Assembly: GCA_003669055.1 (NCBI GenBank)
Contig: RAYB01000011.1
Coordinates: 62,001 to 126,000, forward strand
DNA from: a bacterium 1XD21-70
GTDB lineage: Bacteria; Bacillota; Clostridia; Lachnospirales; Lachnospiraceae
Reading direction: 5' to 3'
Length of the DNA: 64,000 nt
Of the stretch, positions 1 through 64,000 are shown in pieces. A program made the position numbers and the translations under genes. The notes below the pieces were generated by a model, which saw only the letters and a program-made list of their open reading frames with translations, searched no databases and was not told the DNA's origin. Numbering within the stretch: position 1 is the first letter of the stretch; every line of letters begins with the position of its first letter.

Positions 1-1351
1 GGCCAAACGGCAGCAGCAGCCGCTCCAGGGTACCGTAGATAAACGGTGCAAACACGGGTGAAGTCGAGGACGAATTGGCAATCCACACACCAAAGGCATT
101 GATTCCTGTCTGCACCACCGGCCATATTACTGCCAGTACCAGGGAAATAATCACAGACCAGACGATCACCACCATAGGCACGAACCGCTTGCCGTTGAAA
201 AATGCCAGCGCATCCGGCAATTTCCGGAAATTATAATACTTATTATAAATCATTCCGCCGGTAAATCCGGCGATAATGCCCACAAACACTCCCATGTTCA
301 GCGCAGGCGCCCCCAGCACTGACGTGAAATATCCGTTCACCAGAATCTCCTGCCCGAACAGGGTATGCGTCACGGCCTCCGGGTCATTCAGCATGGCAGC
401 CGACACTCCGAAAATCGCACCCGTGATGCAGTTGATCAGGATAAAGGCAATCACCGCCGCAAAAGCACCGCCCGCGCGTTCCTTTGCCCAGGAACCGCCG
501 ATCGCCACCGCAAACAGGATATGCAGGTTGTTGATCACCGCCCAGCCGATATTCTCCATGGTGCTGCCGACCATGGCGATCATATGGACATCCACCCCTG
601 CCATCTGCACCAGCTTTCCCAGGCTGATCATCAGGCCTGCTGCCGGCATAACGGCAATCACCACCATCAGCACCTTGCCCAGCTTCTGGAGAAAATCAAA
701 GTTAATGGCCAGTTTCTTTTTCTCCGCCCCCTGGCCGGATGTGCCGCCGGATGCCGCTATCCTGCCGGATGTGCCTCCCGTCCCAGGGTCGCTCCCCGGC
801 GCACTGCCTGCTGCCCCGCTGCTGTCCCCCTGTGCACTGCCGCCTGCAGATACGGCGGCTGAGCCGCTTCCGTCCTCCTCTAGCGTTGCCAGCACATCCT
901 TCCCGGCTGCCACCGCGCCTTCCCTGCCCTTCAATGACCTCCCCTCCATGCCGCCGCAAATCAGCACCGGCGTGATAGGGTTGATCTGCCTCTTTGCCAA
1001 AAACGCCAGATCCACCTCTGCCACCAGGTCACCGGCCTGAATCCGCTCACCGGCCTTGACATGGACTTTGAAGCATTCCCCCTTCAGAGCCACGGTCTCC
1101 AGCCCCACATGAACCAAAAGTTCGACCCCGTCATCTGTGCGGAAGCCAAAGGCATGAAGAGTGTCTGCCACAGAGGCCACCTCCCCGGTCACAGGGCTTA
1201 GGATCCTCCCGTCCTCCGGGATCACTGCCATGCCGTCACCAATAATCTTCTGGGAAAACACCGGATCCGGAACCTGATCCAATGCAACCGCTTTCCCTGT
1301 TACCGGGGACAGAATAACAATCTCATTACCATTGCTTTTCCTGCTGCTCAT
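1..1351 (-). CDS. PTS glucose-family permease, IIA-IIC fusion (3' end outside window)
   Basis: Sugar-transporting phosphotransferase subunit in the membrane. About 450 residues are visible; the C-terminus lies beyond the left edge. Residues 1-145 form an EIIA-Glc domain: both family histidines are present, His66 (TLHAFGF) and the phospho-accepting His81 (LLVHVGLETV), spaced 15 apart as in the family. A Gly/Ser/Ala-rich linker follows (about 165-215), then a hydrophobic IIC domain. The start ATG at 1351 has GGAGGAAGAAGG upstream. EIIA at the N-terminus, ahead of IIC, is less usual than the IIC-IIB-IIA order of PtsG; a IIB domain may follow outside the window. It is divergent from a LacI-type gene, with operator-like sites between, so it is probably that regulator's target. 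The sugar cannot be told (glucose, maltose or GlcNAc type). Confidence 0.85.
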   Translation of the reverse strand, partial: MSSRKSNGNEIVILSPVTGKAVALDQVPDPVFSQKIIGDGMAVIPEDGRILSPVTGEVASVADTLHAFGFRTDDGVELLVHVGLETVALKGECFKVHVKAGERIQAGDLVAEVDLAFLAKRQINPITPVLICGGMEGRSLKGREGAVAAGKDVLATLEEDGSGSAAVSAGGSAQGDSSGAAGSAPGSDPGTGGTSGRIAASGGTSGQGAEKKKLAINFDFLQKLGKVLMVVIAVMPAAGLMISLGKLVQMAGVDVHMIAMVGSTMENIGWAVINNLHILFAVAIGGSWAKERAGGAFAAVIAFILINCITGAIFGVSAAMLNDPEAVTHTLFGQEILVNGYFTSVLGAPALNMGVFVGIIAGFTGGMIYNKYYNFRKLPDALAFFNGKRFVPMVVIVWSVIISLVLAVIWPVVQTGINAFGVWIANSSSTSPVFAPFIYGTLERLLLPFG

Positions 1352-1403
1352 CCTTCTTCCTCCTTATATTTTTCCGTTTCCATGCAATTTTATGCTTTTA
1401 TAA

Positions 1404-1417
1404 CGCAACCGCTTGCA
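1404..1417. promoter_or_regulatory. LacI-family operator O1
   Basis: The sequence CGCAACCGCTTGCA has the LacI/GalR half-site pattern GCAAnCGnTTGC with a central CG. It sits at the predicted transcription start of the divergent PTS gene, so binding would block transcription. The neighbouring LacI-type gene is the obvious candidate protein. Confidence 0.6.
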
Positions 1418-1420
1418 TTA

Positions 1421-1449
1421 AATATATACTGTTTGCACGAATTTTGCAA
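1421..1449 (-). promoter_or_regulatory. Promoter of the PTS permease gene
   Basis: On the minus strand, -35 TTGCAA (1449-1444) and -10 TATATT (1426-1421) are separated by exactly 17 bp, giving a start near 1414. One operator-like sequence overlaps the -35 box and another covers the start point. Confidence 0.6.
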
Positions 1450-1453
1450 CCGC
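1446..1453. promoter_or_regulatory. Second operator half-site O2
   Basis: The octamer GCAACCGC of O1 (1405-1412) recurs exactly here, 41 bp away, about four helical turns. It overlaps the -35 box of the PTS promoter. The second half of the palindrome is degenerate. Confidence 0.4.
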
Positions 1454-1533
1454 ATTTTCCCCAATTTTTCTCATTTCTCCCTTTTCAACAAGCCATGCCT
1501 TCCAATTTTGTGCACCTTGACTGTGCCCGGTTA

Positions 1534-1562
1534 TTGACTTCACGAATGGTTTCCACTAAAAT
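1534..1562 (+). promoter_or_regulatory. Promoter of the LacI-type regulator
   Basis: -35 TTGACT (1534-1539), a 17-bp spacer and -10 TAAAAT (1557-1562) lie about 70 bp ahead of the chosen start codon at 1634. Confidence 0.5.
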
Positions 1563-1633
1563 AATTCCATGTATGTATCCGTTTATCCGATATGGCTGCC
1601 GTTACAAGCACACAAAATCCAGGAGGTTTTCCC

Positions 1634-2659
1634 ATGGCTGTCACCATCAAAGATGTCGCTGCGCTGGCGGGTGTATCCCCGTCCACCGTATCCCGCACCT
1701 GCAAGAACAATCCGTCCATCAGCGAAGAGACTAAGGAACGGGTTCGCCGCGCCATGGCCCAGCTGGGTTATGAGCCCAATTTCCAGGCCAGCAACCTGGC
1801 CACACAGAATGCCCGGACCATTGGCATCATCCTGCCCACCTCTGCCCGGGACGCCTATGAGAACCCTTTTTATCTGGAAGCCATCCGGGGAATCAGCCAG
1901 TTCTGCAACCACCGCCAATACATCAACACTGTCATTACCGGCAAGGACGGGGACGAGGTGCTCCAGGCCATACGCACCATGACCCGCAGCGGCCAGGTGG
2001 ACGGCTTTATCGTCCTGTACTCCAAGCAGCAGGATCCGGTGATCGACTACCTCTGCAACGAAGGGCTTTTATATGTCTTGATCGGCAAGGCCTATCAGTT
2101 TGCCAACCAGACGATCTATATTGACAACGATAACCTTTTAGCCGGCCGGGAAGCCACCGAATATCTCTATCACTTAGGCCACCGCAAGATTGCCTATTTA
2201 GGCAGCGACAGCAGCCTGATGTTTTCCGCTGACCGCAAATCCGGCTACCAGGCCGCCCTGCTGCGGCACGGCCTTCCCCTGCGGGAGGATTACTGCGTAG
2301 AAGTCCCCTCCATCCCCAGGGACGGGGATCTCCTCATCCACCGCCTGCTCCAAAGCGATGACCGCCCCACCGCCATCATGGTCAGCGACGACATCCTGGC
2401 AGTGGCCCTGGAACGCTCCTGTATTGCAGTCGGCCTCTCCATCCCGAAGGATTTGTCCATTATTTCCTTCAACAACTCCCTGTTTGCCCGGCTCACCTCC
2501 CCCCAGCTCACCTCCATTGACATCAATTCCTGCCAGCTGGGGATTGAAGCTGCCTCCCAGATGATCAACCATATCGAAAACCCCAACCTGCTGGCCACCA
2601 AGATCATTGTCCCCCACTATCTGATCGAGCGGGACAGCTGCAGGCAGATTAAGCAGTAA
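1634..2659 (+). CDS. LacI/GalR-family transcriptional regulator (MalR-like)
   Basis: DNA-binding sugar-responsive regulator of 341 residues, the normal family length. The N-terminal helix-turn-helix is typical (VTIKDVAALAGVSPSTVSR), followed by the hinge helix and a periplasmic-binding-protein-like effector domain (from about residue 60, IGIILPTSA, to the end). The ATG at 1634 is chosen because AGGAGG lies 7 nt upstream (1621-1626) and the HTH begins right after it; an in-frame ATG at 1592 would add 14 residues that do not belong to the family. It is divergent from the PTS permease with LacI-type operators in between, so it probably represses that gene and perhaps itself. The sequence resembles Gram-positive MalR regulators, but the effector is not known. 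Confidence 0.9.
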   Translation: MAVTIKDVAALAGVSPSTVSRTCKNNPSISEETKERVRRAMAQLGYEPNFQASNLATQNARTIGIILPTSARDAYENPFYLEAIRGISQFCNHRQYINTVITGKDGDEVLQAIRTMTRSGQVDGFIVLYSKQQDPVIDYLCNEGLLYVLIGKAYQFANQTIYIDNDNLLAGREATEYLYHLGHRKIAYLGSDSSLMFSADRKSGYQAALLRHGLPLREDYCVEVPSIPRDGDLLIHRLLQSDDRPTAIMVSDDILAVALERSCIAVGLSIPKDLSIISFNNSLFARLTSPQLTSIDINSCQLGIEAASQMINHIENPNLLATKIIVPHYLIERDSCRQIKQ

Positions 2660-2670
2660 CCGCCCTGCCG

Positions 2671-2715
2671 TACCCTCAGTGGACATAGGGACACACGCCT
2701 TGTCCGCTGAGGGTA
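2671..2715. repeat. Dispersed hairpin repeat, copy A
   Basis: Arms TACCCTCAGTGGACA (2671-2685) and TGTCCGCTGAGGGTA (2701-2715) pair over 15 bp with one G-T pair, around a 15-nt loop containing GGGACACAC. Related copies lie at 52892, 58471 and 60321, all intergenic. Confidence 0.7.
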
Positions 2716-2723
2716 TCTTCCGG

Positions 2724-2753
2724 CAAAAAAAGAAGCGGCATGCCGCTTCTTTC
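2724..2753 (-). terminator. Terminator between convergent genes
   Basis: The perfect palindrome AGAAGCGGCATGCCGCTTCT (2731-2750) is followed on the minus strand by a run of T. It ends the mtlA-type operon; read the other way it may also help end the LacI-type transcript. Confidence 0.75.
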
Positions 2754-2798
2754 GTAACTGCCCTATTACTACTGCTGCCGTTACCGCATACCCTTCTT

Positions 2799-4661
2799 TC
2801 AGGAAAGCTGCTCCAGCACCCAATCCACATCATCCGTAGTTTTTAAGGTCTCCAAACGGGCCGGATCCTCCAACAGCGTACAAAGCTTGCTCAAAAGATC
2901 CAGATGCTCATCGCCAATTCCGGCAATCCCGAAAACAAGCTGTGCCTTTTCCGCCCCAAAGTCAACACCATCCGGGTACTGGAAGAACACGATTCCTGTT
3001 TTCTTGACCGTGCCCTTGGCCTGGGTCGTCCCGTGAGGGATCGCTACGCCCATGCCGATATAGGTGGAAACCAGCTTTTCCCTCTCCTGCATGGCATCAA
3101 TATAGGTCTCATCGACATATCCAAGCTTTGCCAGCATCTCACCGGCCGCCTGGATCGCCTCCTCCTTGCTCACGGGTTTCTGGCCAAGATGGACGCCCTT
3201 TGCAATAATCACCTGCTTTTTCACCGGGACATCCGGTATCACGATATCCGTATTTTCCCCTGCCGGTGCTGCCGGGGCATCCCCTGTGGTCAATTGCACA
3301 TACAAGGCATCCAGCGCCGGATCCGCAAGGAAGTTTCCAATCGTAATCAGCTGAGCCTGCGGCGCAGATTTCTTCGCCCTGTCGGCAAGGGTCGCCTGGA
3401 CAACTGCGATGTCGCAGTCTGCCGGGATATTGTCCACCGAAGTATTTTTCACCGTAATGTCCGGGCGGTGTGCCTTAATGCGGTTACGGAATTTTGTCGC
3501 CCCCATCGCGGACGAGCCCATGCCTGCATCACAGGCAAAAATAATCTTTTTGATCTCGGATGCCTTTTCAATCGTACCTGGGACTACCGTCTCCCCCTTC
3601 GCCTGTGCTTTCATGGCTGCCATCTCGCTCTGGGCCTCTTCCAGGCTCTTCCCTCCTGCCATTTTAACCAGCACCGATGCGATCGCAAACGATACCCCTG
3701 CCGAGAGAAGCACCCCGGCAATTACTTTTACCATATCCGGCCCTGGCGTCATCATCATGTAGGCAATGATCGATCCCGGGGATGCCGGCCCCACCAGGCC
3801 GCATCCGGTCATATTAAACCAGAAAATACCCACAATGCTGCCCGCAATCGGTGCCACAATCACCAGCGGGTTCATCAAAATATACGGGAAATAAATCTCA
3901 TGGATCCCACCCAGCAGGTGAATAATCACCGCACCCGGCGCAGAGTCCTTGGTCGCTTTATCTTTGCAGAAAAACATATAAGCCAGCAGCACCCCAAGCC
4001 CGGGGCCGGGATTCGGTTCCAGCATATACATGATGGACTTTCCCGCCTCAGCTGCCTGCGCCGTGGCGATGGGCGTAAAAATACCATGGTTGATGGCATT
4101 ATTCAAAAACAGCACCTTGGCCGGTTCGATAAATACCGCCACCAGCGGAAGCAGTTCTTTTTCCACCAACGTATTTACCCCTGCGGACATCACACCCAAA
4201 ATCGCACTCATCACCGGGCCAATCACCAGATAGCCCAGCATAGCCAGCAGCATGCCGATGATACCTGCCGAAAAGTTGTTGATCAGCATCTCAAAGCCGG
4301 CCGGCATATGGCCGTCCATTGCCTCGTCAAATTTCTTGATGCACAGGCCGGCCAAAGGCCCGATTACCATCGCCGCCATCAGCATGGTAATCGAAGTATT
4401 GCTCATAATCGCACCGATTACGGCAATTGCCCCCACAACCCGGCCGCGGTCTCCGCCGATCATCCTGCCGCCCGTAGACGCTATCAGTACCGGGATCAGA
4501 TATGTCAGCATGGGGCCTACCATGCTGTTGAAGCCTTCGTTCGGCATCCACCCTGTATCTATAAACAATGCCGCCAAAAAGCCAAAAGCAATCAGCGCGC
4601 CGATATTCGGCATTACCATCGCCGATAAAAATTTACCAAATTTTTGTACACTATTTTTCAA
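2799..4661 (-). CDS. mtlA: PTS mannitol-type EIICBA
   Basis: Membrane permease that phosphorylates a hexitol or related sugar during uptake; 620 residues. The IIC domain (about 1-340) carries the family signature GGIHEIYFPY. The IIB domain has the phosphocysteine loop CDAGMGSSAMGA (Cys377), and the IIA domain has the active-site His543 in GVAIPHGT, so all three modules look intact. The start is the TTG at 4661: GTAGGAGGG lies just upstream and the protein then begins MKNSVQKFGKFLSAMVMPN, as in MtlA; the ATG at 4709 would read through this ribosome binding site. It is last in an operon with a PfkB kinase, a zinc dehydrogenase and a DeoR regulator. No mannitol-1-phosphate dehydrogenase (mtlD) is nearby, so the true substrate may be another polyol or ketose. 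Confidence 0.88.
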   Translation of the reverse strand: MKNSVQKFGKFLSAMVMPNIGALIAFGFLAALFIDTGWMPNEGFNSMVGPMLTYLIPVLIASTGGRMIGGDRGRVVGAIAVIGAIMSNTSITMLMAAMVIGPLAGLCIKKFDEAMDGHMPAGFEMLINNFSAGIIGMLLAMLGYLVIGPVMSAILGVMSAGVNTLVEKELLPLVAVFIEPAKVLFLNNAINHGIFTPIATAQAAEAGKSIMYMLEPNPGPGLGVLLAYMFFCKDKATKDSAPGAVIIHLLGGIHEIYFPYILMNPLVIVAPIAGSIVGIFWFNMTGCGLVGPASPGSIIAYMMMTPGPDMVKVIAGVLLSAGVSFAIASVLVKMAGGKSLEEAQSEMAAMKAQAKGETVVPGTIEKASEIKKIIFACDAGMGSSAMGATKFRNRIKAHRPDITVKNTSVDNIPADCDIAVVQATLADRAKKSAPQAQLITIGNFLADPALDALYVQLTTGDAPAAPAGENTDIVIPDVPVKKQVIIAKGVHLGQKPVSKEEAIQAAGEMLAKLGYVDETYIDAMQEREKLVSTYIGMGVAIPHGTTQAKGTVKKTGIVFFQYPDGVDFGAEKAQLVFGIAGIGDEHLDLLSKLCTLLEDPARLETLKTTDDVDWVLEQLS

Positions 4662-4776
4662 GACAGTCCCTCCTACATTGCACCAGTCCAACCGTTTCAG
4701 GTTTTCCACCCCTATGTTGCCCTGTATTCTCTCCTTATTGCAGCAATGCGGAACCGATCTTTGCCATTACGGCCAG

Positions 4777-5538
4777 CTATAAAACCGGCACATGAACCTT
4801 GCGGCATTCTTCCAAAAAACCGTCTGGCAGGTTGCCGTCCGAAACTATCCTGTCAATCTCTTTTAGGCCACAGATACGAAAAGTGCTTCTTATCCCTACT
4901 TTAGAGGAATCCATAAGGACAATTACCTGTTCTGACTGCCGGATCGCCGTCATTTTTAAAATGGCCTCCTCATTGCTGCCACAGGTAAACCCCGTATCAG
5001 GGCTATAGCTGGTCACCCCCAAAAATGCCTGGCTGAAATTCACGCGTTCCAATTCCTTTACGGCAGAAATCCCATATACACTTTGGCTGTATCGGTTCAG
5101 CCTGCCTCCCGGGATCATAACCGTCGGCTTGGACAGATTCGCAAACTCAGTGGCACAGCTTAACCCTGTCGTGTAAATCAGGTTTGACTGATCCGGGAAT
5201 TGGCGGGCCAACATCGTCGTGGTGCTGCCGGAATCCACAAAAATCGTGGTATCCGGCCGCAGCAGGGACAGCGCCTTTTCTGCAATCCTCTGCTTTCCCG
5301 GGATGTTGCGGATCGCCCGTTTGCTCAGGTAATCATCCGTCCCCACCACCACCTGGACAGACTTTGCCCCTCCGTGGATGCGCACGATCCGTTTTGCCTC
5401 ATCCAGGATCCTCAGATCCGTACGAAGCGTCATCTCTGACACGTGGGAAAATACTTCCTTTATTTGGGAAAAACTGACAGTTCCATGTTCATTGATCAGT
5501 TCAACAATCGCATTTCTGCGAGTTTCCATAGAATCCAA
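4777..5538 (-). CDS. DeoR-family transcriptional regulator
   Basis: Sugar-phosphate-responsive repressor of 253 residues. The N-terminal winged HTH (ETRRNAIVELINEHG, then VSEMTLRTDLRILDE) is followed by the DeoR C-terminal sensor domain, including the FVDSGSTTTMLARQF phosphate-binding loop and the GSNEEAILK segment. GGGAGG followed by six nucleotides points to the TTG at 5538; the ATG at 5529 is the alternative. It lies third in the PfkB-dehydrogenase-DeoR-MtlA operon and is the likely owner of the repeated TCAACA sites at the operon promoter. Confidence 0.85.
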   Translation of the reverse strand: MDSMETRRNAIVELINEHGTVSFSQIKEVFSHVSEMTLRTDLRILDEAKRIVRIHGGAKSVQVVVGTDDYLSKRAIRNIPGKQRIAEKALSLLRPDTTIFVDSGSTTTMLARQFPDQSNLIYTTGLSCATEFANLSKPTVMIPGGRLNRYSQSVYGISAVKELERVNFSQAFLGVTSYSPDTGFTCGSNEEAILKMTAIRQSEQVIVLMDSSKVGIRSTFRICGLKEIDRIVSDGNLPDGFLEECRKVHVPVL

Positions 5539-5589
5539 AATATACCTCCCGTCTGTGCCGGAAAGCCGCAGACGGGATTCCGGCATCTG

Positions 5590-6858
5590 TTATTCGTTAA
5601 TAAAATTAGCCAGCAGATATTCTTCCGCCTCCGGGCACCACAGCCCCTGATGGGCATCCACAATATCAGCCAGGGCAATCAGGCGTGCATCATTGTCCTT
5701 CTCCCCTTTTTCCCTCAGGTCCGTCAGTGCCGTCAACGGCATGGAAAGCCAGGTATAGATCAGTTTTTTGCCGCCCGGGATTTTCGGCAGGTTCAATGTC
5801 GTCTCTGCCACGGAATCCAACCCGCCGATATGGGTAACCATCACGGCCGGATTGATCCGCTTTGCCGCTGTCAGTTCCAAAGACTCGATCATATCCGCCG
5901 TATTCCCGCCGGTAGTCCCCATCACATGGGTGGAATTATAGTGTACATCATAAAAGTTCATGGTCGCGCTGAACTTATTGTCCGTCGGGCCGGCGAAGAA
6001 ATTCAGGCAGCCGTCCCTCCCCAAAATCGCGCTGGACTGTGTTACCACCGCAGCCACGGGCGCATAGCAAAGGACATCATCATAACCGGTGCCTCCGGAA
6101 ATCTTAAGCAGTTCTGCTACCGGGTCTTCCAGTTTTCCGGTATTGACAAAATGTACCTCAATCCCTTCCTTCGCGTACTCCTGCGGGGGGAACAGCTGGG
6201 CAGCCCGCTCAAGCCTGCTCTGGTCTAAGTCGGTCACTACCACCATGGACGGACGGATATCACGGTGCAATGCATAGGTAAGTGCCCCCAGGCCCATAGG
6301 CCCGGCGCCTGCCATTATTGCCAGCTTGCCGTTTTCCTTGATCCCCATCTGGTGCGTGTAGACGCCCATCTGTGTATGGTAGGCGGCATTAAAGGCCCCA
6401 ATACTGCAAGACATCGGCTCCGCCAAGGATGCCTCATAATAGGCACGCCCCTTATACTCTAACAGGCAGCCCAGTTCCATCACCTCTGCGGGGATGATGC
6501 AGTAAGTGGTATCCCCCCCGAAAAACTCATAAGAATATCCCGGGCTCCACATCGTACCCTTATAGTTCAGTGCCGGCTGCAAGGTAAACTTCATGCCTGG
6601 CTTAAAAGTCCCCTGATGGTTCTTGCCTACCTTGACGATATCCCCCGCAAACTCATGCCCCATGATCGCCGGATGCTCTGCCACATCGTCATGGACACGC
6701 TTGTGGTTTTCTCCAAGAATCGCACACTTATAGGTAGACATACAGATGCTGTCAGAAACCACCTTTACTAAGATCTCGTCATCCGTGATCTTTGGCAATT
6801 CAAATTCTTCCAGCCTCAGATCATTTGCCCCATGCAGCCTAACGCCTCTTGCTTTCAT
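5590..6858 (-). CDS. Zinc-dependent dehydrogenase, L-sorbose-1-phosphate reductase-like
   Basis: Medium-chain alcohol dehydrogenase/reductase of 422 residues acting on a polyol or ketose phosphate. Visible parts are the catalytic zinc region (SICMSTYK and HPAIMGHEFAG), the nucleotide-binding glycine motif GAGPMGLGALTYAL and a following VVTDLDQSR. The usual four-cysteine structural zinc lobe is not seen, as in the SorE-like branch. The ATG at 6858 is preceded by GAAAGGAG; a longer in-frame reading to 6921 lacks such a site. In the operon it probably oxidises or reduces the phosphate delivered by the MtlA-type permease before the PfkB kinase acts. A galactitol- or altritol-phosphate dehydrogenase role is an alternative. 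Confidence 0.75.
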   Translation of the reverse strand: MKARGVRLHGANDLRLEEFELPKITDDEILVKVVSDSICMSTYKCAILGENHKRVHDDVAEHPAIMGHEFAGDIVKVGKNHQGTFKPGMKFTLQPALNYKGTMWSPGYSYEFFGGDTTYCIIPAEVMELGCLLEYKGRAYYEASLAEPMSCSIGAFNAAYHTQMGVYTHQMGIKENGKLAIMAGAGPMGLGALTYALHRDIRPSMVVVTDLDQSRLERAAQLFPPQEYAKEGIEVHFVNTGKLEDPVAELLKISGGTGYDDVLCYAPVAAVVTQSSAILGRDGCLNFFAGPTDNKFSATMNFYDVHYNSTHVMGTTGGNTADMIESLELTAAKRINPAVMVTHIGGLDSVAETTLNLPKIPGGKKLIYTWLSMPLTALTDLREKGEKDNDARLIALADIVDAHQGLWCPEAEEYLLANFINE

Positions 6859-7010
6859 AATAATAACTCCTTTCTTATAATAGCGAAATTTCCCTGTCGT
6901 TTCAACAAAAACCTGTATCATCTATAGCAAAATAACTCCCTCTCACTTGCTTCTGTTTTGCTGCCTTTGCCATACCGCCGCTTCCCCTTCATGCCGTATG
7001 GCAGGCATGG

Positions 7011-7946
7011 TCACCGCAGCCTGTGGAATACCACCTTGGGCATCAGCCCTTCCACCACGCTGTACTCTGCCGCCTGGGTTCCGCTGCACATCACATTGGC
7101 CGCCCCTGTTGCCGTAGACAAACGAACCGTCTCCTCCAGGCCCATGCCGGACTCCTCAGCCACCGCGAGGGCTGCAACCACACTGTCTCCGGCACCTACG
7201 GTGCTCCCCACCGGTACCTTTAGCCCTTCCGCATAGACTGTGGCTTCCTCTGTCACATACAAGGCTCCCTCTCCTCCCATGGATACCACAATCTTGGCAA
7301 TTTTGTGCTTTTCCATCAAAGTGCGTGCTGCCTGCTCCAGTTCCTGCGGAGTCGTTAATGCCCGGCCGAACAAACGGGAAATCTCATGGTTATTCGGCTT
7401 AATCAGATAAGGCGATGCCAAAAGCCCTTCTGCCAGCAGTTCCCCGTCCGCATCCAGGATCACCTTTGCATCCTTTTCCCGGCAGGCCTTCACCCAGGTG
7501 TGGTAGGTATCCTTCGGCGCCCCCTTCGGCAGGCTTCCGGAAAGAACCACAAGGTCATCCTTGGCCAGCTTGCCAAGCAATTCCTCCAAAAGCCCGTTTA
7601 AGAGTTCCTCCGAAACAGTAAGCCCTGGTTCATTAATGTCAGTATTGGTATGTTTTTGGGGATCCACCACCTTTAAGTTTGTGCGGGTCTCCCCCTCCGC
7701 AAAATAAAAGCTGGATTCTAACCCCATATCCTTCAATGCCGACTGGATCGCCTTCCCGGTTCCCCCTCCGAGAATCCCGGTAGCAATGCTTTTGCTGCCA
7801 AGCTTGTCAATCACTTTGGAAACATTGATCCCTTTTCCGCCCGGATCCGTGCGCATCTGCGTGATACGGTTCACGCTGTCAATGGCAAATGACGGGATTT
7901 CCACCGTCTTATCCAGAGCCGGGTTAAGTGTTACCGTGAAAATCAT
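7011..7946 (-). CDS. PfkB-family 1-phosphofructokinase / tagatose-6-phosphate kinase
   Basis: Cytoplasmic sugar-phosphate kinase of 311 residues, first gene of the PTS operon. It begins MIFTVTLNPALDKTVE, the FruK/LacC signature, has the substrate loop GGKGINVSKVIDKLG, and ends with the ATP-binding and catalytic GAGDSVVAAL motif, whose Asp is the catalytic base. The start at 7946 follows GGAGGAG. Fructose-1-phosphate and tagatose-6-phosphate kinases cannot be separated by eye. No aldolase is adjacent; glycolytic aldolase would finish the route. Confidence 0.85.
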   Translation of the reverse strand: MIFTVTLNPALDKTVEIPSFAIDSVNRITQMRTDPGGKGINVSKVIDKLGSKSIATGILGGGTGKAIQSALKDMGLESSFYFAEGETRTNLKVVDPQKHTNTDINEPGLTVSEELLNGLLEELLGKLAKDDLVVLSGSLPKGAPKDTYHTWVKACREKDAKVILDADGELLAEGLLASPYLIKPNNHEISRLFGRALTTPQELEQAARTLMEKHKIAKIVVSMGGEGALYVTEEATVYAEGLKVPVGSTVGAGDSVVAALAVAEESGMGLEETVRLSTATGAANVMCSGTQAAEYSVVEGLMPKVVFHRLR

Positions 7947-7970
7947 ATTGCCTTCTCCTCCTTCTCTTTT

Positions 7971-8046
7971 TGTTGAATCAACAATTTTTTATTTTTGTTT
8001 CAACAACTTGTAGTTATAATATCAACAATTTATCCCTTTGTCAACT
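7971..8046. promoter_or_regulatory. Operator array for the PfkB-MtlA operon
   Basis: The hexamer TCAACA occurs at 7978, 8000 and 8022, with a variant TCAACT at 8041, so the spacings are 22, 22 and 19 bp. The first is part of the perfect palindrome TGTTGAATCAACA (7971-7983). The copies lie over the -35 box, between -35 and -10, and downstream of the start, which suits repression by the DeoR-type regulator of this operon. Confidence 0.6.
8016..8044 (-). promoter_or_regulatory. Promoter of the PfkB-dehydrogenase-DeoR-MtlA operon
   Basis: -35 TTGACA (8044-8039), 17-bp spacer and -10 TATTAT (8021-8016) on the minus strand: near-consensus, so it would be strong unless repressed. The transcript would start about 60 bp before the kinase gene. 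Confidence 0.75.
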
Positions 8047-8087
8047 GTTATTTCAAAAGTTTTTGATTTTCCTTACTCCTGCTCGGC

Positions 8088-8136
8088 AAAAAACAGGCAT
8101 GGCAGGGTTTCTCACATCCCCTGCCATGCCTGTTTT
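8088..8136 (-). terminator. Terminator of the ABC/two-component operon
   Basis: A 17-bp perfect stem (8091-8107 with 8119-8135; core GGCATGGCAGGG) and 11-nt loop, followed on the minus strand by TTTTTT. It follows the ABC permease gene. Confidence 0.85.
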
Positions 8137-8166
8137 CTGAAATACACCGTTTCCCGGCTGTTTTTT

Positions 8167-9081
8167 TCAATCCGTCCTTCTTCCGGAACCCGTCTTTGGT
8201 TTCAATGCCCAGACTGCTGTCCGGATCAAAACCACCGCTATTGCCACCTGGATCGCCACACTGCAGCCAACCCAGTTCCGGCTGACAAAATTTTCCCCAT
8301 GCCTTCCAAACCACTGTGTGACAGCCCCTCCTGCCGTGCCCCTCCCCGCTAAGCGCAGCATCGTCATCACAAAGGTCATTGTCGGGTTCACCAACAGCAA
8401 ATACAAAAAGCTGCCGGAACTTCCTTCCCCCACCCCGGCATTGGACGAAGCGAGGTATGCCCCGCCAGGCATCCTGTTGAAAAACAATGCCAGCTGATTG
8501 ATCCCATAAGTCCCCGCCACGACAATGCCCATAGCCCCATAGGCGGCTACCGTAGACAAAGTTGATTTTTTAAACAAAGCGGAGCAGCACACCCCCAGGC
8601 TGCCGGCAAACAGCGCTGCTACCACAAAGCATACCAGCAGCAGCACGATATCCTTAACCGTAACCCCTCCATAGACAAACACCAGCGCCAATATCGGGAA
8701 GCTGGAAACAATCAGCAATATCATAGTGCTCATGGATGCTGCCAGCTTCCCCAATACGATCTGCAACGGGGTCATCTTTGTGGAAAGCATCAGATCCAAT
8801 GTCTGGCGTTCCCGTTCCCCGCTGATGCTTCCGGCCGTGATCGCCGGCATAATGAACACCAGCATGATGAATTCCAATACCGCCACAAACAAATACAGAT
8901 CCAAAAAGCTGCCGTATTGGATCTCGGCTGTCACCCGGATCTGTGCCAGCATCGAATACATATTCAAAAGCGCCACCAATGCCAAAATCCCGTTAAACAC
9001 CAGCAGCACCAATGCCAGGCGGAAGCTGCGGGAACTGACCCGCATTTCCCTCTTATAAACCGGATTCACGATCATGTTCAT
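8167..9081 (-). CDS. ABC-2 type permease
   Basis: Membrane subunit of an ABC exporter, 304 residues with about six hydrophobic segments. The conserved ABC-2 segment ITAGSISGERERQTLDLMLSTKMTPLQIVLGK is visible near residues 80-115, which is the coupling region of this family. It overlaps the upstream ATPase gene by 29 nt, so the two are translated together. The last gene of the five-gene operon, followed by a strong terminator. Start choice is between 9081 and the ATG two codons later; the substrate is unknown. Confidence 0.85.
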   Translation of the reverse strand: MNMIVNPVYKREMRVSSRSFRLALVLLVFNGILALVALLNMYSMLAQIRVTAEIQYGSFLDLYLFVAVLEFIMLVFIMPAITAGSISGERERQTLDLMLSTKMTPLQIVLGKLAASMSTMILLIVSSFPILALVFVYGGVTVKDIVLLLVCFVVAALFAGSLGVCCSALFKKSTLSTVAAYGAMGIVVAGTYGINQLALFFNRMPGGAYLASSNAGVGEGSSGSFLYLLLVNPTMTFVMTMLRLAGRGTAGGAVTQWFGRHGENFVSRNWVGCSVAIQVAIAVVLIRTAVWALKPKTGSGRRTD

Positions 9082-10021
9082 AGGACAGCACCACCCTTTC
9101 CTCCTCTTGGTTTGTCAATTGCATAAACACCGCTTCCAGATTGCCCGGCTCCCGCACAAATCCCCTGATTTGTACCCCCGCCTGGATCAATTCTGCCAAA
9201 AGCCCGCTTTCCTGCCGCTCACTTCCGGAAAATTGCACCATAATCTCCCGGTTTTTGACGGAAATCGCCCGTACCAGCGGATGTTCCTTCAAAAGAGCCA
9301 TGGCGGCTTCCATATTTTTATAAACAGAAATAATCACGGGCTTTGAAATGTGGATCTTCTCCGTAATCTCCTCCACGCTCCCTTCCAGCAGCATCTTCCC
9401 GGCATCCACGATCCCTACGTCTGTGCAAAGTTCTGCCAAGTCCGCCAAAAGATGGGAACTCAGCAAAATTGTCATTCCCTGTGCATTCAGTTCCTTCAGG
9501 GTCTCCCTGAATTCCAGCCTCGTCCTAGGGTCCAGGCCCGCAGAAGGTTCATCCATCAGCAAAAGCACCGGTTCATGCAGCAAAGCCCTGGCCAGGCAGA
9601 GCCTCTGCTTCATCCCCCGTGACAATCCGTCCACAAAGAAATCCGCCTTATCCCCTAGGCCAACCTGTTCTAAAAGCGTCTGGGAACGTTTGCGGGCCTT
9701 TAGCCCTTCCATCCCATAGCAGGAAGCAAAAAATTCCATATATTCCGATACTTTCAGGTTATCATAGACACCAAAATAATCCGGCACATAGCCAATCTTC
9801 TCCTTCAGCAGGACTGGCTGCCTCAAAGCATCCACGCCATCAACCTCGACACTGCCTCCGTCAGGCAAAAGCAGCCCGCTGATAATCTTAAGAGTCGTCG
9901 TTTTCCCCGCGCCGTTTGGCCCCACAAAACCATACAAGGCTCCGTCGCCGATATCCATATCCAGCCCGTCCAGCGCATGGTAGTTCCCATATATTTTCCT
10001 CAGATTCCGGATCCTTAACAT
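9053..10021 (-). CDS. ABC transporter ATP-binding protein
   Basis: Cytoplasmic ATPase subunit of 322 residues partnering the ABC-2 permease. Walker A is GPNGAGKTTT, the signature is LSRGMKQRL, Walker B is LLLMDEPSAGLDP, and the switch histidine lies in LLSSHLL. After about residue 210 a C-terminal accessory domain follows, as in CcmA/NatA-like exporter ATPases. The ATG overlaps the TGA of the preceding membrane protein gene by one base (GTG immediately before is the alternative), indicating translational coupling. Confidence 0.9.
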   Translation of the reverse strand: MLRIRNLRKIYGNYHALDGLDMDIGDGALYGFVGPNGAGKTTTLKIISGLLLPDGGSVEVDGVDALRQPVLLKEKIGYVPDYFGVYDNLKVSEYMEFFASCYGMEGLKARKRSQTLLEQVGLGDKADFFVDGLSRGMKQRLCLARALLHEPVLLLMDEPSAGLDPRTRLEFRETLKELNAQGMTILLSSHLLADLAELCTDVGIVDAGKMLLEGSVEEITEKIHISKPVIISVYKNMEAAMALLKEHPLVRAISVKNREIMVQFSGSERQESGLLAELIQAGVQIRGFVREPGNLEAVFMQLTNQEEERVVLSYEHDRESGL

Positions 10022-12492
10022 CACCGCTCCCTCCCTGCAACCATGGGCATCGGAAGCTGGATGGCATTGTAACTCCCCTGTCCGTCATATACATACCGCA
10101 CCGTCATCGTATTCCCCGGCGACAGATAGGGGCGCAGTTCCTCTATATTCCAGGTCTGCCCGTCCAATTCCATCCGGTCATAATTCCCACTCACATAATT
10201 ATAAAAATATACGCTCCCTGCAAAAGCTTCAATATAGCTGCCGCCGTCTTTTAAGAACTCCTTTGACACCGGCTCAAAAGTCAGGCTCTCCACATCAATC
10301 TCCGTCCCCATCTGGTACTCCAAGGTCAGCGGCTCCGTCCCGCCCATGGAGTTAGACTTTGCAAAATAATCGCCGTTTACTACCTTCGGTGTCTTCATCA
10401 GCACCGAACGGTACAGCAGGCTGTCCCTGGAAGCATTCACCCCTATCGCAGATGTCACCATGGTGTGGCCATACGTCTCCGGATCCTCCTCACAGAGGAA
10501 CAGGCTCTCATCCTTTTCCGTGCGGAACGCAATCACACGGGCATCTGCACTATAGGTGTTCAGATAATTATCCAGATAAAAAATCAGCATATTTGAGCGT
10601 TCCATTGCCAGGAGATACTCCGCGTCACTGATATCTGTCCGCTGAAGCAGTTCTTCCCCGATAATCCTCTCTGCCACCACATAAGACTGGTTCAGGGGAA
10701 AACGAAGCAGCTGCAAATCATCCAGCCGGCGGGTCTCCCCCGCCTCCAAACGCCCGAGAAGAACCATATTCCCATAAAGCATCAGCGTAACATCTTCCAA
10801 AGGGAACGGGAACCGGTTCGTGATGTTCCCGCTTAGGCTCCCTTCAAAATAATCCACATTGCCTGTGATTCCCCTGCCGTCTTCATTATCCGACTTCTTC
10901 CTAAGTTCAAAATACCGGGGAGTAAAGGCCGATATGTTCTGCCCATAGACCGTCAGCTGCCCTTGCTTCCGCTCAATTGCCACCTGATAGGGCTCCTCCC
11001 CCGTAAACCGCCTCTCTGACCCGTCGGGCTGATAACTGCGGGTAATCGGCAGCACGGAATAAGACGGATCCAGTTCGGCCTGATAAGGCGAATTGTAGGG
11101 ATTGCGGATGTTCACATAGGTGGTGTCCGTCACATAATCCTCTGTCACATCCTGGATCGTGGCATAGGTATAAAAAGCCGATTTAAAGCGGGTCGTCATA
11201 CCCATCATATAAATGATGGCCGCAAACGTAACCGACAGCACAATGACCCCCCGCCGGTAAAACAGCTGCAGATCCCTGTTTTTAAGAAACAAATACATCC
11301 CTGGCCCCAGCATCAGCAGGTACACAGCCACTGTCACCGCATATATGGGAAGGTTCGGCAGCTTCTCCACATTCCCTGTATTGATCAGGCTCTGTACTGA
11401 CCAGAATTTATCTGAATTGCCGCTGTACACCACATCTGCCAGCCGGTTGATCCGCGCCTCCCCCAGAAGGGAGGTGAAAAAATGGTCTACATAGGCAGGA
11501 TGTTCTTCACAAAACTGGCGGATATCTGTCAAATCGAAACCCGCCACCCCTATCAGCCCCTGCTCCTTTGCCGCCGCTGTCAGCAGCCCAAACCCGCCGC
11601 TTTCAAGGACTACCGTCCCGCCATGGAGCGGGATATCTACACAGATTAGTTCCATCATCCCCTCTGACGGATTGTCCAGTGCAAAGCCTTCCCCCAGATC
11701 CACCGGGCGTTCGCCAGGTGTGCCATAAGAATCATCCAGCAGTTCCGGTGCAAACCTCCCCAAGGTATCCCCTACCCTCTGCCCCGTCCCCAGGATCAGC
11801 ACCCCGCCGCTATGGACCCAATCCATGATGGCGGAGGTCTGCCCCTCTGACAGATTCCGCAGTTTAAAGTTATTCACAACCAGCACATCCAGCAGATCCA
11901 GGCCTCTCTCTTCCTCCGGGAATTCCTCCGGGTCAAGGGTAAACACCTTGGTTCTCAAGGTACTGTAGCTGATCCCTACCCCATCCAGATATTCCAGGCC
12001 GTCCAGATCGTCCGACAATACCCCAATAAACAATTCCGGCACATCCTGGCTGACATTAAGCCCCACCTGACGGCTTGCCAGCTTCGTCCCCGATTCATCT
12101 TCCAAGGTTATAAACATGCGGTCTGCATTCGCGCCGATCGGGATATAGTATTTACACACACGTTCTTCTAAGCCTTCCAGGGCTATCTCATAGCCATAAT
12201 GGTATACCGTTTTGTCTGACTCCATGGATTTTACCTTTATGATACCCTTTAAGGCATCCTCCCTGAAATTCTTCACCGTAATGTCCACCGGGATATAGCG
12301 GCCGCCCTTTGCCGTGTCCTCATAGCCATACTCCACCGCCATGCCGGCTGCCGGCTCATGCTCCGTCTCAGCCCATGCCTTCGGTGTACAAAAAACCAGA
12401 CCGCTAAAAGCCAGGATAGCAGCCGCTATCCATCCCTTCAGTGGTCCGATCCCTCTTTTCTTCCTACAAAATCCCTGAATCCATTCACCCAT
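10021..12492 (-). CDS. Large exported membrane protein of an ABC/two-component operon
   Basis: No named function. 823 residues, starting at the ATG at 12492 behind GGAGAGAG; an ATG at 12531 overlapping the kinase stop is the alternative. A signal-like stretch (about 22-41, ending PKAWA) precedes an extracytoplasmic region. Residues 40-155 look like a beta-sandwich; about 200-330 (VLVVNNFKLRNLSEGQ, MDWVHSGGVLILGTG) resembles the glutamine-amidotransferase-like fold of ABC-associated auxiliary proteins. Two membrane segments follow near 390-415 and 430-450, then a second outside region of about 360 residues. It sits between the histidine kinase and the ABC genes, so it may be a sensory or substrate-handling partner of the transporter. 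The fold assignments are inference. Confidence 0.75.
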   Translation of the reverse strand: MGEWIQGFCRKKRGIGPLKGWIAAAILAFSGLVFCTPKAWAETEHEPAAGMAVEYGYEDTAKGGRYIPVDITVKNFREDALKGIIKVKSMESDKTVYHYGYEIALEGLEERVCKYYIPIGANADRMFITLEDESGTKLASRQVGLNVSQDVPELFIGVLSDDLDGLEYLDGVGISYSTLRTKVFTLDPEEFPEEERGLDLLDVLVVNNFKLRNLSEGQTSAIMDWVHSGGVLILGTGQRVGDTLGRFAPELLDDSYGTPGERPVDLGEGFALDNPSEGMMELICVDIPLHGGTVVLESGGFGLLTAAAKEQGLIGVAGFDLTDIRQFCEEHPAYVDHFFTSLLGEARINRLADVVYSGNSDKFWSVQSLINTGNVEKLPNLPIYAVTVAVYLLMLGPGMYLFLKNRDLQLFYRRGVIVLSVTFAAIIYMMGMTTRFKSAFYTYATIQDVTEDYVTDTTYVNIRNPYNSPYQAELDPSYSVLPITRSYQPDGSERRFTGEEPYQVAIERKQGQLTVYGQNISAFTPRYFELRKKSDNEDGRGITGNVDYFEGSLSGNITNRFPFPLEDVTLMLYGNMVLLGRLEAGETRRLDDLQLLRFPLNQSYVVAERIIGEELLQRTDISDAEYLLAMERSNMLIFYLDNYLNTYSADARVIAFRTEKDESLFLCEEDPETYGHTMVTSAIGVNASRDSLLYRSVLMKTPKVVNGDYFAKSNSMGGTEPLTLEYQMGTEIDVESLTFEPVSKEFLKDGGSYIEAFAGSVYFYNYVSGNYDRMELDGQTWNIEELRPYLSPGNTMTVRYVYDGQGSYNAIQLPMPMVAGRER

Positions 12493-12527
12493 GCACTCTC
12501 TCCAAAAAAACAACCTCTGCCAGGCAG

Positions 12528-13667
12528 TCATCCGAAATTTTCTTTTTCAATATCAAAATCTACTTTCAATGTCACCGTGAACACGGTTCCGCTGAGATCG
12601 CTTTTCACCGTGATATCGCCGCCATGCATATCCACAATATTTTTCACAATTGCCAGCCCCAGCCCGGTGCCCCCGGTATTGGTGGAACGGGACTGTTCCA
12701 CCCGGTAAAATTTATCAAAGATCTGCGGCAGTTCCTCTGCCGGGATCACATATCCGTAATTCGTCACCGATACCTGCACTGTCTTTGCCGATGCATGGAT
12801 ATTAACCAGCACCCGTTTGCCCTCCGCGCCGTACTTGATGGCATTATTGATCAGATTGTCAAACAGCCTCGCCAGCAAGTTCCCGTCTGCCAAGATAACC
12901 CGGGCGGGCACATTGCTCTGCAGTTCATAGGACAGCCCCCTATTGGAAAAATTCGGGTAGGACTCCTCCAAAAGCTGTCCCAGCAGCTTAACGATATCCA
13001 CCTTCGTCACCCGCATGGAGATCTTCCCATAGTTCAGCTTTGTGAAACCAAACAGGTCTTCAATCAGCTTTTCCAGGCGTTTGGACTTGCTATAGGCAAT
13101 ATCGATATACTTTTTCTGCATCTCCGGCGGCAGCGGCGCCGCCTTGCCAGACAAGATCTCCAGATACCCGATAATGGAAGTCAGCGGTGTCCGCAGGTCA
13201 TGGGCTACGTTCGTAATCAGCTCATTCTTCGTCCGCTCTGCCTCCCGCTCCTTGTCCATCAGCTGGCGGATCTCCTCCACCATCCTGTTAAGGTTCTCTG
13301 CCATAGAGGAAAACTCATCGTCCCCGACTACCTCAACGACGGTATTTAAATCCCCTTCCGAGATATCCCGGACGGCGTCTGAAATCCTTCCGATATAGGC
13401 AACCGACCGCTCCTGCAGCAATAAAAACGTCACCGAAAACACCATCATCCCCAGCAGCACATACCCCAGCACAATCATCAGGTCGGAGCCATAGATCATC
13501 TCCATCAGGGCGTTGTTCCACTGCGATTCCCTCGCATACCGGGCCAGCATCCCCAGGTTAGTCACCAGGAACACCTCCACCAGGCAGGCCACTAATGCAC
13601 TATACAAAATATTGGCAATCACGCGGGTACGGAAACGATACTGCATATCACTCTTTTTATTTTTCAA
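12528..13667 (-). CDS. Sensor histidine kinase, VanS/PhoR-like
   Basis: Membrane sensor of 379 residues. Two membrane segments (about 18-40 and 64-83) flank a short outside loop of some 25 residues, which suggests sensing within the membrane or through a partner. HAMP follows, then the HisKA H-box NVAHDLRTPLTSIIGYLEIL (His156), the N-box LFDNLINNAIKYG, and the G-boxes IFDKFYRVE and GGTGLGLAIVK. It starts at TTG (13667) behind GTAGGA, inside the last codons of the response regulator gene (11-nt overlap). It probably responds to a cell-envelope or peptide stress handled by the ABC transporter of the same operon. Confidence 0.9.
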   Translation of the reverse strand: MKNKKSDMQYRFRTRVIANILYSALVACLVEVFLVTNLGMLARYARESQWNNALMEMIYGSDLMIVLGYVLLGMMVFSVTFLLLQERSVAYIGRISDAVRDISEGDLNTVVEVVGDDEFSSMAENLNRMVEEIRQLMDKEREAERTKNELITNVAHDLRTPLTSIIGYLEILSGKAAPLPPEMQKKYIDIAYSKSKRLEKLIEDLFGFTKLNYGKISMRVTKVDIVKLLGQLLEESYPNFSNRGLSYELQSNVPARVILADGNLLARLFDNLINNAIKYGAEGKRVLVNIHASAKTVQVSVTNYGYVIPAEELPQIFDKFYRVEQSRSTNTGGTGLGLAIVKNIVDMHGGDITVKSDLSGTVFTVTLKVDFDIEKENFG

Positions 13668-14361
13668 TTTTATATCCTACCCCCCACACGGTGGTGATAA
13701 TCTTATCCTGGCGTTCATCCTCTTTCATTTTGCCGCGCAGCCGGCGGATATGTACCATAACGGTATTGTTTGCCTCATACACCTTCTCATTCCATACCTT
13801 CTCAAAAATCTCATCCGTGCTGAACACCTTCCCGGGGTTGGATGCCAGCAGGTACAGAATATCAAACTCAATGGGGGTCAGCTTTACCTCCTCATCATAC
13901 ACGGTAACCTTATGGTTATCCTTATTGATCGTCAGGCCGCGGATACTGATCTCATTGCGCACATTCTCATGGACATTGCTGTTGGGGTTCAGCTGGGTAT
14001 AACGGCGCAGCTGGGACTTCACCCGCGCCGAAACTTCCAATGGATTAAAGGGCTTTGCCACATAATCATCCGCCCCGGTGCCCAGTCCCAGGATCTTATC
14101 CAGATCCGTAGACTTGGCGCTGATCATGATGATCGGGATATTATTCGTCTCACGGATCTTCTTGCACATCTCCAGTCCGCTCATCCCCGGCATCATAATG
14201 TCCAGAAGTACCAGATGGATATCTTCCTTATCCAGAATGTCCAGCCCGTCCTGGGCATTATTCGCTTTAAACACTTTATATCCGTCACTGACCAGATAGA
14301 TCTCCACCAGATCCGCAATCTCCTGCTCGTCATCTACAATCAAAATATTGGTCTCTGCCAT
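13657..14361 (-). CDS. OmpR/PhoB-family response regulator, VanR-like
   Basis: DNA-binding regulator of 234 residues. The receiver domain carries the acidic pair DDEQE and the phosphoacceptor Asp54 in LVLLDIMMPG, the Thr/Ser switch MISAKS and the Lys in YVAKPF. The C-terminal winged helix starts near 135 (LTPIEFDILYLLASNPGKVF). The start at 14361 follows AGGAGGAGG. First gene of the operon; the partner kinase overlaps its end. Confidence 0.92.
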   Translation of the reverse strand: MAETNILIVDDEQEIADLVEIYLVSDGYKVFKANNAQDGLDILDKEDIHLVLLDIMMPGMSGLEMCKKIRETNNIPIIMISAKSTDLDKILGLGTGADDYVAKPFNPLEVSARVKSQLRRYTQLNPNSNVHENVRNEISIRGLTINKDNHKVTVYDEEVKLTPIEFDILYLLASNPGKVFSTDEIFEKVWNEKVYEANNTVMVHIRRLRGKMKEDERQDKIITTVWGVGYKIEK

Positions 14362-14472
14362 AATGGTTTCCTCCTCCTGAAATCCTATGCTTAGTGTAAC
14401 ATAAAATGTCGGTTTGTGCCTTACTTTTTTATTACAAATGTTCTAGGATTTTCCAGGCGGGGGATGATTTAA

Positions 14473-14524
14473 GGCGGCAGGACTGCCATGCCAGCTGCCA
14501 GCTGATATGGTAAGTCCTGCCGCC
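14473..14524. terminator. Strong hairpin after the surface protein gene
   Basis: GGCGGCAGGACT (14473-14484) pairs with AGTCCTGCCGCC (14513-14524), with a further CAGCTG pairing in the loop. It lies between the surface-protein stop and the response-regulator start. The T run on the minus strand is weak, so termination may be partial. Confidence 0.55.
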
Positions 14525-14555
14525 TCTTCCTTCTTACTTTCTATTTACTGCTTTT

Positions 14556-17500
14556 TTATTTTGCATCTTCCTCCCGCTTCTTCAGCCCCAGGGCTGCTGC
14601 CAGCATTCCGATACCGGCACCCCCAAACATCAACAGCAGGGCTGCTAAATGGCGGCTGTCCCCGGTTCTCGGAAGCCAGGAAGCCAATGGCACTTCTTCT
14701 TCCTCAATCAGGATGTTATCCGGGTCAATCTCTGTGAAATTCGCTAATGGAACCTCAGGCGTGTCAATCGTAGTGGTCGTTCCTGGGCCGCCTGGTGTAC
14801 TTCCGCCTCCGCCCGGATTGCCGCCTCCGCCGTTATTGCCGCCTCCTCCGCCGCCTGGACGGTTATTTGTAAATTCCGCAATTATGGTTCCCTCTGCCTG
14901 GATGATTCCGGTTCCGTTGGAAGAGGCCGTTGTATAGCCTTCTTTGTTTGCTTCTGCCTCCGTCACACGATAGTGGGTTCCTGCCGGAAGTCCTGATATC
15001 GTGATACGCTGGCCATGCTTCAATGCTACCATCCCGGTTCCTTCTGACAGGATGAAATTTCCGTTCTTTGGTGCATCAATCCCATTCTCTATGCTGCTTC
15101 CTGTATAAGGATAGCTGCCTGCCAAAACATTCCCTTCCTCATCTGTCAGCAGAATATGGAATGTGAATGCACGGTTCCTGTCACCTCTGGTTCCGGTTAC
15201 AATCTTCTGAACGGCCAGGCTTCCTTTTGTCAGTTCTCTGTGGTTCACAAACTCTTCAATTGCTGCTTCCTGATTCATGAGAGTCCCTGCCGCTTCTCCT
15301 GTGACGACACCTTTTACGGTTGTCACATATCCCTCCTGATTTGCTTCTGCCTCAGTAACCCGGTAGCCGGTTCCTCCCGGAATCTCCTTAATCGTCACAT
15401 AATCTCCGCTTTGCAGATAGACAGGCTCCCCGCTGTGGATGACACCGCTGGCCGCCATGCCTCCGACGGTACCCGTATATGTGAAACCTTCCTTTGGTTT
15501 CTCACCATTCTTTTCAAAGTCTACCTGGAAACGGAACTTCCTCTGGGTCTCACCGCCATTTCCTGTAACTGTTTTCTTAATCGTCAGGCTTCCCGGCTTA
15601 TTCAGATGATTCTCAAAAGCAGCTTCCATTGTCACTGCTTTTATCACGCCGTTCTCTTCTACCGTACTGCTGCCGATAATACCCTCTGCATCTTTGGTTA
15701 ATGTCACATAGCCATCCTGGTTTGCTTCCTCCTCGGCCACCTGATACCGTGTTCCTCTCGGTAAATCGAGTATGGTAACTGCCTGCCCGTGCTTCAAAGT
15801 GACCTTATAGGTATTCTCTGCACTTTCATCCGGCAATAGATCCTCCGTTTCCGGCGAAAGGCTGTTCTCTCTGCCTCTTGCATAAACCGGATTTTTGGCC
15901 AATGGCTCACCCTCTTCATCTGTAAGTACAATGCGGAAGGTAAACTCTCTGTCCTGGAGAGCCCCAATGTTGCCGTCCTCACTGGTTACCTGTTTTGAAA
16001 TGGTAAGATTTCCTTTTACCTTTTCATTGGTAAACACAATCGTCTTATCACCAATAAGATCTTCGGCCAAAACATTGCCGGATACTGCACCTTTTACTTC
16101 AGTCCGGTACCCATCCTGGTTTGCCTCATCCTCTGTGACACTCCAGTTCGTACCCTTTGGCACCTCTATCGTCATGGTTTCCCCGTGTTTTAAGGGGAAT
16201 TTCATCTGGAAATAAGCCTTTCCGTCTTTATCAATGATTTTGGTCAATGTTTCTGCCGTTACTTCTGTGCTTCCGTCCGCTTTTGCCAGTGTTCTGCGGA
16301 TCTCACCCTGCAGTTGCTTTTCATCCTTTTTCTCATCCATGCTCAAATTCAGGGTAAATTGGAATTCCTTATCCCGGTCACCGTCATTTCCTGTCACCTG
16401 CTTCGCGACAGCGATTTTCTGTACCGGCCCAAAAATATTCTGAAACACAACGGACTGGGTTCCCAGCTTCAGGTTTCCATAAGCAGTTCCTGTCTCAGAG
16501 TGAGCCTCCCCATTGATATAGGTTTCCTGTGCTCCGCTGAGGCTTTCGGAAATCATATAATTCATAGCCCCCGGAATCCCTTTCAGCAAAATGGATTCTC
16601 CTGCTGCCAAATCCACCTCTGCCGTCCCTCTGTTTCCGTTTCCTTTTACAAATGTCAGCTGGCCTTCTTCTGTTGTCCCGTCCCTGTTCGTCCGGACTGT
16701 CTGGAGTGTCTGGTCTCCAATATTGCCCAGCTGGATGGTAAAATGGAAGGTGGAATCACGCAGATCCCCCGGCTCCCGTTCTACCTGTTTTTCCAGTTTC
16801 AGGTTATATTGGGGAGTATTGACGACCTTCCAGGAATAGCTGGTCCTGGTGGTGGCGCCGTCCTGCGTCTCCTGAATAACCGGAGCCTCTATCTTGCTCA
16901 GATAACCGTTTTCTACCTCACGGACATCATAAACATAGGTTTCCCCGCTGCCGGAGACTTTTGGAAGCCCTTTGACAGAAGCCTTCCACCCATCCTTCTC
17001 TGTGAGCCGGATAAATCCTATCTTCTCCTGGTTCTCCGGATTCTGGCCTTCAACACCTCTCCAGATCTCCACATCCACTTCCGGCTTCTCATAGTCATAG
17101 CTGACATTTTCCCATATCTTTTCGATATCGATATCAACCAGTTCCCCGGTCTCACTGCCGATGATTACATTGCCGTTGCTGCCGATGCCGCCGCCCTGGG
17201 TCCAGGCTTCGTTATTTTGGATCTTCACCCGGAAATCATCCTCGTGGGCTGTGATATCATTTGCCGTAACCTCTGTAAATGCGGCCAGCTGCCCAGAATA
17301 AACCAGCTTAATCCCATTCAGCGGAAGTTCGCTGCCGCTTTTGTCTTTCCAGTGGTAAGCCCCGCCTCCTAACATGAAGGGAGAGACCATTACACTGGGA
17401 TGTCCGCTGACGCCATTGATAATTCCACTCTTGATATACAGATCCGATATCCCTGAACTGCTTACCGGCTTGTTGTCATAAATCACCGCACCGTCCGTAA

Positions 17501-20500
17501 CATGAATGGATACCTGGGAGGTGGGACAGCTGGCAAGCGCCTTTCCGCTCCCTGAATGGGAGGTATTCTCCCGGATCGCTACATTTTTCAAAAGCAGAAG
17601 GCCGTTTTCATATCCGCCCTTACCTCCGTTGACGTAGATACCGCCGCCTCCGTAAGCCCCGCCTTTGCTGGTATTCTCTTCAATGGTTCCTCTGTTGATT
17701 GTAGCAACACACCTATGCTGAATAAATATGCCTCCGCCGCTTTCACCAGAGGTATTCTCCCGGATCGTTCCCCCTTCCATGGTGAACTGAGGTTTATAAC
17801 TTTCTGCACTGATAAAATCATTGCTGTCATTGGCAAGGGAAACACCGCCGCCATGATATGCCGTATTACCAGAGACCGTTCCGCCTTCCATCATCACATG
17901 CCCTGTCCTGGCAACCAGAATACCGCCTCCTGCACTGTGGTAATGGCCGGTAGTATCCATTCCTGTTGCCTTATTGCCCCGGATTTCTCCGCCGCTGACA
18001 GTAAATGTGCCGCTGTTGACGAACACACCGCCGCCTACATATGCCTGATTGTTGGCAATGGCTCCGCCGTTCATCTGCACAGTGCCTTCGCTGTAAATTG
18101 CTCCGCCGTATAAATCCGTACTGCTGCCCAGACGGTTCGTTGTGTTCGTATTGTTTTGTAAAACAGCCCCGTCCTCTATATTGCAGGTTCCGCCCTTGAC
18201 CACAACCAGCGGTGCAATAGCAGATACTCCCACATTGGCAGCGCCATCCATGGTAATGTTTCTCAGGGTAAGCGTACCCTTCGCGTTTACCTGTGCCAAT
18301 GCCCCCGTATAAGTGGGATAGCGCATCAGCCTCTGTCCTTCCTTCAATTCCCACTCCTGTGCATTATCTATGGCAACTGTGCCTACCACATATATCTTGT
18401 TCCATCCGTACTCTTCCAGAAGTTCTTTTGCCCTGCCGAATGTCTTCACCTTTTTCGATGATGTCTTTCCGTCATTCGCATCATTGCCGTTCCCGGCCAG
18501 ATATACCCCGTCCGTACTTTCTTTGCGCAGAACAATATTATTCCCGTCTGCCTCAATGACTCCAAAATTCTTTTTGTCAGTGAAGGCAACAGATATATTC
18601 TCTTTTACCGATGCCAGATAATCACTGCTCTCGCCTTGGATCAAGGTCACATCTCCCTGGCTGGCCTGCTGCACGATCATGCCGCTATACAAGATTTCAT
18701 CTGCCCGGAAGCCGTCCTTAACCTTGATGATATGATTTGGCTTGGATTCAGTAAAACCATGTATCATCAATTTTTCCACTTCGCTGTGAATGGTGGTTTC
18801 CAGCACATTGACATTATAATTTATGCCAAGTTCTTTTACCTTTCCTTCTACCTTAAGTGTTCCGTTTTGGCGGATCAACAGTTTATCCATTTCAGCATCC
18901 GAACCGACTGTAACCGTACCGTCATTTATAACCGGAAAATTGCTATTGCTGCTGCCTTGGACATTTTCATTTTGGACATGAATCCTCACATTCCCATCAA
19001 GAGCCATTTCTGCTCCCTTTGCCACAGTGATCTGTCCGAAGATATCCCCTTCCCCTTCCAGTGTAAGCTTATAGCCTTTACTCACTTGGAGCAGGCGCCC
19101 CAGAGGTGTCGTTGTTTTTATCGACGCCCCGTTCATCCGAATGGTGATATTTTTACTGATAGTCATGCTTGTATCCAGCAGAACCGCATTATCCAGGCCT
19201 CCGTACTTCTGGGGAACCAGATCAACCGTCCCTCCATTGGATACCTTTTGCAGTGCCTGTTTCAAAGTGGCAAAGCCTTCATTCCCCACTTTTGCCACAA
19301 TTTCTCTTTCATCATAGGCAACCGCTTTATATTTTCGTTCGCCCTGCTCTATCCCCTCCAGGCCTCCGGCCTCCGCCTTTCCATAAGGGGTTAACGTCTC
19401 TAACCACCGGTAATCGGTAAAATAGCCTGCCTCGGTCACTTCCGGATCGTACATCTCTGCCGCCGGCAGCACTCTGCCTTCTTTTCCCGATTTAATCCAC
19501 AAATCATAAGCGCCGGCAAATTTCTTTTCTGCTTCTTCATTGATGTTGCCATACAAAGCGCCGGAATTCAGTGCAAAAAGAGCACCCTCGGTATACACCC
19601 CGCCGACAATTCCGGAACCGGTTCCCTTCGCTGTTGTGGCATTGCCTTTGATGACGGTATGGTTCAGTTCCACACTGCCGCTGCCGGTATTAAAAATTGC
19701 ACCCGCCATGTCGCTTGTATTTCCCCGGATCACCGTTGCCTTCTCTGCCCCGGACTCGTCGGAAATATTCCCTTTTACCGTTCCTTTGTTCAGAATGGCG
19801 CCTGCGCATCTTGCCCTGTTGTTCTCAATCCTGCCGCCTTTTATATTGAATGGTGTCTTCACATCTACCCCAATGGTAGAATTCCTGGCAAGGATGCTGC
19901 TCCCGGTATATAGGCACACATTGCTTGAAATGGTACAATTATCTAAGGTCTTCTCTCCCTCTCCACTCAAGGAAATGATGTGTTTTTCTACCTTGGAAAC
20001 CACCTCATTATCGCTGATTATACAATCTTTTGCAGTAAATTCTCCCTTCGTCTGAACCAATATAATGTTGTCATTGTAAACAGCAGTGTTTCCACGGATC
20101 CTGACCTTATCAAGTGACAGCTTCTCTGTTGTTGTTGTATTCTGTACCAAAAAGGCAAAACCGCTCTTCTGTATCGTAGTGTCGTACAGCCTTCCGGACA
20201 CCTCTGTAAGGGTGATCCCGCCCCCGTCAATTTCCGCCTCTTCAAGGTTCAGTGTTCCCTTCTGCATATGGATGGCTCTCTTGCTGCCATTCTCAGATAT
20301 ATGGATCTTTTTCAGATTCAGATCGCTGTTTTTCGTTTCCACTACTTTATTGCTGCTTTTGTTGCCGCTGATTGTCAGCCCTTCTCCGGTTAACGTGCTG
20401 CCTTCCAGATAGATCGCTGTTCCATATCCATCCGTGGACTTATGCTCTGACGTATTTCCGGAAATAGTGCTTTCCGCCAGCCTTAATTCTGCTCCTTCTG

Positions 20501-23354
20501 CATAGATTCCGCCGCCATAGGGATGATAACTCTTTGACGTTGTGTTTAATTCCAGGTAATTCCCTGAGATTTCGCATCCCTCCATGTCCAGAGAACCGCC
20601 CTTCATATAAATACCGCCGCCATAGATGTTAATGCTGCCTTTCACTTCTCCGCCGTTTCCTGTAATCACGCACCGGTCTAATTCCAAATCACAGTTTTCT
20701 GCATAGATTCCGCCTCCCATAAAGGAATAACCCCTCTGCTGGGAACTACTGAGTTTGGAAATATCCATCACCAATTTCTGGCCGTCACCGTTCTCCCAGC
20801 TGATCCGCACGCCTTCTGCCCTCAGCCTTGCATTCTCCACATGAAGCCCGGCTCCCTTGATCGAAAATGCTCCGCTTTCCTTCCGAACACCGCGGATCAC
20901 ACCATTGAGCAGGGTAACATTACCGCCGCGGACCGTGTAGGTGCTTCCTGCGTCATCCAGCGCACCGATGGTCATCCCGTTCATATTCAGGGTATAAGTC
21001 TTATTCTCGGAAACCACGCTCTGGGAAACATCCCGTAAAAGCGAGATCGTCTCACCTTCTTTTACATCATCCACCGCTGCCTGCAAAGTCTCATAGCCAC
21101 GCATCGTCTCGCCTTCGCCAATAACTGCAGCCATATTTTCCAGATTCAAAAGAGAGAGTTCCGGAATCACAAACTCTGCCAGAAGCGTTTCCAGCCCTTC
21201 CAGCTTTTGTGTCTTTTCCGGGCTGATTGCTTCCTTTTCTTCTTCGGCCAGATTCTCATACGCCCCCCTGGCTTCTGCCACCTGCCCGCCAAGTTCTGTC
21301 AGGTACTCCTGTACGGATTCCCAATATGCCTTTGTATATCCCTGGGGATCCTCTTCCTCATTTACATTGATCTCGGGCTGATAATGATATATCTCTTCTG
21401 CCTCCGGGAGTGCATCCAGCAATGCAATTGCCGATTCCAGGGCAGGAGACCGAAGTACCGCCAACTCAATATCCGGATCCAGTTCCACGACAATCTCCAG
21501 GTCAGAAGACACCTGCCCTACCACATATACATAAGAATATTTCTCCCAGCCAGCCCTCTCGCCCGCATTGGAATCACTGGCCAATGTCAGCGTATCTGCT
21601 TCTGCCGGTTCCAGTTCCTCTCCGTTGGCTGTCACACTGACAATCTCATATTCTTCTTCTGTTTCCACTGCAAAACAGAGATCTTCTCCTCCGGCAACAT
21701 ACTCTGCACCCACAATCTTGGCACCGCCCATGGGGTTCACGGTATAGTCTACCAGATACTCCTCTTCGATAACCTTTGCGATATCTTCCCAAGAAACCTT
21801 CAGTGCCTTTACATTCACATGGTTCTTAATCGTTACCGTATCAAAAGCTGTCCCTTCCAGTTCTCCTAGATGTTCAATCTCTTCATCCTCCAGAGCCTGG
21901 CCGTCCATCTCAATTTTGCCGGTCTTTTCTTCCTCGGTTTCGGGTTCTCCCTTCATCTCCTCAGCTGAACTGGCCTCTGTCTCTTCTGCCTTTGTTGCCG
22001 TATCGCCTGCCTGGATATCTCCGGTCTCGGATTCCTTTTCTGTCTCCGTCTCGGATTCTGTTTCAGCCTCAGGCTCGGATTCCTCCTCTGCTTCTGAACC
22101 GTCCTCCTCTGTAACCTTATCTTCCGTTTCGGCCTCCGGCTCTTTCTCTGTCTCAGATTCTGTTTCCTTTTCTGTCTCAGGTTCAGAGCCTTCTTCTGCG
22201 CCGTTTTCCTCTCCTGGCTCAGCTTCACTCATTTCATCGGCTTCTTCCTTTACATTGTCTTTTGGTGTTTCTTCCTCAGCTTCTTGTTCTGCCTCGTCTG
22301 GATTTGCTTCCTCCTCTGTTTCGATTACAATTCCCTCGTGTTCCGGATCCTCTGCGGAAATTGCTACTAAAGCCACCTTATGGCCGGATATTCCTAAAAG
22401 TTCTTCCCCTGACGGTGCCCCTTCTGCTTCCTTGCTTTCTTCCGGTTCTTCGTTTTCCTCTTTGGGGGATTTTGTCATCTCCGGAACCTCTATGCCAGAT
22501 TCAGCCTCTTTTATCTCTTCCTCTGGCTCCTCCTCTAATTCTTCCAATTCGTCAGTCTCAGCTTCCGTAGATCCCTCTGCTTTCACCGGCTCCGTTTCCT
22601 CGGATTCTTCTGTTTCATCCGGCTTAGTCTCTTCAGTCTCCCCAGGCTTTGCTGCTTCATTTCCAGCATCGCTTTCTTCAGGTTCCTGAATGCTTCCTTC
22701 CCCCTCTGTCTCACCTTCTGCCGGAAGGGTGCTGTCCTCCGGTTCTCCCGGATTCCCATCCGCGTTTTCTGTCTCCTGAGGGGTAATCACTTCTGCCTTC
22801 GGCTTTTCCACTACATCATCAATCATATCTGCCGCTTCATAATTCTCTGCATAGCCTGGCAGGCCTTCCATATCTTCATCGATATTGGCTGTATTGGGAT
22901 TGACTGTCACCGGTTTTGTCTCGTAGCCGTCAATATTCACCCGATAATCCACTACCAGGTCGCTTTCATTCAGGAACAGAAAAATCACGTCCTTTGTCCC
23001 TTCCTGGTAAAACACCTGCAGGGAAGTCCCCTCCGGCGCATAGCTGCTGTCAATATCTAAATCCAGTTCATAAACCTTTCCCTTTTTCTTCCCTAAAAGT
23101 TCTTCATACTTATTTCGTATGCTCTTTTTCCTGGCCGCAAGTTCCAGGAACGAAAACGAAAACGTCTCTCCCTGCTCCACCGCTTCCCGGACCGCATCCC
23201 GAAGCGCCTTTCCCTCGACCAGGAACAGAGCGCTCTCCGTTTCACCTGCCGCAAATACCGTTCCCAGATTTCCACCCACATTGGTAGCCACCATAACCAT
23301 GGTCAGCAGGGAAGCTACCAGCCGCCGGTAATTCCTGCGAATCTCTTTCCACAT
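14556..23354 (-). CDS. Giant LPXTG-anchored surface protein with beta-helix and SpaA-like domains
   Basis: Cell-wall protein of 2932 residues, probably an adhesin. The ATG at 23354 follows GGAGAG and opens a signal peptide ending near VFAAG (about 37). Residues about 185-485 are an acidic Glu/Ser/Thr/Pro linker. A parallel beta-helix region spans about 750-2055, in several blocks rich in GGGIY and SGN turns. A Cna-B-like domain (about 2070-2180) and five related SpaA/prealbumin-like domains (about 2180-2830) follow. Each of the five opens with a Lys strand (such as LTISKQVT, LTIKKTVTG) and closes with an Asn strand (VFTNEK, FENHLN, FVNHRE), the residues used for internal isopeptide bonds. A Gly-rich stretch and the sortase signal LPRTG (about 2894), a hydrophobic helix and a KKREEDAK tail end the protein. 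The ligand is not predictable; no sortase gene is in the window. Confidence 0.92.
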   Translation of the reverse strand: MWKEIRRNYRRLVASLLTMVMVATNVGGNLGTVFAAGETESALFLVEGKALRDAVREAVEQGETFSFSFLELAARKKSIRNKYEELLGKKKGKVYELDLDIDSSYAPEGTSLQVFYQEGTKDVIFLFLNESDLVVDYRVNIDGYETKPVTVNPNTANIDEDMEGLPGYAENYEAADMIDDVVEKPKAEVITPQETENADGNPGEPEDSTLPAEGETEGEGSIQEPEESDAGNEAAKPGETEETKPDETEESEETEPVKAEGSTEAETDELEELEEEPEEEIKEAESGIEVPEMTKSPKEENEEPEESKEAEGAPSGEELLGISGHKVALVAISAEDPEHEGIVIETEEEANPDEAEQEAEEETPKDNVKEEADEMSEAEPGEENGAEEGSEPETEKETESETEKEPEAETEDKVTEEDGSEAEEESEPEAETESETETEKESETGDIQAGDTATKAEETEASSAEEMKGEPETEEEKTGKIEMDGQALEDEEIEHLGELEGTAFDTVTIKNHVNVKALKVSWEDIAKVIEEEYLVDYTVNPMGGAKIVGAEYVAGGEDLCFAVETEEEYEIVSVTANGEELEPAEADTLTLASDSNAGERAGWEKYSYVYVVGQVSSDLEIVVELDPDIELAVLRSPALESAIALLDALPEAEEIYHYQPEINVNEEEDPQGYTKAYWESVQEYLTELGGQVAEARGAYENLAEEEKEAISPEKTQKLEGLETLLAEFVIPELSLLNLENMAAVIGEGETMRGYETLQAAVDDVKEGETISLLRDVSQSVVSENKTYTLNMNGMTIGALDDAGSTYTVRGGNVTLLNGVIRGVRKESGAFSIKGAGLHVENARLRAEGVRISWENGDGQKLVMDISKLSSSQQRGYSFMGGGIYAENCDLELDRCVITGNGGEVKGSINIYGGGIYMKGGSLDMEGCEISGNYLELNTTSKSYHPYGGGIYAEGAELRLAESTISGNTSEHKSTDGYGTAIYLEGSTLTGEGLTISGNKSSNKVVETKNSDLNLKKIHISENGSKRAIHMQKGTLNLEEAEIDGGGITLTEVSGRLYDTTIQKSGFAFLVQNTTTTEKLSLDKVRIRGNTAVYNDNIILVQTKGEFTAKDCIISDNEVVSKVEKHIISLSGEGEKTLDNCTISSNVCLYTGSSILARNSTIGVDVKTPFNIKGGRIENNRARCAGAILNKGTVKGNISDESGAEKATVIRGNTSDMAGAIFNTGSGSVELNHTVIKGNATTAKGTGSGIVGGVYTEGALFALNSGALYGNINEEAEKKFAGAYDLWIKSGKEGRVLPAAEMYDPEVTEAGYFTDYRWLETLTPYGKAEAGGLEGIEQGERKYKAVAYDEREIVAKVGNEGFATLKQALQKVSNGGTVDLVPQKYGGLDNAVLLDTSMTISKNITIRMNGASIKTTTPLGRLLQVSKGYKLTLEGEGDIFGQITVAKGAEMALDGNVRIHVQNENVQGSSNSNFPVINDGTVTVGSDAEMDKLLIRQNGTLKVEGKVKELGINYNVNVLETTIHSEVEKLMIHGFTESKPNHIIKVKDGFRADEILYSGMIVQQASQGDVTLIQGESSDYLASVKENISVAFTDKKNFGVIEADGNNIVLRKESTDGVYLAGNGNDANDGKTSSKKVKTFGRAKELLEEYGWNKIYVVGTVAIDNAQEWELKEGQRLMRYPTYTGALAQVNAKGTLTLRNITMDGAANVGVSAIAPLVVVKGGTCNIEDGAVLQNNTNTTNRLGSSTDLYGGAIYSEGTVQMNGGAIANNQAYVGGGVFVNSGTFTVSGGEIRGNKATGMDTTGHYHSAGGGILVARTGHVMMEGGTVSGNTAYHGGGVSLANDSNDFISAESYKPQFTMEGGTIRENTSGESGGGIFIQHRCVATINRGTIEENTSKGGAYGGGGIYVNGGKGGYENGLLLLKNVAIRENTSHSGSGKALASCPTSQVSIHVTDGAVIYDNKPVSSSGISDLYIKSGIINGVSGHPSVMVSPFMLGGGAYHWKDKSGSELPLNGIKLVYSGQLAAFTEVTANDITAHEDDFRVKIQNNEAWTQGGGIGSNGNVIIGSETGELVDIDIEKIWENVSYDYEKPEVDVEIWRGVEGQNPENQEKIGFIRLTEKDGWKASVKGLPKVSGSGETYVYDVREVENGYLSKIEAPVIQETQDGATTRTSYSWKVVNTPQYNLKLEKQVEREPGDLRDSTFHFTIQLGNIGDQTLQTVRTNRDGTTEEGQLTFVKGNGNRGTAEVDLAAGESILLKGIPGAMNYMISESLSGAQETYINGEAHSETGTAYGNLKLGTQSVVFQNIFGPVQKIAVAKQVTGNDGDRDKEFQFTLNLSMDEKKDEKQLQGEIRRTLAKADGSTEVTAETLTKIIDKDGKAYFQMKFPLKHGETMTIEVPKGTNWSVTEDEANQDGYRTEVKGAVSGNVLAEDLIGDKTIVFTNEKVKGNLTISKQVTSEDGNIGALQDREFTFRIVLTDEEGEPLAKNPVYARGRENSLSPETEDLLPDESAENTYKVTLKHGQAVTILDLPRGTRYQVAEEEANQDGYVTLTKDAEGIIGSSTVEENGVIKAVTMEAAFENHLNKPGSLTIKKTVTGNGGETQRKFRFQVDFEKNGEKPKEGFTYTGTVGGMAASGVIHSGEPVYLQSGDYVTIKEIPGGTGYRVTEAEANQEGYVTTVKGVVTGEAAGTLMNQEAAIEEFVNHRELTKGSLAVQKIVTGTRGDRNRAFTFHILLTDEEGNVLAGSYPYTGSSIENGIDAPKNGNFILSEGTGMVALKHGQRITISGLPAGTHYRVTEAEANKEGYTTASSNGTGIIQAEGTIIAEFTNNRPGGGGGGNNGGGGNPGGGGSTPGGPGTTTTIDTPEVPLANFTEIDPDNILIEEEEVPLASWLPRTGDSRHLAALLLMFGGAGIGMLAAALGLKKREEDAK

Positions 23355-23436
23355 ACCCACTCTCTCCTTTTTGTTCTGTTGCTGTCCTTCTTTTTTTAAC
23401 AGCATAGCCATTTTTTAAGGCTTCCTTTATCTATCT

Positions 23437-23913
23437 TTAACGTTCGCTGGCATGGCCCGCCAGAAAAGGAGGCCGCGCCAAATCTTGCGTATTATTTTTA
23501 CTGTTTCTCCTACAGTTCCCCAAAAATGCCAACAACTCCAGTGCACTGCGAAAGTATACATACCTCCCGCCAGTCAGCCGCCCACGAATCCTGCCTTGCA
23601 GGCTTTTATGCTGCCTTGCAAACAATTCCAAAATAATAATTTCCTGCATCTTTCTCCCATGTAGCTGCTGCCTGTACCTCCCCTCTGGAAAATGGCATTC
23701 TGCCCTTATCTGTAATGTTTCCAAAGAACCGGCCATCTGTTCAATACCCAGGCACAATTCTGCCAAACTCTTAAACGGCACCGTTTCTTTGCATTCCGGA
23801 TGGGCGATCACCCCAAACGGCTCCCCTCTTTCCCATCCTTGTATGCACACCAGCATACTCTTGCCAGAAAACCCATCCCCAGATATATATACCACCTCCA
23901 TCCCCTTTCCCAT
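23437..23913 (-). CDS. Small repeated-module protein upstream of the surface protein
   Basis: 158 residues, no named function, no signal peptide. It contains two or more copies of a short module ending in a helix pattern F-x-S-x-x-E-L: residues near 45-60 (VPFKSLAELCLGIEQM) and near 120-140 (YVYFRSALELLAFLGN), the latter preceded by RQHKSLQGRI. The same pattern (RQNASWQG followed by FSSFLQLVAYLE) occurs in the protein at 34408-35142. It lies 82 bp upstream of the giant surface protein gene on the same strand, so they may be co-transcribed. The start is uncertain between the ATG at 23913 and one four codons later. Confidence 0.6.
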   Translation of the reverse strand: MGKGMEVVYISGDGFSGKSMLVCIQGWERGEPFGVIAHPECKETVPFKSLAELCLGIEQMAGSLETLQIRAECHFPEGRYRQQLHGRKMQEIIILELFARQHKSLQGRIRGRLTGGRYVYFRSALELLAFLGNCRRNSKNNTQDLARPPFLAGHASER

Positions 23914-23972
23914 GGCACCGTATGAAGTTGAATAAATTTGATATAATATGGATTATGGGAATAGAATAAAAG

Positions 23973-23995
23973 AAATGCCCTGCATCCGGGCATTT
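23973..23995. other. Hairpin in the intergenic region
   Basis: AAATGCCC (23973-23980) pairs with GGGCATTT (23988-23995) around a 7-nt loop. It lies about 26 bp after the first extended -10 and has no strong T run; it may be a weak terminator. Confidence 0.4.
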
Positions 23996-24132
23996 AATTG
24001 GGAAAACCTTCAGATTCTTTTTCGAGAAAACCCTAAAAATTCACTTGATTTTTGAAACCATATGGTGTAAAATTACAATTAAAATAGACTTTCCAAAAAC
24101 TAGGATATTATTTAACTTGGTATAATCCATAT

Positions 24133-24216
24133 TATAGGAATTAGAACCGTTTCCTGTGATTAGAATTGCAGCACAAAGCCTGCCTCTTTATCTGCATCAG
24201 AGGCAGGCCTTTTTGT
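24133..24216 (+). ncRNA. Candidate small RNA (promoter plus terminator without an ORF)
   Basis: An extended -10 TGGTATAAT ends at 24126 and a terminator hairpin GCCTGCCTCT/AGAGGCAGGC (24178-24208) is followed by TTTTTGT, with no convincing ORF between. The predicted transcript is about 80 nt. The -35 region is poor, so this is tentative. Confidence 0.3.
24176..24214. terminator. Hairpin terminator, probably bidirectional
   Basis: A perfect 10-bp stem GCCTGCCTCT (24178-24187) with AGAGGCAGGC (24199-24208), with TTTTTGT on the plus side and TTTGTG on the minus side. It follows the DUF3810 gene on the minus strand. Confidence 0.7.
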
Positions 24217-24234
24217 ATCTCAAACATTAAGTCT

Positions 24235-25350
24235 TTATTTGAATTTAAGATAATACCCCAACATCAAATCCACCATCCGCCCATAACTCTGCACCCCGTC
24301 GCTCTGGTCATTCGCCTTTAAGTACACATCATTCATCTGGTTGGCCGCCTCTGCCACCTTCCCCTCATACTTATCCCAGAACGCATTATTTTTCCTCAGA
24401 TCCTCCTTTGCCTGTTCGCAAAGCTGCCCGTACAGGTCTGCATAAGCATCCCAGTCCGCCCGCGCCAGGGCATTCCCGGCGTAGACCCACCCCGTCAGGT
24501 AGCCGCTGTAGCGAAACGCCTGCCGTTCCGACTCCACACACGCCAAGTAGCCGATAAAGTTCGCCTCGTCCTCCCGCATAAATCCTTTCAGATGGGACAG
24601 TTCATGGCACATGGTATGCGGGATATTATAACTTGGCATGTATTTGTTATAATTCGCCTCTATGGTAAAAGGGGAATAGATCCCGCAAAGCTGCTGCACC
24701 GAAAGAATCGAGGACATCCTGACCTCTTTCGGCTCCGGATAAAATCCCCCAAGCACCGGAAACTTCTTCCCTACCTGCTGCATGGCACGGACACTTTCTT
24801 CCCTCCACGCCCACCGGTTGTCCACATAGCGCTCCTCCAAGGCCGTCTCATTCACTCTCTTTGTCAAAAACTCACACAGTTCCTGCAATTCCTCCTTTGA
24901 ATACGCCCCTGCCTCCAACCCGGCATATTCCGAAAAAGGAGCCGCATAATAGTTCACCCCACAATTGCTGGTATATAAAAAAAGCAGCAATCCGACCCAA
25001 AATGCCATCCTTGCCAAGACCCGCCTTGGCTCCCGCCAAAACCGCCAGGCATACGCCACCACATAAACAATCAAATACAGGGTCTTTTCCACCACGGAAA
25101 ACGGAAAAAGGCCAAAAAATCCCCCTATCACTGCCACCAGCAAGGGATACACATGACGGGCATACCAGGTCGCCATCCCGGCCACATTCCTTGCCAGTAC
25201 CTGCAGAACCACTGCAGCCATGAACAAACCAAGCCCACAGAAAAAATACTCCTTATCTCCGATTTTCTGCATAGCACCCCGGATTTTCTCTCTTATCTTC
25301 CCCACCCGATTTCCTCCTTCTCCCCTCTTTCCACGGCATCCCCCTGCCAT
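24235..25350 (-). CDS. DUF3810-family membrane zinc metalloprotein
   Basis: 371 residues from the ATG at 25350 (GGGGGAGG upstream); a GTG at 25305 with AGGAGG seven bases before it is an equally good start. Three to four membrane segments occupy the first 150 residues, followed by a soluble domain with the zinc-protease-like motif HTMCHELSHLKGF and, further on, acidic residues in EDEANFIGYLACV. The motif HExxH-type HELSH and DUF3810 membership are visible; the substrate is not known. It follows the ATPase operon on the same strand, but a terminator lies between, so it is probably separate. A reading from 25416 would overlap that terminator and is rejected. Confidence 0.8.
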   Translation of the reverse strand: MAGGCRGKRGEGGNRVGKIREKIRGAMQKIGDKEYFFCGLGLFMAAVVLQVLARNVAGMATWYARHVYPLLVAVIGGFFGLFPFSVVEKTLYLIVYVVAYAWRFWREPRRVLARMAFWVGLLLFLYTSNCGVNYYAAPFSEYAGLEAGAYSKEELQELCEFLTKRVNETALEERYVDNRWAWREESVRAMQQVGKKFPVLGGFYPEPKEVRMSSILSVQQLCGIYSPFTIEANYNKYMPSYNIPHTMCHELSHLKGFMREDEANFIGYLACVESERQAFRYSGYLTGWVYAGNALARADWDAYADLYGQLCEQAKEDLRKNNAFWDKYEGKVAEAANQMNDVYLKANDQSDGVQSYGRMVDLMLGYYLKFK

Positions 25351-25376
25351 TATTTCCCATCCTCCCCCTGAAACGG

Positions 25377-25410
25377 AAAACTCCCGGCAGCACATCCCTG
25401 CCAGGAGTTC
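25377..25410 (-). terminator. Terminator of the ATP synthase operon
   Basis: AACTCCCGGCAG (25379-25390) pairs with CTGCCAGGAGTT (25398-25409) around a 7-nt loop. On the minus strand the stem is followed by a TTTT stretch. It lies about 25 bp after the atpC stop. Confidence 0.75.
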
Positions 25411-25435
25411 CCGCAACTCTTCTCTTATACTTTCT

Positions 25436-25831
25436 CTATTTCAGCCCCAGCCTCACCAGGGCTCTCTTCAATGCCATCTCCGCACGCAGCGTATCCAGGC
25501 CTGCCTCCCCAGAAGTCAGACGCCTTTCCGCACGCACTCTGGCCTCCTCGGCACGCTTAAAATCAATCTCATCCGGCCACTCCGCCACCTCTGCCATGAT
25601 GGTAACGCTATCCGGCAGGACGGTGATAAACCCGGAGATCAGGGAAGCCTGTTTCTTCTCCCCCTCCTCATGGATCGTCAGCACCCCCGGCGCCACCACC
25701 GCTGTCAGCGGGATATGGTTCGGGTAGACACCGATATTTCCCTCCGTAGTTGTCAGTTCCACCATGGCTACATCGCCCTCGTAAAACTGCTTCTCCGGAG
25801 TGATTACATTCAGTTTCATCACATCAGCCAT
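25436..25831 (-). CDS. atpC: F1Fo ATP synthase epsilon subunit
   Basis: Central-stalk subunit of F1, 131 residues, normal length. The N-terminal beta-sandwich is clear (KLNVITPEKQFYEGDVAMVELTTTEGNIGVYPNHIPL), followed by a C-terminal two-helix region rich in Arg and Glu (RAEEARVRAERRL). It couples rotation to the c ring and can inhibit hydrolysis in the family. Last gene of the atp operon, 11 bp after atpD, with a terminator just downstream. Confidence 0.95.
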   Translation of the reverse strand: MADVMKLNVITPEKQFYEGDVAMVELTTTEGNIGVYPNHIPLTAVVAPGVLTIHEEGEKKQASLISGFITVLPDSVTIMAEVAEWPDEIDFKRAEEARVRAERRLTSGEAGLDTLRAEMALKRALVRLGLK

Positions 25832-25842
25832 AGATGTACCCC

Positions 25843-27276
<1,434 letters not shown>

Positions 27277-27297
27277 TCACAAACAGCTACCTTGCCC

Positions 27298-28167
27298 TCA
27301 ATTGATGGCATTGGCGCCAGCAATGATCTCCGTCAGTTCCTGCGTGATGGAACCCTGCCGTGCCCGGTTGAACTGAATCTCCAGCTTGCCTAACATCTCC
27401 TCAGCATTGTTGGTTGCCGAGTCCATGGCGTTCATACGGGCGCCGTTCTCACTGGCCACTGCCTCCAGCAGCGAACCATAGATCAGGCTGCTCATATACT
27501 TGGGAATAATCATATCCAACACTGCCTCTGTGCTCGGCTCATAATTCATCAGCGCCCGCGCTTTCGGCTCCTCCCCTGCCTCACCAGCGGCAGCCTCTCT
27601 GTCAACAGGAAGCAGCTTCACCAGCCGGGGAATGTGCACCACCGTATTCTTAAAGGACGTATATGCCAGATAAATCTCGCTGACCTCTCCCCGCTCAAAA
27701 GCCTCCAGAAGTTCCTTTGTCAGATCTGCTGCATCCTGGTATAAAGGCTCATTGATCACTTCCGAATAATCCGCCGTGATCTCATAGCCTTTCCTTGCCA
27801 GTCCGTCCCGCCCCTTACGGCCAATGGCATAGATTTTGGTATCCGCCGCCGTAAGGCCGGGAGTTGCCATAATCAGCTTCACAATATTGTTATTATATCC
27901 GCCTGCCAGGCCACGGTTGGAGGTAACTGCAATCACTGCTTTCTTCCCCTCCGCGCCGGCTTTCAGATATTTGTGATCCATGGCGCCAGATCTCTCCAGC
28001 ATGGAAGCAATGGTTTCATACATCCGGTTAAAGTAGGGTTTGGAACTTTCGGCTTTCGTTCTGGATCTCTGCAGCTTGACCGTAGACACCAGCTTCATGG
28101 CCTTTGTGATCTGGCCCGTGCTCTGGATACTCGCCCTTCTGCGTTTAATATCTCTCATGGATGCCAT
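27298..28167 (-). CDS. atpG: F1Fo ATP synthase gamma subunit
   Basis: Rotor shaft of F1, 289 residues. The N-terminal helix MASMRDIKRRRASIQSTGQI and the C-terminal helix with EIQFNRARQGSITQELTEI, which form the coiled coil inside the alpha/beta ring, are both present. The middle domain has the family AVTSNRGLAGGYNNNI. The start at 28167 follows GGGAGGAACG. Lies 19 bp after atpA. Confidence 0.97.
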   Translation of the reverse strand: MASMRDIKRRRASIQSTGQITKAMKLVSTVKLQRSRTKAESSKPYFNRMYETIASMLERSGAMDHKYLKAGAEGKKAVIAVTSNRGLAGGYNNNIVKLIMATPGLTAADTKIYAIGRKGRDGLARKGYEITADYSEVINEPLYQDAADLTKELLEAFERGEVSEIYLAYTSFKNTVVHIPRLVKLLPVDREAAAGEAGEEPKARALMNYEPSTEAVLDMIIPKYMSSLIYGSLLEAVASENGARMNAMDSATNNAEEMLGKLEIQFNRARQGSITQELTEIIAGANAIN

Positions 28168-28186
28168 GATTTACGTTCCTCCCGTC

Positions 28187-29713
<1,527 letters not shown>

Positions 29714-29765
29714 TTAATTGCCGCCCAAATCGTAACAGCTGATATTCCCTCACTGTTACCTCAAA

Positions 29766-30314
29766 TCAAGCCATCTGCAGCTGAGAAAGCTCCTTCTTCA
29801 TTTCATAGAGCCTCGTGCGGATACTGCTGTCCACCACCCGGTCACCGATCCGGATTACCATGCCGCCGATCAGAGCCGGTTCTACCTGGTAATCTGTCTC
29901 AAGCATCACATAGTCTGTGATTGCCAGCAGCTTTTCCTGAAGGCGGGTCTTCTGATCCTCACTCAGTTCCACCGCACTGCTCACAGACACGGTTCCTATC
30001 CGCTTAAACTCTTTTACCCGCTGGATAAAGTAGGCAAAAATAGGCAACAGGTCATTCTGCCTGTCCTTTTCCACCACCACTGCCAAAAAGCCCATCAGCT
30101 CTTCCTCCACCCGGCCATCAAAGACCTGATGGATAATAGAAGCCCTTTCCTCCTTGACGATCCGCGGATTATTGAGAAGTGCCATCAGCTCCGGATTGCC
30201 CTCCAGGATGGGAACCAGGGAAACGACCTCCTCATAGATCACATCCATCCGATCCTTCTCCATGGCGGTCTCAAACAATGCATCCCCGTACACCTTTGAC
30301 ACTAACTTTGCCAT
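29766..30314 (-). CDS. atpH: F1Fo ATP synthase delta subunit
   Basis: Peripheral-stalk subunit linking F1 to the b subunits, 182 residues. The N-terminal helical bundle (VSKVYGDALFETAMEKDRMD) and the C-terminal conserved EPALIGGMVIRIGDRVVDSSIRTRL are characteristic. It overlaps the end of atpF by 13 nt, so the two are translationally coupled. Confidence 0.96.
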   Translation of the reverse strand: MAKLVSKVYGDALFETAMEKDRMDVIYEEVVSLVPILEGNPELMALLNNPRIVKEERASIIHQVFDGRVEEELMGFLAVVVEKDRQNDLLPIFAYFIQRVKEFKRIGTVSVSSAVELSEDQKTRLQEKLLAITDYVMLETDYQVEPALIGGMVIRIGDRVVDSSIRTRLYEMKKELSQLQMA

Positions 30315-30817
30315 GTACTCTCACCCATTTCCTTCAAAGTCTCGTCAACCAGGGCATTCTGGATTGTTATGTCAATGGAGTTGCCCACTGCCTTCTGTGC
30401 CATCAGCGCGGCGATGTTCACCACATCCTGCTTCAAGTCATCCATGGCCTTCTTCTTCTCCAGCTCGATCTCCCGGTTGGCGCGCTCAACGATACGGGAC
30501 GCCTCCGCCCTCGCCTCATCCAGGATCTCCGCCTCCCGGTTCTTGGCTTTCTTTCTCGCCGTCTCCAGAATATCCTCTGCTTCTCTATTTACATTCTTAA
30601 GCTTCGCCTCGTACTCCTCCTTAAGCGCACTGGCACTTGCCATATCGCCGGCAGCAGAAGCAAGTTCTTCCGCGATCTTCTTTTTCCGCCTCTCCAGCAC
30701 ATCACGCACCGGATTGAAGAGCAGATAGGATAAACAGAAAAACAATATGAAGATATTGATACCAGTCAGCACTGCGTCATGCAGCAGCTGAGGATCAAAT
30801 CCTATCAGTCTGTCCAA
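30302..30817 (-). CDS. atpF: F1Fo ATP synthase b subunit
   Basis: Membrane-anchored peripheral stalk, 171 residues: one N-terminal membrane helix (TGINIFILFFCLSYLLFNPV) and a long charged, Ala-rich coiled coil (about 35-150). The start codon is TTG at 30817, with AGGAGG eight bases upstream (AGGAGGCTTAAGA); no ATG fits the ribosome binding site. Order and overlap with atpH are standard. Confidence 0.95.
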   Translation of the reverse strand: MDRLIGFDPQLLHDAVLTGINIFILFFCLSYLLFNPVRDVLERRKKKIAEELASAAGDMASASALKEEYEAKLKNVNREAEDILETARKKAKNREAEILDEARAEASRIVERANREIELEKKKAMDDLKQDVVNIAALMAQKAVGNSIDITIQNALVDETLKEMGESTWQS

Positions 30818-30855
30818 ATCTTAAGCCTCCTTTCGTCCCTATTCCCTCCCGGTCT

Positions 30856-31146
<291 letters not shown>

Positions 31147-31222
31147 TTAATAAAACTACCCTTTTCATTGCCGGAAACCCCGGCTCACGAAGCAACACCC
31201 GCGAGATTCGCCAAAGGTTATG

Positions 31223-31924
31223 TTACTCCATCTTATCATTAATGTAAACCATAGTCAGCATACAGAATACGTACGTCTGTATGGCACCGGAAAACACGTC
31301 ACAATATATGTGAAGCGCCGCCGGAATACCGATATTGACAAAGATCGGCATCATCCCGTACCAAAGACCCATGATGATCACGCCTGAAAGCAGGTTCGCA
31401 AACAGACGGAGGGAAATGGATAACGGGTTGGCTAATTCTCCGATCAGGTTGATCGGGAACAGAACCGGCGTCGGCTCGAACAGGCTGGTAAAATGCCTTA
31501 ATTTGCGGTTTTTGATTCCCTGGTAGTTAACTATGAAGAATGTAAACATCCCCAGCAAAAATGTCACGCCGTAATCGGCAGTCGGAGCACGCAGCCCCAG
31601 AAGCCCGCTCAGGTTGCAGAACAGGATAAACAGAAAAATAGTCCCGATATAATTAACAAACCGCTTCGCATTCCCTGCCAGTATCCCGTCCGCCATCTTC
31701 TGCAGCATTTCATACATGTACTCCAGCACATTTTGGAATGTGCCTGGCACATCGCCCGCCCTCTTCAGCGTGCGGTTAGCAAGCACTGCGATCAAAAGAA
31801 TCAGCACCGTGATAATCCACATGCCTATCGTTGTCGTTGTGATCCAAAAATCCTGGCCGAACATCTGATACTGAAGTACACCATGTATCATAAAATCCGG
31901 CTCATGAGCAATCAGCATCCCCAT
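31223..31924 (-). CDS. atpB: F1Fo ATP synthase a subunit
   Basis: Membrane stator that forms the ion channel against the c ring, 233 residues with five or six hydrophobic helices. The conserved arginine lies in NPLSISLRLFANLLSGVIIMG, and NLIGELANPLS precedes it. The start at 31924 follows AAAGGAGGACC. Located between atpI and atpE. Confidence 0.96.
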   Translation of the reverse strand: MGMLIAHEPDFMIHGVLQYQMFGQDFWITTTTIGMWIITVLILLIAVLANRTLKRAGDVPGTFQNVLEYMYEMLQKMADGILAGNAKRFVNYIGTIFLFILFCNLSGLLGLRAPTADYGVTFLLGMFTFFIVNYQGIKNRKLRHFTSLFEPTPVLFPINLIGELANPLSISLRLFANLLSGVIIMGLWYGMMPIFVNIGIPAALHIYCDVFSGAIQTYVFCMLTMVYINDKME

Positions 31925-31993
31925 ATATGGTCCTCCTTTCTTCTAATGATAGAGCCCCCGCCCCAAAGCGGCGGCTTAAGAGGCCCTGGCCCC

Positions 31994-32452
31994 TTATGGT
32001 ATTTCCGTCTTGGAATCCTCCCCGCCCGCAGCCGTATACGGGTCCTCTTCCCTGGCCAAAATCCTGTGAATCAGCGGCTGCAGGTATGCGCCCGCTTTCA
32101 TGCCCATGGCACCAACTACCATGGCCAGAAGATCCACACGGAACACCCTCCAGCAGAAAAACAGCGCTGCCACCAGCACCACCTTCCGAATCATGCTCTG
32201 AACAATTGTGGTCTTACTGGCATAACTCTCATTCCGGCTTTCCAGTGCCCGTTCCGTCGTCACCGCCATATGAACCAGCATCAGCACGGCTCCGACCGCC
32301 CCTGCCAAAAGCCCCCCCAGCACCGGAAGCACCGGATAGGAAGCCCCCGGAAGGAACATCCATGCAAGCACACCCAGCAGCAAATTATACAGGACAATGC
32401 CGACGGACATCTCAAGAAGAAGTTTCTTTGTTGACCTGCTCAGCCATTCCAT
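31994..32452 (-). CDS. atpI: ATP synthase subunit I (AtpI-like)
   Basis: Small membrane protein of 152 residues, thought to assist c-ring assembly. Four hydrophobic segments are visible (from MSVGIVLYNLLLGVLAWMF to LLAMVVGAMGMKAGAYLQP). The ATG at 32452 follows AGGAGG (nine bases); an extended reading to 32704 adds an Arg/Gly-rich stretch out of character and lacks such a site. It lies between atpZ and atpB, as usual for this family. Confidence 0.8.
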   Translation of the reverse strand: MEWLSRSTKKLLLEMSVGIVLYNLLLGVLAWMFLPGASYPVLPVLGGLLAGAVGAVLMLVHMAVTTERALESRNESYASKTTIVQSMIRKVVLVAALFFCWRVFRVDLLAMVVGAMGMKAGAYLQPLIHRILAREEDPYTAAGGEDSKTEIP

Positions 32453-32546
32453 CCTTCCATGCCTCCTGTTTGCCACTTGTTTCTCTTTCTTTGCCCAAGC
32501 CTCCGTCCCTTCCGGCTTTTTGCCATCGCCCGGATACCCCGGCTCC

Positions 32547-32861
32547 TTACGGCTTCTCCTTCCGGATCCGGCTCGGCTGCTTCGGCCTGCTGCTCCCGGT
32601 TCGCCCTTCTTGGCTCTGCCGCTCCCGCAGAACCGCCTCGTCTTCCCTGCGTTCCTGTTCAAGGGCACGTATCGCCAAATGCCAGGCACTCTTGCCGCCT
32701 GCAAGCACGCCCAAAATCAGCAGCGGCACCAGTGTTCCTATCCCATACCGGGAATCCACCTGATACCCAATGAATATGCACAAAAAAATGGGTGCCAGAA
32801 CACTGATGCCAAGCTGCGTTACCATGGCCAGGTTCCGAAATACACTTTTTTTATATTTCAC
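32547..32861 (-). CDS. AtpZ/AtpI-family protein, first gene of the atp operon
   Basis: Membrane protein of 104 residues with two hydrophobic helices (about 15-35 and 42-60) and a charged, Gln/Arg-rich tail. The start is GTG at 32861, with AAGGAG seven bases before it. The operon promoter lies at 32898-32926, so any start at 32927 is impossible, which settles the choice. AtpZ-type proteins go with AtpI ahead of the structural genes, and a role in ion transport or c-ring assembly has been proposed for the family; the exact job is unclear. Confidence 0.8.
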   Translation of the reverse strand: MKYKKSVFRNLAMVTQLGISVLAPIFLCIFIGYQVDSRYGIGTLVPLLILGVLAGGKSAWHLAIRALEQERREDEAVLRERQSQEGRTGSSRPKQPSRIRKEKP

Positions 32862-32897
32862 GCGCCCACTCCTTCCCGCATTTTGCATGTACTTCTT

Positions 32898-32926
32898 ATT
32901 ATAACCAATCTTTTCCGTTTTGTCCA
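32898..32926 (-). promoter_or_regulatory. Promoter of the ATP synthase operon
   Basis: -35 TGGACA (32926-32921), 17-bp spacer, -10 TATAAT (32903-32898) on the minus strand. The start near 32891 gives a leader of about 30 nt to the GTG of the first gene. Confidence 0.8.
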
Positions 32927-32936
32927 TGATTGTTGG

Positions 32937-32972
32937 AAAAGAAACAAGAAAAGAAACAAGAAAAGAAACAGG
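32937..32972. repeat. Three tandem 12-bp repeats
   Basis: The unit AAAAGAAACAAG occurs at 32937-32948 and 32949-32960, then once more as AAAAGAAACAGG (32961-32972). It lies just upstream of the atp promoter and ahead of the divergent BTAD gene promoter. Confidence 0.8.
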
Positions 32973-32998
32973 AAATCCTAGCGAATCATAATTTCTGC

Positions 32999-33027
32999 TG
33001 GACTTATTTATTATTTTTTACTATAAT
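32999..33027 (+). promoter_or_regulatory. Promoter of the BTAD regulator gene
   Basis: -35 TGGACT (32999-33004), 17-bp spacer and a perfect -10 TATAAT (33022-33027), about 110 bp ahead of the start codon at 33137. Confidence 0.5.
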
Positions 33028-33136
33028 ATTCCCATAGTTATCCCTTATAGTTAGTTTTTATTTAACAGCAACAAGATCCAATCCGCATATGCTGGTTTTT
33101 ACATATGCACAGATACCAAAAAGAATGGTGATTTCT

Positions 33137-34336
33137 ATGAATAATTTATCAGCACAGGTTCAGATGTTCGGCGGTTTTCGTCTCACTATCGGGGACATTT
33201 CCATCACGAACAAAATCCAGCAGGCCAAAAAGCCCTGGACTATCCTCGAATACCTGGTTTATTATCACAGCCGGGAGATTCCCTCCGATGAACTGGTCAG
33301 CATTATCTGGCCTGAAGATAACAATGTTAACCCAGCGAACGCTTTAAAGACCTTGATTTTCCGCACCCGTAAACTACTTGAGCCTTTCAAGCTTTCCACG
33401 CAGCAGCTGATCACCCAAAACCGTGGTACATACTGCTGGAACCCGGAGGTCAGCTTATCCCTTGACACATCCGAATTTGAAGCCTTATACAAACAAAGCT
33501 GCCAGCCCGGGCTCTCCGAAAGCAAGCAGCTTGAACTCTTGCTGCAGGCTCTCTCCCTTTACAAAGGCGATTTCCTCCCGAAAGCCGCCTGGGAGCCATG
33601 GGTGATCCCCATCAGCCGCCATTACCACAGCATATTCGTCCGCGCCGTGATGCAGGCTGTGGAACTCCTCCTCAAGAATGAACAATGGGATTCCATCATC
33701 CGGCTTTGCCGCCATGCCGTCACCGTGGAAGCCCTAAACGAGGATTTCCAATACCATTTGATCTATGCCCTTTTTAGCAGCGGCCGCCAACACCAGGCTT
33801 TGGAACAGTACCGTGTCATGGTTGATTCTTTTTACAACGAATTTGCCATCACCCCCTCCGAGCGGATGACGAACCTTTATAAGCTGATCCAGGACCGGGA
33901 GCATGGGGTCAATACCGACCTTTCCCTGATCCAGAAATCCATGCAGGAAAACCAGCATCTCCTGGGCGCTTATTTCTGTGAGTTCACTGTGTTCCGTGAC
34001 ATATACCAGTTGGAACAGCGGGCAATCGCGCGGACGGGCGATTCGATTTTCCTCGGCCTGCTGACCCTGTCCCAGGAAGACGGCAGCCTCCCCAAAGCTT
34101 CCATCCTGGCACGGGCTATGGGGCACTTGGGCAATGCCGCCGCCGGCTCCCTCCGGCACGGGGATGTCTATACCCGTTACAGCGTGAGCCAATATATGAT
34201 CCTTCTCCCTTCCGCCTCCTATGAGAACGGCGAGATGGTCATGCAGCGGATTATCCGCAATTACAAAAAAGCATATCTGCGCAAGGATATTGTCGTCCAC
34301 TATTCCCTGCAGGCAGTGGCACCGATCGAAAATTAA
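33137..34336 (+). CDS. BTAD transcriptional activator with a degenerate GGDEF-like C-terminus
   Basis: 399 residues from the ATG at 33137 (weak site GGTGAT upstream; nearby GTG possible). An OmpR-like winged helix (about 5-95) is followed by a bacterial transcriptional activation domain of TPR-like helices (about 105-255; LDTSEFEALYKQS to LYKLIQDREH). Residues about 280-399 resemble a GGDEF domain in order (LGLLTLS, ARAMG, then YTRYSVSQYMILLP) but the signature reads SVSQY in place of GGDEF, so it cannot be a normal diguanylate cyclase. It could serve as a signal-binding or dimerisation domain. It is monocistronic, divergent from the atp operon. Target genes are unknown. Confidence 0.8.
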   Translation: MNNLSAQVQMFGGFRLTIGDISITNKIQQAKKPWTILEYLVYYHSREIPSDELVSIIWPEDNNVNPANALKTLIFRTRKLLEPFKLSTQQLITQNRGTYCWNPEVSLSLDTSEFEALYKQSCQPGLSESKQLELLLQALSLYKGDFLPKAAWEPWVIPISRHYHSIFVRAVMQAVELLLKNEQWDSIIRLCRHAVTVEALNEDFQYHLIYALFSSGRQHQALEQYRVMVDSFYNEFAITPSERMTNLYKLIQDREHGVNTDLSLIQKSMQENQHLLGAYFCEFTVFRDIYQLEQRAIARTGDSIFLGLLTLSQEDGSLPKASILARAMGHLGNAAAGSLRHGDVYTRYSVSQYMILLPSASYENGEMVMQRIIRNYKKAYLRKDIVVHYSLQAVAPIEN

Positions 34337-34353
34337 TATTTCCTCACCATACC

Positions 34354-34390
34354 AAAAACCCCGGCTGCAATGAACACAGCCGGGGTTTTC
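34354..34390. terminator. Bidirectional terminator
   Basis: AAAACCCCGGCTG (34355-34367) pairs with CAGCCGGGGTTTT (34377-34389) around a 9-nt loop, with T runs on both strands. It separates the convergent BTAD and 34408 genes. Confidence 0.88.
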
Positions 34391-34407
34391 CCCGAAATAT
34401 CCTTTTC

Positions 34408-35142
34408 TTAAACCGCCTCTGTCTCCCCGTCCCAGCTTCCCTGGTTCCGGACAGCGCTCCCCATCATGCCGACCAGTTCCAGGAAACTCCGGAAATTGAC
34501 CTGTTTTCGGTACTCCTTCCAGTATAATGTCCCCTGGCAGGTATCATGTTCGTAAAACATCGGCCGGATCATGAACGTCTGGCTTCTGCCTTCCCGGCAA
34601 AACCGATATACCAATGTGTCGGGCAGGATCTTCATCTTCTCCTGGCAATTCATCACAATCCCAAGATACCGCTCCAGGTACTGCTGGCACCCTTCTTCCC
34701 CGGCTGCCTTGCTGTCCGCAATGCCGCCCAAATCCCGCTCCAGGTAGGCCACCAGCTGGAGAAAGCTGGAAAAAACGTACAGAGCCCCATCGCCTTTGCT
34801 GACATTCCCCTGCCAGCTGGCATTCTGGCGCTGGGTCACCCGGATCGTATACCTGCTGGCACTGCCGACCTCCGCCGGTGCTTCCCCGGGGATACCGGCG
34901 CGTTCTATGTCTGCCTTCCCGGAAAACAATTCCCTTCTGTCCATCACCGGGCGCGGATACTGAAGCTGCGCAAAGCACTGTTCCATCTCCCATGCCAATT
35001 CATAGTAACCGGTAAAACGAGCCCTTGTACCCCCTTCCCCCTGATACAGGATTCCTTCTACCGGCCTGTCTTCATGCCAATCAACGGCAATCGTAAATAT
35101 ACGCTCGCTATCATATAAACTGCTTTTATAGGATATCGCCAT
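34408..35142 (-). CDS. Repeated-module protein of unknown function
   Basis: 244 residues, no signal peptide and no membrane segment. It shows three copies of a module of about 45 residues: a beta-rich part with a W/C-x-G turn, then a helix with the pattern F-x-S/Y-F/Y-x-x-L/E-L. The copies are near 15-57 (ending FTGYYELAWEMEQCF), 97-139 (RQNASWQG, then FSSFLQLVAYLERDL) and 188-232 (CQGTLYWK, then FRSFLELVGMMGSAV). The same module occurs in the protein at 23437-23913. It stands alone behind a bidirectional terminator. I do not recognise a function; the modules look like protein- or ligand-binding units. Confidence 0.65.
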   Translation of the reverse strand: MAISYKSSLYDSERIFTIAVDWHEDRPVEGILYQGEGGTRARFTGYYELAWEMEQCFAQLQYPRPVMDRRELFSGKADIERAGIPGEAPAEVGSASRYTIRVTQRQNASWQGNVSKGDGALYVFSSFLQLVAYLERDLGGIADSKAAGEEGCQQYLERYLGIVMNCQEKMKILPDTLVYRFCREGRSQTFMIRPMFYEHDTCQGTLYWKEYRKQVNFRSFLELVGMMGSAVRNQGSWDGETEAV

Positions 35143-35279
35143 ATTCCGTAATACCCCCTGTCATCAAAAATCAGGATCAGCTTAGTAATAGATATTACCT
35201 ATTCTACCATAAACCAAAAGATTTTTAAATATATTTTTTATTAAATCTTAGCAAACGTTTTTACTGCCCGCGGATCCGT

Positions 35280-36356
35280 TTATATGGCTTCTCCCATTTT
35301 TGCCAGTTTTGCTGCCTGGTCAGCCGCGATCAGGCTGTCAATCAGTTCCTGGATATCCCCGTTCATAACCGAGTCAATCTTATAGAGTGTCAATTTGATC
35401 CTATGTTCCGTCACCCGCCCCTGCGGGAAATTATATGTGCGGATTTTTTCCGAACGGTCTCCCGTGCCGATCTGGCTCCTCCGCTCAGCAGCCTCCGCAC
35501 TCATCTTTTTCTCCATTTCAAGGTCATATAGCTTGGAACGCAGCAGGCGGAATGCCTTCTCCTTGTTCTGCAGCTGGGATTTCTCCGTCTGGCTGTAAAT
35601 CACAATCCCCGTGGGAATGTGGGTCAGCCGGACAGCAGAATCCGTCGTGTTGACACACTGCCCGCCGTTTCCGGAGGCACGCATCACATCAATGCGGCAG
35701 TCGTTCATGTCAATCTGCACATCGACATCCTCCGCCTCCGGCATCACGGCCACCGTAGCCGTGGAGGTATGGATCCGCCCGCCGGACTCCGTCTCCGGCA
35801 CCCGCTGCACCCGGTGCACGCCGCTCTCATATTTCATCCTGGAATATGCCCCCTTACCGGTAACCATGGCAACCACCTCCTTGAACCCGCCGATGCCGTT
35901 TTCGTTAAGGCTGACCAATTCTACCTTCCAGCGCTGCCCTTCTGCATAATTCACATACATCCGGTACAATTCGGACGCAAACAAGGCCGCCTCATCGCCT
36001 CCTGCCCCGGCACGGATCTCCAGGATAATATTCTTCTCATCGTTCGGATCCTTCGGCAAAAGCAAAATTTTCAGTTCCTGCTCTAACTGTTCCACCCTCT
36101 TTTTGGCATCAGAAAGTTCCTCCTTTGCCAGTTCCCGCATCTCCTCGTCATTTTCCTCATCCAGAAGCGCCAGGCTGTCTTCAATGTCCTGCTTTGCCCG
36201 TTTGTATGCCTGATACGCCTCCACCACCGGTGCCAGGTCAGACTGTTCCTTCATCAGCTTGCGGAAACGTACCTGATCCTCTGTCACTCCCGGCTCATTC
36301 AGTTCCTGCATGATCTCCTCATAATGGATCAGCATATCATCCAACCGATCAAACAT
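35280..36356 (-). CDS. prfA: Peptide chain release factor 1
   Basis: Reads UAA and UAG stop codons and triggers peptide release; 358 residues. The catalytic GGQ is at 231-233 ([20 protein letters not shown]) and the codon-recognition PxT motif in [11 protein letters not shown]. The ATG at 36356 is preceded by AGGAGGGAAG; the longer reading to 36377 runs through that ribosome binding site. Co-oriented with prmC, which methylates the Gln of GGQ, 40 bp upstream. Confidence 0.97.
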
Positions 36357-36396
36357 TTTCTTCCCTCCTGCTCCCACATTCTCTTTCCATATTTTC

Positions 36397-37299
36397 TTAT
36401 CCCGGCCAACAGGCGGCAGCCACCCGGTTCTTTCCCGTAAGATCCCTGCATACCCGGATATCCTGATATCCGGCCTCTCTTAGGAGGCCGCAAACCGCCT
36501 CTGCCTGGTCGAAGCCAATCTCCAGGTAAATCCGCCCGCCGGCTTTTAAATACCCGCCGGCCTCCGATATGATCCTCCTATAGTAGCAAAGCCCATCCCC
36601 ATCGCCGTCCAGTGCCAGGACCGGCTCATATTCCCGTACCTCTGGCTCCAGGGACTCGATCACCCCAGTCGGGATATAAGGGGGGTTCGAGGTGATTACG
36701 TCATACCGTCCCCCTCCCTCCGGCAGGGCGGCGAACAGATCGCCGCAGAAAAGCTGCACCTTTTGCAGCTTTAGCCACCCCGGCAGCAATGCCTCCACAT
36801 TATGTTCCGCCACCCTTAGCGCCTCTTTGGAGATATCCGTGGCCGTCACCCGAAAGAAACACCCGCTTGCCGCTAAGCTGACCGCAATGCATCCCGAACC
36901 GGTGCACAAATCAAGCAGAGCCCGTTCCTGCCCTAATGCCGCTTCCTCTTTCCAGCCCGCGGCATCTGCCAATACCTGCTCTACCAATGTCTCCGTATCC
37001 TGGCGGGGAATCAGCACATGCCGGTTCACCATGAATTCCATCCCCATAAATTCCTGGCTGCCCAGGATCTGCTGCAGCGGGCATCTCCTCCTCCTCCGGC
37101 CGACCATCTCCCGGTAAAGGCGGATTGACTCCTCATTCTTTCTATTGTCTTCCAATTCCTGCATCCGGTTCAGCAAAAAATGCACCATATCCAGCCGGAA
37201 CGCTGCCAGCAAAAGCTGTTTGGCATCCTGTTTGGCATCCGGGGCACCGGCCTGCTCCAGAACACGCGTCCCTTCTGTCCAAAGGCGAAACAGCGTCAT
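36397..37299 (-). CDS. prmC: Release-factor glutamine methyltransferase
   Basis: SAM-dependent enzyme that N5-methylates the Gln of the GGQ motif in release factors, 300 residues. The SAM-binding motif is [16 protein letters not shown] and the substrate-glutamine motif is SNPPYIPTG. The start ATG overlaps the stop of the DUF1385 gene by 4 nt (ATGA), so translation is coupled. It immediately precedes prfA. Confidence 0.95.
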
Positions 37300-38273
37300 G
37301 GCTCCACCGCCTCCGCTTCTTCTGGCCCGTCGGGGATCTCTGTCTCCGGGAAATTCTCCCGGAGGTAGGCTTTCCAGTCAAAAACCGCCTCCACCGCCGC
37401 AATCGCCACTTCAATCATGCCGTCGTCCGGTTCACTGGTGGTCAGGTTCTGCATCCACATCCCCGGCTTGCTGAGGAGATTCACAATGGCGGAGTCGCTC
37501 CGCCCGGCCAGGCGCAAAAACTCATATGACACCCCGGCAATTACCGGTATCAGGATGATCCGGCTGGCAATCCTCAGCCACACGGTATCCACACGGATCA
37601 CCATGAAGAACAAGATGCTGATCACCATCACAATAATCAAAAAGCTTGTCCCGCAGCGCTTATGCTGCTTGGAACTCCGGCGCACATGTTCCACGCTTAA
37701 CGCCAGGCCGTGTTCGATGCAGTTGATACATTTATGCTCTGCCCCATGGTACATAAAGGTACGGCGTATGTCCTCCATATGGGAAATCAGCTTGATATAA
37801 ACGACAAAAATCGCAATCCGGATGCACCCCTCTAGGACTGCCATCAACGTCGCCGAGGCGATAAACCTCCGGAACACATTGGCAATCAGCAGCGGCAGCA
37901 CCATAAAAATGGCAATCGCCGTCACCACCGAAAATACCATCACAAATGCCATCAGAACCTTTTCCACTTTCTCCCCGAACATCCGGTTCAGCCACAGTTC
38001 AAATTTCCCCGGCTCCGAATCTTCATCATCCTCAAAAAAACCGGCTGAAAAACTCAGCGTCCTCATCCCCAATACCATGGAATCTATGAAACTGAACACT
38101 CCGCGGACAAATGGCAGCGAGCAGAATTTCACTTTCTCGCTCATGCTCACATACCGGTCCTTTTTGACTTCAATCTCCCCGTCCGGCCTGCGCACTGCCG
38201 TCGCATAATCCTGTTTATTCTTCATCATAATTCCTTCTATGACGGCCTGCCCGCCGATTCCGGAATATTTCAT
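37296..38273 (-). CDS. DUF1385 family membrane protein (YqhQ-like)
   Basis: 325 residues with about four hydrophobic segments between 105 and 245. The family signature is visible near the start (GIGGQAVIEGIMMKNK) and middle (YHGAEHKCINCIEHG). Its role is unknown, although the family is conserved beside prmC and prfA in Firmicutes. A C-terminal acidic tail ([12 protein letters not shown]) goes beyond the core. The start at 38273 follows AAAGGGG. Lies between rpmE and prmC. Confidence 0.9.
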   Translation of the reverse strand: MKYSGIGGQAVIEGIMMKNKQDYATAVRRPDGEIEVKKDRYVSMSEKVKFCSLPFVRGVFSFIDSMVLGMRTLSFSAGFFEDDEDSEPGKFELWLNRMFGEKVEKVLMAFVMVFSVVTAIAIFMVLPLLIANVFRRFIASATLMAVLEGCIRIAIFVVYIKLISHMEDIRRTFMYHGAEHKCINCIEHGLALSVEHVRRSSKQHKRCGTSFLIIVMVISILFFMVIRVDTVWLRIASRIILIPVIAGVSYEFLRLAGRSDSAIVNLLSKPGMWMQNLTTSEPDDGMIEVAIAAVEAVFDWKAYLRENFPETEIPDGPEEAEAVEP

Positions 38274-38303
38274 GAAAAGCCCCTTTCTGTTTCCGTATAA
38301 AGA

Positions 38304-38347
38304 AAAGAAGGTTGAGCCAAAGTGTCTCCACTTAATCTCAACCTTAC
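38304..38347 (-). terminator. Terminator after rpmE
   Basis: AAGGTTGAG (38308-38316) pairs with CTCAACCTT (38337-38345) and is followed on the minus strand by CTTTTCTTT. It may only partly stop transcription into the DUF1385-prmC-prfA genes. Confidence 0.6.
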
Positions 38348-38366
38348 TTCGCCGCTCTCACTGCAC

Positions 38367-38570
38367 TTATGCGTTAATGCCGTACTTTCTGTTGAACTTA
38401 TCAATACGGCCACGGGCTGCTGCCGTCTTCTGCTGACCGGTATAGAAAGCATGGCACTTTGAGCAAATCTCTACGTGGATCTCTTTCTTCGTGGAACCGG
38501 TTACAAATTCATTGCCACAGTTGCAGGTTACTTTTGCCTGATAGTAGGCTGGATGGATACCCTCTTTCAT
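38367..38570 (-). CDS. rpmE: Ribosomal protein L31, zinc type
   Basis: Large-subunit protein of 67 residues. Four cysteines are kept as VTCNCGN and [12 protein letters not shown], the zinc-ribbon form of L31. The ATG at 38570 is preceded by GAGGTGAAAATC; an in-frame reading to 38627 would add residues ([14 protein letters not shown]) not seen in L31. Has its own promoter and a terminator. Confidence 0.96.
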
Positions 38571-38668
38571 GATTTTCACCTCTTTACTTTTCAATTCTAT
38601 AGTCCTGTGATCATCTAACAGCCCCATTGTACCGTTAAAATCACCCCACGTCTATAAACAGCGTTGTT

Positions 38669-38697
38669 AGTATATCATAAAGCCTTGGCATTTGCAA
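38669..38697 (-). promoter_or_regulatory. Promoter of rpmE
   Basis: -35 TTGCAA (38697-38692), 17-bp spacer, -10 TATACT (38674-38669). The leader to the start codon is about 90 nt, long enough for a regulatory structure, none of which I could define. Confidence 0.7.
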
Positions 38698-38708
38698 GAC
38701 TTAAATGC

Positions 38709-40121
38709 CTAATAAAAACGGATTCTCTTGGCATTTTCTACGAATTCACGGTTGTTCCTGGTCTTGGTAAACAGATCTAAGATTTTCTCCACGGCATCCT
38801 CCGGCTTTAAAGTGTTCGTGGCCTTGCGGATGATGTCTACAGATTCCGCCTCCTCATGGGAAAGAAGCAGGTCATCCCGCCTTGTCCCGGATTTCAGGAT
38901 ATCGATGGCCGGGAAAATCCTCTTCTCGGAAAGCTTGCGGTCCAGGACAAGCTCCATGTTGCCGGTACCTTTAAACTCCTCATAGATCACATCGTCCATA
39001 CGGCTGCCGGTATCCACCAGCGCTGTCGCCAAGATCGTCAGGCTGCCCCCCTCCCGCATATTCCGCGCCGCGCCAAAAAACCGCTTCGGCATATGCAGTG
39101 CGGCCGGATCCAGGCCGCCGGACAAAGTGCGCCCGCTAGGCGGCACCACCAGGTTGTAAGCCCTTGCCAAACGGGTAATGCTGTCTAAAAGGATAATCAC
39201 GTCCCTCTTATGCTCCACCAGGCGCTTTGCCCGTTCAATCACCATCTCGGACACCCGCTTATGGCGGTCCGGCAGTTCATCAAAGGTGGAATAGATCACC
39301 TCCACATTCTCCCCGATCACCGATTCCTTGATATCCGTAACTTCCTCCGGCCGTTCGTCAATCAGCAGGATAATCAGGTGCATATCGGGATGGTTTGTGG
39401 TTATGGCCTGTGCCACCTGCTTTAACAACGTAGTCTTGCCTGCCTTCGGCGGGGAGACAATCATGCCGCGCTGCCCTTTTCCTATCGGGGAAAGCAGATC
39501 CAGCACCCGCATGGCTGTCGTCGTCTTGTTAGCCGTCTCCATATGCAGCCTCTCGTTAGGGAAAACCGGGGTCAGGTTCTCAAAATTCGGCCTCTTTTCA
39601 ATCACGCTGATCGGATAGCCATTGACATTCTTTATATATAAAAGGGCGGCGAATTTTTCTGCCGCAGTCTTCACCCGCCGGTTCCCTACAATAATGTCAC
39701 CCGTTTTTAAGTTAAACCTGCGGATCTGGGACGGAGCCACATACACATCGTTCTCCCCTGGCAGGAAATTCTCACACCGGATAAAGCCAAAACCATCCGG
39801 CATCACTTCCAGGATACCGTTTGCGCCAATCCCGCTGTCCAATTCGGCAACCTCCTGCGGGGTCAGTGCTTCTGCCTGGCGGTTGTCCCGGGCCGGGCGC
39901 ATCTGAGGCTTGCCAGCATTCCTTTCCTCACCCTTCCCTTCAAACTGCGGCCTCGGCGCTGGCGGCGGCACCACGGTTTTCATGATCTCCTCCTGTTCTG
40001 CCGCCGCACACAAGGCATCAATCAGTTCCGCCTTACGCATGGTGCTCCCCCCCTTAATCCCCTGGGACTTTGCCAGTTCCTTAAGTTCCGCCAATGGTAA
40101 TGTCTGCAATTTTTCTCTCAT
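38709..40121 (-). CDS. rho: Transcription termination factor Rho
   Basis: Hexameric RNA-dependent ATPase that ends transcripts, 470 residues. The N-terminal SAP-like helix pair ([14 protein letters not shown]) is followed by a Pro/Gln-rich insertion (about 45-90), the RNA-binding cold-shock-like domain ([14 protein letters not shown]), and the ATPase with Walker [12 protein letters not shown] and Walker [14 protein letters not shown]. The Q-loop and secondary RNA site are intact. The start ATG at 40121 is preceded by GGAGAAC. Same strand as rpmE, 140 bp before it. Confidence 0.97.
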
Positions 40122-40374
40122 ACTGAATGTTCTCCATTTCTCAACAATAAACGTCCTTTTAATTTGTTCCTATTGCGGACACTGTCCATTTGCCCGCTCA
40201 ATCATTATTGCTTTGGGGTAATAAATGATTCCAGAATATCTTGATGACAGATTACGGGATAAGAGAGTGGACCGAACACTCCCCACCCCGTATATGGATA
40301 TTATATAACGCTTTTTCCAAAAAAGAAAGTGGTTTTTTATTTTTCTGTCACACTTCAAAAAACAGCCGGCCTGT

Positions 40375-41712
40375 TCACTGCCCGTCCATTGGATGGCTCT
40401 GTAAAAAATGCATAAATTCCCGAATGTCCTTCTCATAGCCGCTGTCTGCCGGGCGGTAGAAAACCTGCCCCGCCATGCCATCCGGAAGATACTGCTGCTT
40501 TACATAATGGTTCGGATAATCATGGGCATACTTATAGCCTGTCCCCCTCCCCAATTCTGCCGACCCCCTGTAATGGGCATCCTGCAGATGTGCCGGAACC
40601 GGCATATGCCGCTGTTCCTTCACCGCCTCCATGGCCTCGCTGATGGCGCATACCGCCGCGTTGCTCTTCGGGGCTGTCGCCACATAAGTAACTGCCTGCG
40701 CCAGGATAATCTGCGCCTCCGGCATGCCGACCCGTTCCACCGCCTGCGCTGCGCTGACCGCTACCGTCAATGCCCGGGGATCCGCATTCCCTACATCCTC
40801 AGACGCACAGATCATAATACGCCTCGCAATAAACTTGATGTCCTCCCCCGCATACAGCATCCGTGCAAGATAGTAAACCGCCGCATCCGGGTCGGAGCCC
40901 CGCATGCTTTTAATAAAAGCAGAGATCGTGTCGTAATGGTTGTCCCCGTCTTTGTCATAGCGCATCGCCCTTTTCTGGATACACTCCTGTGCAACATCCA
41001 AAGTCAGGTGGATTTTTGCATCTGACGGATCCCTCTCTGTCGTCAGCACCCCTAACTCCACCGCATTCAAAGCTGCACGGGCATCTCCCCCGGCAACGTC
41101 CGCCAAAAAATCCGCAGCAGCTTCCTCCACAACCACATCATAACTGCCCATGCCGTTTTCCCTGTCAGAAACGGCACGGTAGATCAGTTCTTTGACCTCC
41201 CCCCGTTCCAGTGCCTTGAGTTCAAAAATACGGGAACGGGACAGAAGAGCCCCGTTGACCTCAAAATATGGGTTCTCCGTGGTGGCACCGATCAGGATCA
41301 ATGTCCCGTCCTCCACAAAGGGCAAGAGGTAATCCTGCTGGCTTTTGTTGAATCGGTGGATCTCATCAACAAACAAAATGGTCTTCCTGCCGTACATGCC
41401 CAGGGAGTCCTTTGCCTCCTTTACTACCTCCTCCATATCCTTTTTCCCCGCCGCCGTGGCATTGATCTGGCGGAATCCGGCCTTGGTTGTATTGGCTATC
41501 ACCTTGGCCAATGTCGTCTTGCCCGTTCCCGGCGGACCGTAAAAAATCAGCGATCCCAATTGATCCGCACGGATCGCACGGTATAAAAGCTTGTCTTTAC
41601 CTATGATATGTTTCTGCCCCACTACCTCGTCCAGGGTACGTGGCCGCATCCGCGATGCCAAAGGGGACTCCTTCTCCTGGGTAGCGCTCCTCATATAATC
41701 AAATAAATCCAT
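40375..41712 (-). CDS. rarA: Replication-associated recombination protein A (MgsA/RarA)
   Basis: AAA+ ATPase acting at stalled replication forks, 445 residues. Walker A is GPPGTGKTTLAK, Walker B ILFVDEIHRF, sensor 1 GATTENP; the C-terminal tetramerisation domain contains the family AVYYLARML and HLRDAHY-like HLQDAHYRGS. The ATG at 41712 follows a GTGAGG; the start at 41724 lies in the leader. It has its own consensus promoter, and no partner gene is adjacent. Confidence 0.95.
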   Translation of the reverse strand: MDLFDYMRSATQEKESPLASRMRPRTLDEVVGQKHIIGKDKLLYRAIRADQLGSLIFYGPPGTGKTTLAKVIANTTKAGFRQINATAAGKKDMEEVVKEAKDSLGMYGRKTILFVDEIHRFNKSQQDYLLPFVEDGTLILIGATTENPYFEVNGALLSRSRIFELKALERGEVKELIYRAVSDRENGMGSYDVVVEEAAADFLADVAGGDARAALNAVELGVLTTERDPSDAKIHLTLDVAQECIQKRAMRYDKDGDNHYDTISAFIKSMRGSDPDAAVYYLARMLYAGEDIKFIARRIMICASEDVGNADPRALTVAVSAAQAVERVGMPEAQIILAQAVTYVATAPKSNAAVCAISEAMEAVKEQRHMPVPAHLQDAHYRGSAELGRGTGYKYAHDYPNHYVKQQYLPDGMAGQVFYRPADSGYEKDIREFMHFLQSHPMDGQ

Positions 41713-41744
41713 GTGGCACCTCACTCTGCTTCCTTTTCCTATCC

Positions 41745-41773
41745 AGTATAGCCTCCGGATACAGGAATGTCAA
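41745..41773 (-). promoter_or_regulatory. Promoter of rarA
   Basis: -35 TTGACA (41773-41768), 17-bp spacer and -10 TATACT (41750-41745), leaving a leader of about 30 nt. A near-consensus promoter. Confidence 0.8.
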
Positions 41774-41797
41774 CTCGAACCAGGAACCCCTTTATGG

Positions 41798-42592
41798 TCA
41801 GTCAATCAGCAATTCCTCCACCGTCACAAACTGGTAGCCCTTCGCCTGCAGCCGGTCAACCAGTTCCAAAGCCGCCTCCACGGATGTGGGGAAAATGTCA
41901 TGCATCAGGATAATATCCCCGCTATGGATCTTGTTTTCCACATTTTCCACGATTTTACCCGTTTCCTTCAGTTTCCAGTCCAAGGAATCCACCGACCAGA
42001 ATACCGTGGTCATATCCATGCGGCACTCCAGGTTTTCATTCCAGTCCCCATATGGCGGCCTTAAATACTGCGGACGTTCCCCGGTTATCCCCTGGATGAT
42101 CTCCTCCGTCCTTTCCACTGCCTCACATACCGTCTCCTCACCGGCCTTTGTCAGCGGGATATGGCGGTAGCTATGGTTTCCGATCAAGTGCCCGTCCTCC
42201 TGCATACGCCGGATCAGTTCTTCTTTCCCTTCTATGTTCTGCCCCATCAAAAAAAAGGTCGCCTTTACCCCCCGTTTTTTCAGGCCCTCCAGCAGCTTTG
42301 CCGTATAGACCTCATGCGGCCCGTCATCAAATGTCAGGGCAACCACCCCCTGCTCTTTTTTCGCTTCCCTTCTCAAGGCTGTCTTAGCCTCGGCCTGGTG
42401 TTCATCACAGTATCCCCCAGCCCCTTCCTCATGGCCCGGGGTATCCATAGCCGTATAAAATGCCTCCTGCGGCCTACTTCCCGCGCCATACCGCAGTATC
42501 CCCCCAGCAGTTCCCAGCAATGCTCCCTCCAAAATCAGGACTGCCAGCAATCCGGCGGCCTTTTGCTCTATTTTCCACTCCTTTTTCCCCAT
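41798..42592 (-). CDS. Polysaccharide deacetylase (CE4 family), membrane-anchored
   Basis: 264 residues. A short hydrophobic anchor (AAGLLAVLILEGALLGTAGGIL) near the N-terminus places the catalytic domain outside. The CE4 motifs are all present: TFDDGP (metal-binding Asp), HSYRH (metal-binding His pair), RPPYG, and a late LMHD. It probably deacetylates peptidoglycan or another N-acetylated cell-wall polymer. The ATG at 42592 is used; the TTG at 42601 is in frame and has a poorer leader. A Lys/Glu-rich region (about 60-85) separates anchor and domain. Confidence 0.85.
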   Translation of the reverse strand: MGKKEWKIEQKAAGLLAVLILEGALLGTAGGILRYGAGSRPQEAFYTAMDTPGHEEGAGGYCDEHQAEAKTALRREAKKEQGVVALTFDDGPHEVYTAKLLEGLKKRGVKATFFLMGQNIEGKEELIRRMQEDGHLIGNHSYRHIPLTKAGEETVCEAVERTEEIIQGITGERPQYLRPPYGDWNENLECRMDMTTVFWSVDSLDWKLKETGKIVENVENKIHSGDIILMHDIFPTSVEAALELVDRLQAKGYQFVTVEELLID

Positions 42593-42712
42593 CTCGCCCA
42601 AGTTCCCGCCTTTTCTCTCTTAATCCATCATATGTGGATCCCCTCCTTTTCAGAAATCCCTGCAAAGTATTTTCTATAATAAATATTTTCCTGCCCTCCT
42701 TCTTTGGCAGCC

Positions 42713-42747
42713 AAAAGGGGGATTCCCCATATCAGGCAATCCCCCTG
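42713..42747 (-). terminator. Terminator after the tagaturonate reductase gene
   Basis: AGGGGGATT (42716-42724) pairs with AATCCCCCT (42738-42746), and the minus strand continues with TTTT. Confidence 0.75.
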
Positions 42748-42772
42748 TACACGGCTTCCGAGTTATAAGTGC

Positions 42773-44107
42773 TTACTTTTCAGCCAGCACCTCGTCGTAC
42801 GCCTTCGCCATGCCATTCTTTTCGATGGCATCATACCATTTCTGCACTGCCGGCAGCATATCACTCAAATCCTGCCCCCAGTACTCTGCCTTTTTAAGCA
42901 CATCTGCAACAGATGCGTTTTTCATGAATTCCATAATGTCCTTCCCGTCGTTGGCAGCGTCGGTATGGTAAAAAGCAATCAATGCCGCCAGCGAGAACGA
43001 CAAGCCCTGCGGATAGTGCCCGAACTGTTCCTTGTGCTCCAAAATCGTCGGCAGCACCCTGGCCTTGAATTTGGAAACGGAATTCAGGGCAATCGACAGG
43101 AGCAGGTGTTTGATAAACGGGTTGGAAAACCGCTCCAGGACCGCTTCCCCAAACCTGCGGTTATCCTCCGTATCGCCGATCGTCGGGATAATCTCTTCAA
43201 AAATGCATTTCCTAAGCAGCCCTGAAACCTTCTCATCCTTCAGGCACTCCCCTACAGTCTCAAGGCCGTACAGGTGGGCTCCCAATACCATGGAGGTATG
43301 CGCGCCGTTGAGTATCCTCACCTTGCGCTTTTTGTAAGGATCCACATTATCGGTCCAAACCACATGGAAGCCTGCTTTCTGCAGCGGCAGTTCCTCTTCA
43401 TGATGCCCCTGGATCACCCACAGATGGAATATCTCGGCGGTATCCATCATATTATCCTGTTCTCCAATCCGCTTGCACAACGCCTCATGTTCATCACGCG
43501 GGAACCCGGTAACAATCCGGTCTACCAATGTGGAGCAAAAATCGTTCTCTGTTTTCAGCCAGGCCTTAAACTCATCCCCCAGTTCCCACAGATCCGCATA
43601 CTGCAGGCAGCACTTCTCCAATTCTTCCCCGTTGTGGTCAATCAATTCGCAGGATAAAATAATAAACCCCTTCATCCCAAGCCGGAAACGTTTATACAGC
43701 AGCTGGGTCAGCTTGCCCGGAAACGTCCTTGCCGGGGCGTCCTCCAGCTTATTATCCGCCACGAACTCAATCCCCGCCTCCGTGGTATTGGAAACAATAA
43801 AACGCATATCCGGATTCTCTGCCAGTGCCATATACCCTTCGCAGTCCGCGTAAGGGTTGATGCACCTGGAAATCACATTAATATGGGTATGCTCGTCCAC
43901 CACCCTGCCGTCTTCAACTCCCCGCAAAAACAGGTTGTACTCACAATTCTGCTTCGTCAGCATCTCGCACATCCCGCGTTCGATTGGCTGCACTACCACG
44001 ACAGAACCGTCAAACAGCCCCTGGTCTCTCATCTTTTGCAGGAAATAATCCACAAATCCCCGCAGAAACCCGCCTTCTCCAAACTGAATTACTGTTTCTT
44101 TGCTCAT
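42773..44107 (-). CDS. uxaB: Tagaturonate reductase (altronate oxidoreductase)
   Basis: NAD-dependent enzyme of the mannitol dehydrogenase superfamily, 444 residues, acting in the galacturonate pathway (tagaturonate to altronate). The N-terminal nucleotide-binding sequence IQFGEGGFLRGFVDYFL and the family motif KVRILNGAHTSMV are clear. The ATG at 44107 follows GGAGGTTACG; a reading to 44209 would add 34 residues of leader. No other uronate genes adjoin it, so the rest of the route is elsewhere. A palindromic operator in its leader suggests repression. Fructuronate reductase is the alternative. Confidence 0.85.
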   Translation of the reverse strand: MSKETVIQFGEGGFLRGFVDYFLQKMRDQGLFDGSVVVVQPIERGMCEMLTKQNCEYNLFLRGVEDGRVVDEHTHINVISRCINPYADCEGYMALAENPDMRFIVSNTTEAGIEFVADNKLEDAPARTFPGKLTQLLYKRFRLGMKGFIILSCELIDHNGEELEKCCLQYADLWELGDEFKAWLKTENDFCSTLVDRIVTGFPRDEHEALCKRIGEQDNMMDTAEIFHLWVIQGHHEEELPLQKAGFHVVWTDNVDPYKKRKVRILNGAHTSMVLGAHLYGLETVGECLKDEKVSGLLRKCIFEEIIPTIGDTEDNRRFGEAVLERFSNPFIKHLLLSIALNSVSKFKARVLPTILEHKEQFGHYPQGLSFSLAALIAFYHTDAANDGKDIMEFMKNASVADVLKKAEYWGQDLSDMLPAVQKWYDAIEKNGMAKAYDEVLAEK

Positions 44108-44164
44108 CGTCCGTAACCTCCGTTTTATATTTTCCCTGTAACACCCTGTTGTGCCAGCGCTTTG

Positions 44165-44180
44165 ATGTAAGTGCTTACAT
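44165..44180. promoter_or_regulatory. Palindromic operator in the uxaB leader
   Basis: ATGTAAGTGCTTACAT has perfect 7-bp arms around a central TG. It resembles a LacI/CcpA-type site (TGTAAnCGnTTACA) with TG for the central CG. It lies just downstream of the predicted start of transcription, where binding would block elongation. Confidence 0.55.
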
Positions 44181-44200
44181 TTCAAGGTAAACATAATTGA

Positions 44201-44229
44201 ATAATACATTATTTATCTCGAAAATGCAA
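44201..44229 (-). promoter_or_regulatory. Promoter of uxaB
   Basis: -35 TTGCAT (44229-44224), 17-bp spacer and -10 TATTAT (44206-44201) on the minus strand. Confidence 0.5.
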
Positions 44230-44314
44230 GGTTTTTCATCTGATACAAAGATTTTTTGCAAAGATTTTTATTGAAAACAAAGACCAAGCCAAGATTCTCC
44301 CAGTCTATTGCCGG

Positions 44315-44363
44315 AAAAATAAAAACAGCTGCGAAGCTGAAGATCCTTCTCCTGCTCCGCAGC
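44315..44363 (-). terminator. Terminator of the cold-shock gene
   Basis: GCTGCGAAGC (44328-44337) pairs with GCTCCGCAGC (44354-44363) with one mismatch; the minus strand then runs TGTTTTTATTTTT. Confidence 0.75.
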
Positions 44364-44382
44364 CATCCCCATCACATGGCTT

Positions 44383-44589
44383 TTATGCAACTACATGTAC
44401 ATTTACTGCCTGCACGCCACGATTGCCTTCGGTTGTGTCGAAGGTAACCTTCTGGCCATCTTCCAAGGTCTTGTAGCCATCTGCTACGATACCGGAAAAA
44501 TGTACAAACACTTCCTCTCCCGTCGCGTCGTTGGTGATGAAACCATAGCCTTTCGTTGCGTTGAACCACTTCACTGTACCGTTATTCAT
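44383..44589 (-). CDS. Cold-shock protein, CspA family
   Basis: RNA/ssDNA-binding chaperone of 68 residues. Both RNA-binding motifs are present: [12 protein letters not shown] (RNP1) and EVFVHFSG (RNP2). The ATG at 44589 follows AGGAGG. A 22-bp-arm hairpin in a leader of about 125 nt suggests post-transcriptional control. Several csp genes usually occur per genome, so the paralogue letter cannot be assigned. Confidence 0.95.
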
Positions 44590-44636
44590 AATGGGTACCT
44601 CCTACCATTTATTTGTATTTTCCCAGAAACAAAAAT

Positions 44637-44689
44637 CACATATTTGTGTAAATCATGAGGCCTTACATCATGACTTACACAAATATGTG
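44637..44689 (-). promoter_or_regulatory. Long leader hairpin of the cold-shock gene
   Basis: The arms at 44637-44658 and 44668-44689 are 22 nt long with a single mismatch and a 9-nt loop; the left arm begins CACATATTTGTGTAAATCAT. On the minus strand the stem is followed by ATTTTTGTTT and then, 40 nt on, the ribosome binding site. It could be a terminator-like attenuator or a temperature-dependent leader. Confidence 0.65.
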
Positions 44690-44719
44690 AATCAATAGCC
44701 CATGTGAAAATACTAGCTA

Positions 44720-44748
44720 ATCTTAACACCCTTTTTTACTAATGTCAA
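44720..44748 (-). promoter_or_regulatory. Promoter of the cold-shock gene
   Basis: -35 TTGACA (44748-44743), 17-bp spacer, -10 TAAGAT (44725-44720). The start near 44713 places the long hairpin inside the 5' leader. Confidence 0.6.
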
Positions 44749-44842
44749 GGCTTTTAAACCATTTTTCGAGCAATTATTCTAAACTTTTTATGAATTATCA
44801 TTGTCACACCAAATCACTTGCCCCCCAGTTACATTCAATACT

Positions 44843-44868
44843 AAAAAACCGCGAAAATTCGCGATTTG
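44843..44868 (-). terminator. Second terminator downstream of rplL
   Basis: On the minus strand AAATCGCGAA pairs with TTTTCGCGGTTT and a T run follows (TTTTTTAG). No gene lies between it and the first rplL terminator. Confidence 0.6.
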
Positions 44869-45057
44869 AAGTGCTTTTATCTCACCCTGCCCCTCGCCGT
44901 CTCATCACCGAAACAGTATTTTTTCCAGACAAAGCAGGTTAACCGGATGACATAAGTTTAGATTCATTTCATATTTGATGAAACAAAAATTCCGGCCTCT
45001 CCCCAAATCTTTCACTATGCCACGGCAGCTTGAAAGCCTCAAATGCACTCCGCCGAA

Positions 45058-45102
45058 ACAAAAAAACTTCCGGCACCCGCAGAATGCAGGCACCGAAAGT
45101 CC
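45058..45102 (-). terminator. Terminator of rplL
   Basis: ACTTCCGGCACC (45065-45076) pairs with GGCACCGAAAGT (45088-45099), allowing G-T pairs; the minus strand follows with TTTTTTTG. Confidence 0.8.
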
Positions 45103-45130
45103 CTTTCCATCCTAAAAATTCCGGCCTTGT

Positions 45131-45505
45131 TTACTTCAAAGTAACCTTTGCGCCTTCAGCCTCCAGCTTGGTCTTGAGTTCCTCAGCCTCTTCCTTGGAA
45201 GCGCCTTCCTTCACTACCTTCGGAGCGCCGTCAACTACGTCCTTAGCCTCTTTCAGGCCCAGGCCGGTAGCCTCACGGACAACCTTGATAACCTTAACCT
45301 TGTTCGGGCCAACCTCGGTCAGCTCAACATCAAACTCGGTCTTCTCTTCTTTTTCCTCGGCAGCACCGGCAGGGCCAGCCATAACAACGCCTGCAGCTGC
45401 AGACACGCCGAACTCTTCCTCACAAGCCTTTACCAAATCGTTCAGTTCCAGAACAGATAACTCTTTAATCGCTTCGATAAACTCAGCAGTGGTTAACTTT
45501 GCCAT
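45131..45505 (-). CDS. rplL: Ribosomal protein L7/L12
   Basis: Stalk protein that recruits translation factors, 124 residues. The N-terminal dimerisation helix ([28 protein letters not shown]), an Ala/Gly-rich hinge and the C-terminal factor-binding domain ([26 protein letters not shown]) are intact. The ATG at 45505 follows GGAGGAAATG; an ATG at 45520 lies in that ribosome binding site. The rpoB gene does not follow, which is unusual. Confidence 0.97.
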
Positions 45506-45581
45506 TTTCATTTCCTCCATTTAGATTTTATTTATCCATCATTTTTTCTACTTGCGCCAGCCCTGCGGCGCCGTCACAAAA

Positions 45582-46076
45582 CTATGCAGTCTCGCCCTGC
45601 TTCTCAGCAACCTGATTCAGCACGCGGGCAAGGTTTGCAATCGGGGACTTCATGCTGCCGAACAGCCGTCCAAGCAATACCTCTCTGGACGGGATGCTCG
45701 AAATCGCCTGCATACCCTTGGCATCATAGTAAGTGCCTTCCACGACACCGGCCTTAATCTCCAGCTTGTCAGCCTTCTTGGCGAACTCTGCCAGAATCCG
45801 GGCAGGTGCTGTCGCATCATCCTTGGAAACAGCAATGGCAGTCGGCCCTTCCAGATGCGGATCCAGGGCAGCAAAATCGGTGCCTTCCGCAGCCCGCCGG
45901 ATCAGGGTGTTCTTATAAACCTTATAAGCGACACCGGCTTCTCTCAGCCGCTTACGAAGTTCCGTATCCTGGGCAACGGTCAGCCCACGGTAGTCTACTG
46001 CTACGGCAGATGCCGCGCCATTGAGCAATTCGGAAATCTCAGCTACAATCGGCTGTTTCAACTCAACTTTTGCCAT
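45582..46076 (-). CDS. rplJ: Ribosomal protein L10
   Basis: Base of the ribosomal stalk that anchors L7/L12 dimers, 164 residues. It begins MAKVELKQPIVAEISELL and contains the family VAVDYRGLTVAQDTELRKRLREAGV. L10 with L7/L12 represses its own synthesis by binding the leader mRNA; a matching leader and terminator are found directly upstream. Confidence 0.97.
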   Translation of the reverse strand: MAKVELKQPIVAEISELLNGAASAVAVDYRGLTVAQDTELRKRLREAGVAYKVYKNTLIRRAAEGTDFAALDPHLEGPTAIAVSKDDATAPARILAEFAKKADKLEIKAGVVEGTYYDAKGMQAISSIPSREVLLGRLFGSMKSPIANLARVLNQVAEKQGETA

Positions 46077-46145
46077 GAATATCTACCTCCTGTTAGATTT
46101 TCTCGACTGCGTCCTAATGCAAAAACCATAGGTCTCTACATCTAG

Positions 46146-46277
46146 AGAAAAAACCGCTCCGGCACAGACGGCAGAGCGGCTCCATAAAATCATCTTAATC
46201 CGTTGATTTGTATGTTCCCTCGGCAGGCGGTTGTAACCTTATGCCTCACGGCACCTGCTGTCTTCGGCAGTCAATAC
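46146..46277 (-). ncRNA. L10 leader with attenuator
   Basis: The rplJ transcript begins near 46277 and carries a leader of about 200 nt. It ends in a terminator hairpin (CCGCTC at 46154-46159, GAGCGG at 46174-46179) followed on the minus strand by TTTTTT. Position and design match the L10-binding leader of Firmicutes (kink-turn type), where bound L10-L12 favours termination. Confidence 0.7.
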
Positions 46278-46283
46278 TTGCAA

Positions 46284-46312
46284 ATCATACCACGGCCGCT
46301 TCATTTTGTCAA
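46284..46312 (-). promoter_or_regulatory. Promoter of rplJL
   Basis: -35 TTGACA (46312-46307), 17-bp spacer, -10 TATGAT (46289-46284). It lies between the rplA terminator and the L10 leader. Confidence 0.8.
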
Positions 46313-46341
46313 CATGATTTTGGAATAAATCCATTTGTTAT

Positions 46342-46394
46342 AAAACAAAGGCATCCGGCACCCCTCTGTCTTGGAAAGGTGCCGGATGCCTCCT
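46342..46394 (-). terminator. Terminator of rplA
   Basis: A 14-bp perfect stem, AGGCATCCGGCACC (46349-46362) with GGTGCCGGATGCCT (46378-46391), followed on the minus strand by TTTGTTTT. Confidence 0.85.
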
Positions 46395-46437
46395 CTATCA
46401 GGATCATCTCTGTTTTCCCGGAATATGACCGCCGTCC

Positions 46438-47133
46438 TTATGCCATCAGCTTTGTCACATTCAGTTTTACGCCAGGCCCCATGGTAGATGCCAAAGTAGC
46501 ACTCTTGATAAAGGTGCCCTTCAGCGCACTGGGTCTTGCTTTAATGATCGCATCCATAAGCGTCTGGAAGTTGTCTGCTAACTGCTCCTCCGTAAAGGAA
46601 GCCTTGCCCACCGGCACATGAATAATATTGGTCTTATCAAGCCTGTATTCGATCTTACCTGCCTTGATATCGTTGATTGCCTTGGTCACATCCATGGTCA
46701 CGGTACCGGCCTTCGGGTTCGGCATCAAGCCCTTCGGGCCAAGCACACGGCCCAAACGGCCGACTACGCCCATCATATCCGGGGTTGCCACAACCACATC
46801 AAAATCCAGCCAGCCATCATTCTGGATCTTCGGGATCAGTTCCTCCGCCCCTACATAATCTGCCCCTGCAGCCTGTGCCTCATCCGCCTTCACGCCTTTG
46901 GCAAATACCAGGATGCGGACCACCTTACCGGTACCATGCGGCAGCACAACCGCGCCACGGATCTGCTGGTCTGCATGGCGCCCGTCACAGCCGGTACGGA
47001 TGTGAGCCTCAATGGTCTCGTCAAATTTGGCAACCGCACACTTTTTTACCATCGCAATCGCTTCTGCTGTATCATAAAGCACAGAACGGTCTACATTCTT
47101 AGCCGTCTCAAGATATCTTTTTCCACGTTTCAT
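46438..47133 (-). CDS. rplA: Ribosomal protein L1
   Basis: L1-stalk protein and translational repressor of its own operon in many bacteria, 231 residues. Conserved parts include [17 protein letters not shown], the signature [22 protein letters not shown], and the C-terminal [11 protein letters not shown]. The start at 47133 follows AGGAGG. A 28-nt element repeated before rplK lies in the leader and may be its binding site. Confidence 0.97.
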
Positions 47134-47148
47134 ATCAATAACCTCCTA

Positions 47149-47176
47149 GTGGTATTGTCGGGGATGTCCCTCCCAC
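47149..47176 (-). promoter_or_regulatory. 28-nt leader element before rplA
   Basis: This element (starting GTGGTATTGTCGGGG on the plus strand) is identical at 27 of 28 positions to 47637-47664 before rplK. In mRNA sense it opens GTGGGAGGGACA and closes AATACCAC, so its ends can pair. It could be the L1 protein binding site; this is inference from position and duplication. Confidence 0.5.
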
Positions 47177-47191
47177 GTTATTTATCTGTTA

Positions 47192-47617
47192 TTATTCGCC
47201 AACTGTGATGCCCATGCTCCGTGCAGTACCTGCAATCATGCTCATCGCTGCCTCTAAGCTTGCCGCATTCAGGTCCGGCATCTTAGTCTCAGCGATCTTC
47301 TGCAGGTCCGCCTTGGAGATCGTAGCCACTTTGGTCTTATTCGGGGTTGCGGAACCGGATTTAATCTTGCAGTACTTCTTCAGCAGTACAGCCGCCGGCG
47401 GGGTCTTGGTAACAAAGCTGAAGCTTCTGTCCGCGTACACGGTGATAACCACCGGGATAATCAGGTCTCCCTGGTCTGCAGTCCTTGCATTAAACTCCTT
47501 TGTGAACTGCACAATATTCACGCCATGCTGGCCCAGTGCGGGGCCAACCGGCGGAGCCGGGGTTGCCTTGCCTGCCGGAATCTGTAATTTAATGTAGCCA
47601 GTTACTTTCTTTGCCAT
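47192..47617 (-). CDS. rplK: Ribosomal protein L11
   Basis: Part of the GTPase-associated centre, 141 residues. The N-terminal domain has [26 protein letters not shown], the C-terminal rRNA-binding domain has [17 protein letters not shown]. The start at 47617 follows AGGAGG. Between nusG and rplA, the standard order. Confidence 0.97.
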
Positions 47618-47636
47618 GATAATGACCTCCTATATT

Positions 47637-47664
47637 GTGGTATTGTCGGGGGTGTCCCTCCCAC
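47637..47664 (-). promoter_or_regulatory. 28-nt leader element before rplK
   Basis: Partner of the element at 47149-47176, differing by one base (GGGGGTG against GGGGATG on the plus strand). It lies between the nusG stop and the rplK ribosome binding site. Confidence 0.5.
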
Positions 47665-47668
47665 TCTG

Positions 47669-48184
47669 TTACATTTTCCTCACTTCCGTGAAGTTCAGTT
47701 CAACCGGTGTGTCACGGCCGAACATCTCGACATTGATTGTAAGGGTCTTTTTGCCTTCATTGATGGATTTGATCGCCCCAATGGTATCCTTCCAGGCGCC
47801 CGCAGTGACCACGATCGTATCTCCGACCTCGTACTCTGCAACTACATCCTTCCTGGCGAACCCAAGCCCTGCCATCTCCTCCTCGCTCAGAGGTACCGGC
47901 TTGGATCCCGGCCCGACAAACCCCGTGACGCCACGGGTATTGCGGACTACGTACCATGTGTCATCATTCATCACCATATGGATCAGCACGTATCCCGGGA
48001 ACATCTTCTTATCTGCAAGCTTCTCCACACCGTTCTTCATCTCAGCGACTTCCAGCATGGGGACGGAGACTTCCAAGATCTGCTCCTGCAGGTTTCGGTT
48101 CTCAATGGTTTTCTCAATGTCCACTTTTACTTTGTTCTCGTAGCCTGAATAGGTATGCACCACATACCATTTCGCATCTGCCAT
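47669..48184 (-). CDS. nusG: Transcription antitermination/termination protein NusG
   Basis: Binds RNA polymerase and couples it to Rho or the ribosome, 171 residues. The NGN domain begins AKWYVVHTYSGYENKVKVDIE and the C-terminal KOW domain contains YEVGDTIVVTAGAWKDTIGAI. The ATG at 48184 is preceded by AAGGGTGATATC; an ATG at 48193 is less well placed. Between secE and rplK. Confidence 0.97.
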   Translation of the reverse strand: MADAKWYVVHTYSGYENKVKVDIEKTIENRNLQEQILEVSVPMLEVAEMKNGVEKLADKKMFPGYVLIHMVMNDDTWYVVRNTRGVTGFVGPGSKPVPLSEEEMAGLGFARKDVVAEYEVGDTIVVTAGAWKDTIGAIKSINEGKKTLTINVEMFGRDTPVELNFTEVRKM

Positions 48185-48195
48185 AGATATCACCC

Positions 48196-48408
48196 TTATC
48201 CTAAAAACAAAATAATATTAAGACCCTTTGTGATAGCAAAATCCAGGAGTGCAATGACTGTTCCCAGCAGAACTGTGACCACCACCACCGTAGCACTTTG
48301 TCTGATTACGGTCTCCTGGTTAGGCCAGACGATCTTCTTGAACTCAGCCTTAAGCCCTTTTATAAAGCTCGGCTTGGGAGCTTTTTCAGTCTTTGTAGCC
48401 TCTGCCAT
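48196..48408 (-). CDS. secE: Preprotein translocase subunit SecE
   Basis: Clamp subunit of the SecYEG channel, 70 residues with one membrane helix (VVVVTVLLGTVIALLDFAI) and the conserved amphipathic FIKGLKAEFKKIVWPNQ. Preceded by AAGGAGTG. It lies 12 bp after rpmG, in the classical rpmG-secE-nusG order. Confidence 0.95.
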   Translation of the reverse strand: MAEATKTEKAPKPSFIKGLKAEFKKIVWPNQETVIRQSATVVVVTVLLGTVIALLDFAITKGLNIILFLG

Positions 48409-48420
48409 GTTTCACACTCC

Positions 48421-48570
48421 TTACTTGGTTTCCTTATGCAGGGTATGTGTCTTACAAAATCTGCAGTACTTCTTGGTTTCCATGCGATCCGGATGGGCTT
48501 TTTTATCCTTCGTCATGTTGTAATTCCGCTGCTTGCATTCTGTGCATGCCAGTGTAATCCTTGTGCGCAC
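48421..48570 (-). CDS. rpmG: Ribosomal protein L33
   Basis: Short large-subunit protein of 49 residues: [20 protein letters not shown] then a basic stretch and [16 protein letters not shown]. Two CxxC pairs show the zinc form. It starts at GTG (48570), seven bases after GGAGGT. First gene of the operon. Confidence 0.93.
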
Positions 48571-48655
48571 AACTTCCACCTCCACTCAAGTTTTGTTAGG
48601 TTACGGCCTTTTTTGAGCATAAAAAAAAGACCTTGGTTCTTCCATTCGCCACTTT

Positions 48656-48684
48656 ACTATATCATATAGAAGGGATTGCGTCAA
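48656..48684 (-). promoter_or_regulatory. Promoter of the rpmG-secE-nusG operon
   Basis: -35 TTGACG (48684-48679), 17-bp spacer, -10 TATAGT (48661-48656). The leader to rpmG is about 80 nt and contains an oligo-T stretch of unknown meaning. Confidence 0.7.
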
Positions 48685-48769
48685 TCTTTTTCTTGTTTAT
48701 TTTGCGGCAGGTAAGTACGCCAAGGAAGCAGCAAAGGGTGTAGGCAGCGGGTGGGGCGGGGGGCATGGA

Positions 48770-49861
48770 CTAGGTGGTTTTGTAAAAGCTGTCTAAGTAC
48801 CGGCACAATAAGCAAAACAGGCGGCTTTTGAGCCAGGCAGGCTCGATCCACTTTATCCTTATCCGGTCAATCAGGGAAGCTGCTATATATACCGAAAGCA
48901 CCGCGCCGGTAAAATACAGGCATACCAGGCCTGACTGCCGCCAAGCGCCGCACCGGTAAATACGGTACCACAAGAAGTCGTGGAATGCTGGTACTGCATG
49001 GATGGCATATACCGCGAAAGCGCTTTTGGATATATGGTTAATCGCTTTGTTCCTGCCGATATCCGTGCGGAGGAAAAACAAGAAAACCATCAGGGCACAT
49101 AAAAAGTTGGGCACGGACCGGATATCCGATATATATTGTTCGGCCAATGAAACCCCGGCGGATAAGAAGGGATATTTCGGGCTGTATATTGTGCACAGCC
49201 ACCTGGACAGCACCAAAGCAGCATAAATCCCCAGCCCTCCTGTTAACAAGAGCCATCTGCTTCCTCCGGATTGATGCCCGTTTCTTTTGTAGGCGCCGAT
49301 AAAGAGGTAGATGTACATGCACCAGCAAAGATCAGCGACATACGATTCCTTGTAGCCCGGCACTGTGCTTGCCATGCTTAACAGCACGAAGAGGACAAGC
49401 AGCAGCCTGCGCAGTTCTCCCTGCTCCCACGCCAGCACTTTTTTCAGGAAGGGGGCGGCAGCCAGCAGGGAAATATAGGCAGAGGCAAACCACAGCGGCC
49501 TCCCGAAAAAAGGCATTGCCACCCTCACGATATCCTGTTTGGGGACATCTGCGCGCAATAATACCATCAAAAGGGTAATCGTAACGGCATAAAATGCCGT
49601 CTCCCCATAAAGTTTCAAAATTCTTGATGCCCGGAACTCTGCGTCCACCATAAACCAGGCTCCGATCATCAGAAACATATTGACTGCAACCCTCTGCCCG
49701 GAACCCGCCAGCATGATAAACAGCTGGTTTTTTCCGGCAGCAGCCCAGATAAGCCCTCCCTGCACTGCAAAATGCCCTGCCACGATCAGCAGCATGGCTA
49801 TAATCCTCAGAAGTTCGAGGTTGCTCTGCCTTTCTGCCTTCTTTGCTTCCTCCGGACGCAT
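48770..49861 (-). CDS. Acyltransferase-3 family membrane protein
   Basis: Integral membrane O-acyltransferase of 363 residues with about ten hydrophobic segments, acetylating some cell-surface sugar or polymer. The family N-terminus is typical (SNLELLRIIAMLLIVAGHF, with the catalytic-type His of the first helix), and a late FAVYAIHAVPAFHDFLW is present. Start at 49861 follows AGGAGG. It is last in a run with DUF951 and the sirtuin gene. The substrate is unknown. Confidence 0.85.
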   Translation of the reverse strand: MRPEEAKKAERQSNLELLRIIAMLLIVAGHFAVQGGLIWAAAGKNQLFIMLAGSGQRVAVNMFLMIGAWFMVDAEFRASRILKLYGETAFYAVTITLLMVLLRADVPKQDIVRVAMPFFGRPLWFASAYISLLAAAPFLKKVLAWEQGELRRLLLVLFVLLSMASTVPGYKESYVADLCWCMYIYLFIGAYKRNGHQSGGSRWLLLTGGLGIYAALVLSRWLCTIYSPKYPFLSAGVSLAEQYISDIRSVPNFLCALMVFLFFLRTDIGRNKAINHISKSAFAVYAIHAVPAFHDFLWYRIYRCGAWRQSGLVCLYFTGAVLSVYIAASLIDRIRIKWIEPAWLKSRLFCLLCRYLDSFYKTT

Positions 49862-49862
49862 C

Positions 49863-50066
49863 TCAAACCTCCTGTGCCTTTTTTCTCAGGTTCCTGGCAT
49901 TCTTTTCCACCATCCTCCGTTCTGCCATCACCTGGCGGCCGCAGCCCGTACATTTGAGCCGGAAATCCGCCCCAACCCGCAAAATCTCCCATTCGCTGCT
50001 CCCACAGGGATGCGGCTTTTTCAGTTTTACGATATCCCCTACCTCATAAACCCACCTTATATCCAT
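49863..50066 (-). CDS. DUF951 family small protein
   Basis: 67 residues; matches the DUF951 pattern YEVGDIVKLKKPHPCGSSEWEI, then GADFRLKCTGCGRQV. It carries one Cys in HPCG and a CxxC pair, which may bind metal. A nucleic-acid-associated role has been suggested for the family but is unproven. Start follows GGAGGGC. Between the sirtuin and acyltransferase genes, with almost no gaps, so probably co-translated. Confidence 0.85.
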   Translation of the reverse strand: MDIRWVYEVGDIVKLKKPHPCGSSEWEILRVGADFRLKCTGCGRQVMAERRMVEKNARNLRKKAQEV

Positions 50067-50067
50067 C

Positions 50068-50790
50068 TCAGCCCTCCATCAGCTTGGAAAAAACCTCTCC
50101 GATCTTCCCGGTCACCACCAAATCCGCCTGGTTATCGACCGGCGTCACCGTCTTGTTGACAATCACCAGCCTATGGCCTTGATAATAATTCACCAGGCCG
50201 GCCGCCGGATACACAACCAGCGAAGTTCCCCCTATTATCAGCATGTCCGCATGGCGGATATAAGACACGGCCTTCTGCAGGATCCCCTGGTCTAAGCCTT
50301 CCTCATAAAGTACCACATCCGGCTTTATAATCCCGCCGCATTCACACCGGGGCACCCCGTCCATTGCCATGATATCTTCCAGGCTATAAAACCGGCGGCA
50401 GCGGCTGCAGTAATTCCTATGTATGGAGCCATGGAGTTCCATGACCTCCCTGCTTCCTGCTGCCTGGTGGAGCCCGTCAATATTCTGGGTAACCACTGCA
50501 CAAAGTTTCCCCTCCTCCTCCCACTTTGCCAGCACCACATGCGCCGCATTGGGCTTCGCACCCGTAAAAACCATACGTTCTTTATAAAACCGGTAAAACT
50601 CCTCCGGATTCTTCTCATAGAAGCTGCGGCTGATAATCGTTTCCGGCGGATAATCATATTGCTGGTTATATAGACCGTCCACGCTTCTGAAATCCGGGAT
50701 CCCGCTCTCTGTTGACACCCCGGCACCGCCGAAAAAGACAATATTGCTGCTTTCTTCCACCCACTCTCTCAGTTGTTCCAATCCGCCCAT
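50068..50790 (-). CDS. cobB: NAD-dependent protein deacylase (sirtuin)
   Basis: Removes acyl groups from lysines using NAD; 240 residues. NAD-binding GAGVSTESGIPDFRS, the TQNIDGLH pocket, the catalytic His in MELHGS and a zinc site of four cysteines (CSRCRRF and CECGGI) are all present, and the late GTSLVVYPAAGL is normal. Start follows GGGAGAATAGC. Class U/III bacterial sirtuin by eye. Confidence 0.93.
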   Translation of the reverse strand: MGGLEQLREWVEESSNIVFFGGAGVSTESGIPDFRSVDGLYNQQYDYPPETIISRSFYEKNPEEFYRFYKERMVFTGAKPNAAHVVLAKWEEEGKLCAVVTQNIDGLHQAAGSREVMELHGSIHRNYCSRCRRFYSLEDIMAMDGVPRCECGGIIKPDVVLYEEGLDQGILQKAVSYIRHADMLIIGGTSLVVYPAAGLVNYYQGHRLVIVNKTVTPVDNQADLVVTGKIGEVFSKLMEG

Positions 50791-50841
50791 GCTATTCTCC
50801 CTCCTTGTCTCTTAAATCAGGCCTATAAGAGGCTGCATACC

Positions 50842-51903
50842 CTATACCACCTCATCCAGGAACACCCCCTGCAGCGTATCCACCAGGCCGTCGTATGGCT
50901 TGGCGGCCTCCGGAACCTCATAGCCAAACATCCAGGAGGTCAGCTGCGCCACCGTCAAATCCAGTCCTGGCAGCATCCCTTCTCCTTTGCCGCCCCGCTC
51001 CAGCCAGGATGTCTCTTCCCCCAAATGCCACTGCCATTCCCCGTCATTGGCACTTATCAGCGGATCCCGGATCCGCAGCGGTATCACACATTTTTTGCCC
51101 GCACCCTTTTTCAGGCGGATTGCCGCCATAAATGCTTCTGGCGAAATGATCCGTGCCATGACTGCGGGTTTTCCTGGGGTTTCTGCCTCGTCCACATACG
51201 GCCTGTCCCCGTACAGCAGGCGCTGTTCCCTTTTTTCCCTTCCCCACCAAGCCATAGCCCCGGCAATTGCCCCGCCGTCAGAAAGGATTTCCAGGGTTCC
51301 TCCTTCACTGGCAAGTTCATCCACAAGGCGCCGTAAGTAAGCCTCGTCCCGTCTGGCATAAACCTGGCAGCGCCTTCCCAGCCACTCTTCCATCCATCGG
51401 GCCAATGCTGCCAGCCGCTCCCCATAGGACATGCCCCCCGCTTCTGCGGCAACGTCCTGCACATCCGGCTCCCAGCCCCCTCCCAAAGAAAACCGGGGCT
51501 GCCGGAATATATACGTGAAGCCAAACGGAAGGTAAATCGCCTCATCCGCCGGCATCAGGAAGCAAAACGGCGCCTGTTCCTGGTGCATATCCTCCATCAT
51601 CCGCAAAAGCAGGCGGCGCATATATCCCCTGTGCCTCTTTTCTCTGCGGGTTGCCACGCCTACCAGGTAATCCACTTCCCAGGTAAGTTCCCGCACCATA
51701 AGCCGGTAGGGGTTTAGATGAACCATGGCGTCAATCCGGCAATCCGCGGCATTGCCGCCCTCCCCAACCAATGCCAATATCCGGTTGCCCTTTACCTTTT
51801 CCCCAAAATAATAATCTCCAAACTCCTTGGAATCCTCCGGGAACGCCTCTTCCCACAATTCCCGGCACATGGGCTTCTCTTCCTCTGCCAGATACCGTAT
51901 CAT
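50842..51903 (-). CDS. GNAT N-acetyltransferase, Eis-like
   Basis: 353 residues. The N-terminal GNAT fold is visible: LVGVATRREKRHRGYMRRLLLRMMEDM carries the acetyl-CoA loop (R-x-x-G/A-type RHRGYMRRL). A longer C-terminal half (from about 190) matches the two-domain layout of Eis-like acetyltransferases. Acceptor unknown. The start follows GGGGGAAAAG. Gap of 14 bp to the upstream DUF2156 gene. Confidence 0.8.
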   Translation of the reverse strand: MIRYLAEEEKPMCRELWEEAFPEDSKEFGDYYFGEKVKGNRILALVGEGGNAADCRIDAMVHLNPYRLMVRELTWEVDYLVGVATRREKRHRGYMRRLLLRMMEDMHQEQAPFCFLMPADEAIYLPFGFTYIFRQPRFSLGGGWEPDVQDVAAEAGGMSYGERLAALARWMEEWLGRRCQVYARRDEAYLRRLVDELASEGGTLEILSDGGAIAGAMAWWGREKREQRLLYGDRPYVDEAETPGKPAVMARIISPEAFMAAIRLKKGAGKKCVIPLRIRDPLISANDGEWQWHLGEETSWLERGGKGEGMLPGLDLTVAQLTSWMFGYEVPEAAKPYDGLVDTLQGVFLDEVV

Positions 51904-51917
51904 CTCTTTTCCCCCGC

Positions 51918-52838
51918 TCAGCCCTTGAAATTCTTTTGCAGAACCAGATATTTCCTTGCAAAGCCGCAGGGGTTGTAAGACATCTTCGCCTTCCTCAGCC
52001 CCTCCTGCCCCAAATCATCCTCCCGGTTGACCAGCACGGCATCCGGAAACTCATGGATCAAAAACTGCTGGTTGATAAACTGGTATAGCCCCCGAACTGC
52101 GGCATTGGCCTTTTCGATATGGATCACAGCCATATTCTCAAACGGATTGTAGCTGCCGATGGTAAACGCCTGCAGCCTCCCGTCAATATAGACCCCCGAC
52201 ATCCGTACCTGCAGCTGGCAGCAATGGTTTAGGATCGCGTGGATCCCCTCCACCTCATAATCCAGATGGCTTTCCACCACTTCCCCTTTCTCCTCCCGCC
52301 AGGTGTCCAGGAAACTCCAGACCTCCCCCCTGTCCGCACAGGAAAGACGCCGGTACTCATACCGCCCCTCATATTCCTTTAGGAATGCATTCAGATGGTT
52401 CTTTTTCTTATGCAGCTTTTTGCCGGATAACGTCCGCATAGCATCCCCGTCATAAAGGTAGTCCTTCAAATCCTCCTGCTCCGTCACCTCAAAATCGGAG
52501 GATTCGCGCAGATGCAGATAATCCACCGCCTCCTCGTCCGCAAGATAGATCTTAAAAGGCTGGCGGAGCACCTGGTTAAAGTAATCGACCATCTCGTAAA
52601 AATAATGGGGCAGGTCCTGCTCCTCACATACGGGCATGGCACTATGTTTCACCCCGCCTTCCTCCATCAGCCACTGGACAGCCTTCCCGTCACGGATCGC
52701 AAACTGAACATTATAATAATCCCGCCAAAGAAAGCTGTCCAGCACCACACTGTCACATGCCTTGTTCGGCCGGCGGCAGAAGAACGGCGTCAGCGCTTCG
52801 ATATCATCTGCCTGTACCGGTTTAAAATTCATATCCAT
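51918..52838 (-). CDS. DUF2156 domain protein (MprF C-terminal-like acyltransferase fold)
   Basis: 306 residues starting at the ATG at 52838, behind GAGGAAACAG; an ORF to 52946 runs through repeat copy B and is rejected. The family core is seen in SGKKLHKKKNHLNAFLKEY and in VNREDDLGQEGLRKAKMSYNP, the latter a marker of the GNAT-like fold shared with aminoacyl-phosphatidylglycerol synthases. No membrane segments, so it is not a full MprF. Its acyl acceptor is unknown. Next to a GNAT gene, probably co-transcribed. Confidence 0.8.
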   Translation of the reverse strand: MDMNFKPVQADDIEALTPFFCRRPNKACDSVVLDSFLWRDYYNVQFAIRDGKAVQWLMEEGGVKHSAMPVCEEQDLPHYFYEMVDYFNQVLRQPFKIYLADEEAVDYLHLRESSDFEVTEQEDLKDYLYDGDAMRTLSGKKLHKKKNHLNAFLKEYEGRYEYRRLSCADRGEVWSFLDTWREEKGEVVESHLDYEVEGIHAILNHCCQLQVRMSGVYIDGRLQAFTIGSYNPFENMAVIHIEKANAAVRGLYQFINQQFLIHEFPDAVLVNREDDLGQEGLRKAKMSYNPCGFARKYLVLQKNFKG

Positions 52839-52891
52839 CTTCTGTTTCCTCTCTTCTCTCCCAGGGAACGGCCGTCCCCCGGCTCTATCAT

Positions 52892-52935
52892 TACCCTCAA
52901 TGGACAAGGGGACACATGGTTGCCCGCTGAGGGTA
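52892..52935. repeat. Dispersed hairpin repeat, copy B
   Basis: TACCCTCAATGG at 52892-52903 pairs with CCGCTGAGGGTA (52924-52935), and the loop contains GGGGACACATGGTT. It matches copy A and copy D in both arms and loop. Confidence 0.7.
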
Positions 52936-52997
52936 GTATAACACAATTTAAATCCCCTATACTGCCATCGCTAAAAACCGGGAGACAGGTTCCTGCC

Positions 52998-53684
52998 CTA
53001 CTTGCTTCCGGTCGGGATAAACCGGGCAATCCGCCCGGCAAACTCCGCAATATTCTGCGTCTGCAGCACCACTCTCCCCGGACCCTTGAGCCTGGTCAAA
53101 AACAGCCCCTCACCGCCAAAAAAGATATTGCCAAGCCCTTTTACCGTCTCGACTTCATAGCTTACGCTCCTATCAAAGGCCACCACATTGCCTGTATCCA
53201 CCTTCAGGACCTCACCCGGCTGCAGAACCTTTTCCACCAAATCCCCGTCCACTTCCAGAAATGCCATGCCCTGCCCGCTCAGATCCTGCAGGATAAAACC
53301 CTCACCGCCGAACAGCCCGGCCGAAATCTTTTTGCTGAATGTGATATTCAGATTGACCCCGCTCTGCGCACAGAGGAATGCCCCTTTCTGGCAGATCATA
53401 CCGCCTGTGGCCGTGACATCCACCGGCAGAACACGCCCGGCCACCGTGGATGCAAAGGCAATCACCGACCCGGCCTGCTGTGCCCGGTAGGTAGCCATAA
53501 ACAACGACTCCCCGGCAAACATCCTGCCGATCCCTTTCATCAGCCCGCCTTTGGTATTGGTTGACATCTCAATCCCGTCGGTCATCCACGCCATGCCGCC
53601 CGACTGTGTGTACATCTCCTCCCCCGGTGCCTCAAACATCACCTCTACTGCCGGCATTGTATCTCCGATAATACGATATTTCAT
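52998..53684 (-). CDS. AIM24/TIGR00266 family protein
   Basis: 228 residues, a beta-rich trimeric family of unknown function. It has the usual repeats of GG and FG turns (YTQSGGMAWMTDGIEM, FGGEGFILQDLSGQGMAFLE, FFGGEGLFLTRLKGPG). The start at 53684 follows GGAGGGGC. Monocistronic; it precedes the frlB promoter, divergently. Confidence 0.88.
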   Translation of the reverse strand: MKYRIIGDTMPAVEVMFEAPGEEMYTQSGGMAWMTDGIEMSTNTKGGLMKGIGRMFAGESLFMATYRAQQAGSVIAFASTVAGRVLPVDVTATGGMICQKGAFLCAQSGVNLNITFSKKISAGLFGGEGFILQDLSGQGMAFLEVDGDLVEKVLQPGEVLKVDTGNVVAFDRSVSYEVETVKGLGNIFFGGEGLFLTRLKGPGRVVLQTQNIAEFAGRIARFIPTGSK

Positions 53685-53783
53685 TATATTTGCCCCTCCA
53701 TGGCCATCTCTTATTTTATGCTTCTGCAGCTAATGTCTTTATTGTACCACATCGGATGGATTTTTCACAGAGAATTCCTAATT

Positions 53784-53814
53784 GAACTTTCTTAGCCGAA
53801 CTTTCTTAAGAAAG
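53784..53814. promoter_or_regulatory. Repeat and palindrome upstream of frlB
   Basis: GAACTTTCTTA is repeated at 53784-53794 and 53798-53808, a 14-bp period; the second copy is part of the perfect palindrome CTTTCTTAAGAAAG (53801-53814). It ends just before the -35 box at 53819, a position suited to an activator. Confidence 0.45.
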
Positions 53815-53818
53815 CTTG

Positions 53819-53847
53819 TTGACAGATATTATATAATGTTATATAAT
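53819..53847 (+). promoter_or_regulatory. Promoter of frlB
   Basis: Perfect consensus: -35 TTGACA (53819-53824), 17-bp spacer, -10 TATAAT (53842-53847). An imperfect dyad GTTATA...TATAAC (53838-53866) covers the -10 and start, a possible repressor site. Confidence 0.8.
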
Positions 53848-53886
53848 GTATTTAAACATTTATAACAAGTGAGGAGGATTTTAGCT

Positions 53887-54855
53887 ATGACCATCAAAGA
53901 AATCGTTGCAACCATCAAGGCAAAGCAGCCAGAGATTAAGACCGTGTATTTTGTAGGCTGCGGCGCTTCCATGTCCGACCTGTTCCCGGCAAAATATTTC
54001 CTGGAGAACAATGCGAAGAAACTGCGTACCAGCATCTACACAGCGAACAATTTCAACTATTCCACTCCTGCTGCCGTGGACAACACCTCCATCGTTATCA
54101 CCTGTTCATTAAGCGGCAATACCCCGGAGACGGTAGCTGCTACCAAACTGGCGGTTGAGAAGGGCGCCCATGTAATTTCCATTACCATCAACCCGGAATC
54201 CGGCCTGGCGAAGAATTCCCAGTACCAGATCATCCACGGCTTTTATGAGAGTTATGGCGCCAAGATGGAAAAGCCGGCCAGGGCATTGGAACTTGCCTGT
54301 GAGATCTTAAACGAATATGAGGGCTATGCACACTATGATGACCTGCATGATGGCCTGGGCAAGATCTTTGACCTGATCAACACCTCCGCCCCGCTGTTCC
54401 GTTCCACTGCCAGGAAGTTCGCAGAGGAAAACTACAATGCACCGATCCTGTACGTGATGAGTTCCGGTGCCACCCAGTACACTGCCTATGGCTTCTCCAT
54501 GTTCCTGATGATGGAGATGCAGTGGTTAGAGTCCAGCACCTTCCATACCGGCGAGTTCTTCCATGGGCCGTTTGAGATGGCTGACGAGAATGCCCATTAC
54601 GTCCTGATGATGAACGACGGACCGACCCGTCCCCTCGATGCCAGGGCACTGACCTTCATCCAGCGCATGAACGCAAAGTATACCTTGATCGATGCCAAGG
54701 ATTTCGGCCTCAGTTCCCATATCAAGAGCACTGTTGTTGAGTACTTCAACCCGTTGATGATCGGCGGCCTGACCAGGCTCTTGGGCGAGGAGATTGCCAT
54801 CAAGCGTGAACATCCGCTGACCATGAGAAGGTATATGTGGAAGCTGGAATATTAA
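53887..54855 (+). CDS. frlB: Fructoselysine-6-phosphate deglycase-like SIS protein
   Basis: Cleaves a fructosamine-6-phosphate to glucose-6-phosphate and the free amine; 322 residues, two SIS domains. Features shared with FrlB are FVGCGASMSDLFPAK, the phosphate-binding SLSGNTPETV, ESSTFHTGEFFHGPFEM (Glu of the active site) and the C-terminal RRYMWKLEY. The ATG at 53887 follows GAGGAGG. It is transcribed opposite to the rest of the locus and has its own strong promoter. It could equally act on another Amadori product. Confidence 0.82.
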   Translation: MTIKEIVATIKAKQPEIKTVYFVGCGASMSDLFPAKYFLENNAKKLRTSIYTANNFNYSTPAAVDNTSIVITCSLSGNTPETVAATKLAVEKGAHVISITINPESGLAKNSQYQIIHGFYESYGAKMEKPARALELACEILNEYEGYAHYDDLHDGLGKIFDLINTSAPLFRSTARKFAEENYNAPILYVMSSGATQYTAYGFSMFLMMEMQWLESSTFHTGEFFHGPFEMADENAHYVLMMNDGPTRPLDARALTFIQRMNAKYTLIDAKDFGLSSHIKSTVVEYFNPLMIGGLTRLLGEEIAIKREHPLTMRRYMWKLEY

Positions 54856-54875
54856 TATTAAGAAAAAAGCCCAAC

Positions 54876-54918
54876 CGAAAAAGGATCCGTGCCATACTGT
54901 GGCATGGATCCTTTTTCG
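54876..54918. terminator. Bidirectional terminator after frlB
   Basis: CGAAAAAGGATCCGTGCC (54876-54893) pairs with GGCATGGATCCTTTTTCG (54901-54918), with a 7-nt loop and A and T runs in the stem ends. Confidence 0.85.
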
Positions 54919-54963
54919 TGGAACCTGTTTTTGGCAAATGAAAACAGGCCCTTGGCCTAACAA

Positions 54964-54997
54964 CAAAATATCCCGCTGCTGTAAGCAACGGGATATT
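54964..54997 (-). terminator. Terminator of the ABC importer operon
   Basis: AATATCCCG (54967-54975) pairs with CGGGATATT (54989-54997), extended inside by TGCT/AGCA. The minus strand continues TTTTGTTG. Confidence 0.7.
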
Positions 54998-55009
54998 GCA
55001 TCGGGCTTG

Positions 55010-55852
55010 TCAGCCTTTGACCGCTCCGGAAGTCAGGCCCCGCACAAACTGCCTGGACATGCACAGGAATAGGATTACCATGGGCAAGGAACAGATCAGG
55101 ATGCCGGCCAGCATGACTACGTAATCCGACTTTAGATCCCCCTGGAAGGTCATCAGGCCCAGCGGGATGGTCATCAGTTTCTTGTTCTCCAAAAATACGT
55201 TGGCAAACAGGAATTCATTCCACACGTGGTTTAAGTTGACGATCGCACAGGAAGCCAGCACCGGCTTACTGATTGGCAGGATGATCTTCGTAAAACGCTG
55301 CCAGCTCTTACACCCATCCACGATAGCTGCCTCCTCCAGTTCCTTGGGAATAGAGATGAAATAGGAACGCATCAGGAACATGGTAAATGGAATCCGGAAA
55401 GCTACATAGGGCAGCACCAGGGCTGCGCGGGTATTATAAAGCTTTACAGCCTGCAAAATCTTATATAACGGAACCAAGGCAACCTGCTCCGATAAGGCCA
55501 TGCCGCCTAATACCAGGATGAAAATGAAGCCGCTGCCAGGCAGGTTAAACCTTGTCAGGCCGTAAGCCAGCATGGAACTTAACGCCAGGATGATCCCGAT
55601 TGAAAGGACTCCTACTATGATAGAATTGACAAAATAAGATACCAGCCCTTTGTTCCAAGCCGTGATATAATTTTCAAACATCCATTTCTTCGGCAGTGCT
55701 AAGGAATCCAGGAACATCTCCTGGTTCGTCTTTAAGGAATTCAGCACCAGCCAGCATACCGGGAAAAGGATGATGGCTACTAAAATCAGCAGGAATATAT
55801 GAAGCACGACCTTTAAAATACGGGCTCTCAGGACATATTTTTCTGTACTCAT
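55010..55852 (-). CDS. Sugar ABC importer permease (MalG-like)
   Basis: Inner-membrane permease, 280 residues with six hydrophobic helices. The EAA loop reads KELEEAAIVDGCKSWQRFTKIILPISKP, as in the CUT1 MalG subfamily. The start follows AGGAGGG. Last gene of the importer operon, with a terminator after it; the ATPase is not in the operon and is presumably shared (MsmX-like) from elsewhere. Confidence 0.9.
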   Translation of the reverse strand: MSTEKYVLRARILKVVLHIFLLILVAIILFPVCWLVLNSLKTNQEMFLDSLALPKKWMFENYITAWNKGLVSYFVNSIIVGVLSIGIILALSSMLAYGLTRFNLPGSGFIFILVLGGMALSEQVALVPLYKILQAVKLYNTRAALVLPYVAFRIPFTMFLMRSYFISIPKELEEAAIVDGCKSWQRFTKIILPISKPVLASCAIVNLNHVWNEFLFANVFLENKKLMTIPLGLMTFQGDLKSDYVVMLAGILICSLPMVILFLCMSRQFVRGLTSGAVKG

Positions 55853-55864
55853 AGCGATCCCTCC

Positions 55865-56746
55865 TTATACTTCGCCGGAACGGCTGATCTTTAACTGGAA
55901 GATGGATGCCGTAACGGTTATAATAAAGATCAGAACTCCGGTTGCTGCTGCCATCCCCATGTCATCATGCAGGAATGCATTCTGGTACAGGAACAGCCCT
56001 AATACCTGGGAAGAGTTTCCGGGGCCGCCGACCGTGGTGGAATACACCTCGGTAAAAAGCTTAAAGGCACCGATTACCGTGATGATGGTACAGACCAGAA
56101 GCTGCTCCTTTGCCAGCGGAAGGATAATGCTCAGGGCACGCCGTACAGGGCCGGCTCCGTCAATGATAGCCGCCTCCACGTAATCATTGGGCACGTTCTG
56201 GAAAGCAACCACCATCAAAAGGGTGATATAGCCGGTGAACTGCCACTGGCTCATGGCTATGATACAAAAAATTGCCAGGTTTTTGTCCCCCAGCCAGGTC
56301 TGCTGCATACTGGCCAAGCCGATATTTTTCAGCAGAGTATTCAGCATACCAAGCTGTGGATTATAGATAAAATTAAACATCAGGCCCACCGCGGTCAGGG
56401 AAACCAGGGACGGGATAAAATAAATATTACGGCAGATGGTTTTGAACCGTTCCCCTGCCAGCTTGCTTTCCAGAAGCAGTGCCAGAAAAGTGCCGAAGCC
56501 AACCTGCACGATCAGGGAAATGACACAATAGTAAATGTTATTGCGGATCATGATCGGGAAAGTATCGCTGGTAAAGAGCCTGCGGTAATTATCAAAAGCG
56601 ACAAACTTCATGGAAGAAGAATAAGACGACAGATGGAAAAAGCTGTATACCAGGTTGACAATGACCGGAATATAGACCAGCCCCAGCACCATCAAAAGAC
56701 CTGGGATAACATATAAATATGGTGTTAAATTGGTTTTCTTTTTCAT
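55865..56746 (-). CDS. Sugar ABC importer permease (MalF-like)
   Basis: Inner-membrane permease, 293 residues with six hydrophobic helices and the EAA loop DYVEAAIIDGAGPVRRALSIILP. The ATG at 56746 follows AAGGTGGGTGCC; reading from 56851 adds 35 residues over the leader. It partners the MalG-like permease 12 bp downstream and the binding protein upstream. Confidence 0.9.
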   Translation of the reverse strand: MKKKTNLTPYLYVIPGLLMVLGLVYIPVIVNLVYSFFHLSSYSSSMKFVAFDNYRRLFTSDTFPIMIRNNIYYCVISLIVQVGFGTFLALLLESKLAGERFKTICRNIYFIPSLVSLTAVGLMFNFIYNPQLGMLNTLLKNIGLASMQQTWLGDKNLAIFCIIAMSQWQFTGYITLLMVVAFQNVPNDYVEAAIIDGAGPVRRALSIILPLAKEQLLVCTIITVIGAFKLFTEVYSTTVGGPGNSSQVLGLFLYQNAFLHDDMGMAAATGVLIFIITVTASIFQLKISRSGEV

Positions 56747-56930
56747 GTTGGCACCCACCTTTTTGATGTGGTCCGCCCAGAACCAGAACCGGCTCCAACG
56801 GCTTTTTTGAAAGACAGGGAGCAGTCGCCTGCTCCCTGTCATGGTTTCCATGATTTAGGACTGATCATGAAACAGACTTTCATTTCATTCAGAATAGATT
56901 TCATGACAGCCCCTGATTGAAAGACATGTT

Positions 56931-58298
56931 TTACTGAGCCAGGTTCTGAGCCTCAGCAGCAACCTTCTGGATCTTCGCCATCGCATCCTCCGGCGTCACA
57001 TCGCCGTTGGTGATGTCGGAAATCTGGGTCAGGTACTCGTCACAAACGGTAGAATACAAAGCATTGTCAAACCAGATATCCATCTTCTTGGCATTGGCAA
57101 TCACCTCATAAGCGCTGATCAGGGACGGGTCGGTCAAACCTTCATCCACACCCAAAGAAGCGTTGAACCAGCCAACCTCAGCTGCCTGCTCTGCACCGGT
57201 CTCCGGCCCTAAGAACCATTTTAAGAACTCAATGCACTCATCCGGATAAGCGGTCTTGGAAGAAACTGCAAAGCCTTCCGGTGCTCCGGATACCAGATCC
57301 GGGTTACCCTTAGCGCCCGGGATTACCGGGAACTTGAACATGCCCCAGTTCATATCCGGGTTCTCCTGCTTGATGTTGGTGATCTCCACCAGTTCTGCAA
57401 ACAGGATCGCATTCTGGCCATTGGTAAAGCCCAGGCGTGCCATATCATGGGTCATGCCGTTGACACCCATATTCATATAAGGAACAAGCTGCTGGTAATA
57501 CTTGAAGGCCTCCACATAACCGGGATCTGTAAATTCACCGGTCTTGGGGTCATAGTCTTTTGCCCTCACCTCATCCGGCACACACTGCTCATTCAACGCC
57601 CCCAGATAATGGGCGCCCGGCCACTTATCCTGGTTGCCCTCTGCGATCGGCACCACACCGGATGCCTGGATAGCATCCAGGACTTTAATGAAATCATCCC
57701 AGGTCTCGGGAACCTCCAGCCCCAGGTCATTGAACATATCCACATTGTAGAAAAACTCCTTGGCATCTAAGCGGAACGGGATCCCATATACCATGCCGTC
57801 AGCCGTGGTATACTCATTCATCTGGGTCTCCATCAGGCTGGCCTTCCATTCCGGGTCAGCTTCTAAGTATGGGGTCAGATCCATCAACAGCCCTTCACGG
57901 ATAAAACGCTCGGAGAACTCACCGCAAAAGCTGAAAAAGATATCCGGGCACTCATCGGAACCTACTACAACCTTGATCTTCTCTTTATATGGCTGATTCT
58001 GGGCACTGGTCACCTCAAACTTAATGTCCGGATGAGCGGCCTCATATTCCGCAATTTTCTTCTCGATAAAAGCATTGCACGGATCATCCGGGAAACGGTG
58101 GAACAGCTTAATAACCTTCACGTCCCCGCTGGCTGCCGCCTCCTGTGTCGCTCCCCCTGCTGCCTCTTTGCCTGCCGCTTCCCCACCTGCCGCTGCCGTG
58201 GTTGGCTGCGTGTCAGACCCGCCGCCGCATGCGGCCAGGCTCAGTGCCATCACAGCAGCCAAACCTGTACTCAGTACCTTGTTCAGACTCTTTTTCAT
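56931..58298 (-). CDS. Extracellular solute-binding lipoprotein (family 1)
   Basis: Substrate-capturing lipoprotein of 455 residues. The signal ends with the lipobox LAAC (Cys24), followed by a Gly/Ala/Glu-rich linker (to about 60), then a family-1 binding domain (LFHRFPDDPCNAFIEKKIAEYEAAHPDI). The start follows GGAGAGGC. It is the first gene of the importer operon and lies next to FrlB, FrlD and FrlC genes, so the likely substrate is a fructosyl-amino acid or its peptide form. This is from context only. Confidence 0.9.
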   Translation of the reverse strand: MKKSLNKVLSTGLAAVMALSLAACGGGSDTQPTTAAAGGEAAGKEAAGGATQEAAASGDVKVIKLFHRFPDDPCNAFIEKKIAEYEAAHPDIKFEVTSAQNQPYKEKIKVVVGSDECPDIFFSFCGEFSERFIREGLLMDLTPYLEADPEWKASLMETQMNEYTTADGMVYGIPFRLDAKEFFYNVDMFNDLGLEVPETWDDFIKVLDAIQASGVVPIAEGNQDKWPGAHYLGALNEQCVPDEVRAKDYDPKTGEFTDPGYVEAFKYYQQLVPYMNMGVNGMTHDMARLGFTNGQNAILFAELVEITNIKQENPDMNWGMFKFPVIPGAKGNPDLVSGAPEGFAVSSKTAYPDECIEFLKWFLGPETGAEQAAEVGWFNASLGVDEGLTDPSLISAYEVIANAKKMDIWFDNALYSTVCDEYLTQISDITNGDVTPEDAMAKIQKVAAEAQNLAQ

Positions 58299-58340
58299 AA
58301 ATAGCCTCTCCTTTCATGTCTTTATGCTTTTACTGTCTTA

Positions 58341-58356
58341 GTTGTATACATACAAC
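58341..58356. promoter_or_regulatory. GntR/HutC-type operator at the importer promoter
   Basis: GTTGTATACATACAAC has perfect 7-bp arms (GTTGTAT, ATACAAC) around a central AC. It contains the GTATAC core typical of HutC-subfamily GntR sites and lies about 13 bp past the predicted transcription start. The GntR gene of this locus is the natural candidate. Confidence 0.65.
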
Positions 58357-58375
58357 CTATAACATCTTGCTTCAT

Positions 58376-58404
58376 ACTATATCATATTATCCAAAGCATT
58401 GCAA
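58376..58404 (-). promoter_or_regulatory. Promoter of the ABC importer operon
   Basis: -35 TTGCAA (58404-58399), 17-bp spacer, -10 TATAGT (58381-58376). The start near 58369 places the operator in the transcribed leader. Confidence 0.65.
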
Positions 58405-58470
58405 CAGTTTTTTCAAATTTTCTTGTGATTTTTGCTAAGGAACAGAACTTTTAAGCGTTATTTTTATCAC

Positions 58471-58530
58471 AAAGATACCCTCAGCTGGCAAGAAAACCCA
58501 TTGCTTTCTCTGGCCCCTGAGGGTATCTTT
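58471..58530. repeat. Dispersed hairpin repeat, copy C, acting as terminator
   Basis: AAAGATACCCTCAG (58471-58484) and CTGAGGGTATCTTT (58517-58530) pair perfectly over 14 bp. The core TACCCTCAG/CTGAGGGTA equals that of copies A, B and D, but the loop differs. It lies just after the GntR gene stop and could end that transcript. Confidence 0.65.
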
Positions 58531-58549
58531 TATCCTATTACAATTCCTG

Positions 58550-59266
58550 TCATGAAATAATGGTCAGCTGATAACGCTGCGAGTTCACCACCACTTTGCT
58601 ATAATGGAGAACCTCTTGGTTCTGGTCACTGGTTTCCTCTGTCTGCAGAAGCAGCGGTTGGTTCTCCTCCACCCCCAAACGCTGAGCCTCCTCCACTGTA
58701 GCATAGCAGATCTGCACGGTTCTGACCGCATGGGTCGGTATCAGCCCATGCTCCCGGAACACCTCGTAAGTGGAGCCTGTCAGGTTTGCCTGCAGCAGGA
58801 AATCCAACCTTTTGGGGTAGTAATTAGACTCTATCATCACGGGCACTCCGTCAATCTTGCGCAGCCGGACGATCTTTAAGACCTTTTCTTCCTCGCCCAC
58901 ATGGAGGCTCCGCTGGACAGAAACCTCCGGCATCACCCATTCCACGGAAATCAGTTCCGAAGACGGCTCCTGCCCGCTCATCCGGCTTGCCTCCGAAAAG
59001 CTGCGCACAAGATTGTCCGGATCTACCACCCGGCGCAGCTTTTTCTCTGCTATAAATGTACCGATCCCCTGCTTGCGTGTCACATAGCCCTCATCCACCA
59101 GCAGCTCGATCGCTTTTCGTACCGTAATGCGGCTGACCTCATATTGTTGGCTGAATTCAGCCTCTGTCATCAGGCGGTCTCCGGCTTTGAGCCGCCCCTC
59201 TTTGATCTGATCCTTAATCTCATCCGACAATTGCTGATATAACGGAACAATTGAATTCTTAACCAT
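58550..59266 (-). CDS. frlR: GntR-family (HutC subfamily) regulator
   Basis: Transcriptional repressor of 238 residues. The winged HTH reads EAEFSQQYEVSRITVRKAIELL, and the C-terminal UTRA effector domain (about 95-238) has the RLRKIDGVPVMIESNY segment. The start follows GCGAGG. In the fructoselysine locus, between frlD and the importer, so it most likely senses a fructosamine phosphate (FrlR-like); the symbol is from context. A matching palindrome lies at the importer promoter. Confidence 0.8.
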   Translation of the reverse strand: MVKNSIVPLYQQLSDEIKDQIKEGRLKAGDRLMTEAEFSQQYEVSRITVRKAIELLVDEGYVTRKQGIGTFIAEKKLRRVVDPDNLVRSFSEASRMSGQEPSSELISVEWVMPEVSVQRSLHVGEEEKVLKIVRLRKIDGVPVMIESNYYPKRLDFLLQANLTGSTYEVFREHGLIPTHAVRTVQICYATVEEAQRLGVEENQPLLLQTEETSDQNQEVLHYSKVVVNSQRYQLTIIS

Positions 59267-59417
59267 AAATTACCTCGCAATCTCTAAGCCTTAATTGTGC
59301 CTAATAGTCTTATGACATAATATTACCATCAAACCAGTCATTGTGCAAGGATTCTTTGGCAATGCCCCCCAAAAAGTGTAAACTATTTACAAATCAACTT
59401 TACAAATCAAAACAATT

Positions 59418-60287
59418 TCAATCGATGATATCCGTACCGTATCCGAAAGCGCCTTCCATTGCACAGACCTTTGCCGCAAATTCCGCCCCGCGTTCCATCG
59501 CGCGTACCAGGCGCATCTGCATTTTCGCATGGTTGGCCTCAAACAATGGTTCATCGTCCTGCAAAAGCGTGGTCAGAAGCGTGGCAAAATACGAATCCCC
59601 GGCGCCCATGGTATCCAGCACACTGTCGGCCCGGCGGGCCTGCACATAGCTTATCTCATCCTCATACAGGGCGTAGGACCCCGCCTCACCTACCGTACCT
59701 ACCACCAGCTTCACCCCATATTCAGCCACCCGGTGCATCTCCTGTTCACGGTCCAAATCCCGCAGATGCGCACAGGATAGCAGCACAATCTGGGTATACG
59801 GGCATACCCGGTCCAGAAGCTCCTTATTCCATTCCGTGGACAAATCAAACGCAATCGGTACCCCCGTGCTCTTTAGCAGCGGCAAATCGTCCAGAATATA
59901 GCTGTTATTGTTCGTATAAATAATATCAAAGCCTCTGATATAGTCCAAATCCTCTTCCGTAAAATAAAAACCGTGTTCCCTGGCCACCCCGCCCCGGTTC
60001 GAGCCCAAAAATACCCGGTCCCCGTCGCGCAGGGTAACCTGTGCCGCGCCGTTTTCTCCGTGGAAATGGCGGGAATGGCTATAGTCAATCCCCAGTTCGT
60101 CCAAAACCTTGCAATTGTATTTTGCCACTGCATCATCCCCAAACTTCCCCAGATAGGCAGGAACCCCTCCGTTCATCTGGGAATAAACACACGTATTTAC
60201 ACACTGTCCTCCCGGGTACATCTTCCCCCTGGACAGATATTTGTCTACCACATTGTCCCCGATTGCAATGATCTTTGCCTCTTTCAT
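59418..60287 (-). CDS. frlD: Fructoselysine 6-kinase-like PfkB kinase
   Basis: Phosphorylates fructoselysine (or a related fructosamine) at position 6; 289 residues. It begins with the FrlD pattern IIAIGDNVVDKYLSRG, GGQCVNTCVYSQMNGG and ends with DTMGAGDSYFATLL carrying the catalytic Asp, then AAKVCAMEGAFGYG. The ATG at 60287 follows TGGAGGAAATAAC; a reading from 60395 would include repeat copy D. In the locus it works just before FrlB. Confidence 0.82.
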   Translation of the reverse strand: MKEAKIIAIGDNVVDKYLSRGKMYPGGQCVNTCVYSQMNGGVPAYLGKFGDDAVAKYNCKVLDELGIDYSHSRHFHGENGAAQVTLRDGDRVFLGSNRGGVAREHGFYFTEEDLDYIRGFDIIYTNNNSYILDDLPLLKSTGVPIAFDLSTEWNKELLDRVCPYTQIVLLSCAHLRDLDREQEMHRVAEYGVKLVVGTVGEAGSYALYEDEISYVQARRADSVLDTMGAGDSYFATLLTTLLQDDEPLFEANHAKMQMRLVRAMERGAEFAAKVCAMEGAFGYGTDIID

Positions 60288-60320
60288 GTTATTTCCTCCA
60301 TTATATATTTGCATGCCCCA

Positions 60321-60369
60321 TACCCTCAGCGGACGAGGGGACACACGGTTCACTTGTTCACCGAGAGTA
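60321..60369. repeat. Dispersed hairpin repeat, copy D
   Basis: TACCCTCAGCGGACGAG (60321-60337) pairs with CTTGTTCACCGAGAGTA (60353-60369) using several G-T pairs; the loop holds GGGACACACGGTT as in copies A and B. Confidence 0.65.
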
Positions 60370-60414
60370 ACCATACACAAAAATTCCCGGGGCACATGCT
60401 TCCCTTCCCCGGCT

Positions 60415-61077
60415 TTACTTGCCCTGGCCTGCCTGTTCCAGCCACAAAATCACATCATGCAGCGTTTTCACACATGCCACTGTACGGCTCTCTTCCCGTT
60501 TGGTCGGCGGTAGGCTGTCCGGCACCATAATCACCTGGCATCCGGCTCTCCAGCCGGCCTCTACCCCAGCGTACGAATCCTCCAGCACCAGGCACTGCCC
60601 CGGTTCTGTCTGTGCCTCCGCCGCTGCCCGCAAAAAGATATCCGGCTCCGGTTTGCCGTTCTCTACCATATCCCCAAATACCCGGTAACAGAAATAACTG
60701 CTGACCCCGGCAAGTTCCAGGTAATTGGTTGCCTTTTTACTGTGCGTGGATGTCGCCAGCGCAATCCGGTAACCATGCCCCTCCAGCCATATCAGCAGTT
60801 CCTTCAGCCCTGGCTTTATCGGCACCCCATGTTCCTTGATCCAATTGTTTATGTACTCTGTCCTCTCCCCGCGGAAAGCCCAGTAGTCGAACCCTTCGCC
60901 CAATTCCTCGCGGAATACACAAATACAATCCTCCAGTTTCAGCCCCTTCATGCGGTTCATGATCTGCTCTGTAATCGGCAGGCCATGGCGTTTCCCCACC
61001 CCGATCCAGGCATCGCTCGCCAGGCGTTCCGTGTCAAACATCAAACCATCCATATCAAAAATGACTGTTTTTACCAT
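60415..61077 (-). CDS. HAD-superfamily phosphatase/phosphoglucomutase-like
   Basis: 220 residues. HAD motifs: FDMDGLMFDTE (catalytic Asp pair), STHS, the Lys in NGKPEPDIF and VLEDSYAGVEAG. The helical cap (about 15-85) is the beta-phosphoglucomutase/HAD-IA type. The start follows GGAGCAGACG. Between frlC and frlD, on the same strand; it could dephosphorylate a side product of the pathway. Confidence 0.82.
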   Translation of the reverse strand: MVKTVIFDMDGLMFDTERLASDAWIGVGKRHGLPITEQIMNRMKGLKLEDCICVFREELGEGFDYWAFRGERTEYINNWIKEHGVPIKPGLKELLIWLEGHGYRIALATSTHSKKATNYLELAGVSSYFCYRVFGDMVENGKPEPDIFLRAAAEAQTEPGQCLVLEDSYAGVEAGWRAGCQVIMVPDSLPPTKREESRTVACVKTLHDVILWLEQAGQGK

Positions 61078-61108
61078 CGTCTGCTCCTATCGGCCTTTCC
61101 AGGCATGC

Positions 61109-61945
61109 TCACTCCATATATGGCTCAAATTTCTGATAATTCCGTACATCCGCTGCCGCAGGTTCGTAGCAATATTCTAGTGCTGTAATCTCCTGGCTTA
61201 ACAGCCCCCGGTAGTGATGGCGCCTCAGTATCTCCAGCCACCCTTTAAGGTCATGCCTGCCGTCCCCCCAGGCCAAATGCCCGTAAGGCATGCCGTCCAC
61301 AAAATGCATATGGACGATATTGCCATCCCCCAATGCCTGAAACCATTGTTCGGGGTTTTCCCCTGACACGCCCATCGCACAGGTATCAATCATTGCTTTA
61401 AAATTCGGGTGGCAAATCTCATCCAGCATCCGTTTAACATCCTTTAAGGTCACCGCTAAGTTGGTTTCCTGTGGCCGCAGGGATTCCATGGCCAGGGTAA
61501 TCCCCTTTGCCTGTGCATAGTCGGCAAGCCTTGCCAACATATCCCGGCCGCGCTTCCAGGCCTCCTCCCTGTCCTCATTCAGGTTCCCTCTCCCGGAATG
61601 GACTGCCATTAACGTGCACCCCAATTCCTCCCCCGCGTCCAGCCCTTTCTTAAAATAGTCAAAACTCCTGCGGTAGAGTTCCGGGTCTGCCGCTGCAAAC
61701 TGATATGGCACACTGCAGTTTTCAGGCGTAATCACCTTCACAGTAAGCCCCCGCTCACAGATCATGCGCTTTACCCGTCTGCAATCCTCATATTCCAGGT
61801 TGCTTAGGAAAAAGTGCGGCGACCCCGCCCACAGCTCGATACTCTGAAATCCCGCCCTCATCTGAGCCTCCAGGAAATACTCCAATGAAAAATAGCGGTA
61901 ATGAATATTCATGCCCGCTACTTGTTCACGATCAATCAGTTTCAT
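61109..61945 (-). CDS. frlC: Fructoselysine 3-epimerase-like sugar epimerase
   Basis: TIM-barrel isomerase of the xylose-isomerase-like AP-endonuclease-2 fold, 278 residues. Glu residues of the metal site are seen in SIELWAGSPH, MESLRPQE and QEITAL, with DTCAMGV and HMHFVDG. The ATG at 61945 follows AAGGGGGC; a reading from 61987 is in the leader. It brings psicoselysine into the FrlD/FrlB route. Confidence 0.8.
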   Translation of the reverse strand: MKLIDREQVAGMNIHYRYFSLEYFLEAQMRAGFQSIELWAGSPHFFLSNLEYEDCRRVKRMICERGLTVKVITPENCSVPYQFAAADPELYRRSFDYFKKGLDAGEELGCTLMAVHSGRGNLNEDREEAWKRGRDMLARLADYAQAKGITLAMESLRPQETNLAVTLKDVKRMLDEICHPNFKAMIDTCAMGVSGENPEQWFQALGDGNIVHMHFVDGMPYGHLAWGDGRHDLKGWLEILRRHHYRGLLSQEITALEYCYEPAAADVRNYQKFEPYME

Positions 61946-62051
61946 ATACCGATGCCCCCTTATCTCTTGATAAGGCCAGTATATCATACCATGATGTATT
62001 ATTACAATATATAATATCTATTTTTTTACTTTTCTTTCCGTTTTTATCCGG

Positions 62052-63545
62052 TTATTTCTTTACCTTCCCCAGCAAACACTCCATCCATTTCTTCGTCCAG
62101 GGGATATTTGACAGCAGCACCACAGCCGTACAGATACTCAAAACCACCGTAAGCGGATGCCCAAACATAGACTTAAGGGGGTTCTCTGCTGAAGAAGCCA
62201 GGGATACCGCCTGCCGGAAATTGGAATCCATCATCTTTCCCAGCACCATCGCCAGGATCAGGGGCGCCACCGGGTAATCAAAACGGCGCATCAAAAAACC
62301 CGTCAGGCCAAACAAAAACATCAGCGCCACATCAAACAGCCTGTTGTTGCAGGCAAACGATCCGATCACACACAGGCTGGCCACCACCGGGATCATGATG
62401 TTCTTGGGAACCGTGATCACCTTACAGATCCTTGGTGCCGCCAAAAGCCCCAGAACCAGCAGTGCAAAGCAGGCAATAAACCCGGCAGCCAGGATCGAAT
62501 GGAAGGCTTCCGGATTCTGCCGGATAAACATCGGCCCTGGCTGCAGCCCATGGACATAAAATACCGACAGGATAATCGCAGTGACTGCATCTCCCGGTAC
62601 TGCTAATGTCAGCATAGGGATCAGGGCGCCGCCGATACAGGCATTATTGGAAGACTCACTGGCCATAATCCCCTCAGCCGCCCCCTCACCAAAGGGCACT
62701 TCCGGCTCTTTTACCAAACGTTTGGCTTCATTATAGGCAATAAAGGATGCCACCGGACCGCCGGCGCCGGGAAGCGCCCCTACCAGCATCCCGATGGTTG
62801 ACGTATATAAAGACAGTTTCCAGTGCCTTAAAGCCTCCTTCAAGCTGACCTTCCCCCGTACCATAGTCAACACATTCTGCTCCTGGTTCCTATTGTAAAT
62901 CACCGATAGCACCTCGGCAAACCCAAAAAAGCCTACCAAGGCCGGAACCGTGCTGATACCGCCGGTCAGGTTCTGTACGCCAAAGGTCAGGCGCCGTGTC
63001 CCCATCAATGGATCCAGCCCGACCATGCTGATCACCAAGCCGACCATCACGCTGATCAGCCCCTTGGCATAGTTCTTTGTGCTGACCGACCCCACGGTTG
63101 CCAGCCCAAAAAGCGCCAGCAGGAAATAGTCCATTTTCGTGAACTTAAGCGCTATCCGGGACACTGGCGTAGCCAACAGCCCCAATGCCAGCAGCCCAAA
63201 TAGGCTTCCCGTAAAAGAGTAAATCGTAGCTATGTATAGCGCCTTGTAGGCCTGCCCCTTTTTCGACATGGGATATCCGTCCAGCGTTGTTACCACCGAG
63301 GAAGGCGCTCCCGGAATGTTTATTAAAATTGCAGATACAGCGCCGGAAAACACCCCTACCACATATACCCCCATAATCATTGCCAGTGCATCTGAGTGCT
63401 CCCAGGTATAGGTGACAGACACCAAAAGGGCTGTCGCCATGGACACGGAAAGCCCGGGGATCGCCCCGACAAACAGCCCGGCCACAGACCCGGCCAACAC
63501 CATTAATATAAACCTCATATCAACCACGGATAATACATCAGGCAT
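62052..63545 (-). CDS. tctA: Tripartite tricarboxylate transporter, large membrane subunit
   Basis: Membrane transporter of 497 residues with about a dozen hydrophobic helices. The family sequences LFVGAIPGLSVSMATALLVSVTY and VGALPGAGGPVASFIAYNEAKR are present. With TctB and a TctC binding protein it forms a Na+- or H+-driven carboxylate importer. The start follows GGGGGAAAGAAG. TctC is not in the window and is expected beyond the right edge; the substrate is unknown. Confidence 0.92.
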   Translation of the reverse strand: MPDVLSVVDMRFILMVLAGSVAGLFVGAIPGLSVSMATALLVSVTYTWEHSDALAMIMGVYVVGVFSGAVSAILINIPGAPSSVVTTLDGYPMSKKGQAYKALYIATIYSFTGSLFGLLALGLLATPVSRIALKFTKMDYFLLALFGLATVGSVSTKNYAKGLISVMVGLVISMVGLDPLMGTRRLTFGVQNLTGGISTVPALVGFFGFAEVLSVIYNRNQEQNVLTMVRGKVSLKEALRHWKLSLYTSTIGMLVGALPGAGGPVASFIAYNEAKRLVKEPEVPFGEGAAEGIMASESSNNACIGGALIPMLTLAVPGDAVTAIILSVFYVHGLQPGPMFIRQNPEAFHSILAAGFIACFALLVLGLLAAPRICKVITVPKNIMIPVVASLCVIGSFACNNRLFDVALMFLFGLTGFLMRRFDYPVAPLILAMVLGKMMDSNFRQAVSLASSAENPLKSMFGHPLTVVLSICTAVVLLSNIPWTKKWMECLLGKVKK

Positions 63546-63560
63546 CTTCTTTCCCCCTTC

Positions 63561-64000
63561 CTATGGCAGCAGCACATGCAGCATTGCCCGAAATGCAATG
63601 CTCAAAAACAAAGTAATGCCAAAAGGTACAAACAGCAGTACCGGCAGCTTACGCACACCCAGAAATGCCATCATAGCCGCCAGGAATACCACGGTCGCCA
63701 CTTCAAATGTAGAGAATGTATACAAAAAAGAAAATATGCCGACGGTAATATAAGGGATCTTAAGTTCAGCCAATGCCAAGTAATAAATCCCGCATAAAAG
63801 CAGCGCGGCCGCCACCCCGCCAGTTTTCCCCTTTGCATCTCCCCCTCCCGCCGGGTCTTTCTGCGGATCATTTTCCTCCCGCCCGTCCCCGCCTGCAAAT
63901 TTCCTCCCCGCTAAAACCCCCTCCCCGATCAGCCAGGCAGAGAGCACTGTCATTGCCAAACCTACAATCAGCGGAAATAAATATGGCGATTGTGCCCAGT
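63561..64000 (-). CDS. tctB: Tripartite tricarboxylate transporter small subunit TctB (5' end outside window)
   Basis: The frame is open to the right edge and continues upstream with WAQSPYLFPLIVGLAMTVLS, so the gene starts beyond 64000. About 146 residues are visible with four hydrophobic segments. A charged Gly/Glu/Asp-rich insertion (about residues 35-60 of the visible part) sits between the first and second helix. It lies 15 bp before tctA. This is the 4-helix TctB pattern. Confidence 0.8.
   Translation of the reverse strand, partial: WAQSPYLFPLIVGLAMTVLSAWLIGEGVLAGRKFAGGDGREENDPQKDPAGGGDAKGKTGGVAAALLLCGIYYLALAELKIPYITVGIFSFLYTFSTFEVATVVFLAAMMAFLGVRKLPVLLFVPFGITLFLSIAFRAMLHVLLP

Follow-up and report, generated by a model that had tools for sequence, protein, structure and literature searches.

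Cold-shock proteins (Csps) can rank among the most abundant proteins of the cell, e.g., CspB and CspD of Bacillus subtilis (PMC8307031), and how they set their own level is an open question outside a few model species. The cspA mRNA of Staphylococcus aureus has a 5'UTR of 113 nt with a long hairpin that is cut at -53 and -88 by RNase III, and the processed form is more stable and better translated; the paper also proposes, from data not shown, a similar hairpin in Listeria (PMC3386247). In B. subtilis, suppressor point mutations fall in the leaders of cspB and cspC, and the one that was tested raised expression about twofold (PMC8307031). Csps also act on intrinsic terminators. In Escherichia coli, CspD increases read-through, as do CspA, CspC and CspE according to earlier work cited in the same paper (PMC9765468). 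In B. subtilis, the loss of CspB and CspD changes read-through, and the Csps mostly favoured termination, a sign opposite to that in E. coli (PMC8307031). Since Csps alter read-through at intrinsic terminators, with opposite signs in the two species, autoregulation by this route would be plausible.

We analysed a stretch of 64,000 nt of a Lachnospiraceae genome (the window), in which a csp gene on the minus strand is preceded by a structured leader (Table 1). The product has the cold-shock domain, and its matches to the NCBIfam Csp models stay under their cut-offs. Given the promoter-like site at 44748-44720, the RNA is expected to start near 44713, which gives a leader of about 124 nt. Together with the start codon (128 nt, 44713-44586) it folds as one unit, at -48.4 kcal/mol (z -7.1), and none of 200 shuffled sequences is as stable; the plus-strand stretch 44600-44760 gives a z of -5.8, again with 0 of 200 shuffles. 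These folds confirm the hairpin that a sequence-only reading had placed in the cold-shock leader: it is genuine and no chance fold. That reading gave it arms of 22 bp at 44637-44689 with one mismatch. The stem, hereafter P2, is slightly longer (23 pairs, 44636-44690), and the supposed mismatch reads as G·U in the csp-sense RNA, so that all 23 pairs are standard, and they are paired in the sense fold. The distance from the end of the hairpin to the AGGAGG of the ribosome site was likewise revised, from 40 to 32 nt. Each arm of P2 is itself partly palindromic, and both together form an inverted repeat. The hairpin begins about 23 nt past the predicted transcript start and its stem is abutted by a U-tract (UUUUUGUUU on the minus-strand leader). 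The first nucleotides of the predicted transcript, GUAUUUUC, find their partner in GAAAAUAC, immediately upstream of the ribosome site, and in the modelled fold the 23-bp hairpin is thus part of a larger structure enclosed by this outer helix, P1.

Table 1. Features of the csp leader in the window (all on the minus strand).
Feature	Position	Strand	Evidence or remark
P2 5' arm	44668-44690	-	23-bp hairpin; two-sided changes in 20/23 pairs of alignment A4
P2 loop	44659-44667	-	varies among relatives; 2-17 nt across the 93 rows of A4
P2 3' arm	44636-44658	-	pairs with 44668-44690; two-sided changes 20/23 in A4
U-tract TTTTTGTTT	44627-44635	-	directly 3' of the P2 stem
P1 5' arm and predicted transcript start (~44713, GTATT)	44698-44713	-	7 nt past the -10 box; in the fold, partner of 44605-44630
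Segment with the P1 3' arm (GTTTC, GGGAAAATAC)	44605-44630	-	leader fold and swap test
Shine-Dalgarno AGGAGG	44598-44603	-	sequence
csp gene, 68 aa	44383-44589	-	PF00313 CSD, E 2.6e-27
Sigma-70-type promoter of csp, TTGACA-17-TAAGAT	44720-44748	-	consensus scan; 3 sites there vs 2.4 expected by chance

An L10 leader (RF00557, 68.8 bits, 46138-46285, minus strand) lies upstream of rplL (L7/L12 domains) and of a presumed rplJ, both of which precede csp on the same strand. Two terminator-like hairpins (44846-44867 and 45062-45104, minus strand) stand between rplL and the csp promoter and would separate csp from the ribosomal operon.

The pairs of P2 covary among relatives. Of 24 genomes of the same genus, 22 yielded a csp orthologue locus in a protein search over 61 genomes, and the element is present in all 22. 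Alignment A2 holds 17 hairpins from csp orthologue loci, picked by motif rather than by model; one of them belongs to a different genus and one to a different family. In A2, 7 of the 23 pairs show two-sided changes. Alignment A4 was assembled from the matches of a covariance model (R1, see below) and has 93 sequences, with the csp-linked L093, L094 and L109 left out for their very long loops. In A4, 95.2% of the cells are standard pairs and 20 of the 23 pairs have two-sided changes, figures that are biased towards the R1 structure because the sequences were drawn from R1 matches. None of 500 shuffles reaches any of five measures and the signal is lost when the partners are slid, bearing in mind that the shuffle statistics here, and the swap statistics below, ignore relatedness among the sequences. 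On the csp strand, G·U pairs number 159 and A·C mismatches 23, an excess which indicates that the csp-sense transcript is under selection.

The element is closely associated with csp genes. The runs of R1 and of a second model, R2, built on 93 sequences, used strict filters that dropped weak matches. R1 has matches in 45 of 200 genomes of the family and 22 of 391 of the class (E <=0.01), which amount to 86 distinct places; at 79 of these a csp gene follows on the same strand within 700 nt. Every place scoring at least 38 bits has the gene downstream (71/71), vs 8 of the 15 below that score. Several csp-linked copies, from two to four at separate places, occur in each of fifteen genomes. R2 matched 46 of 200 family genomes (E <=0.001), 24 of 391 class genomes and 7 of 398 phylum genomes (both E <=0.01). 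Among the places new to this model, 7 of 9 have csp, the two misses scoring 37.9 and 36.9 bits. Outside the class, csp follows at 6 of 7 places, the six lying in five genomes and the miss being L135 (33.7 bits). Five places from the class run fare less well, with csp at two (L147, L150) and none downstream of L148, L149 and L151 (42.4, 42.3 and 32.1 bits). With csp-less matches at 32 to 42 bits, the specificity for csp holds at high scores and not at all middling ones. At L149 (1501-1563), the similar hairpin has a T-rich tail and stands behind a TTGACT..TATAAT promoter-like site, and the gene downstream looks esterase-like (named by eye from its sequence).

A plain DNA pattern run over the genomes of named species found at least 123 matches in at least 120 loci. 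Among the 123 matches listed, 108 precede a csp gene. Another 10 fall antisense to a csp leader, a consequence of the nearly palindromic hairpin, and for 5 the locus ends first; none lacks csp for another reason. Named carriers among the matches listed include Hungatella hathewayi (Lachnospiraceae), Lachnoclostridium phytofermentans, Coprococcus comes, Acetobacterium bakii (Eubacteriaceae, like the Lachnospiraceae in Clostridia) and Anaerovorax sp. Judged by these comparisons, the element is a conserved leader RNA, presumably acting in cis, of one class of clostridial csp genes, and it also occurs beyond the family and, in some genomes, beyond the class. A plasmid or viral origin was considered and rejected: the leader has no blastn match in plasmids and the pattern no exact match in viral contigs.

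For the analyses of leader anatomy we used 151 distinct csp-linked leaders, i.e., the 181 gathered minus duplicates and minus 9 in which no csp could be read on the strand of the pattern. Twelve of them have a second subtype of the hairpin, with an AGAGATT-like 5' arm, which shares genomes with the first subtype and stands there before other csp genes (L042 and L102 vs L105; L048 vs L114 and L115). In L022, L023 and L030, extra hairpin-like inserts lie between the U-tract and the ribosome site, and L030 keeps the arm of the outer helix.

The position of the hairpin is tied to the promoter. Upstream of 150 leaders with enough sequence, a promoter-like site (score >=9) has its -10 end 26-37 nt before the hairpin in 142. 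A site of this score is found in 149 of the 150 real upstream regions and in 59 of 150 shuffled ones; because shuffled sequence reaches it so often, more weight falls on the fixed spacing. The distance from the hairpin to the ATG varies from about 45 to 109 nt (5th-95th percentile). A nearly fixed distance to the promoter with a variable one to the ATG suggests that the hairpin is anchored to the transcript start, and speaks against a masking of the ribosome site.

The U-tract is equally regular. At least five T occur in the first 8 nt past the modelled end of the stem in all 151 leaders, T having frequencies of 0.86, 0.99, 1.0, 1.0 and 0.92 at positions 1-5 and decaying thereafter. The mean U-tract score of the leaders is 4.77, vs 4.74 in 110 terminators at the 3' ends of csp genes. 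When the stem end is taken from a fold of the element alone, the count of T within the first 8 nt falls to 3 or 4 in 18 of the 151, probably because bases of the U-tract then pair with the 5' flank. The stem departs from the 3' terminators in lacking a G/C-rich base: the arm nearest the U-tract has 28% GC, vs 59% in those 110. A local terminator scan of the window did not call P2, probably because the loop is longer than the 8 nt it allows.

The outer helix was assessed by exchanging partners between leaders. The own pairing of P1 beats the swapped partners in 100 of 127 leaders, or in 113 of 142 when a longer 5' segment is used, and is no better than swapped in 29 of the 142. The length of the outer-helix run compared with shuffled sequence (7.3 vs 6.1, 134 leaders) is a weak test, and it is on the swap test that we base the case for P1. 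Since its 3' arm lies past the U-tract, P1 is possible only in RNA that has been read through. We found no clear antiterminator within the leader in pairing tests on 142 leaders: for the 5' segment, the hairpin's own 3' arm is a better partner than swapped arms in 67 of 142, and the real segment pairs with that arm somewhat better than a shuffled one, in 91 of 142. A protein could stand in for the antiterminator. Apart from P1, pairings that involve the 5' segment or one of the hairpin arms did no better than swapped ones (142 leaders) and were set aside.

What stands before csp is thus a conserved, covarying, promoter-anchored hairpin with a U-tract and an outer helix. A hairpin that is directly followed by a U-tract and keeps its distance to the promoter has the anatomy of an attenuator, and the weak base of the stem suggests a leaky, adjustable one. 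The best-supported reading, to which we give an even chance, is therefore that of a leaky intrinsic attenuator, with the read-through mRNA locked at its 5' end. RNA polymerase would start about 23 nt upstream, make the 23-bp hairpin and then the U-tract, where a share of the transcripts would stop as leader RNAs some 80-90 nt long. Being A/U-rich, the stem base would make the stop weak and read-through tunable, most simply through feedback by the level of Csp or through slow transcription at low temperature. In the read-through mRNA, the 5' end would pair behind the U-tract (P1) and so be locked, which may protect it. The sequence-only reading had proposed attenuation at normal temperature; its anatomical side held up in all 151 leaders, and termination itself is what we infer from that anatomy. 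Several points go against an attenuator: the A/U-rich stem base, the lack of a clear antiterminator within the leader, the leaders in which P1 does no better than swapped, the terminator scan that did not call P2, the Csp effect of opposite sign in B. subtilis, and the sequence of the upper stem, which is conserved beyond what termination alone requires.

The main rival is a maturation by RNase III, as in S. aureus cspA, in which cutting of the hairpin would shorten the leader of the csp mRNA and raise both the stability and the translation of that mRNA, and in which the U-tract would be a single-stranded site for Csp binding. We regard this as possible though doubtful; it is compatible with attenuation, and the two are not mutually exclusive. 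RNase III requires a minimum length of double-stranded stem, and P2 is long enough (23 bp in the window, with a median of 24 bp in the folds of the 151 elements). The staphylococcal precedent argues for such a cut, since a leader similar in length to that of S. aureus here encloses a long stem. Processing alone, however, has no need for a U-tract abutting the stem, which every one of the 151 leaders has, and in S. aureus it is not regulated by cold shock (PMC3386247).

A role of P1 and the hairpin in guarding the mRNA against decay from its 5' end, with no conditional control, seems improbable to us. P1 does hold the predicted first nucleotides in a helix, the hairpin is anchored to the promoter, and other csp leaders, inspected by eye, seem to begin with short hairpins. 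But such a stabiliser requires neither the U-tract nor a conserved stem sequence, and the second csp paralogue of the genus manages with no R2 match (6 of 6 genomes examined). In the window genome this paralogue (L274, G000:C42:28400-29300) has, by eye, only a short GTTGC..GCAAC hairpin near its predicted start.

The sequence-only reading had also offered a cold thermosensor, here taken as an RNA whose melting or refolding between 15 and 37 C exposes the ribosome site. The location in a cold-shock leader and the precedent of E. coli cspA (Rfam RF01766) invite this idea, which the predictions for 127 leaders make very unlikely. P2 is predicted to be paired throughout from 10 to 70 C (91, 90 and 82% at 10, 37 and 70 C, respectively), the ribosome site is slightly less open in the cold (unpaired 0.63 at 10 C vs 0.72 at 37 C), and the spacing of the hairpin is tied to the promoter. 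Melting is thus unsupported by equilibrium folding, with the proviso that energy models miss kinetic refolding and proteins. The idea that the partly palindromic arms, with their inverted repeat, make a DNA operator or a mobile palindrome rather than an RNA element is hardly tenable: the excess of G·U over A·C on the csp strand disfavours an operator, the loop is variable, and a mobile or dispersed repeat is ruled out by the single copy in the 4.3-Mb assembly, where neither a second full-length DNA match nor a second match to the arm pattern was found.

The element is a sharply defined, covariation-supported RNA in a large group of mostly gut bacteria, and it makes the control of termination by Csps in their own leader a testable question, for which the genus's second csp gene, being without the element, is a possible internal control. 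Going further, we tentatively suggest an undescribed RNA family, a csp attenuator across Clostridia, in which Csps open the weak stem or hold the U-tract and thereby set their own read-through. If true, this would provide a natural self-reporting readout of the RNA-chaperone capacity of the cell, and there would be separate attenuator subtypes on different csp paralogues of one genome.

In the window, no family of Rfam 15 reaches its gathering cut-off on the hairpin, and L10_leader is the only one to reach it anywhere. Scans of 12 relatives gave sub-threshold cspA matches and weak unrelated ones only. Two leaders scanned alone stayed far below the cut-offs, mostly with microRNA models (best 32.4 bits against a cut-off of 83). 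A term search for cold shock or csp had no match in the main texts of four surveys, of which one treats premature terminators (PMC2965389; the others are PMC8040213, PMC6429828 and PMC2864571), and searches of the open-licence PMC literature listed no description of this element. With no Rfam family at the cut-off and no term match in the surveys, the element appears to be an unlisted leader RNA of an already known kind.

With the E. coli cspA thermoregulator the element shares a structured csp leader, and differs in that no temperature-driven refolding is predicted here. RF01766 matches in relatives include the csp coding part and stay sub-threshold (the best of 12 has 74 bits vs 78), and the two leaders scanned alone give none at E <=1; as the matches depend on the coding part, we rejected a thermoregulator of the E. 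coli type. The leaders of B. subtilis cspB and cspC are likewise conserved csp 5'UTRs, described as two cold-shock boxes. The S. aureus cspA 5'UTR has in common with our element a long hairpin near the 5' end of the csp mRNA and a leader of about 110-125 nt; compared by description, it differs in that the accessible text mentions neither a stem-abutting U-tract nor an outer helix (PMC3386247). Finally, the intrinsic-terminator attenuators of Firmicutes share with it the promoter-proximal hairpin and U-tract in the 5'UTR, whereas the csp element has no clear antiterminator and combines an A/U-rich stem base with a conserved stem sequence.
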